Assembly (NCBI GenBank): GCA_934481445.1 | Contig: CAKSPC010000018.1 | Location: 1 to 46,595 of the forward strand | Direction: 5' to 3' | From: an uncultured Oscillospiraceae bacterium | Lineage (GTDB): Bacteria; Bacillota; Clostridia; Oscillospirales; Ruminococcaceae | DNA length: 46,595 bases | Shown: piece by piece, positions 1-46,595 of the stretch | How the letters are laid out: every line of letters starts with the position of its first letter | How positions within the stretch are numbered: the stretch's first letter is position 1 | The notes under the pieces: model-generated | Told to the model about the DNA's origin: nothing | The model's database searches: none | What the model saw: the letters and a program-made list of their open reading frames with translations, nothing else | Made by a program: the position numbers and the translations under genes

Positions 1-2713
1 AAGCATAAAAGGTCATATCGGAGCTGCTAAGGAATCTGTACTGCTGAGGGTTGCCGTTTATAGTGATTTCCTCGCCGTTTTCATTGTCAAGGGCAAGGAG
101 ATATACATTATCCCCGGTCCTGTTAACGGGAATAACGCCGCGGTTGAAAGCCTTCAGAGCTTTGCTTTCATCCTCAGCGGCATAAACCAGACCGCCGTTT
201 ATCTGAACGATCTCCGTGCTGTCGTCATAGTGAACGCAGCCGCCAAGCGCGGGGCTTCCTGCGCCGCCCTGTGCGGATATGATGCCGCCGTTTATGACAA
301 GTTTGCCCGACATACCGCCTGTGCCGGAGCCGATGGCTGCGCCCGTGGCGGTCGTAGCAGCAGAAAGATATTCTACATACGCATTGATAACGCCGCCGTT
401 GATGGCGATATTGTCCACACTTGCGCCCTTACCGCTTCCTATCGCCGCGCCGTAAGTGCTGTCTGCACTGATAATGCCGCCGTTTATGGTGATGTTGTTT
501 GCGGTCGCCGCCTGAGCGCCGCCGCCGCTGCCTATCGCAGCGCCTGCGCTGTCGGTGCCTGTGCCGCCGGAACTTGACGCATTGATCCTGCCGCCGTTGA
601 TAAGTATATTATTGACAGGCTTGTTTTTATCGCTGCCTATCGCCGCGCCGTTCGGGGCAAATGCTCCAAGCCCGCCGCAGTCGTCGTCGCATATGTGCGA
701 GGGATCTGTATCCGCGCCCTTGCAGGTTATTGTAAGAATGCCGCTGTCTGCGCTGTCCGAGTTCTTGGACAGCGCAGCGTTGTCGTTGCTTGCTTCGATA
801 ATATTGTTTGTGCCGTCCGCAAGGATTATCTTAACATTGCCGGTGCTGTTTTCGGCGATATTTATGGGGCTTTTGCCGCTTGCGCCGCTCTTGAGATTTA
901 CCCCCGCAAGGGTGATATTAGCCTTAACGCCGTCCTTGACCCAAATTTCATTGTCGATCTGGTCATCGGGGTCGATATTCTTTATCGTAATGCCCTTATC
1001 CGAAAGGATGGTAAGAACTTTCGTGCCGGAATCGTAAGTATAATCCGTGTTGTAGATAAGCTCCTCGGTATCGTCCGTGGCGCAGATATCAAATCCGAAA
1101 CCGGGCAGCCCTATAAAACTGCCGTTGTCGTAAATGTACGCAGTGGTTTTGCTGCCCACGGCGACAATTGTCATCTTGCTTTTCGGAACAACGACATATA
1201 CGTTATCATTCACTGTGGCGTTGCCGCCGAGGTGTTTGTAATATGTGGTTGAAGTAAACTGATACGGCTCTCCGTTTATGGTTATATTATCCTCGCCGTT
1301 GGCGTTGGATATGCAGAGCATTGCAAGCTCGTTGCCGTCCGCATCCTTGGGAACAGAGGAAGTTGCGCCGTCTGCCGTGCAGTAATCGCCGTTTTGCGAG
1401 TTCACCGTGCTGTCCATTATTACGATATCGCAGGATTTGCCGACGTCCGCCGAATGACCTATGCCGAAGGATTCGCCGCTGCCAACCGCGCAAACTGTTG
1501 CGTCCGAAATATTGATTTTGCGAATTTCATCGTCAGTGTTGCTCATATTGCCCGCGCCGATGCCTACCGCGCCCGTGCCGCTTGTATAGCATTCTGCCGC
1601 GTCAGCGTATATTGTACCGCCGGTTATGTTTATTTCATTGAAGCTGCTGCAATAAGCCGCGCCTATCGCAGCACCGTAAAAGCGCTCCCCACTGGATAAT
1701 GCAAAAGCGCTTCCATATGCCGAAATAACGCCGCCGCTTATGTTGATAGTGCCAACGTTACCGTTTGTGGCGCTGCCTATGCCTGCGGCGCCTCTATCTC
1801 CGTGGGCTTCTATTCTGCCGCCGGAAATGGTTATATCGGATACAGAAGCCAAATTGCTGCCGCCTATGCCTGCGCCGTCCGTGCCCTTAGCCTGTATCAG
1901 ACCGCCTTTTATGTAAATTCCGCCTGTAGTTTCCCAGCTGCTGCCCGAAGCGCCGATGCCCGCGCCGCGCCCCGAACTGCACGCCACCTCAAGGAAGCCG
2001 CAGCCGGTATCGCATACATGGGTGGGGTCGTCAACCGCGCTTGCGCAGGTGATGGTAAGCGTTCCATCCTGCGAAAGCTTCTCGATACCCGCCGCATAGT
2101 TGCCGTAAAGATGGTTTAGAGAACCGTCCGCAAGGATGACAGTCACATCCGCTGTGCTTTCGCCCATGGATATAGCCGGACCGTCGGTACGATTAATGGT
2201 CAAGTTATCAAGTATCAGCGTTGCATCGACGCCGTCGGCAATAACTATATTTATATTTGATTGGGCGCCGGATCTCTTATTCGTTATTGTGAGCGTTTTA
2301 TCGGTAAGGATAGTAAGCGTCATGCCGGAGATATCAAAGCTGAAATCCGTGTCTAATTGTCCGCCATAAACATACAGCGTATCGTTTATATCTACCGGAG
2401 TACTGTACAGCGCGATGCCGTTATCATCGTTTTCGGTATATTCGCTTGCTTCTTCTGTGCCGCTGGGGTCAGCGGGTTCGGCCGTTTCCTCTTCGCCCTC
2501 CTCGGGGTCAGACGGCTCGGCTGTTTCCTCCGTACCCTCTTCGGGGTCAGCGGGTTCATCCGCGCCCCCTGTGGTTTCGGACGCAGACACCGCCGCCCCC
2601 GAAACCACCGTATCCGCAGATACAGTTATCCCGGGGGTCATAGTCAATACAATACCAGCCGCCATGAAAAGGCTCAGCAGCCTTTTCGCAGTGCATTTTC
2701 TTTCGGGATTCAT
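1..2713 (-). CDS. Large secreted repeat protein, probable carbohydrate-binding/adhesin type (3' end beyond window)
   Basis: The reading frame is open from the ATG at 2713 to the left edge (about 904 codons), so the C-terminus is missing. The start follows AAGGAGG at a good distance. Residues 1 to about 33 form a signal peptide (basic start, LLSLFMAAGIVLTM core, cleavage near VSA). An acidic Glu/Thr/Pro linker follows (repeats of EEGTEETAEP type). The rest is a long series of short beta-type repeats such as NITINGGIISA and GAAIGSG, as in secreted beta-helix or carbohydrate-binding repeat proteins of gut Clostridia. A motif of the form DPxHxCDxxCG occurs twice, near residues 225 and 675, so the protein looks built from two large homologous halves. 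A surface or extracellular role is inferred; ligand and anchoring are unknown because the C-terminus is absent. Confidence 0.8.
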   Translation of the reverse strand, partial: MNPERKCTAKRLLSLFMAAGIVLTMTPGITVSADTVVSGAAVSASETTGGADEPADPEEGTEETAEPSDPEEGEEETAEPADPSGTEEASEYTENDDNGIALYSTPVDINDTLYVYGGQLDTDFSFDISGMTLTILTDKTLTITNKRSGAQSNINIVIADGVDATLILDNLTINRTDGPAISMGESTADVTVILADGSLNHLYGNYAAGIEKLSQDGTLTITCASAVDDPTHVCDTGCGFLEVACSSGRGAGIGASGSSWETTGGIYIKGGLIQAKGTDGAGIGGSNLASVSDITISGGRIEAHGDRGAAGIGSATNGNVGTINISGGVISAYGSAFALSSGERFYGAAIGAAYCSSFNEINITGGTIYADAAECYTSGTGAVGIGAGNMSNTDDEIRKINISDATVCAVGSGESFGIGHSADVGKSCDIVIMDSTVNSQNGDYCTADGATSSVPKDADGNELAMLCISNANGEDNITINGEPYQFTSTTYYKHLGGNATVNDNVYVVVPKSKMTIVAVGSKTTAYIYDNGSFIGLPGFGFDICATDDTEELIYNTDYTYDSGTKVLTILSDKGITIKNIDPDDQIDNEIWVKDGVKANITLAGVNLKSGASGKSPINIAENSTGNVKIILADGTNNIIEASNDNAALSKNSDSADSGILTITCKGADTDPSHICDDDCGGLGAFAPNGAAIGSDKNKPVNNILINGGRINASSSGGTGTDSAGAAIGSGGGAQAATANNITINGGIISADSTYGAAIGSGKGASVDNIAINGGVINAYVEYLSAATTATGAAIGSGTGGMSGKLVINGGIISAQGGAGSPALGGCVHYDDSTEIVQINGGLVYAAEDESKALKAFNRGVIPVNRTGDNVYLLALDNENGEEITINGNPQQYRFLSSSDMTFYA

Positions 2714-2878
2714 ATATACCTCCTTGGCAAAAACATAACCGCGCTTCGTATTGCCGCTCGAAAGCACGGAAAATACCAACTGCGCGTAGATATGTCCCTT
2801 TCAATTAGCCTGAATAAAATTATATATTTATGCGCACGGTCCTGCCATCACATTACGGACCGCACTTATCTGTATAAT

Positions 2879-2907
2879 ATTATAGTTTATTTTCTTTGTT
2901 TTGTCAA
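2879..2907 (-). promoter_or_regulatory. Sigma-A promoter of the secreted repeat protein
   Basis: On the minus strand TTGACA (2907-2902) and TATAAT (2884-2879) are separated by exactly 17 bases. Transcription would begin near 2872, leaving a leader of about 160 bases before the ATG at 2713. The leader contains an imperfect stem (GCGGTCC ... GGACCG) around 2833-2864, of unknown role. Confidence 0.75.
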
Positions 2908-3013
2908 TAAGAACCTAATGTTTTTACACAAAATTCCCGAATATCATGCCGAAAATTTACCGTGCATGAGTTCAGCCGCCATGCGTATATTAAATATGAA
3001 AGGAGCGACCGAA

Positions 3014-3214
3014 ATGAAATATCCTTATCCCCCCGCGGGCGGCCACGGAGAATTCTCCACAGCCGATCTGATGAACACAAGCTCCGCGGACGACTGCACG
3101 GGGCTCATCCCCGCGAACATCGACGAGCAGGAATATATCAATTACAACGAGTTATACGATTTCCTGCCGAAAGCCATAAAAACCGAAAATTCCACGGAAA
3201 ATTTCCCGAAGTAA
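3014..3214 (+). CDS. Small conserved-looking hypothetical protein (66 aa)
   Basis: The ATG at 3014 is preceded by AAAGGAG (about 9 bases upstream), and the gene ends in TAA followed directly by a strong terminator, so this is a real single-gene unit despite its size. The protein has no signal peptide or membrane segment. It is Pro/Gly-rich at the start (MKYPYPPAGGHGE), has a central CTGLIPANIDEQEY segment and an acidic/Tyr-rich NYNELYDFLP stretch. The CTGLIP-acidic-YxxLYxxxP pattern resembles small uncharacterised proteins I have seen in Ruminococcus and Lachnospiraceae genomes, but I cannot name a family. Function unknown. Confidence 0.65.
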   Translation: MKYPYPPAGGHGEFSTADLMNTSSADDCTGLIPANIDEQEYINYNELYDFLPKAIKTENSTENFPK

Positions 3215-3229
3215 TATATTCCGACATTC

Positions 3230-3259
3230 CCCGCCGTATTTTCAACGGCGGGTATTTTT
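3230..3259 (+). terminator. Rho-independent terminator of the 66-aa gene
   Basis: Stem CCCGCCGT / ACGGCGGG (3230-3237 with 3245-3252), 7-base loop, followed by TATTTTT. Confidence 0.8.
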
Positions 3260-3355
3260 CGGGATTATCCGCATAACAGCGGCGTTTTTTCTTATTTTCG
3301 GCGATATTGCGCGGTCATTCGTTTTTACTCTCTGTTGAAAACTCGGTTGAAAGGG

Positions 3356-3709
3356 TTAAAAACCCGATAAACCCTCTGTTGAAAACTCCCCGAATATTAC
3401 GATAATTCCCCCCGCCGTATGCAGCGACGTATATACCGTATTCTCCCCGAAAACCCGCAGCACGGCGCGCTTTGTCCATAAAATCTCCGTGGTTTTCACG
3501 CGGCGCGTCCGCCGGAAAACCACCCCGCTCTTAACAATAAGTATATCTTCATCCCGTCGGTATTCCAGCCCGCAGAAATACAGCGTCCACCACGCAAGGA
3601 AAATCAGCCCCGCCGCCGCAATAATGTACATCCCCACCGCCGCCGCGAAAATCACCCCCGCCGAAGCCGCCGCGGCAGCAAGAAAATACGCCGTCCACCG
3701 TTTCTCCAT
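3356..3709 (-). CDS. Small membrane protein with bacterial PH-like domain
   Basis: 117 residues. Residues about 7-47 hold two closely spaced hydrophobic segments (FLAAAAASAGVIFAAAVG and MYIIAAAGLIFLAWWTLYF). The C-terminal half (RRDEDILIVKSGVVFRRTRRVKTTEILWTKRAVL) has the pattern of the bPH2/DUF304 family, in which two membrane helices precede a cytoplasmic PH-like fold; that it belongs there is an inference from pattern. No strong ribosome site is visible before the ATG at 3709. The sequence around the 3' end is locally duplicated: CTCTGTTGAAAACTC occurs just after the stop codon and again inside the last codons. Function unknown. Confidence 0.6.
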   Translation of the reverse strand: MEKRWTAYFLAAAAASAGVIFAAAVGMYIIAAAGLIFLAWWTLYFCGLEYRRDEDILIVKSGVVFRRTRRVKTTEILWTKRAVLRVFGENTVYTSLHTAGGIIVIFGEFSTEGLSGF

Positions 3710-3800
3710 GCCGTTTTCACCGCCTTTTCAGATTTCATATGCGTTATTGTCGGCGGGGTTGATTATTTTTATGCAATGAGCTGAAAATGTCCGTGCAGTA

Positions 3801-3847
3801 TTGACGTAGATACTTAACTGTGTTAAAATGTAACTACGTTAAATAAC
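3801..3847 (+). promoter_or_regulatory. Promoter and probable MarR operator
   Basis: TTGACG (3801-3806), 17-base spacer, TAAAAT (3824-3829). A perfect palindrome TTAAC-TGT-GTTAA (3814-3826) overlaps the -10 region. A second element GTTAAATAAC (3838-3847) lies around the expected start of transcription. Overlap of palindromes with the core promoter fits autorepression by the MarR protein encoded directly downstream, as is usual in that family. Confidence 0.65.
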
Positions 3848-3872
3848 ATGGTTAATGAAACGGGGTGATGAT

Positions 3873-4406
3873 TTGCACAGCCTTATCGGCGAGGTCAGAA
3901 AAAATCTCCACTGCTCGTCGCGGCTCAGCACCGAGCAGTGCGAGCATCTTCTGAACAGCATACAGAAATTCGCCTGCATAGACTTCTCCGTATTTTTCGA
4001 CGGCATGAGCCACTCGGAAATGACCCTCGCCTACTGCGCGCAGGGCTATGAGGAGCAGTACGGAAACGCCATAACCGTAAACGAAGCCGCCGCGGCGCTC
4101 CACATCTCCGTCCCCGCGGTTTCGCGGACACTGCGGGGACTTTCGGAATGCGGCATTCTCGAGCGCAGGTCGGACGAAAACGACCGCCGCAGCGTGCGCA
4201 TTCATGTCACGGACAAGGGCAGGGAGCTGCTCGCGAAGAACATCGCAAACTGCATCGAAGCCGTAGACAGCGCCATGAAGCCGTTTTCCGAAGAAGAACT
4301 TGCGGCGATGATATCCCTCCATGCGAAATTCACCGCTGCGCTTTCGAAGTACGCCGCACAGTACGGCCATACCACAGAAAAAGCATACAAGAGAAAGGAG
4401 CTCTGA
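3873..4406 (+). CDS. MarR-family winged-helix transcriptional regulator
   Basis: I prefer the TTG at 3873 because GGGGTGAT lies just upstream; an in-frame ATG at 3855 has no ribosome site and would give six more residues. The protein (about 177 aa) has the MarR layout: N-terminal dimer helix, DNA-reading helix region NEAAAALHISVPAVSRTLRG and the wing motif DENDRRSVRIHVTDKGREL, then C-terminal dimer helices. It is followed after 3 bases by the ABC exporter gene, with the exporter's AAGGAG inside its last codons. The pair is most simply read as a regulator that controls its own export pump in response to a toxic compound. Ligand unknown. Confidence 0.88.
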   Translation: MHSLIGEVRKNLHCSSRLSTEQCEHLLNSIQKFACIDFSVFFDGMSHSEMTLAYCAQGYEEQYGNAITVNEAAAALHISVPAVSRTLRGLSECGILERRSDENDRRSVRIHVTDKGRELLAKNIANCIEAVDSAMKPFSEEELAAMISLHAKFTAALSKYAAQYGHTTEKAYKRKEL

Positions 4407-4409
4407 CCC

Positions 4410-7202
4410 ATGCTTGAAATAAAAAACATAACCAAGGACTATTCCGCCGGCGGAGAAACGGTGCACGCCCTGCGGGATGTGTCCATCAGCTTCCGCGAAA
4501 GCGAGCTCGTGTCCATCCTCGGCCACTCGGGCTGCGGCAAGACTACCCTGCTGAATATAATCGGCGGCCTTGACCAGTACACCAGCGGCGACCTTATCAT
4601 CAACGGAAAATCAACAAAGCAGTTCAAGGACCGCGACTGGGATACCTACCGAAACCACTCCGTAGGCTTCATATTCCAGAGCTACAACCTCATCCCGCAC
4701 CAGACGGTGCTTTCCAACGTTGAGCTTGCCCTCACCCTTTCCGGCGTATCCAAGGCGGAGCGCAGACAGCGCGCCACGGCGGCTCTCGAAAAGGTGGGTC
4801 TAGGCAGCCAGCTCCACAAGCGCCCCAATCAGATGTCCGGCGGACAGATGCAGCGCGTAGCCATTGCCCGCGCCCTCGTAAACGATCCTGACATTCTCCT
4901 TGCGGATGAGCCGACCGGCGCCCTCGACAGCGAAACCTCCGTGCAGATAATGGAGCTTATCAAGGAGATAGCCAAGGACCGCCTTGTTATCATGGTAACG
5001 CACAACCCCGACCTTGCGGAGAAGTATTCCACCCGTATCGTCCGCCTTGTGGACGGAAAAATCACCGCCGATTCAGACCCCTTCGACGGAAAAGCCCCCG
5101 AGAAGATAAAGTCCGAGGTAAACAAGGGAAAGAAGAAACAGACCTCCATGTCATTTCTCACTGCCCTTGCGCTCTCAAAGAACAATCTTCTCACCAAAAA
5201 GGGCAGAACGTTCCTCACATCCTTTGCGGGCAGCATAGGAATCATCGGCATCGCGCTGATACTCTCGCTTTCCAACGGCGTCCAGTCATATATTGATTCC
5301 GTGGAGCGCTCCACCCTCGCCTCCTACCCGATAACGATACAGCAGGAAACCGTCGATTACTCAAGCATGATGTCCTCCATGATGGGCATGAGCGAGGAAA
5401 ACCGCGAGGGCCGCGACGAAAACCGCATCTACACCAACGACATCTCCACCGAGATGATGAAAACCATGCTCTCCGAAATGCAGACCAACAACCTTTCCGA
5501 GTTCAGCGACTACCTCGAAAGCGATCCCGACGGCATTATGGACAGCATAAGCGAGATAAAGTACAGCTACTCGCAGGATCTTTACATCTACGGCAGGGAT
5601 GTCAACGACAACATCATCCGCGTCAATCCCTCCACGGTAATGTCCGCGATGATGGGCGAAAGCATGGCGAGCACCGTTTCGCAGATGCAGGGGACATATT
5701 CGAATATGTTCGGCGGCAGTTCCATGTCAAGCGCCGATGTGTGGGAAGAACTGCTGAACAACGACATAATCGAAAACCAGTACGAAGTCCTTGCGGGACG
5801 CCTGCCCGAAAGCTGGGATGAAGTCGTTGTTCTTGTAAATCAGCACAACGAGCTTTCTGATATAACCCTCTACGCCCTCGGCCTGCGCGACCAGAGCGAG
5901 CTTACCGGAATGATGAGCAAGATACTTGCGGGCGAAAGCTTCGATCTCGATACCGGCGATCTTTCGTTCAGCTATGACGACCTGCTCGGGCTAAACTTCC
6001 GTATGCTGACCGTATCCGATCTTTACAAGGAAAACGACGAGGGCGGCTACGATGACATGAGCGGCGACGAGGAATTCATGACCGCAGCCCTTGAAAACGC
6101 CCCCGAGATAAAGGTAGTCGGCATTCTCCGTCCCGACGGAGACAGCATAATCAGCACTGCAAACAGCGGCGGCATAGGCTACACCCACGCCCTCACCAAG
6201 CACATGATAGAAGCGGCGAACACCAGCGCCCTTGTAGAAAAGCAGAAATCCGAGCCCGATGTCGATGTATTCACGGGAATAGCATTCCCCGACGACAATG
6301 CCGAGGAGCAGCAGCCCATGTCTCAGGAGGAAGCAATGCAGGCAGTGATGGCAATGCTCACCCCCGAGCAGATGCAGACGCTCTCGCAGACGATAACATC
6401 CTCCCTGACCCCCGAGCAGCTTCAGCAGATAATGACCCTGCCCGCGGAGGAACAGCAGGCGGCGATGTACGGCATGGTGGACAGCTCCGTTATTTCGGGC
6501 GCATTCATGAGCGTGCTCACCACCGACCAGCTTCAGCAGCTTATGGCCCTTACGCAGAAGCCCGAAACCACCGACGCCACCTATGACGGCAACCTCGAAA
6601 AACTGGGCGCTGGCGATCTTTCCAAGCCGAGCGGAATATCCATCTACGCAAAGGATTTCGACGGCAAGGAAAAGGTAACGCAGTTCATCAGCGACTACAA
6701 CAGCCGCATGGTATCCGAGGATAAGCAGGAGAATGTTATAAACTACACCGATTATGTCGGACTGATGATATCCTCCGTAAGTACGATAATCGACGCGATC
6801 TCGTATATTCTGATCGCATTCGTGGCGATATCGCTTGTGGTATCTTCTATTATGATAGGAATAATCACATATATTTCCGTGCTCGAGCGCACGAAGGAGA
6901 TCGGCATACTCCGCGCGATAGGCGCGTCCAAGCATGACATTTCCAACGTATTCAATGCGGAAACGCTTATCGTGGGATTTGTCGCGGGCGCGATAGGAAT
7001 TATCGTGACGGTTCTGTTGAATATTCCGATAACACTTATAATCCATAACCTTACGGGGATAGATAATATTGCGTCGTCGCTGCCGTGGCAGGGCGGAGTT
7101 ATCCTCGTGGTTATCAGTATGCTGCTTACGTTCATCGCGGGATTGTTCCCTGCGGGAATGGCGGCGAAGAAGGATCCTGTTGTCGCACTGAGAACGGAGT
7201 AA
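4410..7202 (+). CDS. ABC exporter with fused ATPase and FtsX/MacB-type permease
   Basis: 930 residues in one chain. Residues 1 to about 230 are a complete ABC ATPase: Walker [10 protein letters not shown], signature [15 protein letters not shown], Walker [13 protein letters not shown], and H-loop VTHN. After a Lys-rich linker comes a first membrane helix (about 265-285). A roughly 500-residue extracytoplasmic region follows, then three C-terminal helices with the FtsX signature ([16 protein letters not shown]). This is the architecture of MacB-like antibiotic or peptide exporters and lipoprotein-release pumps. The external region has a Gln-rich tract with three repeats of the form LTxEQLQxL. 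It lies in an operon with the preceding MarR gene, which suggests inducible resistance or efflux; the substrate cannot be told from sequence. Confidence 0.9.
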
Positions 7203-7224
7203 ATTCGGCGTGAATATGAGGTAC

Positions 7225-7256
7225 CCCGCAGGTGCGTCCTGCGGGGCATTTTTTTG
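7225..7256 (+). terminator. Terminator of the MarR-exporter operon
   Basis: Stem CCCCGCAGG / CCTGCGGGG (7225-7233 with 7239-7247), 5-base loop, then CATTTTTTT. Confidence 0.9.
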
Positions 7257-7261
7257 CAAAT

Positions 7262-7540
7262 AGCAGGTCTGCCCTCTTTAAGGGACACAATACACGCGGT
7301 CAAGGGGTCGCACCCCTTGCGGGTCGAGGGCGGCGCCCTCGTCGCCGTCCGCAGACGGCGAAACTCCCCTCACATAGTAATTACGAAAACATCACGGTAT
7401 AGCGGGTTCAAATTAATTCTAAATTTAAACGACAAAAAAGCGCTAAAGGGGTTTGGGGGAAAACAAGAGTTTTCCCCCAATGCAACATATTAAATCTAAA
7501 GGCTTCTCTCCTCAAAAACAGCCCAGTGGGCTGTTTTTGA
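7262..7540 (-). repeat. Multi-hairpin interspersed repeat, copy A1
   Basis: Read on the minus strand this copy holds, in order: a T-tailed hairpin (AAAAACAGCCCA / TGGGCTGTTTTT, 7512-7540), a hairpin GGGGGAAAAC-TCTT-GTTTTCCCCC, then GCCGTC-TGCG-GACGGC, GAGGGC-GCC-GCCCTC and CAAGGGG-TGCGA-CCCCTTG, ending in ACCGCGTGTATTG. A 60-base block (7434-7493) is identical, inverted, to 8825-8884 in copy A2. The first hairpin sits 3' of the XRE gene and may end its transcript. Confidence 0.85.
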
Positions 7541-7565
7541 AGCAGCGCGCCCATAATGCGCTGAT

Positions 7566-7630
7566 AAATTTGCGGCAGTTTAGCCCCACGCGGTCGAACG
7601 TGAGCGCGCAAAGCAGAACTGCCGCAATTT
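7566..7630. repeat. Short inverted-repeat element (MITE-like hairpin)
   Basis: TTGCGGCAGTT (7570-7580) is perfectly inverted at 7617-7627 around a 36-base centre, flanked by AAATT/AATTT. It lies between repeat copy A1 and the XRE gene. A similar-sized element with ends TGCGGTATT is at 25362-25430. No coding sequence is seen; whether it was ever mobile is unknown. Confidence 0.4.
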
Positions 7631-7693
7631 AATAATCAAAAGGGGGGACAAAAAGCCCCCTACATTTTATATAACATCTCGCACCACAGCGCC

Positions 7694-7903
7694 CTATCTG
7701 TTTATCTCAGCGCGCTCCGTCCTCCCAAGGAGGTAATCCAAGGAAACATTGAAATAATCAGCGATGGCAATAAGGGTCGCGTAGTCAGCCTCGCGTGCGC
7801 CGCTTTCGTAGCGGCTGATGGAGTTCTGGTTCAAATTCAGCTCGATTGCAAGGCGCACCTGCGATATCCCGCGGCTTTCCCGCAGCTCTTTCAATCTGAA
7901 CAT
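7694..7903 (-). CDS. Small XRE/Cro-type helix-turn-helix repressor
   Basis: 69 residues, start ATG at 7903 behind AAGGGGTGG. The whole protein is an HTH_3 domain: LKELRESRGISQVRLAIELNL, recognition helix NQNSISRYESGAREADY, then ATLIAIADYFNVSLDYLLGR, the standard ending of this family. It is divergent from the secreted Big_2 gene, and the 120-base gap between them contains two TATACC/GGTATA palindromes, so it most likely represses itself and its neighbour. Small repressors like this are typical of phage or mobile islets but no integrase or toxin gene is present here. Confidence 0.92.
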   Translation of the reverse strand: MFRLKELRESRGISQVRLAIELNLNQNSISRYESGAREADYATLIAIADYFNVSLDYLLGRTERAEINR

Positions 7904-7925
7904 TCCACCACCCCTTAGATTTCTC

Positions 7926-7985
7926 TTGACATTATTATACCAAAGTGGTATAATACAAATATCCCGATTTGGTATATTTTATACC
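7926..7985 (+). promoter_or_regulatory. Consensus promoter with two repressor operators
   Basis: TTGACA (7926-7931), 17 bases, TATAAT (7949-7954): a full-consensus sigma-A promoter directed at the Big_2 gene. Operator O1, TATACC-AAAGT-GGTATA (7936-7952), occupies the spacer and part of the -10 box. Operator O2, GGTATA-TTT-TATACC (7971-7985), sits just downstream of the start point. The two share the same half-site in opposite order. A TATAAT also reads on the minus strand here, so both divergent genes could be controlled by one bound repressor. Confidence 0.8.
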
Positions 7986-8022
7986 GAGCGGAGAAATAAT
8001 TTTATAAGGTAGGTAAAAAAGT

Positions 8023-8760
8023 ATGAAAATTTTCAGAAAACTCGCGGCACTGTTCTCGGCGGCGGTCATCGCGGTGTCGGCGTGCGCTTCGGTGGCGATG
8101 ACGGCGGGGGCGGATAGTATTGCGGATACGGCTAAGGCTATTTCAAGTGGAACAACCTATAAATGCGAATTTGTAGGCGATTGGGAATATTCCGATTACA
8201 AAATTAATGTTTCATCAAGTGGAACTTTATCCGTTAAATTGGATTCAACATTAGAATATGCAGAATTAGAATTATTTGATAGTGACTTCAATTATGTTTA
8301 TATATCAGATTATACAATTACAAGTGGAAGAAAACGCGGTGGAGGAAGTGGGTCTTGGTATATCGATTTGCGATGGAATAATGTTGGAGAAAAATTAGCA
8401 ATCACCACTATTTGGAAAGTTACAAAAGGCACATATTATTTAAGATTGCATAACAACTATGGAACTGGAATAAGTCATTCTTGGAGCAGTGGCAAAGCCA
8501 ATATAACCGCCACCTACCCCACCGATTCCGGCAGCAAAGCCAAGATAAGCTACATAACCATCAAGCTCCAAAAAGGCGACACCCTCTCCCTCGGCGCGGC
8601 GCTCTCGGGCGGAAGCGGCTCCGTTACATGGAAAAGCTCCAAGCCGTCCGCTGTTACGGTGTCCTCCACAGGAAAGATAACCGCCAAGGCTAAAGGCTCC
8701 GCTATCATCACCGCAAAATGCGGAAGCTCATCGAAAAAGGTTAAGATAATCGTTTCTTAA
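8023..8760 (+). CDS. Secreted protein with C-terminal Big_2 (Ig-like) domain
   Basis: 245 residues; ATG at 8023 after AAGGTAGG. Residues 1 to about 30 are a signal peptide (KLAALFSAAVIAVSACASVAM, cleavage near TAGA). The middle (about 40-165) is Tyr/Trp/Ser-rich, beta-type, with features of a PPC-like domain (EYAELELFDSDF, KGTYYLRLHN). The last 70 residues are a typical bacterial Ig-like Big_2 domain (VTWKSSKPSAVTVSSTG, KITAKAKGSAIITAKCG). The central DNA (about 8140-8500) is clearly AT-richer than the GC-rich ends, which suggests the core was swapped or acquired while the signal peptide and Big_2 parts kept host composition. Controlled by the operators upstream. No sortase motif or anchor is seen. 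Confidence 0.85.
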   Translation: MKIFRKLAALFSAAVIAVSACASVAMTAGADSIADTAKAISSGTTYKCEFVGDWEYSDYKINVSSSGTLSVKLDSTLEYAELELFDSDFNYVYISDYTITSGRKRGGGSGSWYIDLRWNNVGEKLAITTIWKVTKGTYYLRLHNNYGTGISHSWSSGKANITATYPTDSGSKAKISYITIKLQKGDTLSLGAALSGGSGSVTWKSSKPSAVTVSSTGKITAKAKGSAIITAKCGSSSKKVKIIVS

Positions 8761-8776
8761 TTATTTTACGCATTGC

Positions 8777-8807
8777 TTCAAAAACAGTCCACTGGACTGT
8801 TTTTGAA
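8777..8807 (+). terminator. Terminator hairpin of the Big_2 gene (first hairpin of repeat A2)
   Basis: Perfect 15-base stem TTCAAAAACAGTCCA / TGGACTGTTTTTGAA (8777-8791 with 8793-8807) around a single C, 17 bases after the stop codon; the second arm contains the T tract. Confidence 0.85.
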
Positions 8808-9090
8808 AAGAGAAACCTTGAAGATTAATATGTTGCATTGGGGGAAAACTCTTGTTTTCCCCCAAACCCCTTTAGCGCTTTTTTAAGTCGGATTAACATT
8901 TCTGCTTACTGTTTTACTGCAAGAGATTTTCAATGCGTGGAGTGTTTCGCCGTCTGCGGACGGCGACGAGGGCGCCGCCCTCGACCTGCGAGGGGTGCGA
9001 CCCCTCGACCGCGTGCATGGGTGGAACAAAGACGAAAGGCTGTCGCTCGACCGTGTGTATTGTGCGCCGTAAAGACGAAATGTCGGCACA
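8777..9090 (+). repeat. Multi-hairpin interspersed repeat, copy A2
   Basis: Same order of hairpins as copy A1 but on the plus strand: T-tailed hairpin, GGGGGAAAAC-TCTT-GTTTTCCCCC, GCCGTC-TGCG-GACGGC, GAGGGC-GCC-GCCCTC, CGAGGGG-TGCGA-CCCCTCG, then an end module (GACCGCGTGCATG ... ACAAAGACGAAA) that is repeated once more (GACCGTGTGTATTG ... TAAAGACGAAATG). Together with A1 it brackets the XRE/Big_2 islet as inverted repeats. Confidence 0.85.
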
Positions 9091-9120
9091 AAAACAACCC
9101 CGCAGGAAATCCCGCGGGGT
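9091..9120 (-). terminator. Terminator of the glycogen operon
   Basis: On the minus strand ACCCCGC ... GCGGGGT (9120-9114 with 9103-9097) followed by TGTTTTT, 20 bases after the glgD stop codon. Confidence 0.8.
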
Positions 9121-9139
9121 CATCATATTCAGCACAAAA

Positions 9140-10264
9140 TCAAACTATTGCGCCCTTATTAATAAATATAGGATAATCCACCGATCCTGTAATTGTACGG
9201 TTCTTCGTAAGCGTAACATCCTTATCCGTGATTGCATTGATGAACGACGCCTTCTCCTCGATAACGGTATTCTGGAGCAGAATGCTATTCTTAACAATTG
9301 CGCCCTTACCCACCTTAACGCCGCGGAACAGCACGCAATTCTCAACAGTGCCCTCGATTATGCAGCCGTCTGCAATAAGCGAGCCCTTGACAACGCAGTC
9401 AATGCCGTACTTCGCAGGCGCAACATCGCGGACCTTTGTATAGATAGGTGTATCCAGCGCGAATACCTCGTGGCGGATATCGCGGTTCATAATGTCCATC
9501 GTAGCCTTGTAATAGGTCTTGAGGGAATCGATTATCTCGAAATATCCATCGTACTTGTAGCCCATTACCTTGTATTCATGCAGCTTGTGCTGGAGAATGT
9601 CCGTTTCAAAGCTATACTGCGCGCGGCACTCGCTCTCGCGGATGATATCCTCTAAGAAGCGGCGCTTCATAACATAGATATTCAGCGCAACGTTCATCTC
9701 GCCGCTCATGTCGGGGTGAGAGAGAACATCGTAAACCGTATTGTCGTCGTTTACGCAGAGGATAGTCTGGTGCATCGCACGCTCTGCGGGATATACTGTC
9801 CTGCCGTATACGCAGGTGATATCAGCGCCGTTTTCTGCGTGGAAATCTATAACGGGACGGAGATCCATGTTCGCAACAAAGTTGCTGTCGGACATGATAA
9901 CATACTCCGCGTTGCTCTCGCGGATGAACTCAGCTGCGCCCGAAAGAGCCTCAAGTCTGCCGCGGTATATTCCAGCGCCCTCTCTGCCGTAGGGCGTGAG
10001 GATATGCAGACCGCCGGTCTTTCTTGCAAGATCCCACTCGCTGCCCATGCCGAGGTGGTTCATCAGGGAGTAGTAATTCTGCTTGGTTATAATGCCCACC
10101 TGTGTAATTCCCGAGTTGACCATGCTGGAAAGCGGGAAATCCACCAGACGGTACTTGCTTCCGAACGGAACGCTCGCCATAGCTCTTGCCTTTGTCAGCT
10201 CGGGAAGGTTCTGTTCATGCATATTAGCAAAAATCAGTCCTAAAACGTTAGCCATACTTGCCAT
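9140..10264 (-). CDS. glgD: Glucose-1-phosphate adenylyltransferase, GlgD-type regulatory subunit
   Basis: 374 residues; ATG at 10264 behind AAAGGA. The nucleotidyltransferase fold is clear (KARAMASVPFGSKYRLVDFPLS, and a C-terminal left-handed beta-helix with hexapeptide turns such as GCIIEGTVENCVLFRGVKVGKGAIV). It lacks the GGxGxRLxxLT nucleotide loop found in the neighbouring GlgC, having NVLGLIFANMHEQNLPELTK instead. That is typical of GlgD, the partner that modulates or stabilises GlgC in Firmicutes ADP-glucose synthesis. It is last in the glgB-glgC-glgD operon, 22 bases after glgC. Confidence 0.95.
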   Translation of the reverse strand: MASMANVLGLIFANMHEQNLPELTKARAMASVPFGSKYRLVDFPLSSMVNSGITQVGIITKQNYYSLMNHLGMGSEWDLARKTGGLHILTPYGREGAGIYRGRLEALSGAAEFIRESNAEYVIMSDSNFVANMDLRPVIDFHAENGADITCVYGRTVYPAERAMHQTILCVNDDNTVYDVLSHPDMSGEMNVALNIYVMKRRFLEDIIRESECRAQYSFETDILQHKLHEYKVMGYKYDGYFEIIDSLKTYYKATMDIMNRDIRHEVFALDTPIYTKVRDVAPAKYGIDCVVKGSLIADGCIIEGTVENCVLFRGVKVGKGAIVKNSILLQNTVIEEKASFINAITDKDVTLTKNRTITGSVDYPIFINKGAIV

Positions 10265-10286
10265 ATCAAAAACATCCTTTCCTGTC

Positions 10287-11492
10287 TTATATATCTTTGG
10301 AGATCATAGCCTTGGGGGGAGCGATAGCCTTGTCGGATACGTTAACGTGGTGACCTATTACCGCAACGCCCCAGCTCGACTTGTCCTCGACAAGCTCGGG
10401 ACGCTCACCGATGTGCGCGCCCTCGCCGATGACGCAGTCCTCGCCCACGATGGCGTATTCGATAACGGCGCCCTTCTTGATAACGGTGTTAGGCATGATG
10501 ATACTGTCGCGAACTATCGCGCCCTCTTCAACGGTAACGCCCGCGAAGAGCACGGAGAAGTCGATCATGCCGTTGATCTCGCAGCCCTCTGCAACCATGG
10601 AGTTTTCGATCTGGCTGTTGGGACCCGCATAGTGCGGCGGCATAACTGGGTTGCGGGAGTAAATCTTCCAGCTGTCGTCCAGCAGGTCGAGGGGAACGTT
10701 CGGGTCAAGAACGTCCATATTAGCTTCCCACAGGGAGTCGATGGTTCCGACATCCTTCCAGTAGCCGTCGAAGTGATATGCCATCATCTTCTGCTTGTCT
10801 GCCAGCATTGCGGGGATAATATTCTTACCGAAATCCTTTGTGGCGGTTTCGTCGTTTTCGTTGTCGATGAGGTACTTGCGCAGCTTGCTCCATGTGAATA
10901 CATAGATACCCATGGAAGCGAGGTTGCTCTTCGGCTCCTTGGGCTTCTCGGCGAATTCATAGATCTCGCCGTCCTCGTTCGCGCTCATGATGCCGAAGCG
11001 GGGAGCCTCCTCCCACGGAACTTCGAGAACCGCGATGGTAGCGTCGGCGTTGCTCTTCTTGTGGAATTCGACCATCTTGCCGTAGTTCATCTTGTAGATA
11101 TGGTCGCCGGAGAGAATCACAACGTACTCGGGGCTGTATCTGTCCACGAAGCCGATGTTCTGGTAGATGGCGTTTGCGGTGCCGGAGTACCAGCTCTTGC
11201 CCGCAGCGGTTTCGTACGGGGGAAGAACGTGCACGCCGCCGTGCGCTCTGTCAAGACCCCAGGGCTGGCCGTTGCCTATGTATTCGTTGAGCACCATGGG
11301 CTGATACTGTGTCAGCACGCCGACTGTGTCGATGCCGGAGTTAACGCAGTTGGAAAGCGGGAAGTCGATGATCCTGTATTTTCCTCCGTAAGGAACGGCA
11401 GGTTTTGCCATGTCCTGGGTAAGTGCGTAAAGACGGCTGCCCTGTCCGCCCGCAAGCAGCATGGCAACGCATTCCTTTTTGATATGGTTCAT
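10287..11492 (-). CDS. glgC: Glucose-1-phosphate adenylyltransferase, catalytic subunit
   Basis: 401 residues, the usual family length; ATG at 11492 after AGGAGG. It makes ADP-glucose from glucose-1-phosphate and ATP, the committed step of glycogen synthesis. Visible signatures: the N-terminal pyrophosphorylase loop [32 protein letters not shown], the sugar-binding region [12 protein letters not shown], the [10 protein letters not shown] motif, and a C-terminal beta-helix ([15 protein letters not shown]). It lies between glgB (58-base gap) and glgD, and probably forms a heterotetramer with GlgD. Confidence 0.97.
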
Positions 11493-11550
11493 ATTTATCC
11501 TCCTGTTCGGTTTTTCATGTTATATATCTTTCGGCGTCAGCCGCGATCTA

Positions 11551-13755
11551 TCATCTGTGCTTTTTCTTGTATTTGCGGGAGTGTCCGCCCTTTTTGCGGT
11601 TCTGCGGGTTCTGCGCGGGGTTATTTGCGGCGGGCGCCGCCTTTTCCTCTGCGGAAGCGTTCACAGCAGCGGTGGCTTCAGAACTTGTTACGGCAACAGC
11701 TTCCTGTGCCGCTTCTGCAACGGCTTCAGACACTGTTTCCGTGACAGCTTCAGCGACTTCTTCCATGGGAGAAGCAACCTCTGCGGGAACGGCTTCGGGA
11801 GCCGCTGTAACTTCCCCGGGAACTGCCGCAACAGCTTCCTCGGTCTGCTCGGAGGCGTTTTCGTCCAGCTTCTTTATCGTGAAATAAACCACAGCCATGG
11901 GCGGCAGGTCGAGAGAAATTCTGTACTGCTCGCCGTGCATTGGCTCTTTCTTCGCGCGGAGCGTTCCGTTGAAAATCCCCGTACCGCCGAACTTAACGTC
12001 GTCGGAGCTGAACACCTCGGTATAGTCGCCGTAATACGGCACGCCTATTTCGTAGACCTCATGCCTTACGGGCTGGAAGTTGCACACTACGATGACCTCG
12101 TCCTTGTTGCGGGCGATCCTTCTGAAAGCGATGACGCTGTTTGCGTTGTCCTCAGCGGATATCCAGTGGAAGCCTTCCCAGCTCGTATCGCATTCCCACA
12201 GCGCGGGGGTATCCTTGTAGAACCTGTTGAGCGCCTTTACATACTCATGCAGCTTATAGTGCGGCTCGAACTCCAGTACCTCCCAGTCAAGCTGGGTCTG
12301 GAAGTTCCATTCCTTGTACTGGGCAAACTCCTGTCCCATAAACATAAGTTTCTTTCCGGGGTGCGCCGCCATGTAGCCGAGGAATGTGCGCAGGCTGTTG
12401 AAGCGGTATTCCCGCGGCCCGCCCATCTTGTCGAGCATGGAGCACTTTCCGTACACCACCTCATCATGGCTGATGGGGAGGATATAGTTTTCGGAGAAAG
12501 CGTAGTAGAACGAGAATGTAACGAGGTTATGGTTATACGGGCGGCCGAGCGGATCCATGCTCATATAGCGGAGCATATCGTTCATCCAGCCCATGTTCCA
12601 TTTGAAGTTGAACCCGAGCCCACCGATATCCGCAGGCTTTGTTACCAGCGGCCAAGCAGTGGATTCCTCGGCGATCATCATTATGTTGGGGTGCTCCCTG
12701 AACAACGCGGAATTCAGCTTTTGTAGGAACGCCACGGCTTCGAGATTTTCCCTGCCGCCCTTGGAATTCGGGCGCCATTCGCCGTCGCGTCTGTCATAGT
12801 CGAGGTAAAGCATGGAAGCCACCGCGTCCACGCGCAGACCGTCGATATGGTATTTTTCTATCCAGTAGTTTGCGTTGGAAACGAGGAACGACTGCACCTC
12901 GGGCTTGCCCCAGTCGAAGATATTCGTGCCCCAGCTCTTGTGCTCGCGCTTGAGGGGGTCGTCGTATTCATAGCAGCTCTGCCCGTCGAATTCATACAGG
13001 CCTGCGGCGTCCTTCGGGAAGTGCGCGGGCACCCAGTCGAGGATAACGCCGATGCCCTCACTGTGGCACTTATCCACGAAAGCCATGAAATCGTGCGGCG
13101 TGCCAAAGCGGGATGTGGGGGCGTAGTAGCCTATCTGCTGATAGCCCCATGATCCGTCGAACGGGAACTCGCCTATCGGCATGAGTTCTATGTGGGTATA
13201 GCCCATGTCCTTGACATATGGCACAAGCTCATCGGCAAGGCGGCGGTAATCGTAGTAGTTTTCGCCGTCCATTTTCCATGAACCTGCGTTTACTTCATAG
13301 ATATTCGCGGGGCTGTCGTATATATTCTTTTCTGCGAGGGCTTTGCGGTAATTTTCGTCCGTCCAGTTGAAGCCCTCGATATCGTAGAACTTAGTCGCGG
13401 TGTTAGGCCGGGTTTCCATATGGAAGCCGTAGGGGTCAGCCTTGAGTTTGATGAGGCCGTCGGAGGTTTCAATGCTGTACTTATAGTTATCGTACTGCTT
13501 TATTCCCTCGATGAACACTTCCCAGATACCGCCGTCGCTGATTTTGTTCATGCAGCAGCGAGTTCTGTCCCAATGGTTGAAGTCGCCGATAACGCTTACG
13601 GAGCGGGCGTGTGGCGCCCAGACTCTGAAAACGGCGCCGTCCTGACCGCTGCGGTTATCCTTGTGGGAGCCGAAGAAGTCGAAGGCATGGGCGTTTTCCC
13701 CCTGATGGAACAGGTACAGAGGGACGTTGTATTGTTCGGGTATGGTTATAGGCAA
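11551..13755 (-). CDS. glgB: 1,4-alpha-glucan branching enzyme with an unusual Ala/Glu-rich, basic C-terminal tail
   Basis: I place the start at the TTG at 13755 (GGGAG 8 bases upstream); an in-frame ATG at 13800 lacks a ribosome site. The enzyme adds alpha-1,6 branches to glycogen. It has the N-terminal CBM48 (FRVWAPHARSVSVIGDFNHW) and the GH13 barrel with nucleophile Asp in GLRVDAVASMLY, acid/base Glu in MIAEESTAWP and the HD pair in PISHDEVVYGK. After the normal end (MAVVYFTIKKLDE) an extra segment of roughly 100 residues follows, almost entirely Ala, Glu, Val, Ser and Thr, closing with NRKKGGHSRKYKKKHR. That tail is not part of the usual GlgB and may tether the enzyme to glycogen, nucleic acid or another polyanion. 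First gene of the glycogen operon. Confidence 0.95.
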   Translation of the reverse strand: MPITIPEQYNVPLYLFHQGENAHAFDFFGSHKDNRSGQDGAVFRVWAPHARSVSVIGDFNHWDRTRCCMNKISDGGIWEVFIEGIKQYDNYKYSIETSDGLIKLKADPYGFHMETRPNTATKFYDIEGFNWTDENYRKALAEKNIYDSPANIYEVNAGSWKMDGENYYDYRRLADELVPYVKDMGYTHIELMPIGEFPFDGSWGYQQIGYYAPTSRFGTPHDFMAFVDKCHSEGIGVILDWVPAHFPKDAAGLYEFDGQSCYEYDDPLKREHKSWGTNIFDWGKPEVQSFLVSNANYWIEKYHIDGLRVDAVASMLYLDYDRRDGEWRPNSKGGRENLEAVAFLQKLNSALFREHPNIMMIAEESTAWPLVTKPADIGGLGFNFKWNMGWMNDMLRYMSMDPLGRPYNHNLVTFSFYYAFSENYILPISHDEVVYGKCSMLDKMGGPREYRFNSLRTFLGYMAAHPGKKLMFMGQEFAQYKEWNFQTQLDWEVLEFEPHYKLHEYVKALNRFYKDTPALWECDTSWEGFHWISAEDNANSVIAFRRIARNKDEVIVVCNFQPVRHEVYEIGVPYYGDYTEVFSSDDVKFGGTGIFNGTLRAKKEPMHGEQYRISLDLPPMAVVYFTIKKLDENASEQTEEAVAAVPGEVTAAPEAVPAEVASPMEEVAEAVTETVSEAVAEAAQEAVAVTSSEATAAVNASAEEKAAPAANNPAQNPQNRKKGGHSRKYKKKHR

Positions 13756-13826
13756 GAGTATCACTCCCTGTTTTTCTAACAAAATGACCAAAAACCGCAT
13801 ATGGTTTCAGCATTTCTTTATATAAT

Positions 13827-13855
13827 ATAATACCACAGCCGCCCGATTTTTTCAA
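13827..13855 (-). promoter_or_regulatory. Promoter of the glgBCD operon
   Basis: Minus strand TTGAAA (13855-13850), 17 bases, TATTAT (13832-13827). Start of transcription near 13820 gives a leader of about 65 bases to the TTG start codon. Confidence 0.75.
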
Positions 13856-13859
13856 TAGT

Positions 13860-14430
13860 TTTGTTAATATTTCATGCTAATAGCTATTTTTTTGCATTTG
13901 CTTTTGTGCATTTTGCGCATAAATTTTCAACAGGCGTTAAGTCAAATAATTATGAGGGTAAATTTTAGGTTAAGTGGGAGAGGAGGGTGGGCAAATTGCC
14001 AAGTCAGGTGCAATACTGAGAAGATAAAAATTTGAGAGGAGAGAGAAACCCAGGGCATTTTCCGTAACGAGAGTTAATACGGCGAATAACATTTTGAGGA
14101 TCATCCTCGGATGCCTTCAGGAAATCAGTACCAGAAGAAAAGCAGCAAATTGACTCCGCTGCTTTTCACAGTATATCTTGCAGCTCGTCGGAGCGCTCTC
14201 AGGTGTTGCCCTGTTTTGCGGCATTTTTAGCTTTGGTTCGTTTTTCGGGTTTGTTCGCGTTTCGCGGCAATTACATTTCACACAAAAGTTTGTATGAAGT
14301 TTACTTTTTATGTTGCACCTGACATTAATATACCGATCACCTTGACCGCATGTATTATGCGCCTTAAAGGCAAAATGTAATACGAACCTTTCAATACGCT
14401 ACGCGGAATTTTAACATCCTGCCGCGCAAC
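13860..14430. other. Non-coding gap between glgB promoter and pckG terminator
   Basis: About 570 bases with no credible gene on either strand. It contains the dispersed repeat described separately at 14266-14384; otherwise I see only AT-rich sequence and no clear hairpin with a T tract. Confidence 0.5.
14266..14384 (+). repeat. Dispersed repeat B followed by the end module of repeat A
   Basis: 14266-14332 (GGCAATTACATTTCACAC ... GACATTAATATA) matches 25049-25116 with scattered mismatches. 14341-14384 (CTTGACCGCATGTATTATG ... CAAAATGTAATACG) is a diverged copy of the module that ends repeats A1-A3. So the two repeat types occur side by side at two places in the window. Confidence 0.65.
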
Positions 14431-14461
14431 AAAAAGGGGGCAGCCGAAAGGATGCCCCCTT
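14431..14461 (-). terminator. Terminator of pckG
   Basis: Stem AAGGGGGCA / TGCCCCCTT (14434-14442 with 14453-14461); on the minus strand it ends in TTTTTG. Confidence 0.85.
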
Positions 14462-14480
14462 AAATTATGCCGTCAGCAAA

Positions 14481-16313
14481 TTACTTGTTGAGGTTTGCTT
14501 CGATCTTATCGAGCTGTGCGTACAGAGCCTCGGGAATGTGTGCGCCGCCCTTTGCAAGGTCAGCATAGTACTCACGCATACCTGCGATCTCCTTCTTCCA
14601 CAGATCCTTATCAACTGCCAGCAGCTTAGCCTCAACCTCGGGTGTAACTTCATCCTCGATACCCTTGAGGTTGATGTCGCCCTTCTTAGGCAGGTAGCCG
14701 ATTGCAGTTTCTTCAGCGTCGATCTTGCCTTCGCAGCGCTTGATGATCCAGTCAAGAACACGCATGTTGTCGCCGAAGCCGGGCCACATGAAGTTGCCGT
14801 TCTCGTCCTGCTTGAACCAGTTAACGTTGAAGATCTTAGGAGCCTTGTCGCCAAGCTTCTCGCCCATCTCCAGCCAGTGTGCCCAGTAATCGCCTACGTT
14901 ATAGCCGATGAAGGGCTTCATAGCCATAGGATCGTGACGCAGAACGCCTACAGCACCTGTTGCAGCAGCAGTTGTTTCAGAGGAAACAGCAGAACCGATG
15001 TATGTGCCGTGTGTCCAGTCGAAGGACTGATATACCAGAGGAGTGGTGGATGCACGTCTGCCGCCGAAGATGATTGCGGATACAGGAACACCCTTCGGGT
15101 TGTTGAACTCAGGGCTCAGGCAGGGGCAGTTAACAGCAGGAGCTGTAAATCTGGAGTTCGGGTGAGCCAGCTTCTGGGGCTTGCCGTCGGCAGCGATAAC
15201 GGAAGTGTACTCTACGCCGTTTACCTTTGCGCCCTTCCACTCTGTTGCGTCAACAGGAGGATTCTTGTCAAGACCTTCCCACCAAACGGTATTGTCTGCA
15301 TTGTTCAGAGCAACGTTTGTGAAGATAGCGTTCTTCTTGGTGGAAGCAAGTGCGTTGTAGTTGGACTTTGCGTTTGTACCGGGAGCAACACCGAAGAAGC
15401 CGTTCTCGGGGTTGATAGCATACAGTCTGCCGTCCTCGCCGGGCTTCATCCATGCGATATCATCACCAACGGTGAATACTTCGTAGCCTGCTTCCTTGTA
15501 AGCAGCGGGAGGAATAAGCATTGCAAGGTTGGTCTTGCCGCAGGCGGAGGGGAATGCAGCGGTGATATACTTGATATCGCCGTCGGGCTTCTTAACGCCG
15601 AGGATAAGCATATGCTCAGCCATCCAGCCCTCGTTCTTGCCCTGGTAGGAAGCGATACGCAGTGCGAAGCACTTCTTGCCCAGCAGAACGTTTCCGCCGT
15701 ATGCAGAGTTGATGGACCAGATAGTGTTGTCCTGCGGGAACTGAACGATGTATCTCTTTTCGGGATCAACGTCAGCCTTGGAATGCAGACCGCGAACGAA
15801 GTCGTTGGAAACATCGCCGAGGTTCTCAAAAGCCTGAGCGCCCATTCTGGTCATGATGTTCATGTTAAGAACAACATAGATGGAGTCGGTAACCTCAACG
15901 CCTACCTTAGCGAGGTGGGAACCGATGGGACCCATGGAGTAGGGGATAACGTACATTGTTCTGCCCTTCATTACTCCGTCATAGAGCTTTGTGAGCTTTG
16001 CATACATCTCCTTGGGGTCGCACCAGTTGTTGGTGGGGCCTGCTTCTTCCTTGGTGGGAGTGCAGATGAAAGTTCTGTCCTCAACACGTGCAACGTCGTT
16101 GGGGAGAGTTCTGTGGTACAGACAGCCGGGAAGCTTCTCGGGGTTGAGCTTGTACATCTTGTCCCTGTTGCCCTCGGGAAGTGCGCAAACTTCCTCTGTA
16201 AGAGCGTCGAGCTGCTCCTTGGAGCCGTCGATCCATACTACCTTATCGGGCTTGGTGAGAGCGACCATCTCATCGACCCACTTTAACACGTTAGGGTTCT
16301 TTGTAAGTGCCAT
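14481..16313 (-). CDS. pckG: Phosphoenolpyruvate carboxykinase (GTP)
   Basis: 610 residues, the length of the GTP-dependent family and longer than the ATP-dependent one. ATG at 16313 after AAGGAGAT. It interconverts oxaloacetate + GTP and phosphoenolpyruvate + CO2 + GDP; in fermenting gut anaerobes it often runs toward oxaloacetate. Key parts: substrate loop HSKADVDPEKRYIVQFP, the P-loop AAFPSACGKTNLAML (residues about 252-265) with the reactive Cys258 of the GTP family, the metal-binding VGDDIAWM (about 282-288), and the CPCLSPEFNNPKGVPVSAI region. It has its own promoter and terminator. A LysR gene lies upstream on the same strand and might regulate it, but no direct evidence is visible. 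Confidence 0.97.
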   Translation of the reverse strand: MALTKNPNVLKWVDEMVALTKPDKVVWIDGSKEQLDALTEEVCALPEGNRDKMYKLNPEKLPGCLYHRTLPNDVARVEDRTFICTPTKEEAGPTNNWCDPKEMYAKLTKLYDGVMKGRTMYVIPYSMGPIGSHLAKVGVEVTDSIYVVLNMNIMTRMGAQAFENLGDVSNDFVRGLHSKADVDPEKRYIVQFPQDNTIWSINSAYGGNVLLGKKCFALRIASYQGKNEGWMAEHMLILGVKKPDGDIKYITAAFPSACGKTNLAMLIPPAAYKEAGYEVFTVGDDIAWMKPGEDGRLYAINPENGFFGVAPGTNAKSNYNALASTKKNAIFTNVALNNADNTVWWEGLDKNPPVDATEWKGAKVNGVEYTSVIAADGKPQKLAHPNSRFTAPAVNCPCLSPEFNNPKGVPVSAIIFGGRRASTTPLVYQSFDWTHGTYIGSAVSSETTAAATGAVGVLRHDPMAMKPFIGYNVGDYWAHWLEMGEKLGDKAPKIFNVNWFKQDENGNFMWPGFGDNMRVLDWIIKRCEGKIDAEETAIGYLPKKGDINLKGIEDEVTPEVEAKLLAVDKDLWKKEIAGMREYYADLAKGGAHIPEALYAQLDKIEANLNK

Positions 16314-16389
16314 GATTGTATCTCCTTCGTAGCTTTATTTTCGAGAGCCTTTTTTAGCACTCTGCTTCAAAAATCTCTCCACATATACC

Positions 16390-16418
16390 ATTATACACGA
16401 TGTTTTGCAATAAGTCAA
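16390..16418 (-). promoter_or_regulatory. Promoter of pckG
   Basis: Minus strand TTGACT (16418-16413), 17 bases, TATAAT (16395-16390). Confidence 0.8.
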
Positions 16419-16549
16419 GAATTTTTATTCACATTTTAGGGGGTTAGGAAGCCATAACGGCGTTTTTTGCGGAAATAGTGATATATAAAAAATACATACC
16501 CATCATATAAACATTGTTATTATTTTATCAAATACTGCAAAATGATAAG

Positions 16550-16574
16550 CGGAGCGCCGCAGCGTCCCGCTCCG
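16550..16574 (-). terminator. Possible weak terminator of the LysR gene
   Basis: CGGAGCG / CGCTCCG (16550-16556 with 16568-16574), loop of 11 bases, followed on the minus strand by TTATCATTTT. The loop is long and the T tract interrupted. Confidence 0.4.
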
Positions 16575-16577
16575 ATG

Positions 16578-17489
16578 TCAATTTATCCCCAGATAATTAC
16601 GCACCTCGGCAAGGTAAGTTTCGCCGATATCGCTGAGGACGGAATGTTTTTTTGTGATATAACCCACCTCCATAATGTCGTCGGTATCATCTCCGGCGAG
16701 AGGTACAACGCTGTAGTCGCTGCCGTTTAATTCCTCGCAAATAATGCCGGAGCAGAGGGTATATCCGTTCAGCCCGACCATGAGGTTGAGCATGGTGGCG
16801 CGGTCGTTGACCTTGATGGTGCGGGGATAGTCGTAGTCGGCGAGAATTTCCTCGGCGAGGAAGAGGGAGGAGCCGCTGCCCTGCTCGAATGAAAGGCAGG
16901 GGAATTCGCGGAGCTGTTCCATGCAGATGGATTTTTCCCGAGCCAGCGGGTGTCCGCGCCAGAGATAAGCGAAAGCGCGGCAGTCGATGAGCCGCGTGAA
17001 TTCAACGCTGCGCTCGGCGAGAAGCTTCATTATTATACGGCGGTTAAATCCACTCAGAAAAAGTATGCCGATATCGCTGCGGAGCGAGCCGACGTCATCG
17101 ATGACGTCCATGGTGCGGGTTTCGCGGATGGCAAAGTCGAAGTCGAGGGTGTCGTACTTTTTCACGGTTTCGACGAACGCCTTTATCGCAAAGGAATAGT
17201 GCTGTGTGGACACGGCGAATTTTCTGCGGAGCCCGCCACCGCTGTATTTTTCCTCGAGGAGTTCGTACTGCTGGCATACCTGCCGCGCTCCGGCGAGGAA
17301 ATCCGCGCCCTCCTTTGTAGCGACGACGCCGCGGCTGGTGCGGATGAAGATTTGTATGCCGAGCTCGGCTTCGAGCTCCCTTATGGCGCTGGTCAGCGTC
17401 GGCTGGGAGATATAGAGCCGTTCTGCTGCTTTGTTCATGGAGCCGGTTTCCGCAACGGCAAGAGCGTATTTCATTTGTAATAATGTCAT
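16578..17489 (-). CDS. LysR-family transcriptional regulator
   Basis: 303 residues, the family's usual length. The N-terminal winged helix is clear (LLQMKYALAVAETGSMNKAAERLYISQPTL split over residues 3-32, then TSAIRELEAELGIQIFIR). The rest is the two-lobed effector-binding domain (FSISTQHY-like start at about residue 92, typical FPCLSFEQG near 208). Effector unknown. The gene is alone on its strand between 800 bases of non-coding DNA and pckG. The ATG has no strong ribosome site. Confidence 0.9.
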   Translation of the reverse strand: MTLLQMKYALAVAETGSMNKAAERLYISQPTLTSAIRELEAELGIQIFIRTSRGVVATKEGADFLAGARQVCQQYELLEEKYSGGGLRRKFAVSTQHYSFAIKAFVETVKKYDTLDFDFAIRETRTMDVIDDVGSLRSDIGILFLSGFNRRIIMKLLAERSVEFTRLIDCRAFAYLWRGHPLAREKSICMEQLREFPCLSFEQGSGSSLFLAEEILADYDYPRTIKVNDRATMLNLMVGLNGYTLCSGIICEELNGSDYSVVPLAGDDTDDIMEVGYITKKHSVLSDIGETYLAEVRNYLGIN

Positions 17490-17519
17490 GCTGCGCCCGC
17501 TTTCGTTTTTTATTTATGG

Positions 17520-18310
17520 TAGCATATTGGAATTCCTTTGTCAAGGGGGCGGCGCCCCCTGACCTGCTTTACAAAGGCGCTTTCGGCAAGCATAGGCGCC
17601 GTCGAGGCGCCGCGGCGGCAGCAATCCATCCGAGCCATCGGCGAGGGTGGGCGATGGCGGCGCCATGTGGCATGGGGGATGACATTGCGCCGTCAAGGCG
17701 CGCAGAAACAGCGCTCCCGAGCGGAGCGAGGGGAAGGCGCGCAGCATCGCATTGCTTCGCTCGCTGACTTCGTGGGGCATTAACGTTTTCGCTTGTTGCG
17801 ACCGCAAATTAAGATTTATGGGGCGCTCAAAGCGCAGGCGCCTGTCAGAGCAATTCAAATCTACCGGCGGATTCTCAATTGTGCGAAAACGTGTGTCAAT
17901 AAGCAACAAACGAATAAAAATAACGTGTAACTCGCGAAGCGAAAAGAAACCTATCTCATGCAAAGGGCGTTTATGCTTCAGGAAAGAGGTAGGGGTTAGG
18001 GAAAGGGGAGCGCGAGGGTACGAACACGATGTTCGTACCGTTGCCCCAAAGGGCGGCATGGACGCCGCCCATCAGAGGGCAACAGGGAGAACCCTTGTGG
18101 GAGGTGGAAAACGTAGTTTTCCCCTCTCCCAACGGTGCTCCCCTCGCAATTGTGCGAAAACATTTTTATTAAATCGTTTGTACCAACTACGCGGAGCGTA
18201 TTTATTACTGCTCCAAGCGGTGAGCGTAAACATTTTGCAATTAAAAAGCACCCTAGCGGGGCCATCGCCCCTCCTCACTCCGTTCGGAGGGAACAACAGC
18301 CCCGCGCGCC
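17520..18310. other. Non-coding, hairpin-rich repeat region
   Basis: Open frames here look like shadows with no ribosome site. The region holds several hairpins, including AGGGGGC-GGC-GCCCCCT near 17545 and GGGAGGTGGAAAAC-GTA-GTTTTCCCCTCTCCC near 18100 (one long imperfect stem). CAATTGTGCGAAAAC is repeated at 17876-17890 and 18147-18161. A 29-base segment at 17573-17601 recurs at 31151-31179 with three differences. The 18100 hairpin resembles the second hairpin of repeats A1-A3 (GGGGGAAAAC ... GTTTTCCCCC), so this may be a diverged or distinct class of the same kind of element. Confidence 0.55.
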
Positions 18311-18323
18311 TTGACGGCGCATA

Positions 18324-18641
18324 TTATTCCACATCAAGATCCTCGAGAAGCCGCGCGGCTTCCGAAAGCCCGCGTATCCGTATCCCCTCCATAAGCAGTT
18401 CCGCGTCAGCGGGATTTATCTGCCCGATGGGCGTAGAATACACCGCTGCAGGCTCCTCCTCCCCGTCGCGGAACAGCGCGACCTTTCCGTCATATTCCTT
18501 TATGATATAGCAGCCCAGCTCGTCCGCGAGCGACTGTGCCTCCGCCAGCACCTTCGTGCTGCCCGAATACACCCCTGCCGCCGCTGTGCCGATTATCGCC
18601 GCCGCACAGAGCGCTCCCGCCATTCTGCCGTAAAACGTCAT
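18324..18641 (-). CDS. Small single-pass membrane or exported hypothetical protein (105 aa)
   Basis: Start chosen at the ATG at 18641, 8 bases after GGAGG; another ATG at 18647 is only 2 bases from it. Residues about 6-25 (MAGALCAAAIIGTAAAGVYS) are one hydrophobic segment, so the rest is probably outside the membrane. The external part (YIIKEYDGKVALFRDGEEEPAAVYSTPIGQINPADAEL in pieces, ending ARLLEDLDVE) follows a pattern common in small Clostridia proteins: a 'YxIKEYxGxVAxF' segment followed by 'LPxxDxxLLxxGIxV' and an acidic end. I cannot name its function. Confidence 0.7.
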   Translation of the reverse strand: MTFYGRMAGALCAAAIIGTAAAGVYSGSTKVLAEAQSLADELGCYIIKEYDGKVALFRDGEEEPAAVYSTPIGQINPADAELLMEGIRIRGLSEAARLLEDLDVE

Positions 18642-18934
18642 TGTCATTTCCTCCTTTCGGAAAACCGCTGAATAAATCAAAATCGTCCGTTCAGACGAGC
18701 ATACCAGAGCGGGTGATTATGCTTCGGTACGCTTTATTCAGCGCGTCCCCGATAGTAGTATCTGCCGTTTGGCGCGGGTTATTCAAGGCGGAAATGTGGG
18801 CGCTGCGCATAAAAACGACCCGACCGCCGCACCGGTTTTTGTCTATTTCGCAGAAAAACCGCCGTCGCGTTTCTTTTCTGCAACAAATATGCGCCAGTTT
18901 GTCCCTTTTGGGACTTGCCGTTGATTATTGTCCA

Positions 18935-18963
18935 TTGAAAAAATATACAAGTGAGATTATAAT
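18935..18963 (+). promoter_or_regulatory. Promoter of the fatty-acid/polyketide-like operon
   Basis: TTGAAA (18935-18940), 17 bases, TATAAT (18958-18963). A short palindrome GTCCC-TTTT-GGGAC (18901-18914) lies just upstream and could bind a regulator, but it is not the FapR consensus. Transcription would start near 18970, about 24 bases before the first start codon. Confidence 0.8.
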
Positions 18964-18993
18964 TATAAATACAGCGTGAAGGAGCGTGATAGC

Positions 18994-19668
18994 TTGAGTA
19001 AGAAAAATCCGCTGAAACAGTCGTTATGGGGCAGATTTTATCAGATGCTCATAACATGGACAGTGTATTTCCTGTTCAGACCTAAGATAATTTACGAGGA
19101 CAAGGCGCTCAAAAAGTCCTTAAAGGGCAGACCCGCCGTTTTCGTTTTCAACCACACGCACCATTTCGACGGAGCATTCGTCGGCGCGGTGCTGCATTCA
19201 TACAAGCCGTGGGTGCTTACAAAAAGCACATGGTATGAAAAAAAGGTCGTCGGCACCATGATAAGCTGGTGCAGGTGCATTCCCATCAACCTTGATGAAG
19301 CCGACGGCGCATGGTACAACATGGCGGAGGAGATACTCTCCCGCGGCTCGATGGCTATCTTCCCCGAGGGCGGAATTGCCCGCGAGGGTCATATGAACAC
19401 ATTCCGACCCGGCGCGGCGCTTCTTTCCGCGAAAATGGGCGTTCCGGTGGTGCCCTGCGCGATATACGGAACATATTCCCCCGTTTTCGGCATGAGGCAG
19501 AAGCTGCTGGTGGGCAGGCCCATCGAAAGCAACTGCCCCGCGGATATGCGACACAGCAAGTATTCCCGCGTGCTTATGACCGCCGCCGAGGAGGACGTTA
19601 AGCGCCTTTATTCGCAGCTTGAGCAGACCTACGGTGACTGCGGCACCTATCCCGCACAGAACAAGTAA
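18994..19668 (+). CDS. PlsC-type acyltransferase
   Basis: I choose the TTG at 18994 because AAGGAG is 9 bases upstream; an upstream in-frame GTG at 18976 overlaps that site. The 224-residue protein has the HX4D catalytic motif NHTHHFDG (His54, Asp59), the substrate-binding FPEGG, and a hydrophobic N-terminal segment (LITWTVYFLF), so it acts at the membrane. This family moves acyl chains from acyl-ACP or acyl-CoA to an alcohol, usually lysophosphatidate. As first gene of an operon that also makes an ACP and chain-building enzymes, it may transfer the operon's own product onto a lipid, as acyltransferases do in aryl-polyene clusters. Its real acceptor is unknown. Confidence 0.88.
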   Translation: MSKKNPLKQSLWGRFYQMLITWTVYFLFRPKIIYEDKALKKSLKGRPAVFVFNHTHHFDGAFVGAVLHSYKPWVLTKSTWYEKKVVGTMISWCRCIPINLDEADGAWYNMAEEILSRGSMAIFPEGGIAREGHMNTFRPGAALLSAKMGVPVVPCAIYGTYSPVFGMRQKLLVGRPIESNCPADMRHSKYSRVLMTAAEEDVKRLYSQLEQTYGDCGTYPAQNK

Positions 19669-19722
19669 GACACGGCAGAAATGCCGAAAAATAAAACAAT
19701 ATTATTAAGTGAGGTACATATT

Positions 19723-19968
19723 ATGAACACAGAGATCGCAGAAAAGATCAAGGGCATGCTGGTAGAGAACCTGAGAATCCCCGCAGACGAGCTGGAATAC
19801 ACATCCGAGCTGTTCGGCGACGACATCGGTCTTGATTCCATCGACTCCATTGAGATCATCGCAGGCATCGACAACCTGTTCGGCGTTCAGATGACAGGCG
19901 CCGCAAGAGAGAACTTCCAGACCATCGAAACTCTCACAAAGTACGTTGAAGAGCACATGGGTGAATGA
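19723..19968 (+). CDS. Acyl carrier protein of the KS-CLF operon
   Basis: 81 residues; ATG at 19723 after GTGAGG. Acidic four-helix carrier with the phosphopantetheine site GLDSIDSIEI (Ser39). It differs from housekeeping AcpP (usual DSLDTVEL) and shares the 'DSID/SIE' style of dedicated carriers. The next gene starts inside its stop codon (ATGA), so it is co-translated with the ketosynthase. The Sfp-type enzyme encoded four genes further on probably activates it. Confidence 0.93.
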   Translation: MNTEIAEKIKGMLVENLRIPADELEYTSELFGDDIGLDSIDSIEIIAGIDNLFGVQMTGAARENFQTIETLTKYVEEHMGE

Positions 19969-22313
19969 TAATGGAAAATAACAGACGTGTAGTTGTCACG
20001 GGTTTGGGTCTTGTCTGCGCCGTGGGCAGCAATGTCGAGGAGTGCTGGAACAACGCCTCCAACGGCGTGACGGGCATCAGAAAGGTGACTTCCGTAAACA
20101 CAGACGAGTGCTATGCGAACATCGGCGCGGAAGTTCCGATAAAGTCCGCAGACCTCTCCCCCGAAAACTACGACCGTTCCTCCCTGCTGTGCATAAAGGC
20201 GGCTGACGAGGCTCTGAAGGATTCGGGATATAATGTCGGCGAGGCTTCCGACAGGATAGGCGTTATCGTCGGCAACTGCGTCGGCGGCGCCGCAAGTATT
20301 GACAAATATTTCACCGACGAGATAAAGAACGGCGGCGCGGACAAGGACGATATCCTTAAAATGCCCGCTTCCGCCATCGCAAACAACGTTGCCCGCCACT
20401 TCGGCCTTAACGGCACCACCGCAAACATCGTAAACGCCTGCGCGGCAGGTACGATAAGCCTTTCCTATGCCTGCGACCTTATCCGCGCGGGCAAGGCGGA
20501 CGCTTTCGTTGCGGGCGGCTCGGACAGCTTCTCCTCCCTTGCTTTTGCGGGATTCCATGCGCTGCACGCGCTGGACGCGCATCCCTGCTCCCCCTTTAAC
20601 AGAAGCAGCGGCATAACCCTCGGCGAGGGCGCAGGCATTCTCATCATCGAGGACTATGAGCACGCAAAGGCGCGCGGCGCGAAGATCTACTGCGAGATAC
20701 TCGGCTCGGGCGTAAGTTCCGACGCGCACCACATCACCGCTCCCCGTCCCGACGGACAGGGACAGATGTCCGCGATACGCCGCGCCATCGCAAATTCGGG
20801 TCTTGACGCGAACGACATCGACTACATCAACGCCCACGGCACAGGCACCGCGAAGAACGACGAGGCGGAGTTCCTCTCCCTCCACACCATCTTCGACGGC
20901 AGCAGCAATCTTTCCGTAAGCTCCACAAAATCCATGACGGGTCACTGCCTCGGCGCGGCGGGCTCCATCGAAGCCGTTCTCACCGTAAAGGCAGTGTGCG
21001 AGGACACCGTTCCCCCCACCATCGGATACACCGACGAGGACCTTGAAAAGCTCACGGAAAAGGCAGGGGACATCGACTTTGTTCCCAACAACAAGCACGA
21101 AAAGAACGTAAGCTATGCGGCTTCCAACTCCTTTGCATTCGGCGGCAACAACGCCAGCATAGTTTTCAGCAAGAACAGCCACGATATACCCGACCGCACC
21201 AACAAGCAGAAGATCTACGTTACCGGTATCGGCAAGGTAGTCGGCGCAACCGCAGACGAAAAGGGCGGCCTGCGTGCGGAGATAACTTCCGACGACTACA
21301 AGGCGCACGGAATAAAGATGGCGTTCTACCGCAAGCTTGACAGATTCTCGCAGCTCCAGCTCATCAGCGGCATGAGAGCGCTCTCCGACGCGGGCATAAC
21401 CATCGACGAGAGCAACGAGAATGACATCGGTATCGTTGTCGGCACATCTGATGGTCCCATGACCGAGATAGTCGGCTTCCAGAAGAACGTTATTGAGAAC
21501 GGCACGGCTTCGGGCAGCGCGTTCTCCTTCCCGAACACCGTTTACAATGCGGCGGGCGGATATTTCAGCATTTTTGCGGGAATAAAGGGTTATAATGTCA
21601 CCGACGCCAACGGCATTCAGGCGGGACTTCAGAGCGTATGCTATGCGGCGGACGTCCTCCGCAACGGCGACGAGAGCATCATGGTAGCTTCCGGCACGGA
21701 CGAAAACACCGACACCACCGAATACCTTTATAATAAGCTCGGCCTGCTGAGCGACGCGAAGCCCTACTCCCTCAATAAGGACGGCTTCACACTCGGCGAG
21801 GGCTCCGTTTCCCTTATCCTCGAAACAGAGAACAGCGCGGCAAAGCGCGGCGCGAAGAAGTATGCAGAGCTCGCGGGCTGTGCAAACGCGCACAAGTCCG
21901 TTGATTTCGGCAAGGTTACAGGCTCGGATGAGGCACTGAAAAAGGCTGTCCTCGAGGCCTGCGAAGCGGCGGGAATTTCCGCAAAGGACATAGACGCTGT
22001 CTGCGGCTTTGCAGACGGACACAAGGCGGTCGACGCGCTTGAGCTTTCCGTTTACCGCGACGTATTCGGCGAGATACCCGTGTTCTGCGTTAAGGACACC
22101 ATGGGCGAAGCCCGCGCGGCGGCAAGCACGATGCAGGCGGCGTATGCGGCGGAAATTCTTTCGGGCGGAACGGACGCAGTCCTCCCCGCGCATAAGATAA
22201 CCGCAGGCGGCGTTGAAAACATCACCGTGGATACAAAGGGATACAAGTATATCCTCGCGGCGGCATTCGGCGCAGGCGGCTCCTATTCGGCGGCCGTACT
22301 CAGGAAAGTTTGA
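19965..22313 (+). CDS. Fused ketosynthase plus catalytically dead ketosynthase (chain-length-factor-like)
   Basis: 782 residues, twice the size of FabF. Residues about 7-405 are a full FabF-type ketosynthase with active Cys159 (NACAAGT), His291 (HGTGT) and His327 (TKSMTGHCLGAAG) and the ending NSFAFGGNNAS. Residues about 415-782 are a second ketosynthase fold in which the active site reads TDANGIQAG (no Cys; by hand alignment Ile551), the first His region reads GFADGHKAV (His replaced by Phe) and the second KDTMGEARAA (His replaced by Glu). This is how chain-length factors differ from their partner ketosynthases in type II polyketide and aryl-polyene systems, where the two are separate proteins. 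A role in building a chain of fixed length is inferred. An alternative start is the ATG at 19971. Confidence 0.9.
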   Translation: MIMENNRRVVVTGLGLVCAVGSNVEECWNNASNGVTGIRKVTSVNTDECYANIGAEVPIKSADLSPENYDRSSLLCIKAADEALKDSGYNVGEASDRIGVIVGNCVGGAASIDKYFTDEIKNGGADKDDILKMPASAIANNVARHFGLNGTTANIVNACAAGTISLSYACDLIRAGKADAFVAGGSDSFSSLAFAGFHALHALDAHPCSPFNRSSGITLGEGAGILIIEDYEHAKARGAKIYCEILGSGVSSDAHHITAPRPDGQGQMSAIRRAIANSGLDANDIDYINAHGTGTAKNDEAEFLSLHTIFDGSSNLSVSSTKSMTGHCLGAAGSIEAVLTVKAVCEDTVPPTIGYTDEDLEKLTEKAGDIDFVPNNKHEKNVSYAASNSFAFGGNNASIVFSKNSHDIPDRTNKQKIYVTGIGKVVGATADEKGGLRAEITSDDYKAHGIKMAFYRKLDRFSQLQLISGMRALSDAGITIDESNENDIGIVVGTSDGPMTEIVGFQKNVIENGTASGSAFSFPNTVYNAAGGYFSIFAGIKGYNVTDANGIQAGLQSVCYAADVLRNGDESIMVASGTDENTDTTEYLYNKLGLLSDAKPYSLNKDGFTLGEGSVSLILETENSAAKRGAKKYAELAGCANAHKSVDFGKVTGSDEALKKAVLEACEAAGISAKDIDAVCGFADGHKAVDALELSVYRDVFGEIPVFCVKDTMGEARAAASTMQAAYAAEILSGGTDAVLPAHKITAGGVENITVDTKGYKYILAAAFGAGGSYSAAVLRKV

Positions 22314-22371
22314 TTGATACATCGGGCGGGGAGAGCGATTTCTCCGCCCTTTCTCAAAACAGGAGGAAAAA

Positions 22372-23115
22372 TTGGATAACGAAACAAAAGTCGCGCTGGT
22401 AACGGGCGCTTCCCGGGGAATAGGCAGAGCCTGCGCGATGAAGCTGGCGGAATGCGGCTATGACATCGCGGTTAATTTCAACAGCAACGAAGCAAAGGCG
22501 CAGGAGGTCGTTTCCGCGATAGAAGCCCTCGGCAGACGCGCAATCGCCGTAAAGGCGGACACAGCAGACCTCAAGACGGTGCAGAATATGTTCCGCGAAG
22601 TGCACAAGGCTTTCGGAAGGCTGGATGTGCTGGTAAACAACGCGGGCGTTGTGGACGACGCATACCTGCTGATGATAAACGAGGATTCGCTTTCGAGAAG
22701 CCTTGACATCAACATCAAGGGTTACTTCCACTGCGCACAGCAGGCGGCTCTCAAGATGATGAGCAAGAAGCAGGGCAAGATAATCAACATATCTTCCGTA
22801 AGCTCCGTGCTTGCCGTGGAGGGACAGGGCGTGTATTCCGCAACAAAGGGTGCGGTGAACTCCATGACCGCCACCCTTGCAAAGGAGCTTGCTCCCCGCG
22901 GGATTACCGTCAACGCAGTAGCCCCGGGCTTCATCGAAACCGAAATGATAGACGCCATACCCGAGGATAAGAAAGAGGAGTACCTCAAGGCTGTGCCCAT
23001 GCACAAATTCGGCACCGCAGGGGACGTTGCGAACGTTGTCGCTTCGCTCTGCTCCGACGCATTCGCGTATATGACGGGACAGGTCATAGTTCTTGACGGA
23101 GGTCTGAGCCTGTGA
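22372..23115 (+). CDS. 3-ketoacyl-ACP reductase (FabG/SDR type)
   Basis: 247 residues, normal FabG length. Start is the TTG at 22372, 5 bases after AGGAGG. Motifs of the short-chain dehydrogenase fold: nucleotide loop TGASRGIGRA (11-20), NNAG (89-92), Ser in ISSVSSV (140-146), and catalytic YSATK (Tyr155, Lys159); C-terminal GFIETEM. It reduces the 3-keto group formed by the ketosynthase using NAD(P)H. A G+C-rich stem (22322-22349) sits in the 58-base gap after the ketosynthase gene and might tune expression. The stop codon overlaps the next start (TGATG). Confidence 0.93.
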   Translation: MDNETKVALVTGASRGIGRACAMKLAECGYDIAVNFNSNEAKAQEVVSAIEALGRRAIAVKADTADLKTVQNMFREVHKAFGRLDVLVNNAGVVDDAYLLMINEDSLSRSLDINIKGYFHCAQQAALKMMSKKQGKIINISSVSSVLAVEGQGVYSATKGAVNSMTATLAKELAPRGITVNAVAPGFIETEMIDAIPEDKKEEYLKAVPMHKFGTAGDVANVVASLCSDAFAYMTGQVIVLDGGLSL

Positions 23116-23561
23116 TGAATATTGTCGAAATAAACGAAAGAATAAAACAGCGCCCGCCCTTTCAGATGATAGAGCGCGTTGTTGAGCTGGAGCCTAACGT
23201 TTCCGCAAAGGGAATAAAGTGCGTTTCGGTGAACGAGCCGTATTTCATGGGGCACTTCCCCGACGCGCCGATAATGCCCGGCGTGCTTATCATCGAGAGC
23301 GCCGCACAGCTCTGCAGCCTTGTGATCGCTCCCGAAAACGCGGCTTCCGACGCGGACAAGCTGTATGTATTACTGAAAGTCAAGGACTTTAAGTTCCTCA
23401 AGCCCGTTATCCCTGGGGATAAGCTGGAGATAGAGGTTAAATGCACCCTCGCGAGCGCCGCGGCGTACGAATTTTCCGCGATCATCTCCGTGGACGGAAA
23501 AACAAGGGCGAAGGGCAGCATGCTCTTCACGGCGATAGATAAGAGCACAGTATATGAGTGA
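23115..23561 (+). CDS. 3-hydroxyacyl-ACP dehydratase (FabZ type)
   Basis: 148 residues, hotdog fold. ATG at 23115 overlaps the reductase stop. N-terminal RPPFQMIERVVEL and the active-site segment YFMGHFPDAPIMPGVLIIES with catalytic His47 are classic FabZ. It removes water from 3-hydroxyacyl-ACP to give the trans-2-enoyl form. No recognisable enoyl reductase (FabI/FabK/FabL/FabV) follows, so double bonds may be kept. Its end overlaps the Sfp gene by 8 bases. Confidence 0.93.
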   Translation: MNIVEINERIKQRPPFQMIERVVELEPNVSAKGIKCVSVNEPYFMGHFPDAPIMPGVLIIESAAQLCSLVIAPENAASDADKLYVLLKVKDFKFLKPVIPGDKLEIEVKCTLASAAAYEFSAIISVDGKTRAKGSMLFTAIDKSTVYE

Positions 23562-24210
23562 TATCAGGATAGATTTTTCCGCCTGCATAGTCACGGGCGG
23601 CGAGGGTCTGCGGGAACGGGTCGAATCCGCTTCGAAATGCTACGCCCCCGAAAGCGCATATTTTGACGAGCTTTTCGCAAAGAGCGGCGCGGCGTTTGAG
23701 GAGAGCGCCTGCGCGTTTCTGCTGCTGGACAGCATGGTGCAGTCCCGCAGGATAGACCGCAGCGCGGTGAAGCTTCTCCGCACGGAAAAGGGAAGACCCT
23801 ATGCCGAGGGAGCGGAGCTTGACATCAGCCTTTCCCACAGCGACGGCTGCGCATTCTGCGCGATAGCGACGGGCACGGGGGTTACAAAGGGCGCTGTCGG
23901 CGCGGACGTCCAGCGGGAACGGGATTATTCCAACGAAAAAATGTCAGAGCTCGCCATGGCGTTCATGACCGAGGAGGAGCTTGCGGCGTTCTATTATGCC
24001 GAGGACAAGCGCGGGGAATTTTTCACCGCATGGACCCGCCGCGAGGCGCACGCAAAGCGCATCGGCGAGGATATCCTCGACCACATCGGCGGCACGGATC
24101 TTTCCGGTGAGAATTTCCGCGAGGGCATTATAAACTGCTGCGGCGCGAAATATTATTATTGCATTGACACGGCGGCGGAGAAAACTGCCGCAGACGAGGA
24201 GAATATATGA
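23554..24210 (+). CDS. Sfp-type 4'-phosphopantetheinyl transferase
   Basis: 218 residues, the size of Sfp rather than AcpS. It transfers the phosphopantetheine arm from CoA to the Ser of a carrier protein. Visible: KGRPYAEGAELDISLSHSDG (substrate/CoA region), GADVQRERDY with the metal Asp, and FFTAWTRREAHAKRIGE, the variant of the W-x-x-KEA-x-x-K motif (Arg for Lys at the first position). Coupled by overlaps to both neighbours. Having a private transferase supports a specialised product separate from housekeeping fatty acid synthesis. Confidence 0.88.
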   Translation: MSDIRIDFSACIVTGGEGLRERVESASKCYAPESAYFDELFAKSGAAFEESACAFLLLDSMVQSRRIDRSAVKLLRTEKGRPYAEGAELDISLSHSDGCAFCAIATGTGVTKGAVGADVQRERDYSNEKMSELAMAFMTEEELAAFYYAEDKRGEFFTAWTRREAHAKRIGEDILDHIGGTDLSGENFREGIINCCGAKYYYCIDTAAEKTAADEENI

Positions 24211-24914
24211 AAGTTCTTGTTCTGAACGGAAGCCCCAAGGCTGACCGCAGCAACACGCTGAACATAACAAAGGCGTTCCTCAGGGGATTTCCCGAGAACA
24301 CCGAGGTGGAGTATGTAAACATCTACCGCAAGAATATCAAGCCCTGTGTAGGATGTTTTTCCTGCTGGAGCAAGACGCAGGGACACTGTGTTATACAGGA
24401 CGATATGCAGGAGATCTACGGGAAGATACAGGCTGCGGATATCATAATCGAGTCGTTCCCGCTGTATTTCTTCGGAATGCCGTCGCAGTTAAAGGCAATG
24501 ACGGATCGCTGCCTGCCGTTCATGCTTCCGTATATGGGCAATCTGGTGGAGGATAAGAACGCGTCGTTCCACGAGTTAAGGGACGAGAGTATGCATGAAA
24601 AGCGGCTGGTCGTTATCACTACCTGCGGCTATGTTGACGCAAAGCCGATGTATCCTGCGCTGCTGAAGGAGTATGATCTTATCTGCGGCGACGGGCATTA
24701 TACGGCGATATTGTGTCCCGAGGGCGAGCTTTTCATTGCGGAAAAGGCAAAGCGCCAGCGGGAGGGATACCTTGCAGATATAACGAAAGCGGGCACGGAG
24801 TTCGCGGAAAATCGCGCGTTGAGTGCGAAAACGATGGCAAGGATATCGAAGCCGATATTGTCGCCGAAGGGATTTGAAACGATCACTCTGGCGCATTGGG
24901 AGCATGGAATCTGA
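24207..24914 (+). CDS. Flavodoxin-fold NAD(P)H-dependent oxidoreductase
   Basis: 235 residues. The start MKVLVLNGSPKADRSNT is the FMN-binding loop of the flavodoxin_2/NADPH-dependent FMN reductase family; IIIESFPLYFFGMPSQLKAMTDR is the second typical FMN-contact region. Cys-rich PCVGCFSCWSKTQGHC (residues about 48-63) is frequent in this subgroup from anaerobes (iron-sulfur flavoprotein-like). It overlaps the Sfp gene by ATGA and closes the operon. It might reduce double bonds of the acyl chain or supply electrons, which would fill the missing reductase step; that is inference only. Confidence 0.85.
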   Translation: MKVLVLNGSPKADRSNTLNITKAFLRGFPENTEVEYVNIYRKNIKPCVGCFSCWSKTQGHCVIQDDMQEIYGKIQAADIIIESFPLYFFGMPSQLKAMTDRCLPFMLPYMGNLVEDKNASFHELRDESMHEKRLVVITTCGYVDAKPMYPALLKEYDLICGDGHYTAILCPEGELFIAEKAKRQREGYLADITKAGTEFAENRALSAKTMARISKPILSPKGFETITLAHWEHGI

Positions 24915-24917
24915 TGA

Positions 24918-24948
24918 AAAGTCCCCCGAGTTTCGGGGGACTTTTTCT
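24918..24948 (+). terminator. Terminator of the KS-CLF operon
   Basis: Perfect stem AAAGTCCCCCGA / TCGGGGGACTTT (24918-24929 with 24933-24944), 3-base loop, T tract; starts 4 bases after the last stop codon. Confidence 0.93.
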
Positions 24949-25002
24949 GTTTGTCGGTCGGGAAACAGGCGGAGCGTACGTCTTTGCGCAAATCGGTTTT
25001 CG

Positions 25003-25116
25003 GTCAACATTTCGTCTTTGTGCCACCAATACACGCGTTTTGTTTTGTGGTAATTACATTTTACACGAAAGTTTGTACAGGTCTACTTTTTGTGTTGCCC
25101 CTGATATTATAATATA
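25003..25116. repeat. End module of repeat A (inverted) joined to dispersed repeat B
   Basis: 25003-25037 on the minus strand reads CGCGTGTATTGGTGGCACAA then AGACGAAATGTTGAC, matching the ends of A2 and A3. 25049-25116 is the second copy of repeat B (first copy 14266-14332). Here the two modules point in opposite directions, while at 14.3 kb they point the same way. Confidence 0.6.
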
Positions 25117-25361
25117 GCATGTCACGAAGCAACAGAGGGGTTAGTTTGGCACAATATAGGACCCTATTGCAGTTAAGCATAGGTGAATTGCTATGCCAAA
25201 CAAGTCGACAGACCGGCATTGCATCGCCGGTTGTCGACTTGAATATGCTATCGCTTCCGTCAACAACTCCTCATCGTACTTTCTGACAGAAATCGGTTTT
25301 TGACAATAAGCGAAGCGCAATATTGGCAAATCTGGCTGCGCAACCGCACGACAATAAATAA

Positions 25362-25430
25362 TGCGGTATTGCCTTAAATTCAAATCCAACTGCCCGGTGG
25401 GCTGTTGGAGAAAATACACCAAATACCGCA
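25362..25430. repeat. Short inverted-repeat element with inner hairpin
   Basis: Ends TGCGGTATT / AATACCGCA (25362-25370 with 25422-25430) enclose a second hairpin CCAACTGCCC-GGT-GGGCTGTTGG (25386-25408). It lies directly 3' of the ferredoxin-thioredoxin-reductase-like gene and may end its transcript. Comparable in size and design to the element at 7566-7630. The rest of the gap (25117-25361) also has a stem, GTCGAC..GGCATTGCATCGCC..GTCGAC near 25203-25239, and no gene. Confidence 0.5.
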
Positions 25431-25432
25431 AT

Positions 25433-25633
25433 TCAATCCTTACTCTTATAATAAAGCATACAATGGCAGTACCCCTCGAAATCGGGATCTGCGATCTGCT
25501 TTTTAAACTCCTCGCACATGCACTTGTTCTCGGGCGTGCGCTCGCGGCGGCAGGGACAGTATCCTCCCGTGCGCTTCAAGCCCTCGCGTATCATCTTTAC
25601 AATTTCCTTGTCTTCGTTTTCCTTTACAGCCAT
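25433..25633 (-). CDS. Small ferredoxin-thioredoxin reductase catalytic-chain-like protein
   Basis: 66 residues; ATG at 25633 after AAGGAGG. Six cysteines in three pairs, CPC (26/28), CMC (38/40) and CHC (56/58), in the order seen in the catalytic beta chain of ferredoxin-thioredoxin reductase, which holds a 4Fe-4S cluster next to a redox disulfide. The GYCPCR and GYCHCMLY contexts fit well, though the spacing is shorter than in the plant enzyme and no alpha chain is nearby. Such stand-alone versions occur in anaerobes. A thiol-redox role is inferred. It follows the rpsP-khpA terminator, so it may have its own start of transcription. Confidence 0.8.
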   Translation of the reverse strand: MAVKENEDKEIVKMIREGLKRTGGYCPCRRERTPENKCMCEEFKKQIADPDFEGYCHCMLYYKSKD

Positions 25634-25644
25634 GAAAACCTCCT

Positions 25645-25678
25645 TAAATAAAAACAGCGGCACAAAACGCGCCGCTGT
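25645..25678 (-). terminator. Terminator of the ylxM-ffh-rpsP-khpA operon
   Basis: ACAGCGGC / GCCGCTGT (25654-25661 with 25671-25678), 9-base loop, followed on the minus strand by TTTTTATTT. Confidence 0.75.
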
Positions 25679-25755
25679 CGCTGATCTTGGGTGGCACCGC
25701 ACAGAAACGAATCCGTTTCCGAACCGGCGGTGACGTGATGTCGGCCTGTCGGAAA

Positions 25756-25992
25756 TCAGTCGATCTCGACGGATATCTTCTCGTCGGCTCTGACCGCGCC
25801 TGCACGCATCACCGTGCGGATAGCCTTGGCAATTCTGCCCTGCTTTCCGATAACGCGTCCCATATCATCGGGAGCAACGTGAAGGTGATAAACTATAACG
25901 CCCTCTTCATCGGGCTCGTCGGCGGTCACCTGAACCGCGGTCTTGTCCTCGACAAGAGCGGTCGCTAAGGTGATAAGAAGCTCTTTCATCAT
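25756..25992 (-). CDS. khpA: KH-domain RNA-binding protein KhpA
   Basis: 78 residues; ATG at 25992 with GGAGGG 6 bases upstream. Single type II KH domain with the RNA-binding GKQG loop (GRVIGKQGRIAKAIRTVMRA) and family start (KELLITLATALVEDKTAVQV). In Firmicutes KhpA pairs with KhpB/Jag and binds many small and messenger RNAs. It follows rpsP, its usual position, but the genes that normally come next (rimM, trmD) are not here. Confidence 0.95.
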   Translation of the reverse strand: MMKELLITLATALVEDKTAVQVTADEPDEEGVIVYHLHVAPDDMGRVIGKQGRIAKAIRTVMRAGAVRADEKISVEID

Positions 25993-26105
25993 ATATATCC
26001 CTCCTCGGGGTTATGCACACGAACCGTGTGCCTTATCTCTCAACGGGCTGCACTTGGCTGTGCGGCGTCCATGCCGCCCGCATTCATAAAAAGACCGACG
26101 TAAAA

Positions 26106-26336
26106 TTACTTAGCGAGAAGTCTCTTTACAGTGTCGGTAGGCTGTGCGCCGTTCTTGATCCATGCTTCTGCCTTTTCCTTATCAATGTTGATAACAGCGG
26201 GCTCCTTGGTGGGATCATAGTAACCGAGCTCCTCGATGAAACGACCGTCTCTGGGGAAACGGGAATCAGCGACAACTACACGGTAGAAGGGAGCCTTCTT
26301 TGCGCCCATTCTGCGAAGTCTGATCTTTACTGCCAT
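26106..26336 (-). CDS. rpsP: 30S ribosomal protein S16
   Basis: 76 residues; full family pattern [41 protein letters not shown], and [19 protein letters not shown] at 26336 after AAAGGAG. It helps assemble the small subunit body. In the usual ylxM-ffh-rpsP-khpA order, but separated from ffh by a small membrane protein gene and 270 bases of non-coding DNA. Confidence 0.98.
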
Positions 26337-26339
26337 TTT

Positions 26340-26608
26340 ATTTTTCTCCTTTCAGTCTTGATATATTCATGTGTATTACACAGTGAAATCATATCAGTTC
26401 GCGCCCTTTCAGGCTGTTTATCATTGCCTCCAAAAACTTCCGGGATATTAGAACAACAAAGTCCGATCAACAGCTGATGCAGCATTCGTCTGTGCTGTTC
26501 AACCTTTGCAAGGCGTCGGCCGTCGTTTGAAATCGCTGTTTCCTTAAATCCAATCCCGCAAGAAGTAAATTGGATGGCAATATACAATGCGGTTGCCCGC
26601 AATGATGA
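26340..26608 (-). other. Non-coding spacer inside the ffh-rpsP operon
   Basis: About 270 bases between the Imm17-like gene and rpsP. An open minus-strand frame crosses it but has no ribosome site and runs out of frame through the rpsP start, so I do not call a gene. A small stem CCAAT ... ATTGG (around 26550-26573) is present. The unusual length suggests DNA inserted between ffh and rpsP. Confidence 0.4.
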
Positions 26609-26610
26609 CA

Positions 26611-26826
26611 TTATTCGAGTATATTCAGGGCAACGCCAAGTCCCACAACAATCATAACTATACCGAGAACAATATAGTATATCCTCATGCCTTTTCTGCC
26701 AACAAGATCGTAAAACCATCGCATTCTGCGCCTTTTCGGAACTATGAACCATTCACAGTCACGAATGCTCATCAGTATGCTGAAGATACCCAGCAGTGCA
26801 CTTAAAATGCCAATTAAGATTGCCAT
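26611..26826 (-). CDS. Small two-helix membrane protein, Imm17-like
   Basis: 71 residues; ATG at 26826 with AGGGGG upstream, 11 bases after the ffh stop codon. Two hydrophobic helices (ILIGILSALLGIFSILM and IYYIVLGIVMIVVGLGVAL) flank a basic loop with EWFIVPKRRRM and YDLVGRKGMRIYY. The 'W-F ... GRxGxRxxYxxxGxxxxxxG' pattern is that of the Imm17 immunity-protein family as I know it. No toxin is visible nearby, so if the assignment holds it is an orphan immunity-like gene carried in a ribosome/SRP operon. A plain small membrane protein is the alternative. Confidence 0.6.
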   Translation of the reverse strand: MAILIGILSALLGIFSILMSIRDCEWFIVPKRRRMRWFYDLVGRKGMRIYYIVLGIVMIVVGLGVALNILE

Positions 26827-26837
26827 ACAGCCCCCTG

Positions 26838-28214
26838 TTACATCGGGAAGCCGCCGGGACCGCCCATGTTGCCCATCTGCTTCATCATGTTCATGGGAAT
26901 GCGCATTTTCCTGCCCTTTCCCTTTCCGCCAAGCCCCATCTGTTTCATCATCTTCTGCATCTGTTCGAACTGTCGAAGCAACTGATTTACATCCTCAACG
27001 CGCATTCCGCTTCCCGCAGCTATTCTGCGCTTACGCTTGGCGTCGATGATGGAGGGTTTCTCGCGCTCCTTCGGTGTCATTGAGGAGATTATCGCCTTGG
27101 TACGCGGCATCTTCTTGTCGTCGATGTCCTCTTCCTTGACCTTGCCCGCTATGCCGGGGATCATATTGATGATGGAATGGATGCTGCCCATCTTTTCGAT
27201 CTGCTCGAACTGTGCATACAGATCGTTGAGGTCGAATTTATTTTCCTGCATCTTCTGCATGGTTTTCTGCGCAGCCTTTTCGTCGATGGCCGTCTTGGCC
27301 TTGTCGATAAGAGTGAGCACATCGCCCATGCCTAAAATGCGGCTTGCCATTCTGTCGGGGTGGAACGGCTCGATATCGTCTATCTTCTCGCCTATGCCCG
27401 CGAACTTTACAGGCTTGCCGGTAACCGCGAGGACAGTCAGCGCCGCGCCGCCTCTTGTGTCGCCGTCGAGTTTGGTGAGGATAACGCCGGTGATATCCAG
27501 CGCTTCGTTAAAGCTTTCGGCAACATTTACCGCGTCCTGACCCGTCATAGAGTCAACAACGAGGAGTATCTCGTTCGGCTCTGTTTCCGCCTTGATATTC
27601 TTCAACTCGTCCATCAGCGTTTCGTCGATGTGAAGTCTGCCCGCGGTATCCAGCATAACGACATCGAAGCCGTTATCCTTTGCGTACCTAACGCCCGCCT
27701 TGGCTATTTTCACGGGGTCGTCCTGACCCATCTCGAAAACGTGCGCGCCCGCCTTTTCGCCTACTATCTTCAACTGCTCTATCGCAGCGGGACGGTAAAC
27801 GTCGCAGGCAACCAGCAGCGGTCTGCGGTTCTGCTTCTTGAGGTATGCGGCAAGCTTCGCGCAGTGCGTCGTCTTACCTGCACCCTGAAGGCCGCACATC
27901 ATGATGACGCAGGGGGGCTTTGAGGGGAAATCGAGCTTCGCGGTGGTGTTGCCCATCAGCGCGATAAGTTCCTGATGAACTATGTCGATGACCTGCTGCG
28001 CAGGAGTGAGGCTCTCCATTACCTGCGAACCGACCGCCTTCTCGCTTACCTTGTTAACGAAGTCCTTTGCGACCTTGTAGTTAACGTCCGCGTCCAGCAG
28101 AGCCATGCGCACTTCGCGCATCGCGTCCTTGATGTCCTTTTCGGTCAGCTTTCCGTGACCTTTGAGTTTTCCGAAAACGTTATTCAGTTTTGAGGACAGA
28201 CCCTCGAACGCCAT
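26838..28214 (-). CDS. ffh: Signal recognition particle protein Ffh
   Basis: 458 residues. N domain, then the SRP GTPase G domain with GLQGAGKTTHCAKL (G1), VACDVYRPAA, DTAGRLHID (G3), TKLDGDTRGGAAL (G4 region), and the Met-rich M domain ending in MNMMKQMGNMGGPGGFPM, which binds SRP RNA and signal peptides. It targets nascent membrane proteins together with FtsY. It follows ylxM by 18 bases, the standard Firmicutes pair. Confidence 0.98.
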   Translation of the reverse strand: MAFEGLSSKLNNVFGKLKGHGKLTEKDIKDAMREVRMALLDADVNYKVAKDFVNKVSEKAVGSQVMESLTPAQQVIDIVHQELIALMGNTTAKLDFPSKPPCVIMMCGLQGAGKTTHCAKLAAYLKKQNRRPLLVACDVYRPAAIEQLKIVGEKAGAHVFEMGQDDPVKIAKAGVRYAKDNGFDVVMLDTAGRLHIDETLMDELKNIKAETEPNEILLVVDSMTGQDAVNVAESFNEALDITGVILTKLDGDTRGGAALTVLAVTGKPVKFAGIGEKIDDIEPFHPDRMASRILGMGDVLTLIDKAKTAIDEKAAQKTMQKMQENKFDLNDLYAQFEQIEKMGSIHSIINMIPGIAGKVKEEDIDDKKMPRTKAIISSMTPKEREKPSIIDAKRKRRIAAGSGMRVEDVNQLLRQFEQMQKMMKQMGLGGKGKGRKMRIPMNMMKQMGNMGGPGGFPM

Positions 28215-28232
28215 AAACTCACCGCCGTTTCA

Positions 28233-28592
28233 TCACAACTCCCGCCCGATATCGGATAGGAGCGAGCCGAGCCGCGCGAACCTTTCGTCGCGCATATTCT
28301 TATTATAATCCGCGGAAAGTTCCGCGAGAATGGTTTTTGAATTTTCAAGCTTTCCCGAAAGGCTGCGGAGCCTTTTCGCAAAGCCTAGGCAGTCCTCAAG
28401 CTCCAGCAGGCGCTGTTCACCTTTTTTTATGGAACTTACAACGCTCTGCCGTGTGACGCCGCCGCTCTCCGCGGCTATTTCCGAAAGGGAGAGATCCTCG
28501 TTGTATCTCATGCTCAGCGCGTCGCGCTGTCCCTTTGAAAGCAGCTCGCCGTATATGTCGAGCAGTATCACAAAATCAATGCCGTGTTCCAT
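28233..28592 (-). CDS. ylxM: YlxM-type helix-turn-helix protein, SRP-associated
   Basis: 119 residues from the ATG at 28592; AAGGCGG lies upstream, while the longer frame from 28625 has none. It carries the sigma-70 region 4-like helix-turn-helix of the UPF0122 family: SKGQRDALSMRYNEDLSLSE, IAAESGGVTRQSVVSSIKKG, then a coiled tail. In streptococci YlxM modulates Ffh activity. Its place just ahead of ffh supports the call. Confidence 0.92.
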   Translation of the reverse strand: MEHGIDFVILLDIYGELLSKGQRDALSMRYNEDLSLSEIAAESGGVTRQSVVSSIKKGEQRLLELEDCLGFAKRLRSLSGKLENSKTILAELSADYNKNMRDERFARLGSLLSDIGREL

Positions 28593-28648
28593 AAGACCGC
28601 CTTTTCTGTCGGTGGTGTAATGCAAAAACGCTTTACAGCAACATTGGT

Positions 28649-28677
28649 ATTATAACACATCTTTGCGGGTTTGTCAA
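28649..28677 (-). promoter_or_regulatory. Promoter of the ylxM-ffh operon
   Basis: Minus strand TTGACA (28677-28672), 17 bases, TATAAT (28654-28649): full consensus. Leader of about 50 bases to ylxM. Confidence 0.88.
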
Positions 28678-28884
28678 GGGGGATTTTACGGGTTTTTTAA
28701 TTATTTTCGTGTGTCGTGATTTAGTGCATAAGAAACAATTCCGTGGGCTGTTTCGGTCTGCCGAAAAAATTTTGAAATTTATGCGCAGAGTACGGGGCGT
28801 GGCAAGATGTTAGGGGTAATTCTTGTTTTCTCACACAGTATTTTGAATTTTGTTGTCGTTTGGATTTTTTAACAGAACACGCGT

Positions 28885-29222
28885 AAAAAACAGCCCACCG
28901 GGCTGTTTTTTAGGAAGTGTGTTAGGAGATTTTTAATGCAGCAAAGGGGGGAAAACTCTTGTTTTCCCCCCTTGAACCCCCTTTAGCGCTTTTTTGTCGT
29001 TTAAACTAGGCTTAATCTGTACTCGCTTTACCGCAGCGTTTTCATAACTACATATGTGAGGGGAATTTCGCTGTCTGCGGACAGCGACTGGGGCGCTGCC
29101 CCAGCCCCCGCAAGGGGTGCGGTCTGTCGGTCAACCCCCTCTGTCGCTTCGCGACACCTCCCCTATGGGGAGATCACCCCTTGACCGCGTGTATGGGCGC
29201 CATAAAGACGAAATGTTGACGC
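28885..29222 (+). repeat. Multi-hairpin interspersed repeat, copy A3
   Basis: Same hairpin order as A1 and A2 with paired changes: AAAAAACAGCCC-ACC-GGGCTGTTTTTT; GGGGGGAAAAC-TCTT-GTTTTCCCCCC; GCTGTC-TGCG-GACAGC; CTGGGGC-GCT-GCCCCAG; and CAAGGGGTG / CACCCCTTG (29111-29119 with 29175-29183). The last hairpin's loop is enlarged to 55 bases and holds two more hairpins (TGTCGC-TTC-GCGACA and CTCCCC-TAT-GGGGAG). It ends with the GACCGCGTGTATG ... AAAGACGAAATGTTGAC module. The 200 bases before it (28678-28884) hold nothing recognisable. Confidence 0.85.
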
Positions 29223-29235
29223 CATATCCACCCGC

Positions 29236-30105
29236 TCAAAACTCGGGTCTGTCCTCACGATTATTTATCGCCTTAGCCTTCTGCACTGCAAGGCACAACA
29301 GGAACATCAGCACCGAAACAGCTATCGCCAGCACCGTTCCCACGGTAATACTCATCATCTCATCCGTCAGCACGAAATCATCCGAGAACATCCCGCCCGA
29401 AACAAGGCTTCTCAACGTAAACGGATTGAACTTCTCAAGATCCAGTCCCGAAAGAATTATCTGCACCAGCATAGTTCCGATATACATAAACACCGTAACA
29501 ATGCCGGGTCTGCCGGTGCACAGTCCTATCGACAGATAAACCGCCGTGATGAACGCCATATATACCGAGCACAGTGCCGCCGCCAGCACTACCATATCCC
29601 ATCCGACAATATTCACCGTAAACAGCGCATTGCACAGTACACCCGCGCAAATGCAGGACACAAATGTCACCGCGAAAACCGAAAGCGGGTAAACAATGAA
29701 CTTCGGGAACAGGTAATTGAAATGCTCCAGGCCGCTGCACGCGGGGATAACGGTCGCACGTTTTTTCTGCTCGCCGCCCGCCGCAGCCATCAGTATAAGC
29801 ATTATTATCAGCGTTGATGTTGAGCAGAACTCCGCCATGGTAACGCCGAAGATCAGCCCTGCGTCGTTATACAGGCTCGAAATCTCGCCCAGCACATCCG
29901 CGCCGCCCGCCTGCACACCGACAGCCGCCACACCCGTGATGGCGTCCATACCACCGCTTGCCGCCATATCCATAATTGCGCCGAGGGCGCGGTACATAAG
30001 CGGGTCTGCAATTGCAAACGAAAATATCGCCAGGATCATGCCGAAAATACGGAATGTCCTTGAAAAATGGAGCCATTCCTTTTTGAAGCTGTATTTAAGC
30101 TGCAT
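29236..30105 (-). CDS. ABC-2 type transporter permease
   Basis: 289 residues from the ATG at 30105, which lies one base past the ATPase stop; GGTGGTGGGATG upstream acts as ribosome site. Six hydrophobic segments can be seen (for example FGMILAIFSFAIADPLMYRAL, LIIMLILMAAAG, FIVYPLSVFAVTFVSCICAGVL, MVVLAAALCSVYMAFITAVYLSIGL, VLAIAVSVLMFLLCLAV in parts). The AGGEQKKRATVIPAC loop is like that of ABC-2 permeases of gut Clostridia. It pairs with the ATPase directly upstream to make an exporter whose substrate is unknown. Confidence 0.87.
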   Translation of the reverse strand: MQLKYSFKKEWLHFSRTFRIFGMILAIFSFAIADPLMYRALGAIMDMAASGGMDAITGVAAVGVQAGGADVLGEISSLYNDAGLIFGVTMAEFCSTSTLIIMLILMAAAGGEQKKRATVIPACSGLEHFNYLFPKFIVYPLSVFAVTFVSCICAGVLCNALFTVNIVGWDMVVLAAALCSVYMAFITAVYLSIGLCTGRPGIVTVFMYIGTMLVQIILSGLDLEKFNPFTLRSLVSGGMFSDDFVLTDEMMSITVGTVLAIAVSVLMFLLCLAVQKAKAINNREDRPEF

Positions 30106-30106
30106 T

Positions 30107-30991
30107 TCATCCCACCACCTTTCCGAAAACCTCTTCAAGGGTCGCAGTGCCTATCTCGAATTTTTCCGCAATGATACCTTCGTCCGCCATCAGGCGGATA
30201 AGCCGCCCTGCGGTTTCTTCCGCGTTATCCGACCCGAAGCGGAAAACGCCCTCGTCGTTAAGCTCCGCCCTTGCGAAATCCACGGAGAGCAGCTTTATTT
30301 TCTGCTCCTGCGTAAGTCCGCGCACCGAAAGGGAGATAACGTCGCCGCCGTGCTTCCGCAGAAGTTCCCGCAGACTTCCCTCCTCGGCGAGCACGCCGCC
30401 GTTCATTATTCCGATACGGTTGGCAACGCGCTCAACATCGGAAAGTATGTGGGTGGAGAGCACAATGGTGCAGCCCATTGATTTAAGTCTGTTTATTATA
30501 TGGATAACTTCCGCGCGTCCCTGCGGGTCAAGGGCTGAGGTCGGCTCGTCGAATATGAGCAGGTCGGGTTTTCCGATGATAGCCGCGCCCATGCCGAGCC
30601 GCTGGGTCATTCCGCGGGAGAAGCCTTTCGAGCGTCTGTCCGCCGCCGGCATAAGCCCCACGATGTCCAGTACCTCGTTAACGCGGGTATTGATATCTCC
30701 GCTGTATTTGCAGCACGCCGCGATATACTCGAGATACTCCCTTGCGGTCATATAACCGTATATCATGGGGCTTTCGGGTAGATATCCGATGGTTATTGGC
30801 TTGCCGTCACCGAGGACGATCTCGCCGCTGTCCTTGGGGATGATATCGGCTATGATGTTCATGGTAGTTGTTTTTCCGCAGCCGTTGCGGCCGAGGAAGC
30901 CGTAGACGTCTCCGTCGTTAATATCCATGCTGAGTCCGCGAAGCACGGGGAATTTTCCGTACTTTTTACATAGATTTCGTATCTTGACCAT
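30107..30991 (-). CDS. ABC transporter ATP-binding protein
   Basis: 294 residues from the ATG at 30991 (AAAGGA upstream); the frame runs on to 31063 but without a ribosome site and across the promoter. Walker A GFLGRNGCGKTTTMN, Q-loop region IGYLPESPMIYG, signature FSRGMTQRLGMGAAI, Walker B LLIFDEPTSALDP, H-loop LSTHIL. The extra C-terminal domain is usual for ABC-2 exporters. First gene of a two-gene operon. Confidence 0.93.
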   Translation of the reverse strand: MVKIRNLCKKYGKFPVLRGLSMDINDGDVYGFLGRNGCGKTTTMNIIADIIPKDSGEIVLGDGKPITIGYLPESPMIYGYMTAREYLEYIAACCKYSGDINTRVNEVLDIVGLMPAADRRSKGFSRGMTQRLGMGAAIIGKPDLLIFDEPTSALDPQGRAEVIHIINRLKSMGCTIVLSTHILSDVERVANRIGIMNGGVLAEEGSLRELLRKHGGDVISLSVRGLTQEQKIKLLSVDFARAELNDEGVFRFGSDNAEETAGRLIRLMADEGIIAEKFEIGTATLEEVFGKVVG

Positions 30992-31025
30992 TTCCGCAAT
31001 CCTTTCGGCAGTAGTGTTTATATAT

Positions 31026-31063
31026 GATATATACAGTATATCACCGCCGCGGGCGTTTGTCAA
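31026..31063 (-). promoter_or_regulatory. Promoter of the ABC-2 exporter operon, with a palindrome
   Basis: Minus strand TTGACA (31063-31058), 17 bases, TATACT (31040-31035). The palindrome GATATA-TACAG-TATATC (31026-31042) covers the -10 box and start region and could be an operator; no regulator gene is adjacent. Confidence 0.75.
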
Positions 31064-31190
31064 TAGATAACGGGGGCAATTATCCGAAAATACACGTTTT
31101 ATACGAAAAAAGCGGCTTTACAACCGCCCGCCGATATGATACAATATAGTAAAGGCACTTTCGCCAAGCATGGGCGCCGATCTAGACACA

Positions 31191-31216
31191 AAAAAATCCC
31201 CCTTCGGGGAAGGGGG
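31191..31216 (-). terminator. Terminator of the acidic-protein gene
   Basis: CCCCCTTC-GGG-GAAGGGGG (31198-31205 with 31209-31216); on the minus strand followed by ATTTTTTTG. Confidence 0.88.
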
Positions 31217-31224
31217 CATATTCA

Positions 31225-31620
31225 TTATTCTTCGGACGTCGTCCGCTTCGCCATTTCGGTGTTGTACTGCGTCTGTGTGATTTCTCCGTCGCGGAGAAGA
31301 TCCGCCAGTTCGTCATCCGTGTAGGTGTACAGCTCGTCAGGGCTGTCCGAACTGTCGGAGCTGTCCGAGGTGCTCTCGGATGTGTATTCCTCGAGGATAT
31401 TTACCCCCGTATCGTCAGTGGTCGTGTCCTCCGTCAGATACTGCTCTGCCTCATTGCTTAACTCAACCGTATCAAACTTGCGGGTCTGTACGGCAGTTGT
31501 GTCTGCCTGGATGACAGCTTCATCCTGGGATGCAGCCTTTTCCGCCTTTGCAGAGTGCTCCGCGGCGCCTACCCCCGAAAGCTTTACCTGTGCCGCTGTT
31601 GTGTTTATCGTAAGATCCAT
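31225..31620 (-). CDS. Acidic hypothetical protein with SHOCT-like C-terminus (131 aa)
   Basis: ATG at 31620 with AGGAGG 9 bases upstream. No signal peptide. The N-terminal half includes KFDTVELSNEAEQYL; the centre is an Asp/Ser/Thr/Glu-rich linker (EEYTSESTSDSSDSSDS); the last 25 residues (YTDDELADLLRDGEITQTQY) match the short SHOCT pattern 'ELxxLxxxGxITxxEYxxxK'. I do not recognise the whole protein. It is monocistronic with its own terminator and is divergent from the HAD gene; GTGTGAAAAATT is repeated in the gap (31669-31680 and 31731-31742). Confidence 0.65.
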   Translation of the reverse strand: MDLTINTTAAQVKLSGVGAAEHSAKAEKAASQDEAVIQADTTAVQTRKFDTVELSNEAEQYLTEDTTTDDTGVNILEEYTSESTSDSSDSSDSPDELYTYTDDELADLLRDGEITQTQYNTEMAKRTTSEE

Positions 31621-31789
31621 AACGATATACCTCCTGTCGTTTTGTGCCCTCATTATATCCCCACCGTGTGAAAAATTTGTGAAACCGCTGTGTCTTTTTC
31701 AAAAAAATAATACACAGAAGGCGTATACAGTGTGAAAAATTGTTGCAAAATAAGACAATCGCATTTTGCGACAAACAAAGGAAGTTTAT

Positions 31790-32335
31790 ATGATAAAATA
31801 TTACATTTTTGATATGGACGGCACCCTCTGCCACAGCATGGGTTTCTGGCGGGCGGAAACCGCGCATATCCCCAACTACCGCGACCCCGCCGCCATGCAG
31901 ATAGCCTACGACAATATGCGTCATCGATACCGCGACGAAATCGAACTGCGCGCAGGAGCAAGAAAGCTCCTCAAAAACGCCCGCGCCGCGGGAATACGCT
32001 GCTGCATTGCCAGCGCCACCGCCCGTGACGTTGCGCAGCCCTTTCTCGACAAAACAGGGCTGATGGACTACATGGATTTCTACATTGACTGCCACGAGAT
32101 AGGAGTTTTTAAGGAGCATCCCGATATCTACCTGCAGTCGGCACAGCGCTTCGGCGCAGAAATAAGCGAGTGCGCCGTTTTCGAGGATTCGGAATACTGC
32201 GCCCGCACCGCCAAGAAAGCGGGGTTTTATGTTGTGGGAGTATACGACCCCACCACCTCCGCCGAGGGCGACACCGCCGCGTATTCGGATATGTACATAA
32301 ACAGCCTCGAGGATTTCAAAGGAATAAAGGAGTAA
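31790..32335 (+). CDS. HAD-superfamily hydrolase (beta-phosphoglucomutase/phosphatase-like)
   Basis: 181 residues from the ATG at 31790 (AAAGGAAG upstream). Motif I DMDGT (Asp8, Asp10), motif II SATAR, motif III Lys in FKEHPDIY, and motif IV FEDSEYCARTAKKAGF. The small alpha-helical cap at residues 14-75 marks subclass I. It is 4 bases ahead of the beta-mannosidase gene and likely cotranscribed, which hints at a sugar-phosphate substrate. An imperfect palindrome TGTTGCAAAAT ... GCATTTTGCGACA lies upstream (31741-31772). Confidence 0.88.
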   Translation: MIKYYIFDMDGTLCHSMGFWRAETAHIPNYRDPAAMQIAYDNMRHRYRDEIELRAGARKLLKNARAAGIRCCIASATARDVAQPFLDKTGLMDYMDFYIDCHEIGVFKEHPDIYLQSAQRFGAEISECAVFEDSEYCARTAKKAGFYVVGVYDPTTSAEGDTAAYSDMYINSLEDFKGIKE

Positions 32336-32339
32336 CGCC

Positions 32340-34880
32340 ATGATAATCAATACAGAATGGACGCTTTCATTCGCGGGCGCAGAATATCCCTGCGGAAAAC
32401 TGCCCGTGTCCTGCCTGAAAACAATAGCCCCCGCATTCGGGATAGACGACTATTCCGTCGGAGAAAACCAGTACGCCGCCGCTGAGCTTATGCAGGAAAG
32501 CTGCACATTCAGGACCGTTTTCGACGCGGAGGATATTAACGACAGTATACTCATTCTGAAAAGCGTGGACACCTGCGCGGAAATATACCTCAACGGAAAA
32601 AGCATAGGCACCGCCGACAATATGCACCGCACATGGGCGTACAAGCTTCCGCAGGGGCTTCTCAAACCTACGGACAACCTGCTTGAAGTATGCATAAGCT
32701 CCCCGATGGAGCTTGCGCAGTCCGCCGCGGAAAAGCGCCCGCTTTACGGCGTGACTTCCACCGTACCGGGGTATCAGCATATCCGCAAGCCGCATTATAT
32801 GTACGGCTGGGACTGGGGCGCGGTCATTCCTGATATGGGAATATACGGCTCCGTTGAGCTCCGCCGCGATGAATTCGAGCTTCACGCCGATGTGAAGCAG
32901 ACATTTGCCGAGGACTTTTCCTCCGCAATTGTGGAGATAACACCTGTGCTTTATTCCCTGCTGACGGGCAAGCGGATAGAAAACGAATGCCCCGCGTCCG
33001 TCACCCTCGAGGGCGTCGCTATCGAAACCACCGTCGGCAGACCCGCCGTTTTCGAGATAACCAACCCCGCCCTCTGGCAGCCTGCGGGCTACGGCGCGCA
33101 GCCGCTGTACAGCGTGGGGATATCCACCTCCGCAGGCCGCCGCTGCGAATTTATGATGGGCCTGCGGAAAATACGCCTTTCCCGCGAAAAACAGCCCGAC
33201 GGCGGACGGGAATTCTGCTTTGAGGTAAACGGCAGAAAAATTTTCGCCCGTGGTGCAAACTACATCCCGCAGGATAACATCATCGCGGATGTAACGCCGC
33301 AGAAAACCGCTCACCTGCTTGCCGCCATGCGGGATGCAAACTTCAACATGGTAAGAGTATGGGGCGGCGGGTATTACCCCGAGGACAGCTTCTACGAACT
33401 GTGCGATCAGATGGGTCTGCTGGTTTGGCAGGATTTCATGTTTGCCTGCGCCGCGTATGATTTCAACGAAAAACAGCTTGACGGCATATACCGCGAAGCC
33501 TGCGACAATATCCTGCGATTTAAAAACCACGCCTGCCTTGCGCTGTGGTGCGGAAACAACGAGATAGAATCCATGTGGGAGGGCTGGGGCGTGCCCGACG
33601 ACCCCGCCGCAAAGGAATGCTACCGCAAAATATTCGGCAGCGAGGACACCGGCGCCGAGCGCGATTTCCTCGAGAATATCCTCGCCGCAGTTAAAAACGG
33701 CGGCACGCTGTCGCATTCCGCGGGAATAATCCCCTCCGCGATAGACGACTGCCGCAGCGACGTCCCCTACTGGCCCAGTTCCCCCAGCACCGGCGGCGGA
33801 ATATACGAAAACAGCCGCTGCTTTACAAACAGCTCCACCACCCATCTCGGTGACAGCCACTTCTGGTCGGTTTGGCACAGCTTCAAGCCCATCGAAGAAT
33901 TCAGAAAGTACACCCACCGCTTCTGCTCGGAATTCGGATTCGAAAGCCTGCCCGACTACAAGACCGTTCGCTATTTCAGCGAGGAGGACGACCCGAACAT
34001 ATGCTCCAACGTTATGCAGGCTCACCAGAAGTGCGAACTTGGCAACGAAAAGCTGATGTTCTACATGGCGCAGATGACCCTCATCCCGAAAACTATAAAG
34101 GGCATGATATACGCCTCGCAGCTGGTTCAGGCGGAGTGCATAAAGTATGATGTCGAGCACCTGCGCCGACACCGCGGGATAAGCATGGGCGCGCTGTACT
34201 GGCAGGTGAACGACTGCGCGCCGATGATTTCCTGGTCGTCGATAGACTATTTCGGAAACAAGAAAGGTCTGCATTATTACGCGCGGAGGTTCTTCGCGCC
34301 GCTTCTGGTAAGCTGCGCCGCGGACGGCGCGGAAAAGGTGCGCTTCAACGTATCCTCCGAGCTTTCCGAGCCGCTCCCCTGCGTGCTTAAATTCGCGCTG
34401 CGCGGCGAAAACGGCGAGAAAATTTTCGAGGGAGAGCACAATTTCACCGCCGCTCCTTTCTGCGCGGAGGATATACTCACGCTGGATCTTTCGGAATACA
34501 TCACGGATATGTGGGAAAAGCGCTCGCGGTTTGTGGAATTCTCCGTGGTTTCGGAGGATGATGAGATCTGCCGCGGAACGGAGTTTTTCGTCCGCCCGAG
34601 GGAGTTTGCCTTCCGCGACTGCCCCGCTTCCTTCTCGCTGGAGGAAACCGAGGACGCGTTCCTGCTTACGGTGCAGACGGAAAGCTTCATGCACGCCTGC
34701 GCGCTGACGCACGATAAGTATGTTCTCGACCTGTCCGACAACTGGTTCGATGTTCTCCCCGACAGACCCGTCACCGTGGCGGTGTCTAAGAGGGCGCGGA
34801 CCCTCGGCGGCGCGGAGGTCGTCATCACTGCGGAGGATGTCTGCATGATCGAACTTACGCACTGCGGAAATTATGTTTAA
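32340..34880 (+). CDS. Beta-mannosidase (glycoside hydrolase family 2)
   Basis: 846 residues; ATG at 32340 after AAAGGAG. No signal peptide, so it acts inside the cell on imported manno-oligosaccharides. GH2 layout: N-terminal jelly-roll (to about 175, with YMYGWDWGAVIPDMGIYG), Ig-like domain, TIM barrel (about 280-620), C-terminal beta domains. Acid/base Glu408 in WCGNNEIE and nucleophile Glu531 in FCSEFGFES; RVWGGGYYPEDSFYELCD is the mannosidase-type barrel signature that separates this group from beta-galactosidases. The partner HAD gene precedes it. Exact linkage preference cannot be told. Confidence 0.93.
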   Translation: MIINTEWTLSFAGAEYPCGKLPVSCLKTIAPAFGIDDYSVGENQYAAAELMQESCTFRTVFDAEDINDSILILKSVDTCAEIYLNGKSIGTADNMHRTWAYKLPQGLLKPTDNLLEVCISSPMELAQSAAEKRPLYGVTSTVPGYQHIRKPHYMYGWDWGAVIPDMGIYGSVELRRDEFELHADVKQTFAEDFSSAIVEITPVLYSLLTGKRIENECPASVTLEGVAIETTVGRPAVFEITNPALWQPAGYGAQPLYSVGISTSAGRRCEFMMGLRKIRLSREKQPDGGREFCFEVNGRKIFARGANYIPQDNIIADVTPQKTAHLLAAMRDANFNMVRVWGGGYYPEDSFYELCDQMGLLVWQDFMFACAAYDFNEKQLDGIYREACDNILRFKNHACLALWCGNNEIESMWEGWGVPDDPAAKECYRKIFGSEDTGAERDFLENILAAVKNGGTLSHSAGIIPSAIDDCRSDVPYWPSSPSTGGGIYENSRCFTNSSTTHLGDSHFWSVWHSFKPIEEFRKYTHRFCSEFGFESLPDYKTVRYFSEEDDPNICSNVMQAHQKCELGNEKLMFYMAQMTLIPKTIKGMIYASQLVQAECIKYDVEHLRRHRGISMGALYWQVNDCAPMISWSSIDYFGNKKGLHYYARRFFAPLLVSCAADGAEKVRFNVSSELSEPLPCVLKFALRGENGEKIFEGEHNFTAAPFCAEDILTLDLSEYITDMWEKRSRFVEFSVVSEDDEICRGTEFFVRPREFAFRDCPASFSLEETEDAFLLTVQTESFMHACALTHDKYVLDLSDNWFDVLPDRPVTVAVSKRARTLGGAEVVITAEDVCMIELTHCGNYV

Positions 34881-34889
34881 ATAATATTT

Positions 34890-34919
34890 GCCCCCTCGGC
34901 TATCCGAGGGGGCATTTTT
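34890..34919. terminator. Bidirectional terminator between the mannosidase and lipoprotein genes
   Basis: GCCCCCTCGG-CTAT-CCGAGGGGGC (34890-34899 with 34904-34913), ATTTTTT on the plus side; AT-rich on the minus side. The 20-base core is identical to that at 35885-35904. Confidence 0.85.
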
Positions 34920-35801
34920 TCATTCGGTGTAGTGAACGTCCTTGACTTCACATATTGTTCCCGACCAATCAATGGTGTAGGTTATCATGACAGGCTCTAT
35001 CACCTCGTCATAGCCTACATCAAACGGGTGCAGGCCATCCTTGCAGCACTCTGCGTTGAGGATGATATGATCGTCCGCCTGTTCGGCAACGGTCATTTTC
35101 TCCATGACTATCCAATCCTGCCCGTCGTCGGTGGAGATAACCGCGCCCGAAAGGAATTCACTTGGTATGTTGTCGACAAAATTCAGCTTCTGTATACCGA
35201 AATAACCGAGCGTGCCGTCCTCCTCGGTGGAGTCCTTTTTGTAAATGCGGGTGTAGTCGCTTACGGCGACAGGCTCAACACCGAGATCCTCGTAGTAATA
35301 CATCACATCGGGGTCGTTTCGGTCTATCATATAGATATTTCCCGCGCCGCCCTCTATAAAATGCATACAAACATAGCTTCCCAGCACGGAATAGCCTAAG
35401 GGGCGCTGGTTTATAAGTTTACCGTAGCTGCCCGAATACCTAAAATCGCGGTCGCCAAAATCATCGTCGCTGAGCCACAGCGCTCTGAAATATTTATCGT
35501 ATATTTCAAAATTTCCGGAATTGTATTTTAAATTTCCGCCGTCGTTCTCAAGATATTCGGGATTTTCGGCAGTATCAAAGCTTTCCGCGCCGGATGAACT
35601 TTCATCATCCGATGTGCTTTCAGCCTCGGATGTACTTTCGACATCGGATGAGCTTTCCTCTTCGGATGTTTTATCGGACACGAGCTCGCTTTGCTCTTCG
35701 GAACTGATATCAGAAACAAGGTTTATGTCCCCGGACGAGCAGCCTGTTAACATTGCCGCCGCAAGCAGCAGGGAAAATGATAATTCAGGAATTCTTTTCA
35801 T
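34920..35801 (-). CDS. Ser/Glu-rich lipoprotein of unknown function (293 aa)
   Basis: ATG at 35801 after GGAGGTG. Lipobox LTGC (Cys21) after a hydrophobic stretch LSFSLLLAAAMLTG, so it is a membrane-anchored surface lipoprotein. Residues about 33-75 are a low-complexity linker of Ser, Glu and Asp with repeats like STSEAESTSDDESSS. The remainder (about 80-293) is a Tyr/Asp-rich globular domain (DKYFRALWLSDDDFGDRDF, YMIDRNDPDVMYYYEDLG, ending WSGTICEVKDVHYTE). I do not recognise its family. The following gene on the same strand, at 35930, is built the same way. Confidence 0.8.
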   Translation of the reverse strand: MKRIPELSFSLLLAAAMLTGCSSGDINLVSDISSEEQSELVSDKTSEEESSSDVESTSEAESTSDDESSSGAESFDTAENPEYLENDGGNLKYNSGNFEIYDKYFRALWLSDDDFGDRDFRYSGSYGKLINQRPLGYSVLGSYVCMHFIEGGAGNIYMIDRNDPDVMYYYEDLGVEPVAVSDYTRIYKKDSTEEDGTLGYFGIQKLNFVDNIPSEFLSGAVISTDDGQDWIVMEKMTVAEQADDHIILNAECCKDGLHPFDVGYDEVIEPVMITYTIDWSGTICEVKDVHYTE

Positions 35802-35872
35802 AAATACACCTCCGTAGATATTTTTCCTTTCACTTTATATGACAAAATAGATCTGATTTGGTTACATCGGCG

Positions 35873-35906
35873 CAAAAAAAATTTCCCCTCGGCTATCCGA
35901 GGGGAA
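35873..35906 (-). terminator. Terminator of the LRR lipoprotein gene
   Basis: TTCCCCTCGG-CTAT-CCGAGGGGAA (35883-35892 with 35897-35906); T-rich tail TTTTTTTT on the minus strand. Confidence 0.88.
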
Positions 35907-35929
35907 GCATTTATGCAAAAATATATTTA

Positions 35930-36586
35930 TCAGCCCGAGTATATCTCGCTGAAATCAGCGGAGGTGTATTCCCTGCCGTTATAGGTGACTGTCGCGCCGC
36001 AGTCGTCGAAAGCGCCGCTCAGTATTTCAACATTGCTGCTGAGGATAAATATATTCTCCAAATTAGTACAGCCTGCAAATACGTTTGTCGAAATAAAATC
36101 GAACGTTTCGGGGATTATCACGGTCTTTACAGATGTGTTGTCTTTAAATGCGTCAAAAACAACTCCGGTCACAGGCAGCCCGTTTGCGGACGAGGGAATT
36201 TTTACGACCTCTTCGTTTCCGAGGTATGTTACTATTCTGTAGCAGTCCTCGTCCATAGAAAGTTCGATTTTGAAATCCCCGATGGAAGTTTCGGGAACAG
36301 TGCTCGGGTCGATGGAAGAATCCTCGGGCTCCTCTGCCTGCTCGGGCTCGGAGGATGTTTCGGACTCGACCACAGATTCAACAGCAGACTCTGCTTCGGA
36401 TTCGGACGTGATTTCGGATTCAACCTCTGATCCATCTTCGGATTCCGATTCGGAATCGGCTGCCACGATGGATTCATAAGACGTCGTATCTGCGGAAGAA
36501 ACGGAAGATTCGGTCGGCTTTTTTCCGCACGCTGTAAGGGAAAGCGCAGCAGCAAGTACAGCCGCAATTATAATTTTATTTTTCAT
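35930..36586 (-). CDS. Lipoprotein with Ser/Glu-rich linker and LRR_5-type repeat domain (218 aa)
   Basis: ATG at 36586 with GAGAGGAAA upstream; an in-frame ATG further 5' (36661) lies in the promoter. Lipobox LTAC (Cys20). Residues about 30-90 are a Ser/Glu/Val linker (SEITSESEAESAVESVVES style). From about residue 105 the sequence has BspA-like leucine-rich repeats: VVKIPSSANGLPVTGVVFDAF, KTVIIPETFDFISTNVFAGC, LENIFILSSNVEILSGAFDDC. Such domains on surface proteins bind host or matrix ligands. Paired with the lipoprotein at 34920 by layout and by an identical terminator core. Confidence 0.85.
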   Translation of the reverse strand: MKNKIIIAAVLAAALSLTACGKKPTESSVSSADTTSYESIVAADSESESEDGSEVESEITSESEAESAVESVVESETSSEPEQAEEPEDSSIDPSTVPETSIGDFKIELSMDEDCYRIVTYLGNEEVVKIPSSANGLPVTGVVFDAFKDNTSVKTVIIPETFDFISTNVFAGCTNLENIFILSSNVEILSGAFDDCGATVTYNGREYTSADFSEIYSG

Positions 36587-36628
36587 ATTATTTCCTCTCG
36601 TATGATTTTCGGAACAATGTCCTTTAAT

Positions 36629-36657
36629 ATTATAAATATCAATGACCACAAAGTCAA
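36629..36657 (-). promoter_or_regulatory. Promoter of the LRR lipoprotein gene
   Basis: Minus strand TTGACT (36657-36652), 17 bases, TATAAT (36634-36629). Confidence 0.82.
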
Positions 36658-36749
36658 GCATTTTCTCACATTATCCGCAAGATGTCCAAAACTTCTGCAC
36701 CGAGATCAAAAAACTATAGCATATCCGTCCTGTCGCTGTCCCCAGAACA

Positions 36750-36780
36750 AAAAATTCCCCCCCGGCCGCCCGAGGGGGAA
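36750..36780 (-). terminator. Terminator of htpG
   Basis: Stem between TTCCCCCCCGG (36755-36765) and CCGAGGGGGAA (36770-36780), one mismatch, short loop; followed on the minus strand by TTTTTTG. Confidence 0.75.
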
Positions 36781-36793
36781 ATAATTATGGAAT

Positions 36794-38671
36794 TTATTCA
36801 GCCATGATATTGCACAGCTTTGTTGTGAATCCTACCGGATCATCTATGGGCATACCCTCGATCAGCAGAGCCTGATCATAGAGTATATCGGCGTACTCCG
36901 CAGCCTTGTCCTTGTCACTCTCAAAAAGGGCTTTCAGCTTGCCGAAGATGGGGTGGTTCGGGTTTATCTCAAGCACCTTTTCAGCCTTTGCGCCCTTGCT
37001 GTCGGGCATTGCGGACAAAACTTTCTCCATCTCGACGGACAGCATACCCTCGCTGGTGATGCATACGGGGTGGTTCTTCAATCTCTGCGAAAGCTTTACA
37101 GCCTTAACCTTGCCGCCGAGCTTTTCGGTCATGAAGTCGAACAGCGCCTTGTTGTCCTCTTCAGCCTTCTTTATCTCTTCCTTTTCTGCCTCGGTTTCAA
37201 GGCCGAGATCATCGGAGGATACGGACTTGTATTCCTTGCCGTTGTAGTCGTGCATCATCTGTACGCAGAACTCGTCAACATGGTCGGTGAAGTAAAGTAT
37301 CTCATAGCCCTTGTCCTTGACAAGCTCGGTCTGCGGCAGGCTTTCGATACGGGAAACGCTGCTTCCGCTTGCGAAGTAGATGTATTTCTGATCCTCCTTC
37401 ATGCGGGAAACATATTCCTCGAGCGTGGTCACGCCGCCGTTGCTGGTCTTGAACAGCAGCAGATCCTGAAGCTCATCCTTTACGGCGCCGAAGCTTTCGT
37501 AAATGCCGTACTTTATCTGCGTGCCGAATGCGTCGAAGAACTTCTGATATTTCTCGCGGTCGTTCTTGCAGAGTTTCTTCAGCTCGTTCTTGATGGCCTT
37601 TTCAAGGCTCTTTGCGATTATCTTGAGCTGTCTGTCGTGCTGGAGCATTTCACGGGAGATGTTGAGCGACAGATCCTCGCTGTCCACAAGACCCTTTACA
37701 AAGCTGAAATAATCGGGAAGCAGATCCGCGCACTTCTCCATTATCATAACTCCGCCCGAATAAAGCTGGAGTCCCTTTTCATACGACTTTGAATAATAAT
37801 CGTAGGGAGCCTTTGCCGGGATGTACAGCAGCGCGCTGTATGTCGCGGTGCCCTCGGTTTTGGTGTGGATATGGAGCAGCGGATCTTCGTAGTCGTAGAA
37901 CTTCTCCTTGTAGAAGTTGTTGTAGTCCTCGTCCTTGAGTTCGCTCTTGGATTTCTTCCATACGGGGATCATGGAATTGAGGGTTTCGGTTTCGGTGTAC
38001 TTTTCGTACTCGTCCTTGCTTCCCTCCTTGAGCTTTTCATGCTCTACATCCATTCTGATGGGATAACGGATATAATCGGAATACTTCTTTACAAGTGTCT
38101 TTATCTTGTACGGCGCGAGGAACTCGTCGTAGTTCTCCTCATCGGTGTTATCCTTGATTTCAAGGGTTATCTGCGTGCCGTTCGCGTCCTTGTCGGCGTC
38201 GGAGATAGTGTAGCCGTCAACGCCCTCGCTCTGCCACATATACGCCTTATCTGCGCCGTATGCCTTGGAGATAACGGTAACGCGCTTTGCTACCATGAAC
38301 GCGGAATAGAAGCCCACGCCGAACTGACCGATGATATTTACATCCTCGGTCTTTTCGTTCTCGTTTTTGAACGCGAGGGAACCGCTCTTTGCGATGGTGC
38401 CGAGGTTATTCTCAAGCTCGTCCTTGGTCATGCCGATACCGTTATCGGAGATAACGAGCCTTCTCGCGTCCTTGTCCGCCTCGATGGTTATGGCAAGGTC
38501 AGAACGGGTTATGCCGATGTTTTCGTTCATCGACTTGAAATACAGCTTGTCCATTGCGTCGCTGGCGTTGGAAATAAGCTCACGCAGGAATATTTCCTTA
38601 TGAGTATAGATCGAATTGATCATCATTTCAAGCAGGCGCTTGGATTCCGCCTTAAATTCCCTTGTTTCCAT
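36794..38671 (-). CDS. htpG: Molecular chaperone HtpG (Hsp90)
   Basis: 625 residues, normal HtpG length, from the ATG at 38671 (AAGGAG upstream); the longer frame to 38755 runs through the promoter and operator. GHKL ATPase domain: [42 protein letters not shown]. The middle domain has the catalytic-Arg region [17 protein letters not shown]. The C-terminal dimer domain lacks the eukaryotic MEEVD, as expected. Its promoter carries a perfect CIRCE element, so expression is very likely repressed by HrcA and induced by heat. Confidence 0.97.
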
Positions 38672-38715
38672 TAAAATCAACTCCTTAAATATATACAAAC
38701 ATTTATTAAACGATT

Positions 38716-38742
38716 TTAGCACTCTCTTGTGTTGAGTGCTAA
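38716..38742 (-). promoter_or_regulatory. CIRCE element (HrcA operator)
   Basis: TTAGCACTC-N9-GAGTGCTAA (38716-38724 and 38734-38742), an exact match to the CIRCE consensus, placed directly downstream of the -10 box, over the start of transcription. Confidence 0.95.
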
Positions 38743-38746
38743 GTAT

Positions 38747-38774
38747 ATTATACACCTTTTTTCAGAAAAATCAA
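38747..38774 (-). promoter_or_regulatory. Promoter of htpG
   Basis: Minus strand TTGATT (38774-38769), 16 bases, TATAAT (38752-38747), followed at once by CIRCE. A long imperfect stem (AGGGGGAAA ... TTTTCCCCCT, about 38773-38820) lies upstream, between this promoter and the plus-strand acyl-carrier operon. Confidence 0.82.
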
Positions 38775-38939
38775 GGGGGTAGGGGGAAATATTAAAAAAA
38801 TTTTCCCCCTTGCCCCTTTTTTGGCGCCTATGCATAGCAAAAGAGCCCTCGCGGGGCAAAAAAATTTATTTTTCCCGTCGGAAGTTAACAAAAAATTAAT
38901 TTTAGTGTGATATGATTATCAGACAAAGGGGGCGGAGCT

Positions 38940-39509
38940 ATGCAAAAAATCAACGGTGCGTTCCCGCACCTGTTCGGCAGGATTGCCCGCAGGCGTCAGC
39001 GGCTTCACATCGACAGCGCCGCGGATGTCCCATCCGACGGGCGCGCGCGTATCTATGTTTTCAATAAAACCTGCTCGTGGGACGCAGTCGCAGCGCTGTC
39101 CTCGATGGACCCCGCAAGCACCTGTATGCTCGTCACACAGGAGGAATATGACGCTGACATGATCCTCCACACCGTAAACAGGCAGCGCATAATAACCGCC
39201 AAGGGCGGCGTAAATACCGAGTGGCTTCACAGTTCGCTCAAACGCCTTAAAGACGGGCAGAGCATTCTCCTCTTCCCGGACGAAACAAAGGGCGCGGACG
39301 CCGCCGCAGTGCTCCTGGCGGTAATGAGCGGGGCGGAAATAGTACCGATGTACTCTCACGCGGAATACGCCCCGCTGCGCCGCCGAAACATCCGTGCAGG
39401 CAAGCCGCTCCACCCCGACGGAAGCGCTCCGCTCACCGCAGACAGGCTGAGGATAGAATACCGCCGCCTGCGCCGTGCCCTCGCGGAACTCGCGGTAAAA
39501 GGAGATTGA
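38940..39509 (+). CDS. PlsC-like acyltransferase homologue lacking the catalytic His
   Basis: 189 residues; ATG at 38940 after GGGGGCGGAG. The fold of a short PlsC-type acyltransferase is suggested by RIYVFNKTCSWDAVAALSS, ITAKGGVNTEWLHSSLKRLKDG, LLFPDETKGAD and VPMYSHAEYAPL. The first corresponds to the HX4D motif (NHxSxxD) but has Lys where His is expected (NKTCSWD), and FPDET stands for FPEGT. So it is either inactive, a binding protein for acyl-ACP, or uses a different chemistry. First gene of a four-gene operon with its own ACP 3 bases downstream, parallel to the PlsC-ACP pair at 19 kb. Confidence 0.7.
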   Translation: MQKINGAFPHLFGRIARRRQRLHIDSAADVPSDGRARIYVFNKTCSWDAVAALSSMDPASTCMLVTQEEYDADMILHTVNRQRIITAKGGVNTEWLHSSLKRLKDGQSILLFPDETKGADAAAVLLAVMSGAEIVPMYSHAEYAPLRRRNIRAGKPLHPDGSAPLTADRLRIEYRRLRRALAELAVKGD

Positions 39510-39512
39510 TCC

Positions 39513-39764
39513 ATGAAAAAAATGCTGCACGAGCTCCGCGTGATACTCGACGCCGTCGCCCCGGAGGTGAAATACGGCGAGTTCACCGAAAACACCTCCC
39601 TGCGGGATGATCTGGGGCTGGATTCTATACAGATGATCCTCTTTGCCGTCGGCGTTGAGGACAACTACGACATACGATTTACAGGCGAGCCTGTCATAAA
39701 CACGATAGGCGATATCGCAGAATATATAAACAATTACAGGAAAGGTTTGGTGATAAGCACATGA
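39513..39764 (+). CDS. Acyl carrier protein of the patatin operon
   Basis: 83 residues; phosphopantetheine site LRDDLGLDSIQMILFAVG with Ser38. Starts 3 bases after the preceding gene and overlaps the patatin gene (ATGA). It is distinct from the carrier at 19.7 kb and not a housekeeping AcpP by its sequence around the Ser (DSIQM). It may carry fatty acyl or amino-acyl groups for the enzymes encoded beside it; the Sfp enzyme at 23.5 kb could activate both carriers. Confidence 0.9.
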   Translation: MKKMLHELRVILDAVAPEVKYGEFTENTSLRDDLGLDSIQMILFAVGVEDNYDIRFTGEPVINTIGDIAEYINNYRKGLVIST

Positions 39765-40651
39765 AGGCAGGACTTATACTCGAAGGCGGTGCCGTCAGAG
39801 GCATCTTCACCGCGGGCGTTCTTGACCGCCTTATGGAAAACGGAATATATTACCCCTATGTTATCGGAGTATCCGCGGGCGGCGGTAATGCAATGAGCTA
39901 TGTTTCACGCCAGAAAGGACGCACCGCGCGGGTGATAAATGCGCCTCGCTCCGAAAGCTACTACGGACTGAAACAGTTCCTCGAAAGCCACAAAATGATA
40001 AACCTTGACAAAATGGCTTTCGAATATCCATACAAGCAGTTCCCGTTCGATTTTGATACATATTTCAACAACGGAATTCAGACGGAATATGTCTGCACCT
40101 GCTGCGAAACCGGCGAGGCAGAGTATTTCGGCGAGAACGCCGACGCGCGCCGCCTGCTTACCATCGCAAAGGCGACCTGCTCCGTGCCCATGCTCTGCGA
40201 GCCCGTTGAGATGAACGGAAAGCACTACCTCGACGGCAGCATTGCCGACTCCATCCCCATTGAGCACGCCCTTGAAATGGGCTGCGACAAGCTGGTGATA
40301 ATCCTCACGAAGCCCGACACGGGCACAGCGCCGACGGATTACAGAAAGTTCCGTACCGTCATCAACTCGATGTACAAGCAGTACCCCGCATTTGTCGAGG
40401 CCTGCATGACCCGCGTGGAACGCTACGAGCAGACCATCGCTCTCATGAACAAGCTTGAGGAGGAGGGAAAGGCGTTCATTTTCCGCCCCGAACTCCCCGC
40501 TATATCCAAATTTGAGCACGACACCGGCAAGATAATGGCGTCCTACCGTGACGGCTACACGCAGGCAGATAAGCGAATCGTCGAACTTACCGAATGGTCG
40601 GAAGGTATGCTTAGCACTGAATACGCCGCTGAGAGCGTAAGCGTTGTATGA
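39761..40651 (+). CDS. Patatin-like phospholipase/acyl hydrolase
   Basis: 296 residues, the size of the YjjU/RssA-like bacterial patatins. Oxyanion loop EGGAVRGIFTAGV (8-20), nucleophile in GVSAGG (Ser38), and catalytic Asp158 in LDGSIADSIP. No signal peptide, so it acts in the cytoplasm. The family cleaves acyl esters of lipids. Lying between an ACP and a GNAT gene with overlapping starts, it may release or transfer the acyl chain that the ACP carries. Confidence 0.93.
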   Translation: MKAGLILEGGAVRGIFTAGVLDRLMENGIYYPYVIGVSAGGGNAMSYVSRQKGRTARVINAPRSESYYGLKQFLESHKMINLDKMAFEYPYKQFPFDFDTYFNNGIQTEYVCTCCETGEAEYFGENADARRLLTIAKATCSVPMLCEPVEMNGKHYLDGSIADSIPIEHALEMGCDKLVIILTKPDTGTAPTDYRKFRTVINSMYKQYPAFVEACMTRVERYEQTIALMNKLEEEGKAFIFRPELPAISKFEHDTGKIMASYRDGYTQADKRIVELTEWSEGMLSTEYAAESVSVV

Positions 40652-41412
40652 CCGAATTTGAAATCTTCAGAAGCTGCTTCCCCTCGCTTGAAATATCCGA
40701 GGGGGATTTTGCTTCCCTGACGCATGGGGAGAAATTCACCGCCGACGGCGCATTTGCCATTGTCAGCGGAGATAAGATAGCGCTTATCTGCGTATCCCCC
40801 GAGAAACAGCGCAGTGGCGTCGGAAGCGCCCTGTTAAGGCAGTGCGAGGAATATATCGCCCGCGATTATTCTGCCGTGCACATCGGCGGAGAACTGATAT
40901 GCGGCGCGGTTTCCGAAAGCGCGGGCTTTTTCGCGAAACATGGCTACATCCTCGGCGGCGAATACTGCGAAATGTACATCGACCTTGCGGATTATTCCGA
41001 CCCGCTTCCGCAGGCGCCCGCGGAATTCGGGTTCCTTTCGGGACGGCGGGACGAGCTTCTCACGGCAGTGGAAAGCGTTGACGAGGAATGGGTGCAGTTT
41101 TTTGACGGGATGGATCATTTCTGCGGTTTCGGCGATAATGATGAGATTGTAAGCTTCTGCATATTTGAGGACGATGTGCGCTGTGTTATCAGCACCGAAA
41201 ATGTCAGAACGGGCAGCGTAGGCTGCGTCGGTACTGTTCCCGCCGCCCGCGGAAAGGGAGTTGGGCTGAAAATGGTGTCGCTGGCACTGGAGGAGCTTAA
41301 AAAACGCGGCTGCGGCAGGTGCTTCATTCATTGGACGCACCTAGACAAATGGTACGGAAAGCTTGGTGCTGAGGTCGCATTCAGATTCAGACCTGCGGAA
41401 AAGATGTTATAA
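40648..41412 (+). CDS. Tandem GNAT-fold acyltransferase
   Basis: 254 residues; start overlaps the patatin stop (ATGA). It has two GNAT halves, each with a coenzyme-binding loop: SPEKQRSGVGSALLRQCEEYI (about 51-71, in parts) and VPAARGKGVGLKMVSLALEEL (about 194-214, in parts). The second half ends in HWTHLDKWYGKLGAEVAF, a normal GNAT ending. Tandem GNATs include N-acyltransferases that use long-chain acyl-ACP or acyl-CoA. In this operon an amine as acceptor and acyl-ACP as donor, giving an N-acyl amide, is an attractive but unproven reading. Confidence 0.85.
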   Translation: MTEFEIFRSCFPSLEISEGDFASLTHGEKFTADGAFAIVSGDKIALICVSPEKQRSGVGSALLRQCEEYIARDYSAVHIGGELICGAVSESAGFFAKHGYILGGEYCEMYIDLADYSDPLPQAPAEFGFLSGRRDELLTAVESVDEEWVQFFDGMDHFCGFGDNDEIVSFCIFEDDVRCVISTENVRTGSVGCVGTVPAARGKGVGLKMVSLALEELKKRGCGRCFIHWTHLDKWYGKLGAEVAFRFRPAEKML

Positions 41413-41443
41413 AAAAGGGCGCCCCTGCGTTGGGGCGCCTTTT
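41413..41443. terminator. Shared terminator of the patatin operon and ppk
   Basis: GGCGCCCC / GGGGCGCC (41418-41425 with 41432-41439), flanked by AAAAAA on the left and TTTTGATTTT on the right, so it can act on both strands. Confidence 0.85.
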
Positions 41444-41487
41444 GATTTTATGCTAAACCTTTTAATACTCCGCGCAGTGATAAAAAA

Positions 41488-43635
41488 TCACTTACGCACC
41501 CTGCGTATCTTCACCCTGACTGCTTTCGGGCGCTGAACCTCCGCCTGCTTTTCCTCGGCGCGGAGCTTCTCCGCATTCTCCGCTGCGGCATACGCCTGCT
41601 GATAGAAGTATATCTGCGAATTAAGCGGCTGATCGCCCTCGGCGCGCTCAACATGACGGTACAGCCCGTCGCTGCCCTGCTCGCGGGCCTTTACATTGTC
41701 GCGGAGCATCGTGTTGAATATCCCCACAACTCTGTCCGCCAGCACGGTGTCAAGCACAGGTGCCGCGACCTCAACTCGGCGTTCGGTATTTCTTGTCATA
41801 AAGTCGGCGCTGGAAATATAAACACGGCGGCGGTCGCCACTGCCGAATATGTAAATTCTGCTGTGCTCAAGGAAACGCCCGACAATGGATATCACGCGGA
41901 CATTCTCTGTTTCACCCTTAACGCCCGCAACAAGGCAGCATATTCCGCGCACGACAAGCTCCACCCTGACCCCAGCGCGGCTCGCTTCCGCAAGCTTTTC
42001 GATGATATCGCGGTCGGTCAGCGAGTTCATTTTAATGCCGATGTAGCCGTCCCTGCCGTAAGTTATCTCGTTGTCGATAAGCTCCACAATGCGGCTCTTC
42101 AGACCCTTGGGCGCCACAAGCAGCTTGTTCGTGCTCTCCGTTGTTGCGCCGACAGCAAGGGCGTTGAACACCACGGAAGCATCCGAACCGAAATCCCGAT
42201 CCGCGGTCATAAGAGTAAGGTCTGTATACAGCTTGGACGTGCGCTCGTTGTAGTTGCCCGTGCCGACCTGCGTTATGTAGCTTACGTCGTTGCCGCGGCG
42301 CAGCGTTATCAGCAGCAGCTTGGAATGCACCTTCAGCTCGTCAAGACCGTATATAACGGTAACGCCCGCATCCTCGAGCTGCTTCGACCAGCCGATATTG
42401 TTCTCCTCGTCGAACCTTGCGCGAAGCTCTACCAGCGCGAGAACATCCTTGCCGTTCTCCGCCGCGCGGATTAGCGCATTGATTATCTTGCTGTCCCGCG
42501 CAACACGGTACAGCGTTATCTTTATTGAAACCACCTCGGGATTGTCCGCTGCTTCCTCCAGCAGCTTTATGAACTGATTGATGTTTTCATAGGGGTAACT
42601 GAGCAGGATATCGCGCTGCTTCACCTGCTCTATAATGCTCTTGTCGGGCATGATAAACGGCGACCTCTGCGGTGTCAGCGGTACGAAAAACAGCTCCGCA
42701 GGCTTCGGCTGCATGGTTTCCAGCCTGCGCTCGATGACCGACATGAAATCCATCGACAGCGGCATAATCTGCGTGAAGATGAAATCCTTGCCGATATCCA
42801 GCGTTTTGGAGAGGATAGCCACCGCGTCCGGCGACGGCGCGCCCTGAAACTCCAGCCTTACGGGCTGCAATTTTTTGCGCTTCTTCACCAGCTTGCTCAT
42901 TATATCGCGGAAATCGACGTCGTGGTCGTACAATCCCTCGTCCAGCGCGATATCCGCGTTTCTCGTTACGCGGAAAATACAGCGGGACTGTATCTCGAAA
43001 TTGCTGAACACCTGCTTAGCATAGCGGCAGATAAGCTCCTCGCACAGCGTAAATCTGCCCGACCTCGGCAGGAATATCATCCTGGGAAGATTTTCGGAAG
43101 CGGGGAGGATCCCGAAAGAAAGCTTCCCGTTAGGATCGTCCTTTTTGCGCAGCACAGCGCCGACATATATTTCCCCGCTCTTCAGGAACGGCACGGGGTG
43201 CTTGTTGTCAACGATTCCCGTGAACAGCAGCGGGCGTATCTCCCGCGTGAAATATGCCTTGAGGAAAGATTCCTCCTCGGGGGTCAGCTCCGACTCGCGG
43301 ATGTGCTCCACGCCGTATGCCGCCAGCCCGTTCATTATTTCGGAATACGCCTCGTCCTTCATCGGGATAAGCTTCTTCACCCGCGCGGCGATTTCGGTGA
43401 GCTGCTCGGCGGCGGTCATGTTCGTCTTGTTTTCGCGGTCTTTCGGGTCGAACATCTTCTTGTCGGTAAGGCTGCCGACTCTTATCATGAAAAATTCGTC
43501 AAGGTTAGAGCAGAATATCTGCACAAATCTCAGGCGCTCAAACAGCGGAGTTTCCGCCACGAAAGCTTCCTCAAGCACGCGCTCGTTGAACTTGAGCCAC
43601 GAAAGCTCACGGTTGTCGTAAAAATTACCGCCCAT
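41488..43635 (-). CDS. ppk: Polyphosphate kinase 1, with extra basic C-terminal tail
   Basis: 715 residues; ATG at 43635 after GGAGG. The enzyme builds polyphosphate from ATP. N-terminal NRELSWLKFNERVLEEA, the nucleotide region, and two phospholipase-D-like domains with the phosphorylated His in YGLDELKVHSKLLLI and the second active-site segment YISSADFMTRNTERRVE. The family normally ends near YRHVERAEGDQPLNSQ; here about 50 more residues follow, an Ala/Glu-rich helix (YAAAENAEKLRAEEKQ) and a basic end RPKAVRVKIRRVRK. It lies 59 bases downstream of pyrG on the same strand, probably one transcript. Confidence 0.96.
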   Translation of the reverse strand: MGGNFYDNRELSWLKFNERVLEEAFVAETPLFERLRFVQIFCSNLDEFFMIRVGSLTDKKMFDPKDRENKTNMTAAEQLTEIAARVKKLIPMKDEAYSEIMNGLAAYGVEHIRESELTPEEESFLKAYFTREIRPLLFTGIVDNKHPVPFLKSGEIYVGAVLRKKDDPNGKLSFGILPASENLPRMIFLPRSGRFTLCEELICRYAKQVFSNFEIQSRCIFRVTRNADIALDEGLYDHDVDFRDIMSKLVKKRKKLQPVRLEFQGAPSPDAVAILSKTLDIGKDFIFTQIMPLSMDFMSVIERRLETMQPKPAELFFVPLTPQRSPFIMPDKSIIEQVKQRDILLSYPYENINQFIKLLEEAADNPEVVSIKITLYRVARDSKIINALIRAAENGKDVLALVELRARFDEENNIGWSKQLEDAGVTVIYGLDELKVHSKLLLITLRRGNDVSYITQVGTGNYNERTSKLYTDLTLMTADRDFGSDASVVFNALAVGATTESTNKLLVAPKGLKSRIVELIDNEITYGRDGYIGIKMNSLTDRDIIEKLAEASRAGVRVELVVRGICCLVAGVKGETENVRVISIVGRFLEHSRIYIFGSGDRRRVYISSADFMTRNTERRVEVAAPVLDTVLADRVVGIFNTMLRDNVKAREQGSDGLYRHVERAEGDQPLNSQIYFYQQAYAAAENAEKLRAEEKQAEVQRPKAVRVKIRRVRK

Positions 43636-43694
43636 ATTTATCCTCCGTTACACGCAGCGCCCGACATTTTACATCGGGCGCATATAGTTTTTAC

Positions 43695-45721
<2,027 letters not shown>

Positions 45722-45867
45722 TCATCCTGCAAATATATTAAATCCCATAACCACTGCGCCGAGCACGACAAGCACAACGCCCGTTGCACGGTTGAGGGTT
45801 TCCGGCGAAAGACAGCCGCGTTCCATATTCCGGAACAGGATTTTTACAAATACGACCCGTGTGTAAA
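45722..45867 (-). pseudogene. Possible C-terminal remnant of a LysE-type membrane exporter
   Basis: About 48 codons ending in TGA. The translation contains ERGCLSPETLNRATGVVLVV then LGAVVMGFNIFAG, which resembles the last segment of LysE/RhtB exporters: 'LSPxxLxxxNRxxGxxLxxxG' with a final membrane helix. An in-frame stop lies just upstream and no 5' part is found, so it is a fragment if the reading is right. It abuts the restriction-gene remnant on the other strand. Confidence 0.4.
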
Positions 45868-45880
45868 ATCAGAAGTTTAA

Positions 45881-46330
45881 TATCTGACTAATGCCTATAA
45901 AAAATATACTTCCGGCTTTGCAACAAGCGTTGTCAGAAGCACCTCTGAAATGCTTTTTGAGCAATATTGCAAAACCAGAGATGATATTGAATGAGTTTAC
46001 AAAAACGGCGATACGGGTCAGCAATACTTCTCGATAGTGTACGTTGATGGCATTCAGCACCAGTGGCTATTCTATGCAGATTACATAGTGATGAAAAAAG
46101 ACGGAACTGCGTGGGTTATTGAAACAAAGGGTGGAGAAAGTCACGGTAAGGATAAAAACATTGACCGGCAGATAGAAAATAAATTTAACGCTTTCAAGCA
46201 ATATGCTGCTAAACATAATCTCCACTGGGTATTTGTTCGCGAGAAAGACGGCAAGCTCTATATCAATAATACTGTTTTTGCAGAAGATATGGCTGGAGAT
46301 GAATGGACGCCTTTGTCTGATGTATTCTGA
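45881..46330 (+). pseudogene. C-terminal remnant of a type III restriction enzyme (Res subunit), with an internal stop
   Basis: In one frame: YKKYTSGFATSVVRSTSEML, FEQYCKTRDDIE, a TGA stop at 45992-45994, then VYKNGDTGQQYFSIVYVDGI, HQWLFYADYIVMKKDGTAWV, IETKGGESHGKDKNIDRQ and so on to the stop at 46328. The D...ETKG arrangement (FYADYIV ... VIETKGG) is the PD-(D/E)XK nuclease core of Res/helicase-type restriction proteins. The helicase part is missing and the stop stands where the family usually has Trp, so it is non-functional unless TGA is read through. The part after the stop (from 46037) could still make a 97-residue protein. Close to tRNA-Trp. Confidence 0.75.
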
Positions 46331-46356
46331 CGTATTTCGCACACGACAATAGTAAT

Positions 46357-46387
46357 CCCCCGAAATCTACTTGTCAGATTTTGGGGG
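46357..46387 (+). terminator. Hairpin after the restriction-gene remnant
   Basis: CCCCCGAAATCT / AGATTTTGGGGG (46357-46368 with 46376-46387), one G-T pair. No long T tract, so a weak terminator or just a leftover. Confidence 0.4.
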
Positions 46388-46500
46388 CAATTGCTATGTA
46401 CACTTATATTGAAATAATCCATATATTTTGACGACAGATTATGCGAAAAAATGTGACCCAAAGCGGAAATAATGACGCAATAATAAATTGCGACTAAAAC

Positions 46501-46531
46501 AAAAAACCGCCTAGAACTACATTCTAAGCGG
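46501..46531 (-). terminator. Terminator after tRNA-Trp
   Basis: CCGCTTAGAA-TGTAG-TTCTAGGCGG on the minus strand (46531-46507, one G-T pair), then TTTTTTGTTTT. Confidence 0.85.
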
Positions 46532-46536
46532 ATTTA

Positions 46537-46595
46537 TGGCAGGGGCAGAAGGACTTGAACCCTCGACATACGGTTTTGGAGACCGTCGTTCTACC
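46537..46595 (-). tRNA. tRNA-Trp (anticodon CCA), 5' part beyond window
   Basis: Reading the minus strand from the right edge: anticodon stem-loop ACGGT-CTCCAAA-ACCGT with anticodon CCA, variable loop, T-arm GAGGG-TTCAAGT-CCTTC, acceptor strand TGCCCCT, discriminator G and an encoded CCA end at 46537. The D-arm and 5' acceptor strand are cut off. This places the restriction remnant directly 3' of a tRNA gene, a usual landing spot for mobile DNA. Confidence 0.93.

Follow-up and report, generated by a model that had tools for sequence, protein, structure and literature searches.

Operon organization

The question raised by this locus is what kind of acyl chain is assembled by seven same-strand genes at positions 18935-24946 of the window (the whole stretch of DNA analysed, 46,595 nt), in a bacterium whose closest relatives are uncultured Clostridia. 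The genes encode, in order, a PlsC-like acyltransferase, an acyl carrier protein (ACP), a fusion of two ketoacyl synthases (KS), a ketoreductase (KR), a FabZ-type dehydratase (DH), an Sfp-type phosphopantetheinyl transferase (PPTase) and a flavoprotein. The account favoured here, with modest confidence, is a reducing type II polyketide synthase (PKS) with a single-chain KS-CLF (chain-length factor), the polyenoyl chain of which would be placed on a lipid by PlsC.

All seven ORFs of the initial annotation were found, and the Pfam assignments agree with it (Acyltransferase, PP-binding, two ketoacyl synthase modules, SDR/KR, FabA-like, ACPS and FMN_red), as do the start/stop overlaps claimed at four junctions (ACP/KS, KR/DH, DH/Sfp and Sfp/flavoprotein). 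Within a set of 32 loci, the downstream gene has a possible in-frame start no later than the upstream stop in 18/31 cases for KR/DH and in 23/30 for DH/Sfp. The sites read earlier as promoter and terminator are in place, namely a sigma-70-type promoter-like TTGAAA-17-TATAAT (18935..18963, + strand; 11/12 matches, a consensus match only) and an intrinsic terminator-like hairpin (24916..24946, + strand; 14 pairs, 7 GC), but such sites are not clearly commoner than in shuffled sequence: a 7.2-kb scan yielded three promoter-like sites against a shuffle mean of 5.1, and 11 terminator-like sites against a mean of 8.6 (sd 3.6). Conserved gene order is the better evidence for a single unit: of 37 loci from near relatives in which the order of the seven genes was sought, 32 have it intact, four are cut at contig ends and one lacks Sfp. 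(Note that, judged by place and length, the loci L009/L106, L012/L107 and L001/L037 are duplicates from the same contigs.) Two separate KS genes are present in locus L013, and pieces of the fused gene in genomes G032 and G033. Matches were also obtained in 29 phage records (5 among the matches listed).

The fused ketosynthase

The 782-aa fused protein (19965..22313, + strand) was characterized by profiles, alignment, a structural model and trees. Its first half (KS1, approximately residues 1-403) contains Cys159, His291, Lys322 and His327, and its second half (KS2/CLF, approximately residues 416-782) contains Ile551, Gln552, Phe682 and Glu715. An alignment with 120 homologs among the matches listed, 67-95% identical to the protein, bears out the earlier claim of an intact KS1 triad, Cys159, His291 and His327 being kept in 121/121 sequences. 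The claimed loss of the Cys and both His from KS2 holds as well, since the catalytic columns read Ile551 (variable), Phe682 (116/121) and Glu715 (120/121); all three residues are likewise missing from the fused KS2 in 18/18 proteins from Clostridia, Priestia and Streptomyces (PfaC apart). Judged by these residues, which speak for the favoured account, one chain is shown to combine an active KS with a catalytically dead one. The C-terminal half of KS2 is eroded, with 29/182 positions at least 97% conserved vs 80/185 in the N-terminal half. ApeC is described, in the part of PMC8358021 that bears on it, as having one thiolase fold domain; by analogy, the erosion of KS2 appears to run in the same direction, in line with a CLF role.

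The AlphaFold model (pTM 0.92) had as its top Foldseek match the KS-CLF didomain of PfaC (PDB 6riw; TMq 0.79, rmsd 6.4, 19% identity), so that the proposed comparison with KS-CLF pairs, made on a prediction, returned one as best match. The ishigamide KS/CLF (PDB 6kxd) was among the structural matches, tied with FabFs in alignment rows that span model residues 4-406 only. The chain is predicted to fold as an intramolecular KS-CLF pseudo-dimer. The pTM and both KS-CLF matches favour a KS-CLF reading.

Trees were computed from 18 fused proteins (the protein itself, L001-L005, L008, L010, L011, L034, L036, L068-L070, Lachnospira eligens, Priestia and two Streptomyces) and PfaC; left out were L006 and L009 (N runs, frame breaks), L007, L012, L030-L033, L035, L037-L039 and L077-L108, and from a second tree every KS2, ApeC and the piece from L028 were omitted. 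KS1 of the fused proteins from Clostridia, Priestia and Streptomyces groups with Escherichia coli ApeO, with support of 100/100 in both trees, and sits apart from the FabFs of the same genomes; E. coli is the single source of aryl polyene (APE) references in these trees, which lack the ishigamide KS (Iga11). The chain 9s5h_B is sister to the KS1/ApeO clade (88.8/95) in the one tree that includes it. A short loop of 23-24 residues is common to 18/18 fused KS1 and ApeO (25 in PfaC), against 29-31 residues in 30/30 other KS. As far as sequence comparison goes, clade and loop show that the KS half belongs with the polyene-type KS, of which ApeO is the sole APE reference, and not with FabF, which upholds the suspected aryl-polyene relation. 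In the tree, whose deep nodes are weakly supported, KS2 lies outside FabF, and it lacks the Cys, which leaves the initial annotation's view of it standing; the clade uniting every fused KS2 has weak support (32.5/76), which counts somewhat against the favoured account.

Family scores point the other way. The whole protein exceeds the cut-off of NF005589, an NCBIfam FabF-type subfamily (473.6 bits vs 387), and falls just below that of fabF TIGR03150 (491.9 vs 493.75), each score summing two stretches of the fused protein; its NCBIfam labels thus lean to FabF. Regarding solved sequences, 9s5h chains B and C are close to both halves, 9s5h_B being the best match of KS1, followed by FabFs; KS2 alone matched E. 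coli FabF best (1.9e-29), and the actinorhodin CLF far lower (1e-13).

Accessory genes

The PlsC-like acyltransferase (18994..19668, + strand; Pfam Acyltransferase 6.8e-18) has HTHHFD and FPEGG motifs; its ORF opens at GTG 18976, with TTG 18994 behind AAGGAG read as the likely start, and its best NCBIfam match, acyl-ACP--phospholipid O-acyltransferase, is far under cut-off. The ORF of the ACP (19723..19968, + strand; Pfam PP-binding 9.8e-10; GLDS site) opens at 19681, its likely start being ATG 19723; the L001 homolog begins with an identical MNTEIAEK. The FabG-like SDR ketoreductase (22372..23115, + strand) matches TIGR01830 (1.9e-77, 260 bits) under the cut-off of 298, the FabZ-type 3-hydroxyacyl-ACP dehydratase (23112..23561, + strand) matches NF000582 with 129 bits, over the cut-off of 113, and the Sfp-type PPTase (23554..24210, + strand) matches PF01648 (7.1e-07, 29.7 bits, cut-off 25). 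As read earlier, no MAT, AMP-ligase or known enoyl reductase was found by Pfam among the seven genes.

The last gene (24207..24914, + strand; Pfam FMN_red) encodes a flavodoxin-fold, quinone/azo reductase-like flavoprotein, with fold matches to quinone and azo reductases from a weak model (pLDDT 71.0, built from 11 sequences). Cys residues C47, C50, C53 and C61 are invariant in 11/11 sequences and fit CX2CX2CX4-7C, which we take to be the iron-sulfur flavoprotein (Isf-like) motif, giving a putative cluster site. The flavoprotein occurs in every Clostridia arrangement seen in full, including those missing PlsC, DH or Sfp; the annotation of the Priestia and Streptomyces clusters does not include it.

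Distribution and relation to fatty acid synthesis

Among nine relative genomes, seven have a clear separate single KS gene of FabF type; G003 gave no more than a weak match over 41 positions in a frame of 434 aa, and G005 none. The possibility that the operon is the only fatty acid synthase (FAS), which would have told against the earlier reading, is rejected for the relatives because of this gene and their other FAS genes. In G161, G188 and G300 the operon adjoins FabH, FabD, FabG, FabF and an ORF called FabK-like solely from reading its sequence. With a FAS shown in relatives only, the operon looks like a further type II assembly line for acyl chains, alongside normal FAS.

One-piece KS-KS homologs occur in L. 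eligens, in Priestia megaterium and on Streptomyces plasmids; of 1296 plasmid records that matched, four were examined. The fusion of an active to a dead KS stands, but in view of these homologs and of PfaC, a KS-CLF didomain, it is less exceptional than first stated; open-access PUFA synthase papers, in the passages that matched, use the term 'KS-CLF didomain', and a description of the operon was not found in the open-access literature. The operon was also termed self-contained, which is too strong because its malonyl-ACP has to be supplied from outside; in two Lachnospiraceae MAGs and in L. eligens, genes for FabD and a carboxylase lie inside the operon. PlsX is the last operon gene in L. 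eligens and L005. PlsC was not found in the operons of L005, L. eligens and L068-L070, so lipid attachment is not general, and those of L068-L070 have no DH.

Proposed pathway and alternatives

We infer a polyene product and its attachment to a lipid as follows. Sfp would convert the ACP to holo-ACP and housekeeping FabD would supply malonyl-ACP; priming would probably use a short acyl-ACP drawn from FAS, or acetyl formed by decarboxylation. KS1 would condense, KR reduce and FabZ dehydrate; since no dedicated enoyl reductase is present, the chain would grow as a conjugated polyene, to a length fixed by the KS2 tunnel. PlsC would then transfer it from ACP to glycerophosphate or lysophospholipid, and the flavoprotein is likely to be a redox partner with the chain or the product as its target. 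Besides the KS evidence, the conserved gene order, the separate FAS genes, PlsX in L. eligens and L005, and the acyltransferase gene beside the CLF gene in the E. coli APE locus are consistent with this scheme. It is weakened by the FabF-leaning scores and best matches, by the narrow APE sampling, by the distant operons without PlsC or DH, by the lack of an annotated APE counterpart of the flavoprotein, and by an enoyl reductase that could act in trans.

Such a reductase from housekeeping metabolism, or the flavoprotein, would remove the double bonds if the operon were a special fatty acid synthase with a partly or fully reduced product, delivered to the membrane by PlsC/PlsX. The constancy of the flavoprotein in Clostridia, the FAS genes adjoining the operon in three genomes, the two PlsX genes and the family scores all suit this alternative, which is nevertheless judged unlikely: KS1 is ApeO-like in tree and loop, and the flavoprotein resembles quinone/azo reductases (model pLDDT only 71) and is absent from the Priestia and Streptomyces cluster annotations.

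A rather improbable proposal, compatible with the favoured one, concerns KS2 itself. In KSQ and CLF a Gln can support decarboxylation, and Gln552, adjoining the lost Cys, might decarboxylate malonyl-ACP and prime the synthase, leaving KS2 still enzymatic. This Gln is kept in 121/121 sequences and as xQ(A/S)G in L005, L008, L011, L. eligens and L068-L070, and the operon has no starter enzyme; in the alignment, however, it lies one position past the Cys column, and the fused KS2 of Priestia and Streptomyces lack it. Least probable is a non-polyene type II PKS with KS2 as a cyclisation-type partner and a short ring or aromatic product as in cispentacin, to which sub-threshold NCBIfam scores for AmcF (287.5 bits, cut-off 325), AmcE (63, cut-off 140) and AmcB (36.6, cut-off 80) and the AmcF partner AmcG, without functional motifs according to a passage of PMC10698177, lend something, but FabF (491.9) outscores AmcF, FabZ (129 bits, over cut-off) outscores AmcE, no AmcH-like adenylating enzyme is among the seven genes, and KR and FabZ point to reducing cycles.

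If the polyenoyl-lipid account is right, the product may, on a tentative and on balance doubtful extension, be an undescribed class of membrane lipid in Clostridia that live anaerobically. These polyenoyl phospholipids would be the work of a single-chain KS-CLF, redox-cycled by a dedicated iron-sulfur flavoprotein and near-universal in a single uncultured clade, and the cultured L. eligens would have a related pathway. The best-known polyene lipids are Gram-negative APEs and a streptococcal pigment (for these two, see the relevant passages of PMC8358021 and PMC6985545). Since the compact seven-gene version is conserved throughout the clade and has a relative in a cultured type strain (L. eligens ATCC 27750), an undescribed acyl product can be put to a direct test, and a one-chain KS-CLF would be a convenient single-protein tool for studies of chain-length control.

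Comparison with known systems

A Celluxanthene/YAS pigment is rejected, as its pathway uses a type I iterative PKS according to a portion of PMC12144888. The highly reducing type II PKS for ishigamide has its KS and CLF as two proteins (Iga11-Iga12; PMC8358021, in part). The Priestia pBM500 cluster comprises a fused KS, ACP, KR, FabZ, MAT, PPTase and a GcvT-like gene; the latter resembles CylF of the cyl (granadaene) operons, in which, by the account of their content in a section of PMC6985545, a CylF-like aminomethyltransferase is universally conserved, and by analogy we infer that the cluster is cyl-like. The seven genes include PlsC and the flavoprotein instead of a CylF-like/GcvT-like gene, MAT and exporter, which were not found among them.

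The APE locus of E. coli CFT073 shares ACP, KR, DH, KS, CLF and a lysophospholipid acyltransferase, the gene of which adjoins the CLF gene. APE hallmarks (aryl starter activation by an AMP-ligase, an ApeR-like second KS) were not found among the seven genes, which likewise lack the acyl-CoA synthetase, methyltransferase, glycosyltransferase and MMPL transporter of that locus and include a flavoprotein without annotated counterpart there. ApeO and ApeC are separate, whereas KS and CLF are fused here; ApeO groups with KS1, and the C-terminal half of the APE CLF is, as in KS2, eroded or absent. PfaC belongs to a megasynthase (the ORF taken as PfaC, on the ground that it follows a PfaA match in G461, has 2457 aa), and both His are retained in its CLF, but it carries KS and CLF in a single chain and its didomain (6riw) is the best whole-length structural match. 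Overall, the operon most resembles the bacterial polyene makers.

Operon structure and conservation

All seven open reading frames claimed by the initial annotation were found as described, at positions 18935-24946, and the families named there (PlsC, ACP, a fused KS-KS of 782 aa, KR, FabZ-type DH, Sfp and flavoprotein) match the assignments obtained by family profile comparison. The promoter-like and terminator-like sites also exist, but their frequency in the scan was not clearly above chance, and gene order is the better evidence. Near the relative G002, 39 genomes match the fused gene wholly or in part; gene order was examined in 37 of their loci (32 fetched loci plus L001, L002, L004, L007 and L010), which were selected for presence of that gene; the seven genes were complete and in order in 32 (29 of the fetched loci plus L002, L004 and L010), including L106, scored complete with PlsC and KS-KS matched in two pieces. 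Within this set the operon is truncated by contig ends in L102, L107, L108 and L001, and no Sfp match was found in the operon of L007; Sfp was likewise not found in L003, which lies outside the set, and the arrangement differs in L005, L008 and L011. The flavoproteins of L077-L108 form two groups by identity to that of the window, one at about 84-89% and the other at about 59-71%, and gene order does not differ between them; one copy at a contig end is 90% identical.

The gap between the KS-KS and KR genes, whose length varies among relatives, holds an inverted repeat rich in G+C with TTTCTC after it (positions 22316-22360, noted by eye); the repeat is not among the sites of the scan. An antisense frame of 811 aa (19887-22322, minus strand), which mirrors nearly the whole KS-KS gene and has related antisense frames in L009 and L012, is most likely an artefact of codon composition. 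Two GlgC/GlgD-like nucleotidyl transferases, a branching-enzyme-like protein, a GTP-type PEPCK and a LysR regulator are encoded upstream on the opposite strand (9140-17489, minus), with no evident link to the operon.

Catalytic residues and phylogeny of the fused protein

The fused protein was aligned with its best 120 homologs (67-95% identical to it), drawn from at least 4312 proteins passing an E-value of 0.001 among at least 7992 scored candidates. Cys159, His291 and His327 of the active N-terminal half (KS1) are kept, as first reported, in 121/121 sequences, and so is Lys322. The reported loss of all three residues from the CLF-like C-terminal half (KS2) also holds, the columns being Ile (variable), Phe (116/121) and Glu (120/121), with Gln552 beside the lost Cys present in 121/121; in a wider comparison, the PUFA-synthase protein PfaC apart, 18/18 fused KS2 have neither the Cys nor either His. 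Conservation reaches at least 97% at 80 of 185 positions in the N-terminal half of KS2 and at 29 of 182 in its poorly conserved C-terminal half. A pseudo-dimer fold of KS1-KS2 is predicted.

Two maximum-likelihood trees under fixed LG models (70 domains, 402 columns; 50 KS, 403 columns) both unite the fused KS1 of Clostridia, Priestia and Streptomyces with E. coli ApeO, the aryl polyene (APE) KS, in one clade (aLRT/UFBoot 100/100), separate from the FabFs of the relatives G001, G002, G004, G007, G188 and G300 as well as from FabF and FabB of E. coli. The loop after GFxxL has 23-24 residues in 18/18 fused KS1, 24 in ApeO and 25 in PfaC, and 29-31 in 30/30 other KS (including L028, a 271-aa piece). 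In the 70-domain tree the fused KS2 cluster together with weak support (32.5/76) and ApeC, the APE CLF, is a long branch; KS2 lies outside FabF, in keeping with its proposed distinctness from active FabFs, its position relative to active KS being poorly supported. Against the tree placement, family scores lean to FabF: the fused protein reached 473.6 bits for NF005589 (cut-off 387) and 491.9 for TIGR03150 (cut-off 493.75), each summed over two stretches. Compared with solved sequences, KS2 alone matched E. coli FabF best (1.9e-29), and actinorhodin CLF at 1e-13. Chains B and C of PDB 9s5h, a solved KS pair, are among the best sequence matches of both halves.

Distribution and other fatty acid synthase genes

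Full-length matches occurred in 35 of 100 genomes around G002 and pieces in 4 more. In list order, all 39 carriers fall among the first 43 genomes, taken to be the nearest to G002, with 0/57 in the remainder; the KS2 profile at 1e-40 matched 10/297 genomes of the family sample, 4/295 of the order sample and 4/291 of the class sample of G007 (centre genomes included). Given this concentration and the few matches in the wider samples, the fused gene looks like a clade trait, patchy outside the clade.

The operon is not the sole fatty acid synthase (FAS) in relatives, a further KS gene of 412-431 aa, distinct from the fused one, being clearly matched by the PF00109 profile in 7 of 9 genomes; for the window's own organism a separate FAS is inferred. 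G003 gave a weak 41-position match only, in a 434-aa frame, and no separate KS gene was found with PF00109 in G005. FabH, FabD, FabG, FabF, a FabZ-like gene and AccD/AccA homologs are clustered in G004 and G008; the same cluster, FabH match absent, occurs in G002, and parts of it in G001 and G007. In the FAS stretches of G002, G004 and G008, no gene was recognised as an enoyl reductase.

Fused homologs in other bacteria

A protein search of plasmids yielded 1296 records with a match; the 60 listed include one-piece matches in Lachnospira eligens (residues 1-715, 54.9%), Priestia megaterium (8-714, 35%) and Streptomyces (from 4, 5 or 9 to 715, 33-35%). The L. eligens operon comprises ACP, KS-KS, KR, FabZ, ACP S-malonyltransferase, AccD, a flavodoxin-family protein and PlsX, neither PlsC nor a PPTase being annotated there; the Priestia pBM500 cluster comprises PPTase, MAT, FabG, ACP, FabZ, a GcvT-like protein and the fused KS. 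Two Streptomyces plasmid clusters (L046, L047) have separate KS genes besides the fused KS-KS; they also hold a KASIII-like gene, ester cyclases and sugar genes. In three Clostridia genomes (L068, at 9905-11376, L069 and L070), ACP, KS-KS, KR and flavoprotein genes follow an asparaginase-like gene and one of about 210 aa that has no Pfam match; the Pfam search covered the L068 copies of these two genes.

Proposed pathway and comparison with known systems

The operon rather probably encodes a reducing type II PKS with a single-chain KS-CLF, whose polyenoyl chain is put on a lipid by PlsC. Because a dedicated enoyl reductase is absent and the KS is ApeO-like, the chain would grow as a polyene; KS2 would set its length, the FAS would provide malonyl-ACP and PlsC would attach the product to the lipid. 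Production of a partly or fully reduced special fatty acid instead appears unlikely, the KS1 placement in the trees standing against the FabF-leaning family scores that favour it, although it gains slightly in weight. The absence of PlsC from several distant versions and the lean of the family scores to FabF slightly weaken the polyenoyl reading, as well as its extension, in itself improbable, that polyenoyl phospholipids constitute an undescribed membrane lipid class of anaerobic Clostridia with an iron-sulfur flavoprotein redox cycle.

A KS-CLF fusion as such is already known from PUFA synthases; no description of the compact PlsC/flavoprotein version in Clostridia was found in searches of an open-access library. 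The Priestia pBM500 cluster resembles in content the cyl operon as given in PMC6985545. ApeC, according to PMC8358021, has a single thiolase fold domain, a decay in the same direction as that of the C-terminal half of KS2. A precedent for the acyltransferase of the polyenoyl pathway is provided by the E. coli APE locus, in which a lysophospholipid acyltransferase gene adjoins the CLF gene.
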